In this document: positions 1 through 6,329 of the stretch, piece after piece
How positions within the stretch are numbered: the stretch's first letter is position 1
How the letters are laid out: each line of letters begins with the position of its first letter
NCBI GenBank assembly: GCA_029777145.1
Contig: JAKOSS010000212.1
Span: 1 to 6,329 of the forward strand
Direction of reading: 5' to 3'
Length of the DNA: 6,329 nucleotides
Source of the DNA: Acidobacteriota bacterium
GTDB lineage: Bacteria > Acidobacteriota > Blastocatellia > Pyrinomonadales > Pyrinomonadaceae
Program-made: the position numbers and the translations under genes
The notes under the pieces: model-generated
Seen by the model: only the letters and a program-made list of their open reading frames with translations
Told to the model about the DNA's origin: nothing
Database searches by the model: none

Positions 1-677
1 CGAACGCCCAACAAATCTACACACCCTCGTCGCGGATGGAGACGCTTGTCGATCGCCTGCGGGACGAAGCGGACGCACTCGCCGCCGCCGCCGCAGACAC
101 CGTCAAACGCGGAGACGGATCCGATCAGGCGACGCTCGACGAGACGTTCTTTGCCGCACAATTCGGCGGTTCGGCGCGACTTCTGCGGGATCTCGTGCGC
201 GGCCAACGGCCGGTCGTCGAGATCCGGAGATCGATCGCGATCATCGGCGAATTGTCGCGACGCACGCCGGCGGGTTCCGCGTTCGCGGATCGCTGGCAAA
301 CTATCCGCGGCATCGTCGCGGACATTTCCGCGGAGTTCGGCAGTGATTCCGCCGATCGCCCGAATCCGGAGAACCGTCCGGTCGCCGGTCGGGTCTATTG
401 GCGCGGGATGGTTGATGACAAGCTGCAGCTGCTGATCAAGGGAAATCAGATCGAATACCGGACGGTTTCGGGTCGAACCATGCCGAACGGCACATTCAGT
501 TTCACGACTCGCATGCCGGAGTCGGAGGTTGTTGTCGGGGTCACGAAATCGAAAGGCCGCGGCACGGTCCGGGTCGTCGAACAACCGACCGCGTCAAATG
601 ATTTCACTGCCGTGGTCGAAATCTACGACGACGGCGGCGGCGCGAAGGAATATGAGTTGGAAATCTATTGGAAGTGA
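1..677 (+). CDS. Exported-type protein of unknown function, 5' end cut by window edge
   Basis: I do not recognise a named family. The reading frame is open from the window edge (first full codon at 3) to TGA at 675-677, giving 224 visible residues. An ATG at 36 is possible but probably internal: the upstream codons read NAQQIYTPSS, which resembles the residues around a signal-peptidase cleavage site, so the signal peptide and true start likely lie outside the window. Counted from that ATG, residues 1-100 are rich in Ala, Arg, Asp and Leu and look helical. A linker rich in Asp, Pro and Asn follows (about 101-117). Residues 118-213 alternate hydrophobic and polar residues as in a beta-sandwich, starting near VYWRGMVDD and ending ELEIYWK. 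Similar helical-plus-beta proteins seem familiar from Acidobacteriota, but that is recollection. It converges on purQ. Its stop codon lies inside a GTGAGCG repeat unit. Confidence 0.72.
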   Translation, partial: NAQQIYTPSSRMETLVDRLRDEADALAAAAADTVKRGDGSDQATLDETFFAAQFGGSARLLRDLVRGQRPVVEIRRSIAIIGELSRRTPAGSAFADRWQTIRGIVADISAEFGSDSADRPNPENRPVAGRVYWRGMVDDKLQLLIKGNQIEYRTVSGRTMPNGTFSFTTRMPESEVVVGVTKSKGRGTVRVVEQPTASNDFTAVVEIYDDGGGAKEYELEIYWK

Positions 678-700
678 GCGATGTCGGTGAGCGGTGAGCG
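674..700 (+). repeat. GTGAGCG heptad units at the end of the first gene
   Basis: Units occur at 674-680, 687-693 and 694-700. The last two are in tandem and the first is one base out of 7-bp phase. The TGA stop of the exported-type gene (675-677) is inside the first unit. The orientation is opposite to the larger array at 744-855, so the two together form an inverted arrangement; for example GTGAGCGG at 687-694 is complementary to CCGCTCAC at 848-855. Confidence 0.7.
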
Positions 701-743
701 GCTGAATTCCGATGATTTGACTGTCTATCAATTCCGAAGTAGC

Positions 744-855
744 TGATAACTGAAAGCTTATAGCGGATAACTGCTTACTGCTCACGGCTCACTGCTTACT
801 GCTTACGGCTTACCGCTTACGGCTCACTGCTCACGGCTTACCACTGCCCGCTCAC
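744..855 (-). repeat. Phase-locked heptad array GTRAGCN, 16 units, running into the purQ stop codon
   Basis: On the plus strand the units read NGCTYAC (minus strand GTRAGCN). From 772 to 855 there are twelve consecutive 7-bp units: TGCTTAC, TGCTCAC, GGCTCAC, TGCTTAC, TGCTTAC, GGCTTAC, CGCTTAC, GGCTCAC, TGCTCAC, GGCTTAC, one degenerate CACTGCC, and CGCTCAC. Four more degenerate units precede them in the same phase at 744-771: TGATAAC, TGAAAGC, TTATAGC and GGATAAC. The last unit (849-855) contains the purQ stop codon (852-854). The minus strand of nearly every clear unit carries TGA or TAA. No gene is visible in this spacer. Confidence 0.9.
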
Positions 856-1544
856 AGTCCAATCGCTTTCGTCAGCGACCGGAAGATCTCGCGGCCGTCG
901 TTCGATCCGAGCAATTCTTCGCAGGCGCGTTCCGGATGCGGCATCATACCAAGGACGTTTCCGGTTTCGTTGCAAATGCCCGCGATGTTCGAACGCGCTC
1001 CGTTCGGGTTGGCTTCTTCGGTCACCTCGCCGTTCTCGTCGCAATACCTGAAGACGATCTGACCGTTCTCTTCCAGCTGGTTGAAAGTTTCGTCATCGCA
1101 GACGTAGTTGCCTTCGGCATGCGCGATCGGGATCGAGAGCACGTCGCCGGAATCGAGCTCGGTCGTGAACGGCGTGCCGCTGTTTTCGACGCGCAGATTG
1201 ACGTGCTTGCAAATGAAATGAAGATCGCGGTTGCGGATCAGCGCTCCGGGAAGCAATCCCGATTCGCACAAGATCTGAAAGCCGTTGCAGATGCCGAAAA
1301 CGAACTTGCCGGACGCGGCGAATTCCTTGACCGCGCCCATTACCGGCGAGAACTTCGCCAGCGCGCCGCAACGAAGATAGTCGCCGTATGAAAATCCGCC
1401 GGGCACGATAACGGCGTCGTAACCGCTGAGATCGGTCTCACGATGCCAAACAAAATCGACCGGCTGCCCGACATGCTTCGAGATCACGTGATAGGCGTCG
1501 TGATCGCAATTTGAACCTGGGAAAACAAGGACTCCGAATTTCAT
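852..1544 (-). CDS. purQ: Phosphoribosylformylglycinamidine (FGAM) synthase, glutaminase subunit PurQ
   Basis: PurQ hydrolyses glutamine and supplies ammonia to PurL, which with ATP turns FGAR into FGAM in cytoplasmic de novo purine synthesis. The 230-residue length is normal for the stand-alone bacterial subunit. The fold is a class I glutamine amidotransferase: the N-terminus [14 protein letters not shown] is typical, [15 protein letters not shown] (about 47-61) is conserved in PurQ, the nucleophile is Cys86 in GICNGFQ, and the other catalytic residues are His203 and Glu205 in MPHPERA. The start at 1544 gives the canonical N-terminus. There is no Shine-Dalgarno sequence: only six bases separate the ATG from a GGTCAGT array, so translation must start without a purine-rich site or by another route. 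The gene lies 177 bp downstream of purS on the same strand. Its stop codon is inside another heptad array. PurL is not in the window. Confidence 0.97.
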
Positions 1545-1550
1545 ATTCTT

Positions 1551-1634
1551 GGTCAGTGGTCAGTGGTCAGTGGTCAGTGGTCAGTGGTCAGTGGTCAGTG
1601 GTCAGTGGTCAGTGGTCAGTGGTCAGTGGTCAGA
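1551..1634 (+). repeat. GGTCAGT tandem array (VNTR-like), 11 perfect copies plus 6 bases
   Basis: Eleven identical GGTCAGT units run from 1551 to 1627, followed by GGTCAG and then A at 1634. This is the most uniform array in the window, with no internal mismatch, which points to recent expansion or active homogenisation. It starts six bases upstream of the purQ start codon and lies in the purS-purQ leader if the two genes are cotranscribed. The plus strand has no stop codon in any frame; the minus strand (ACTGACC) has TGA in every unit. Confidence 0.97.
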
Positions 1635-1657
1635 ATATCTACGATTTTACAGCCTTC

Positions 1658-1732
1658 TGTCTACTGCTCACGGCCACTGCTCACTGCTTACTGCTCACGG
1701 CCACTGCTCACGGCTCACTGCTTACCGCTCAC
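1658..1732 (-). repeat. Second heptad array of the purS-purQ spacer, entering the purS 3' end
   Basis: Plus-strand units are TGTCTAC, TGCTCAC, GGCCAC (6 bp), TGCTCAC, TGCTTAC, TGCTCAC, GGCCAC (6 bp), TGCTCAC, GGCTCAC, TGCTTAC and CGCTCAC. A 20-bp segment is perfectly repeated at 1665-1684 and 1692-1711, giving a 27-bp higher-order period. The unit at 1719-1725 contains the purS stop codon (1722-1724), and the unit at 1726-1732 is coding sequence for the last purS residues. It belongs to the same family as the array at 744-855. Confidence 0.9.
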
Positions 1733-1970
1733 TGACCTCCACCCGATAATCTTCGATCACCGGATTGGCGAGGATGTCTTTCGCGATCTGCTCGGCAACG
1801 CGGCGCGCTTCGTCCGGCGACAACGACTCATCGAGCGCCATCTCGAAATACTTTCCCTGACGAACGTCATCGACGCCGGGCACGCCCAAAAGCTCGATCG
1901 AATGATGGATCGCCTTTCCTTGCGGATCGAGAACGCTCGGCTTCAAAGTCACATAAACCTTTGCTTTCAT
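1722..1970 (-). CDS. purS: FGAM synthase subunit PurS
   Basis: PurS is the small dimeric subunit that bridges PurQ and PurL in the multi-subunit FGAM synthase of many bacteria and archaea. The 82-residue length is typical. The N-terminal strand MKAKVYVTLKPSVLDPQGKA, with the PSVLDPQG signature (about 12-19), the middle VRQGKYFE (37-44), and the C-terminal ILANPVIEDYRVEV are all as expected. The last residues (SER) and the TAA stop are encoded by heptad units of the adjoining array, so the C-terminus may have been reshaped by the repeat. A clear Shine-Dalgarno sequence is lacking; GGGAA lies too far upstream to be convincing. A good sigma-70-like promoter sits about 30 bp upstream. purQ follows on the same strand after a 177-bp repeat-filled gap, so cotranscription is likely but translational coupling is not. 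Confidence 0.95.
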   Translation of the reverse strand: MKAKVYVTLKPSVLDPQGKAIHHSIELLGVPGVDDVRQGKYFEMALDESLSPDEARRVAEQIAKDILANPVIEDYRVEVSER

Positions 1971-1999
1971 AACTGTTGAAATTTCCCGGCGGAAGCTAA

Positions 2000-2028
2000 A
2001 TTCTTGCGCAAATTCTTGTTAATGGCAA
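2000..2028 (-). promoter_or_regulatory. Candidate sigma-70-like promoter of purS-purQ
   Basis: On the minus strand, TTGCCA (2023-2028, five of six consensus bases) is followed after 17 bp by AAGAAT (2000-2005, four of six). A transcript would start near 1993 and have a leader of about 23 bases before the purS ATG at 1970. The position in the only divergent spacer of the window supports it. There is no experimental support. Confidence 0.5.
2004..2011. promoter_or_regulatory. Palindrome TTGCGCAA overlapping the candidate purS -10 box
   Basis: The 8-bp perfect palindrome sits inside a direct repeat of AAATTCTTG (1998-2006 and 2010-2018, 12 bp apart). GCTAAATTCT also recurs at 1995-2004 and 2038-2047, and CGGAAGC (1990-1996) is inverted as GCTTCCG (2061-2067). 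Such clustered symmetry between the promoter boxes could be an operator. It does not match the Bacillus PurBox, and I see no convincing Escherichia-type PurR site. The role is inferred. Confidence 0.3.
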
Positions 2029-2096
2029 CGTCCTTATGCTAAATTCTCGATACGAGTTTGGCTTCCGTTCTACGATTATTCGCTGATTAAGATAAA

Positions 2097-2104
2097 AAGG
2101 AGAT
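2097..2104 (+). promoter_or_regulatory. Shine-Dalgarno sequence of the DUF4870-type gene
   Basis: AAGGAGAT is the only strong Shine-Dalgarno-like sequence seen before a gene start in this window. It ends 12 bases before the ATG at 2117, somewhat farther than usual, but no alternative ATG, GTG or TTG start lies in frame between them. Confidence 0.6.
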
Positions 2105-2116
2105 AAATCACTTATT

Positions 2117-2503
2117 ATGCAAAACAACGTCGGTAAAACCGCGCTTGGTTTGGACATTAACGTCGGATCGCTGCTGTGCTATTTGCCCGTCTGTGCTATT
2201 AGTTTGATCTACAGCATCATCGTGATCGTGACCGACAAGACCAACAAACAGGTCAGATTCCACGCGTTTCAATCGCTGTTGATGACGGCCGCTTACGTGG
2301 TTGTGATCATGGCCGTTGCGATCGTCGGAGGCGGAATCACCGCGGCGACCGGATCGTCGATCATCGGGTTGCTCGTTTCGCTGCTCTATTTTGCCGTTAT
2401 CGTCGGGTTCTTGATCCTGATGATCGTCGGTTGCGTCAAGGGCTACCAGGGCGGATCGTACAAACTTCCGGTCGTCGGCGACATGGCCGAGAAATGGTCC
2501 TAA
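2117..2503 (+). CDS. Small Tic20/DUF4870-type integral membrane protein
   Basis: The protein has 128 residues and three probable membrane segments at about 16-38, 51-76 and 81-106. Between the first two is the motif KTNKQVRFHAFQSL (41-54), and the C-terminus reads KGYQGGSYKLPVVGDMAEKW (108-127). These motifs mark the DUF4870/Tic20-like family of bacterial membrane proteins, whose function is not established; the resemblance to the chloroplast import component Tic20 is remote. No catalytic residues are evident. The gene starts after a Shine-Dalgarno sequence and is the only complete plus-strand gene here, placed between purS (divergent) and purB (convergent). The purine context is probably accidental, because it interrupts the minus-strand cluster and shares no biochemistry with it. 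Confidence 0.85.
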   Translation: MQNNVGKTALGLDINVGSLLCYLPVCAISLIYSIIVIVTDKTNKQVRFHAFQSLLMTAAYVVVIMAVAIVGGGITAATGSSIIGLLVSLLYFAVIVGFLILMIVGCVKGYQGGSYKLPVVGDMAEKWS

Positions 2504-2516
2504 TTCCAAATTCCGT
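2503..2516 (+). repeat. Two heptad units filling the convergent spacer (tentative)
   Basis: ATTCCAA (2503-2509) and ATTCCGT (2510-2516) occupy the whole gap between the DUF4870-type stop (2501-2503) and the purB stop (2517-2519). Two units alone would prove nothing, but they resemble the ATCCGAA/ATCCAAA units beside asd. Confidence 0.35.
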
Positions 2517-3809
2517 TTAGCGAAACACTCGGTCGAATACGGTTTCGACGTTCCGCAGATAGTGTTTCAGATCGAAGACGCGGGCAATTTCGTCAGGTGA
2601 AAGCCGAGACGAAATGTCCGCGTCTCTCATTATCAGCTCGCGGTATTCCCCGCCTTCGTCCCAAACCTTCATCGCATTGCGCTGCGTCCATGCATAGGCA
2701 TCCTCGCGTGAGACGCCTTTTTGGGTCAGCGCGAGCAGCAACTGCCCGCTGAAAACCAACCCGCGCGTCAGATTGAGATTACGGAGCATGTTTTCGGGAT
2801 AAACGACGAGCGTGTCGAGCAGCGACGTCGTTTTCGCGAGGATGTAATCGAGCGCGGCGCTCGAATCCGGCAGGACGATGCGTTCGGCCGACGAATGCGA
2901 AATGTCGCGTTCGTGCCAAAGCGCGACATTCTCCATGCCGACGACGGCGTTCGCGCGGATCGTCCGCGCCATACCGCATATGCGTTCCGAAAGGATCGGA
3001 TTGCGCTTGTGCGGCATCGCGCTCGATCCCTTCTGGCCGGTCTTGAACTTCTCCTGCGCCTCGCGGACCTCGGTCCGCTGCCAATGACGCACCTGCAGCG
3101 CGATCTTCTCGAGCGACGAAGCGATGATCCCGAGCGTGCTGAGATACTCGGCGTAGCGGTCGCGCTGGATGACCTGCGTCGAGACGTCCGCGGCTTTGAT
3201 CCCGAGCCTTTCGCAGACGCGTTCCTCGACCGACGGCGCGAGGTGCGCAAAGGCGCCGACCGCACCGGAGATCTTTCCGACGGCAACCGCTTCGCGGGCC
3301 CGCTCTAGACGCGCGCGGTTGCGCTCGAACTCCGAAAACCAGAGCGCCCAGCAGAGTCCGAACGACGTCGGTTCGGCGTGGATCCCGTGCGTCCGGCCGA
3401 TCTGCGGCGTGTCCTTGAACTCGAACGCGCGGCGCTTCAGCACGTCGAGCAACGCGTCGATCTTCGGCAAAAGAATGTCGCAGGAATCACGCAAAAGAAG
3501 CGCGTTCGCCGTGTCAACTACGTCCGACGACGTCAGTCCATAATGGACGAAACGCGCCGAAGGCCCGATGTTCTCGGCGAGATTGGTCGTGAAGGCGATG
3601 ACGTCGTGGTCGGTTGTCTTCTCGATCTCGTTGATCCGTTCGACCGTGAAGGCGGCTTTCGACTTGATCTCCGCAAGCGCATCGACCGGGATCACGCCGT
3701 CCTCGGCATGCACTTCGCAGACAGCGATCTCGACATCGAGCCACTTCTGAAACTTATTGCGGAGCGACCAGAGTTCGCCCATTTCGGGCAACGTGTAGCG
3801 TTCGATCAT
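2517..3809 (-). CDS. purB: Adenylosuccinate lyase PurB
   Basis: PurB eliminates fumarate from SAICAR to give AICAR (step 8 of IMP synthesis) and from adenylosuccinate to give AMP. It acts in the cytoplasm as a homotetramer of the fumarase/aspartase superfamily. The 430-residue length is that of the shorter bacterial form. The superfamily signature GSSAMPHKRNP is at 261-271 with the probable catalytic Ser262 and Lys268. Other expected active-site residues are His68 (TTDHDV), His89 (RFVHYGLTSSD), His141 (GRTHGIHAEPTSFG) and Glu275; this numbering agrees with my memory of the Bacillus enzyme. The start MIERYTLPEM is canonical. AAAAAGG directly touches the ATG, too close for a normal Shine-Dalgarno, and further upstream lies a TTCAARA heptad array. 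The gene converges on the DUF4870-type gene with a 13-nt gap and lies 404 bp downstream of asd. Confidence 0.97.
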   Translation of the reverse strand: MIERYTLPEMGELWSLRNKFQKWLDVEIAVCEVHAEDGVIPVDALAEIKSKAAFTVERINEIEKTTDHDVIAFTTNLAENIGPSARFVHYGLTSSDVVDTANALLLRDSCDILLPKIDALLDVLKRRAFEFKDTPQIGRTHGIHAEPTSFGLCWALWFSEFERNRARLERAREAVAVGKISGAVGAFAHLAPSVEERVCERLGIKAADVSTQVIQRDRYAEYLSTLGIIASSLEKIALQVRHWQRTEVREAQEKFKTGQKGSSAMPHKRNPILSERICGMARTIRANAVVGMENVALWHERDISHSSAERIVLPDSSAALDYILAKTTSLLDTLVVYPENMLRNLNLTRGLVFSGQLLLALTQKGVSREDAYAWTQRNAMKVWDEGGEYRELIMRDADISSRLSPDEIARVFDLKHYLRNVETVFDRVFR

Positions 3810-3814
3810 CCTTT

Positions 3815-3849
3815 TTCAAAATTCAAGATTCAAAGTTCAAGATCCAAGG
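3815..3849 (+). repeat. TTCAARA heptad array just upstream of purB
   Basis: Five units in phase: TTCAAAA, TTCAAGA, TTCAAAG, TTCAAGA and TCCAAGG. The array begins five bases from the purB start codon and so occupies its ribosome-binding region. On the minus (purB) strand the units carry TGA. Confidence 0.8.
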
Positions 3850-4062
3850 AGCCCGTCGGAAAATTCACCGAACTCTGATCCGACTGCTCGCTAGTTGGCG
3901 AATCACCCGCCGCGGTCGCCTTTTCGCGACGATTCGGTTACTTCGCGGTCGGATCTTCTTTCTTTGACCGCAAATTCACGCGAAAAACCGCGAAAGAGGT
4001 GACGTCGCCAGGGCAAATGACTTGAATGCTCCGGGAGCGCGATTATTCCAACATCCTCGAAA
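3850..4062. other. Gene-free middle of the purB-asd spacer
   Basis: I find no convincing gene, tRNA or other RNA here. Small symmetric elements are present: GTCGC-CTTTTC-GCGAC (3915-3930), CGCGGTCG repeated directly at 3911-3918 and 3944-3951, CGCG-AAAAAC-CGCG (3979-3992), and GCTCCGGGAGC (4028-4038). A minus-strand AATAAT at 4042-4047 could be a -10 box for purB, but no good -35 box accompanies it. The purB promoter should lie in this spacer if purB is not cotranscribed with asd. Confidence 0.5.
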
Positions 4063-4132
4063 GTTCAGAATTCGAAGTTCAAGATTCAAAGTTCAAGATT
4101 CAATATTCAAAGTTCAAAATTCAAGATTCAAG
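4063..4132 (+). repeat. RTTCAAR heptad array, ten units
   Basis: Ten consecutive 7-bp units without a phase break: GTTCAGA, ATTCGAA, GTTCAAG, ATTCAAA, GTTCAAG, ATTCAAT, ATTCAAA, GTTCAAA, ATTCAAG, ATTCAAG. It is the same family as the array beside purB at 3815-3849, with about 210 bp of non-repeat DNA between them. Confidence 0.93.
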
Positions 4133-4179
4133 AATGCGATCCTTTTGAATTTTGAATATTTTGAATCTTGAATTTTGAA
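4113..4179. terminator. 19-bp perfect inverted repeat downstream of asd, possible terminator or processing hairpin
   Basis: The 19 bases at 4113-4131 are the exact reverse complement of 4161-4179, with a 29-base spacer. An RNA from either strand could fold into a long AU-rich stem, extended by G-U pairs on one strand. It lies 35 bp past the asd stop codon on the asd strand, which would suit a 3'-end hairpin. There is no plain U-tract and the stem is weak in GC, so an intrinsic terminator is uncertain; it may simply follow from two oppositely oriented arrays. Confidence 0.4.
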
Positions 4180-4180
4180 T
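4143..4180 (-). repeat. Inverted TTCAA heptad array, five units
   Basis: On the plus strand TTGAA recurs at 4145, 4152, 4161, 4168 and 4175, that is with spacings of 7, 9, 7 and 7. It is the same heptad family as 4063-4132 in opposite orientation, 10 bases away, and supplies the right arm of the 19-bp inverted repeat. Confidence 0.85.
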
Positions 4181-4184
4181 CAAC

Positions 4185-4219
4185 ATCCGAATTCCCAAAT
4201 CCGAAATCCAAAATCAGAT
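4185..4219 (+). repeat. ATCCRAA heptad array reaching the asd stop codon
   Basis: Units ATCCGAA, TTCCCAA, ATCCGAA and ATCCAAA (4185-4212) are in 7-bp phase; a fifth, degenerate ATCAGAT (4213-4219), contains the asd stop codon (4214-4216). Confidence 0.75.
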
Positions 4220-5254
4220 CATTCCCTTGCTGGCCAAAAGTTCGGCGTTGAGTACGGCCGAACCGGCGGCGCCGCGGACCGTATTGTGCGACAGCGAGAC
4301 AAACCTGTAATCGAAGATATTGTCAGGGAAGAGCCGTCCAACCGTGATCGTCATTCCGTCGCCGGCGTCCCGGTCGAGCCGCGGCTGCGGACGCGAGGGC
4401 TCTTCGAGCACCTCGATGAACTGCTTCGGCGACGAATGCAGATCGAGAGACGGGAACGACTTCATCGCCTCGATGACGTCTTCGAGCGTCGCCGTCTCGC
4501 GCAGATTGACACGTACCGAGGCCGTGTGGCCGTCGATCACGTGAACGCGAAAACACTGCGCCGATACGCTGAAATCCGCCTTTTCGATCGCGCCGTTCGT
4601 CAGTTTTCCGAGGATCTTCTGCGCCTCGGTCTCGACCTTCGGTTCCTCGCCGGCAATGTACGGCACGACGTTGTCGGTGATGTCGAGCGACGGAACTCCC
4701 GGATAACCGGCACCCGAGATCGCCTGGAGCGTCGTCACGACGACCGATTCGATCCCGAATTTCCGATGCAGCGCGGCAAGCGGCGGCGCGAAACTGACGA
4801 CCGCGCAATTCGGATTGGTGACGATAAACCCCTTTCCGAAGCCTCGTTTGACTCGCTGGGTCTCGATCAACGCGATGTGATCGGGATTTATCTCGGCGAT
4901 CAGCAACGGGATGTCCTCGTCCATCCGGAACGACGACGAATTGCTGATCACGGGATAACCCGCGCGGGCGAACGCCTCTTCGGTTTCGCGCGCCACCGAC
5001 GACGGCAGGCTCGAGAAAACGAGGTCGCAGTCGAGCGGAGGTTCGATCGGCTGCACGACGATATTCTTGACGTTCTCGGGCATCCCGCCCGGCAGTTTCC
5101 ACGCACAGGCTTCAACAAACGTCTTGCCAGCCGACCGATCTGACGCGGCGAGCGCCGTGATCTCAAACTGCGGATGATGCTCGAGCAGTTGGCAGAAGCG
5201 CTGTCCGACGGTTCCCGTCGCACCCAGTATTCCGACTCTATATTTCTTCGCCAT
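4214..5254 (-). CDS. asd: Aspartate-semialdehyde dehydrogenase, archaeal/fungal-type
   Basis: Asd reduces L-aspartyl-4-phosphate to L-aspartate 4-semialdehyde with NADPH, the branch-point step to lysine/diaminopimelate, methionine and threonine. The 346-residue protein starts with the nucleotide-binding loop [13 protein letters not shown] (8-20). The active-site cysteine is Cys150 in [18 protein letters not shown] (177-187) and the C-terminal [11 protein letters not shown] are typical of the archaeal/fungal-like branch rather than the Escherichia coli Asd type. [10 protein letters not shown] (235-244) holds the likely active-site Arg236 and His243. The start at 5254 directly precedes the nucleotide-binding domain. 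No Shine-Dalgarno is present; a candidate promoter places the transcript start within a few bases of the ATG, suggesting a leaderless mRNA. The gene lies 73 bp downstream of the protease gene on the same strand. Its stop codon touches a heptad array. Confidence 0.95.
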
Positions 5255-5264
5255 ATGATTAAGA

Positions 5265-5292
5265 AAGATAAAGTTTACGGGACGCGATTCAA
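5265..5292 (-). promoter_or_regulatory. Candidate asd promoter giving a near-leaderless transcript
   Basis: On the minus strand TTGAAT (5287-5292) and TATCTT (5265-5270) are separated by 16 bp, each matching four of six sigma-70 consensus bases. A start about seven bases past the -10 box falls only some 3-5 bases before the asd ATG at 5254, in line with the missing Shine-Dalgarno. Hypothetical. Confidence 0.4.
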
Positions 5293-5327
5293 AAAAGAAA
5301 GGGAGCGGTTTGGCGGGCAGGCGCCTC

Positions 5328-6329
5328 TCAGAGATTGAGTTCGCGGCGGGTTACGAGGAAATTTATGATCCGTTCACGCGAGACGACCCCGCGAAGCGTT
5401 CCGCCGTCGAGCACGGGAAGTTGATTGACGTTCTCTCGGCCGATGATCTCGAGCGCGTCGATGGCCGGGGTCTTGAGATCGACCGTGTGCAGATCGGCGA
5501 TCGGGCGCATCACGTCGCCGGCGGTCTTGAATTTCCACAAACGCCGCTCGACGGTGGCGATCTCGCGGGGCGTGATCAGTCCGACCGGGGCGCCGTTCTC
5601 GGCGACCATGAACCAGCGATCGCCCGATTTCAGCAGAAAATTGTCGACGATGTGATCGATGCTCGTATTGGACTCGACCACCGGAAAATTGCTCTCGAGC
5701 AAGCTTTCGACCCGCAGATTTCCGAGCGCGCGGCGCAACTCGACCTCGAGATACGACGCCTTTGCGGCATTGAGCAGAAACCAGCCGATAAAGGCGATCC
5801 AGAGCCCGCCGAACCCGGCTCCGCCAAAGAAGAGAAACAGTCCCAGAACGATGAACATGACCGCCAGGAAATGTCCGGTCTTCGATGCCGCTGTCGTCGC
5901 CCGGTCACGGTCGCCGGTCAATCGCCAAACGATCGATCGCAATACGCGGCCGCCGTCCATCGGAAAGCCGGGCAACATGTTGAACGCCGCCAGTGCAACA
6001 TTCACGAAACCAAGCCAAACAAGGATCGCGAGCGCCGGACTGTCCGGATCGCTTCCGGGGGTCCAGCCGAGGGTGCGCGCGACGCCCAGACAAACGGCGC
6101 CGATAACGGCGCTCGTGATCGGTCCGATGATCCCGAGCCAGAACTCGGTCTGCGGATCTTCGGATTCCTTCTCGATCCGCGCCACGCCCCCGAGCGCGAA
6201 AAGCGTCACCGAACTGACCGGAAGCCCTTTCAGTCGGGCGACGAACGCGTGCGAGAATTCATGGACGACGATCGCCGCGAAAAACAGGATCGCCGTCAGA
6301 ATCGACATCGACCAGATGACCGACGCCGC
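5328..6329 (-). CDS. Site-2-protease-type (M50) membrane metalloprotease with C-terminal CBS pair, 5' end cut
   Basis: This is an intramembrane zinc protease of family M50, in the subgroup carrying two CBS domains. The frame is open to the window edge: seven codons (AASVIWS) precede the Met at 6308, and family members have an extra N-terminal membrane segment, so the true start is probably outside. Counted from Met6308, the zinc motif HEFSH is at 16-20 (His16, Glu17, His20) and the third ligand region [11 protein letters not shown] is at 110-120 with Asp118. Membrane segments lie at about 1-20, 57-80, 92-112 and 145-180. CBS domains follow at about 199-255 and 262-318; CBS pairs in general bind adenine nucleotides or similar ligands and could tune activity. 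The substrate is unknown. The stop is 73 bp upstream of asd on the same strand. The two look independently transcribed, given the candidate asd promoter between them. Confidence 0.92.

Follow-up and report, generated by a model that had tools for sequence, protein, structure and literature searches.

Inverted heptanucleotide arrays in three gene spacers of an Acidobacteriota contig and their possible origin from IVP-family elements

Period-7 arrays and hairpins in the spacers of the window

The window, the whole 6,329-nucleotide stretch of Acidobacteriota DNA analysed here, yielded seven genes with a codon-trained gene caller and no Rfam match. Among the genes are purQ, purS, purB and an asd of the archaeal/EA type, and three of the six spacers are filled with tandem arrays, designated E1, E2 and E3 (Table 1). 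An earlier note on this DNA had counted four such spacers; the heptamer arrays themselves are real, but we arrive at three because positions 2503-2516, a stretch of only 14 bp picked by eye, were excluded even though only 1 of 1000 shuffles matched their period-7 score. Period-7 rows were reported by TRF at 674-701, 770-841, 1550-1633 (12.0 copies, 100% match), 1663-1734, 3815-3848, 4060-4131, 4143-4180 and 4185-4215. In the pooled spacers, 47.9% of the bases were identical to the base 7 positions further on, as compared to 24.8% in genes, and identity at spacer lags other than multiples of 7 was approximately 21-28%. The period-7 score of the nine stretches listed in the earlier note was matched by 0-2 of 1000 base shuffles. 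TRF, lag identity and shuffles thus agree with the note's statement that all arrays have the same 7-bp period despite their differing units. The window arrays display the features of heptanucleotide SSRs or STRRs, namely tandem 7-bp units in spacers and several unit families.

Table 1. Genes, elements and arrays located in the window.
Feature	Position	Strand	Evidence or description
E1	674..855	.	Gene-less hairpin between two convergent stops; orf0 (+) stop 675-677 to purQ (-) stop 852-854
E1 first arm	674..700	+	Units GTGAGCG (GAGCRGT family); TRF, shuffles
E1 second arm	744..855	+	Units ACTGCTY/ACGGCTY; TRF; inverted relative to first arm
purQ	852..1544	-	Host gene; NF002957, E 1.3e-104
E2	1549..1734	.	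Gene-less hairpin between purS stop (1722, -) and purQ start (1544, -)
E2 arm	1550..1634	+	(GGTCAGT)12; TRF, 100% match, 12.0 copies
E2 opposite arm	1658..1734	+	Units ACTGCTY/ACGGCTY; TRF
purS	1722..1970	-	Host gene; NF004630, E 5.3e-28
purB	2517..3809	-	Host gene; TIGR00928, E 4.7e-163
E3	3815..4219	.	Compound arrays between asd stop (4214, -) and purB start (3809, -)
E3 outer array	3815..3849	+	TTCAARN; TRF; stops 5 bases short of purB start codon
E3 inner first arm	4063..4132	+	TTCAARN; TRF; automatic inverted-pair call, score 26.0
E3 inner second arm	4143..4180	+	TTTTGAA; TRF; automatic inverted-pair call
E3 outer array	4185..4219	+	ATCCRAA; TRF; overlaps asd stop codon
asd (archaeal/EA type)	4214..5254	-	Host gene; TIGR00978, E 3.5e-129

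The arm scores of E1, E2 and the inner pair of E3 all exceeded those of 300 shuffles, E1 and E2 being moderate. The arm complementarity of E1 was 10.5 (best shuffle 10.0) and that of E2 13.0 (best shuffle 8.5), both under the cut of 14; the predicted fold of E1 had a z score of -2.3 on the plus strand and -1.7 on the minus strand, and that of E2 reached -73.6 kcal/mol (z -2.9). The E2 array overlaps the purS stop codon and at its other end lies 5-6 bases before the purQ ATG; the units of its opposite arm are akin to, and not identical with, the complement of GGTCAGT. E3 is compound and its arrays are probably nested: either end is occupied by an array, and between them lies an inverted pair around a 10-base loop (4133-4142), the only pair in the window called by the automatic rule; the predicted fold of E3 reached -141.5 kcal/mol (z -3.5). 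The arrays at its two extremes show no mutual pairing (score 5), and the array at 3815-3849 pairs with that at 4143-4180 (score 20.5). Two of the unit families recur in relatives: that of the first arm of E1 in a hairpin between purS and purQ (locus L121), and ATCCRAA in the GGATTTC..AAATCCG hairpins of genome G028.

Arrays of relatives form inverted pairs of fixed polarity at stop codons

In 172 kb of unselected sequence from the closest relative examined (G004), arrays scoring at least 14 comprised 22 of period 7, 4 of period 8 and 1 of period 9, with none at periods 2-6 and 10-13; the remaining counts fell at multiples of 7, 8 or 9, and a Markov-1 control gave no arrays. The earlier note had expected a sharp peak at 7 bp with many unit families, and took lack of a period-7 excess as evidence against it. 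Such a peak is seen in the sampled stretches of relatives, the excess of period 7 being established for the 172 kb of G004. The idea of a shared period needs amending in one respect: 7 dominates, but periods of 8, 9 and 10 occur as well and track the lineage of the IVP genes described below.

In stretches of four genomes 41 inverted pairs were found versus 2 direct ones (some overlapping), and none in a fifth (G005). The arms enclose unique loops; one-sided arrays also exist. Polarity was counted in 71 inverted pairs from 120 viral-database loci picked by an ACTG pattern: the CAGT/ACTG family provided 57 pairs with CAGT first and none with ACTG first, the other 14 belonging to different families. 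Across 32 genomes the ratio was 178 to 4 overlapping pattern matches (81 to 4 without G020), so that four matches of opposite polarity do exist. Stop-codon content was considered as the cause of this polarity, since many first arms contain no stops, and dropped because some families violate the rule (by eye, the GAGTCTT arms in G028).

Of 32 co-directional hairpins, 27 start between -6 and +11 bases from a stop codon, and hairpins often end a few bases ahead of the next start; some sit between genes of an apparent ribosomal-protein operon. At 11 of the 30 purS/purQ junctions examined in relatives the two genes lie close together (spacer of up to 6 bases; a twelfth short spacer, in L145, was left uncounted, the purS frame there running through the insert). 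Four of these 30 junctions score above the cut for a hairpin (L121, L129, L152 and L166), and two junctions, L166 and L151, contain an IVP gene. In the window, ACTGACC units, related to TAACTGA, form one arm of an inverted pair and stop 5-6 bases short of purQ; exact TAACTGA units are common in G020.

IVP genes lie within the same type of arms and unit sequence and length track their lineage

The IVP (S23, four-helix-bundle) family, represented by TIGR02436, was present in 29 of 32 genomes as compared to 0 of 14 control genomes, and PF05635 was found in all six cases scanned among relatives carrying arms of this type. Inverted flanks, for the most part with periods of 7-10, were detected at 62 of the 71 IVP loci, as against 4 of the 218 control genes; the 72 loci taken were chosen largely for having the highest scores among 242 matches, the control genes (80-220 residues, from four of the genomes) had slightly different flank windows, and the flank cut of 14 was set after a first look at the data. 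Similar flanks were present at all 12 plasmid IVP loci (11 cyanobacterial) and at 16 of 30 Chloroflexota loci. Direct flank similarity of at least 14 was seen at 2/71 IVP, 2/12 plasmid and 4/30 Chloroflexota loci. Of the 57 IVP elements that could be placed, 51 have genes of the same direction on both sides. The nearest solved structure is 2gsc, annotated XCC0516, presumably a Xanthomonas campestris locus name.

STRR heptanucleotides were reportedly described from filamentous cyanobacteria by Mazel et al. The earlier note had left open whether the arrays are an equivalent of such heptamers; a counterpart is now supported, as plasmid IVP genes of Nostoc, Calothrix and Anabaena are flanked by inverted, mostly heptameric arrays.

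Two unit families of the window serve as IVP arms in G004: TTCAAGA (L318) and GGTCAGT/GGTCGGT (L358). On the IVP tree 6 changes of unit length are required, whereas 1000 label shuffles needed at least 11 (mean 13.5); lengths of 8-10 are concentrated in one clade. The relation between unit distance and IVP identity was equalled in none of 2000 permutations. Among ten IVP arms tested, five preferentially matched gene-less arrays of their own genome, a share that we count among the points against an IVP origin.

Neither an IVP gene nor a remnant was found in the window elements (best E 1.7), and IVP gave no match in any of the 120 loci from the viral database. Arrays without a gene are far more numerous than IVP genes, which counts against an IVP origin: the stretches sampled from G028 have 255 arrays per Mb, compared with 9 IVP matches in 7.4 Mb. 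In Chloroflexota and Bacillota the presence of IVP did not predict how dense the arrays are. Only 1 period-7 array was found in 189 kb of IVP-rich Chloroflexota and 3 in 183 kb of IVP-positive Bacillota, with no inverted pairs in either; IVP-free stretches had no period-7 arrays. IVP alone therefore does not bring gene-less copies.

Origin of the elements and comparison with known repeats

The explanation we favour, with a probability of roughly 70%, is that the arrays in the three spacers represent MITE-like copies, lacking the gene, of a compact selfish IVP (IVS-like) element. Its intact form would consist of a first arm of tandem 7-10-bp units, an IVP gene, and a second arm of inverted units, and it would occupy the gap from a stop codon to the next start, or that between convergent stops, where an RNA hairpin may be tolerated. 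The element would move, and the window copies would belong to it although gene-less; IVP would recognise its own tandem units and act on gene-less copies in trans. The long stem may be cut by RNase III or masked, as in rRNA intervening sequences, and slippage together with copying between arms could tune copy number. Two of the three window elements have only moderately complementary arms and E3 is compound, which we count against this reading; in the hairpins of relatives no clean target duplication was recognised by eye, and no within-species movement was seen.

An alternative that we consider unlikely is that the hairpins are selected by the host as terminators or as processing or coupling signals and evolve by slippage, IVP genes homing into those already in place. 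Their position between stop and start codons would fit this, as would the gene-less state of most copies and the better pairing of arms within a hairpin than across hairpins of the same family (22 of 34, Wilcoxon p 0.006). However, the hairpins are absent from many junctions of relatives and are found inside the apparent ribosomal-protein operon, and homing would account for unit lengths that track the IVP tree only if the unit is recognised by IVP.

Plain replication slippage, with a polymerase preferring 7-bp units and with inversion and position as by-products of selection, appears improbable to us. A heptameric excess and a slippage hypothesis are in print (PMC4692102), arm copy numbers differ (as in the 12 perfect copies of GGTCAGT) and one-sided arrays occur; slippage probably still alters copy number within arms. 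As the main cause, suggested in the earlier note as slippage by a particular polymerase, it was set aside because it leaves unexplained the inverted pairs of fixed polarity, the starts at stop codons and the flanking of a single gene family, IVP; the gathering of unit lengths 8-10 in one IVP clade also speaks against it.

The same note's templating process would correspond to RNA-templated repeat synthesis at breaks by a telomerase-like bacterial reverse transcriptase, similar to DRT10, which produces tandem-repeat DNA (PMC12632851). Convergent polarity would, by our reasoning, be expected if repeats were added 3' to each of the two broken ends, and IVP resembles Avd, a retroelement partner (PMC10053308), the bAvd matches being below the cut-off. 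We nevertheless regard such synthesis as very unlikely because neither G004 nor G011, two array-rich MAGs of unstated completeness, gave a PF00078 (RVT_1) match (4 of the 14 genomes searched have one), and the arms enclose unique loops. Hardly credible are REP/RAYT palindromes, short and in many copies (PMC3733652), moved by a Y1 transposase: Y1_Tnp genes occur in all 14 genomes searched, but heptamer arms were found at none of 23 Y1_Tnp loci (two with one period-7 array within 500 bases), the inverted flanks at 18 of these were by eye REP-like palindromes of another kind, and the arrays here differ from REP/RAYT in both palindrome and associated gene.

The closest known counterpart of the favoured IVP element is the 23S rRNA intervening sequence of Coxiella and others, described as selfish, in which terminal inverted repeats form a stem round a gene for S23p/IVP (PMC4990558). 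The elements of relatives likewise have a stem of inverted repeats round an IVP-family gene, and the window elements have complementary stem-forming ends (moderately so in E1 and E2). In contrast to the rRNA insertions, the elements here lie between protein genes, their arms are built of 7-10-bp units in tandem, and the copies in the window carry no gene; these are flanked by orf0, purQ, purS, purB and asd, and do not interrupt a helix of 23S rRNA.

TAACTGA direct repeats of Beggiatoaceae, cyanobacteria and Bacteroidetes (PMC4679880) share with the present arrays the ACTGNYN unit family and an intergenic location, the BOGUAY sets being mostly close upstream of starts; as far as they are described there, those sets are direct, with one indirect, whereas the arrays here are inverted pairs. 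The terms 'four helix', 'S23' and 'intervening' are absent from the main text of that paper. Xanthomonas GGGAATC heptamers form convergent inverted pairs, 70 in Xcc and 75 in Xac, and were studied, unlike the arrays here, as quadruplex-forming repeats (PMC4692102). STRR heptanucleotides of filamentous cyanobacteria, mentioned in the introduction of the same paper, are similarly heptameric, a likeness that rests on the plasmid IVP flanks and not on individual named STRR sequences. G-rich repeats of Nostoc are described as seldom paired, which, like the direct BOGUAY sets, speaks against the favoured reading.

The heptamer excess and the TAACTGA and GGGAATC repeats were thus already known; no published link between IVP genes and heptamer repeats was recognised in a literature search conducted mostly at title level, with thin coverage of subscription literature. 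The results suggest that a selfish element is one source of a class of bacterial repeats that has long been puzzling. To a wider proposal we give about even odds: that IVP proteins are the hallmark of a class of mobile elements lacking any recognised recombinase, in which every lineage reads a tandem 7-10-nt unit of its own; that hairpins of these units colonise stop-to-start junctions of operons; and that this single class gave rise to the heptanucleotide repeats reported separately from cyanobacteria, Xanthomonas, Beggiatoaceae and others, rRNA intervening sequences being the rRNA branch.

Both heptanucleotide repeats and the widespread genes annotated 'four helix bundle protein' are poorly explained in many genomes. 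If they form two halves of a single element, both would be accounted for, and many annotated orphan genes would gain a context. The question 'why seven?' would become a testable one, about one small family of proteins and the nucleic acid that it targets. Many operons would then carry selfish hairpins precisely between stop and start codons, which would bear on how these operons are expressed.

Heptamer arrays in the window and its relatives

The genes of the window run orf0 (+), purQ (-), purS (-), a small orf (+), purB (-), asd (-) and a last gene (-) that may be M50-like, judging by weak RseP-like matches. Four of the six spacers were claimed in the earlier note to be filled by heptamer arrays of several unit families; this holds for orf0/purQ, purS/purQ and asd/purB, which are filled by period-7 arrays, while a further spacer, of 13 bp, is too short for judgement (see table). 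E1 extends from stop to stop, and E2 and E3 each reach from a stop to 5-6 bases ahead of a start.

Array elements and related features (inverted score of arms, with the best of 300 shuffles in parentheses)
Feature	Positions	Location	Inverted score	Fold z	Remark
E1	674-855	window, orf0/purQ	10.5 (10.0)	-2.3/-1.7	gene-less
E2	1549-1734	window, purS/purQ	13.0 (8.5)	-2.9	gene-less
E3	3815-4219	window, asd/purB	26.0 (14.5), inner pair	-3.5	gene-less
Stretch within E3	3850-4062	window, asd/purB			unique, ~210 bases, folds strongly
Short spacer	2504-2516	window			13 bp
Hairpins	15985-16100, 18341-18449	L169 (G028)			related loop
Hairpin	17765-17881	L280 (G028)			related loop
Hairpin	13755-13869	L288 (G028)			related loop
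Hairpins	4878-4960, 6884-6954, 12033-12104	L263			gene-less

The expected excess of period 7 over other periods was present in sampled stretches of three relatives' genomes (G004, G011 and G028) and in 55 acidobacterial loci fetched by Asd, the latter holding 31 period-7 arrays and at most 5 of any other period except 21 (6). Stretches picked without regard to repeats gave 22 period-7 arrays in 172 kb of G004, 35 in 280 kb of G011, 67 in 263 kb of G028 (plus 15 at period 8 and 19 at period 9) and 4 in 180 kb of G005 (period 21: 7); Markov-1 controls for these four yielded none. In 173 kb from 11 loci of other groups, among them Paenibacillus, Clostridia, Spirochaetes and an archaeon, there was likewise no period-7 array.

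Inverted pairing, polarity and position

Direct scores of the window arms were 5-6.5, and the automatic inverted-pair rule, as used on 120 viral-database loci, picked out only the E3 pair among the window elements. A score of 5 shows no pairing between the two outermost arrays of E3; the inner TTTTGAA arm does pair with the outer TTCAARN array (20.5), and this cross-pairing looks as if elements were nested. The two array-free spacers of the window gave fold z values of -1.0 and -0.2.

In the 120 viral-database loci, picked by an ACTG-family pattern, 71 neighbouring array pairs were inverted and 36 direct; 57 of the inverted pairs were CAGT-first, none ACTG-first, and 14 were of other families. 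Across 32 whole genomes the pattern CAGT..CAGT-loop-ACTG..ACTG had 178 matches in 19 genomes and the reverse order 4 in 3, counts that include overlapping matches and of which one genome (G020) alone supplies 97. Stretches of G004, G011, G020 and G028 contained 41 inverted pairs versus 2 direct, some G004 and all G020 stretches being pattern-chosen and a few pairs sharing an array; each family kept one order (GATTT then AAATC, AGTC then GACT, CAGT then ACTG, TTCAA then TTGAA). No array pairs were found in the G005 stretches. First arms (n=72) contained AG without CT in 41 cases and CT without AG in 1. Four G028 hairpins (see table) have, by eye, a related ~50-base loop in common, as if whole elements had been copied. 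The IMG/VR 'viral' contigs L043, L058 and L031, where the examined part had 21, 17 and 9 array matches, are possibly host contigs.

Between co-directional genes, 27 of 32 hairpins start -6 to +11 bases from the stop codon, and E1, E2 and E3 agree in position with this anchoring; the survey also included hairpins between convergent (4) and divergent (2) genes, at an edge (2) and inside a gene (1). The half of the spacer adjoining the stop held 49/59 first-arm arrays, and the half adjoining the start 40/54 second-arm arrays; the classing used motifs derived from the inverted pairs of the relatives' stretches and left 24 arrays unclassed. The L263 hairpins each stop ~6 bases ahead of an ATG, between genes of an apparent ribosomal-protein operon (gene names by eye).

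The closest named relatives of the window are Acidobacteriota/Pyrinomonadaceae MAGs, the best being L121 (Asd identity 96%). L121 keeps the gene order of the window, with a nucleotide identity of about 82-87%. It bears hairpins in the same three spacers with the unit families swapped: GGTCAGT arms occupy orf0/purQ in L121 and purS/purQ in the window. Thirty purS/purQ junctions included 11 tight ones (at most 6 bases) and 4 above the hairpin cut. In the asd/purB spacer of L136 and L151 small genes are inserted without obvious heptamer arms; we take them to resemble a BrnT-type toxin-antitoxin pair.

IVP genes enclosed by heptamer arms

At the purS/purQ junctions of L151 and L166 heptamer arms enclose an ORF, through which the protein family was identified: that of L166 is a 23S rRNA-intervening-sequence protein (IVP; PF05635). 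PF05635 matched 6/6 scanned proteins and bAvd, under its cut-off, five of them; TIGR02436 was present in 29/32 genomes versus 0/14 control genomes. No IVP remnant was found in the stretch within E3. The survey of IVP flanks took in 72 loci, for the most part the top scorers of 242 matches, and one of the 72 had no flank; flank similarity of at least 14, a cut chosen after a first look, was reached in inverted orientation by 62/71 and in direct orientation by 2/71. Of 218 control genes (80-220 residues, taken from four of the genomes), 4 reached it. The unit period at the 62 inverted-flank loci was 7 in 39, 9 in 8, 8 in 4, 10 in 2 and unclear in 9.

Of the placed IVP elements (n=57), 51 had co-directional neighbours and an IVP gene reading the same way, 5 lay between convergent genes and 1 between divergent ones; on two plasmids IVP is on the strand opposite to both neighbours. 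The stop was at most 13 bases away in 44/61 and the start 0-23 in 39/53. Two partial IVP matches in G004 (C402 and C68; profile 52-106 and 2-54) are possibly decaying copies.

A link to REP/Y1_Tnp was set aside: inverted flanks occurred at 18/23 Y1_Tnp loci of the same genomes and resembled, by eye, REP or other palindromes, heptamer arms bounded 0/23, and one period-7 array lay within ~500 bases at two. Many acidobacterial Y1 transposase genes (L456-L475) have REP-like palindromes alongside, e.g. CCACTAGC..GCTAGTGG.

The unit follows the IVP lineage. Mean unit distance was 1.44 above 70% IVP identity, 2.16 at 50-70% and 3.2-3.35 for the rest (Mantel rho -0.20, 0 of 2000 permutations, 39 period-7 loci); the IVP tree (n=53) required 6 unit-length changes, with at least 11 needed in 1000 label shuffles, and a single clade of 21 took in 13/14 rows with 8-, 9- or 10-bp units. 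Such a match would be expected either if gene and arms descended together or if the protein recognised the unit.

Searching 72,556 plasmid records gave 29 IVP matches, 23 cyanobacterial by genus. All 12 of these 29 that were examined (11 cyanobacteria, 1 Gemmatimonadota) had inverted arms scoring at least 14, two with high direct scores too; units included TAGGGAG/CTCCCTA in Nostoc edaphicum and CAGGGAA/TTCCCTG in Nostoc C052. In CRISPR operons, IVP stands in the order cas6/IVP/cas4 on Anabaena sp. 90 and Pseudanabaena galeata plasmids and cas10/IVP/cmr3 on a Picosynechococcus plasmid. IVP occurs in 44/121 Chloroflexota genomes, where inverted flanks passed at 16/30 loci (period 7 in 12/16) and direct flanks at 4/30, and in 27/149 Bacillota genomes.

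Gene-less copies and a proposed mechanism

Gene-less copies are in large majority over IVP-bearing ones. Period-7 arrays numbered 1 in 189 kb of IVP-rich Chloroflexota stretches and 3 in 183 kb of IVP-positive Bacillota stretches, and were absent from IVP-free stretches of 118 and 179 kb; IVP presence alone therefore does not yield gene-less copies, and lineage factors matter. Matching of the IVP unit to its own genome was clear in 5/10 IVPs.

Published work already describes the heptamer excess, the convergent pairs in Xanthomonas, the TAACTGA repeats and the rRNA IVS (PMC4692102, PMC4679880, PMC4990558); a literature search, mostly of listings rather than full texts, found no published connection of heptamer repeats to IVP. 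The Xanthomonas member of the IVP family is described as a homopentameric ring in PMC4990558. Most likely, IVP would bind several consecutive units in the hairpin and promote the spread of anything with such arms, and the stem in RNA would be cut, or would hide the insert. Under this mechanism, such cutting or hiding would mean that insertion between a stop and a start does little harm.
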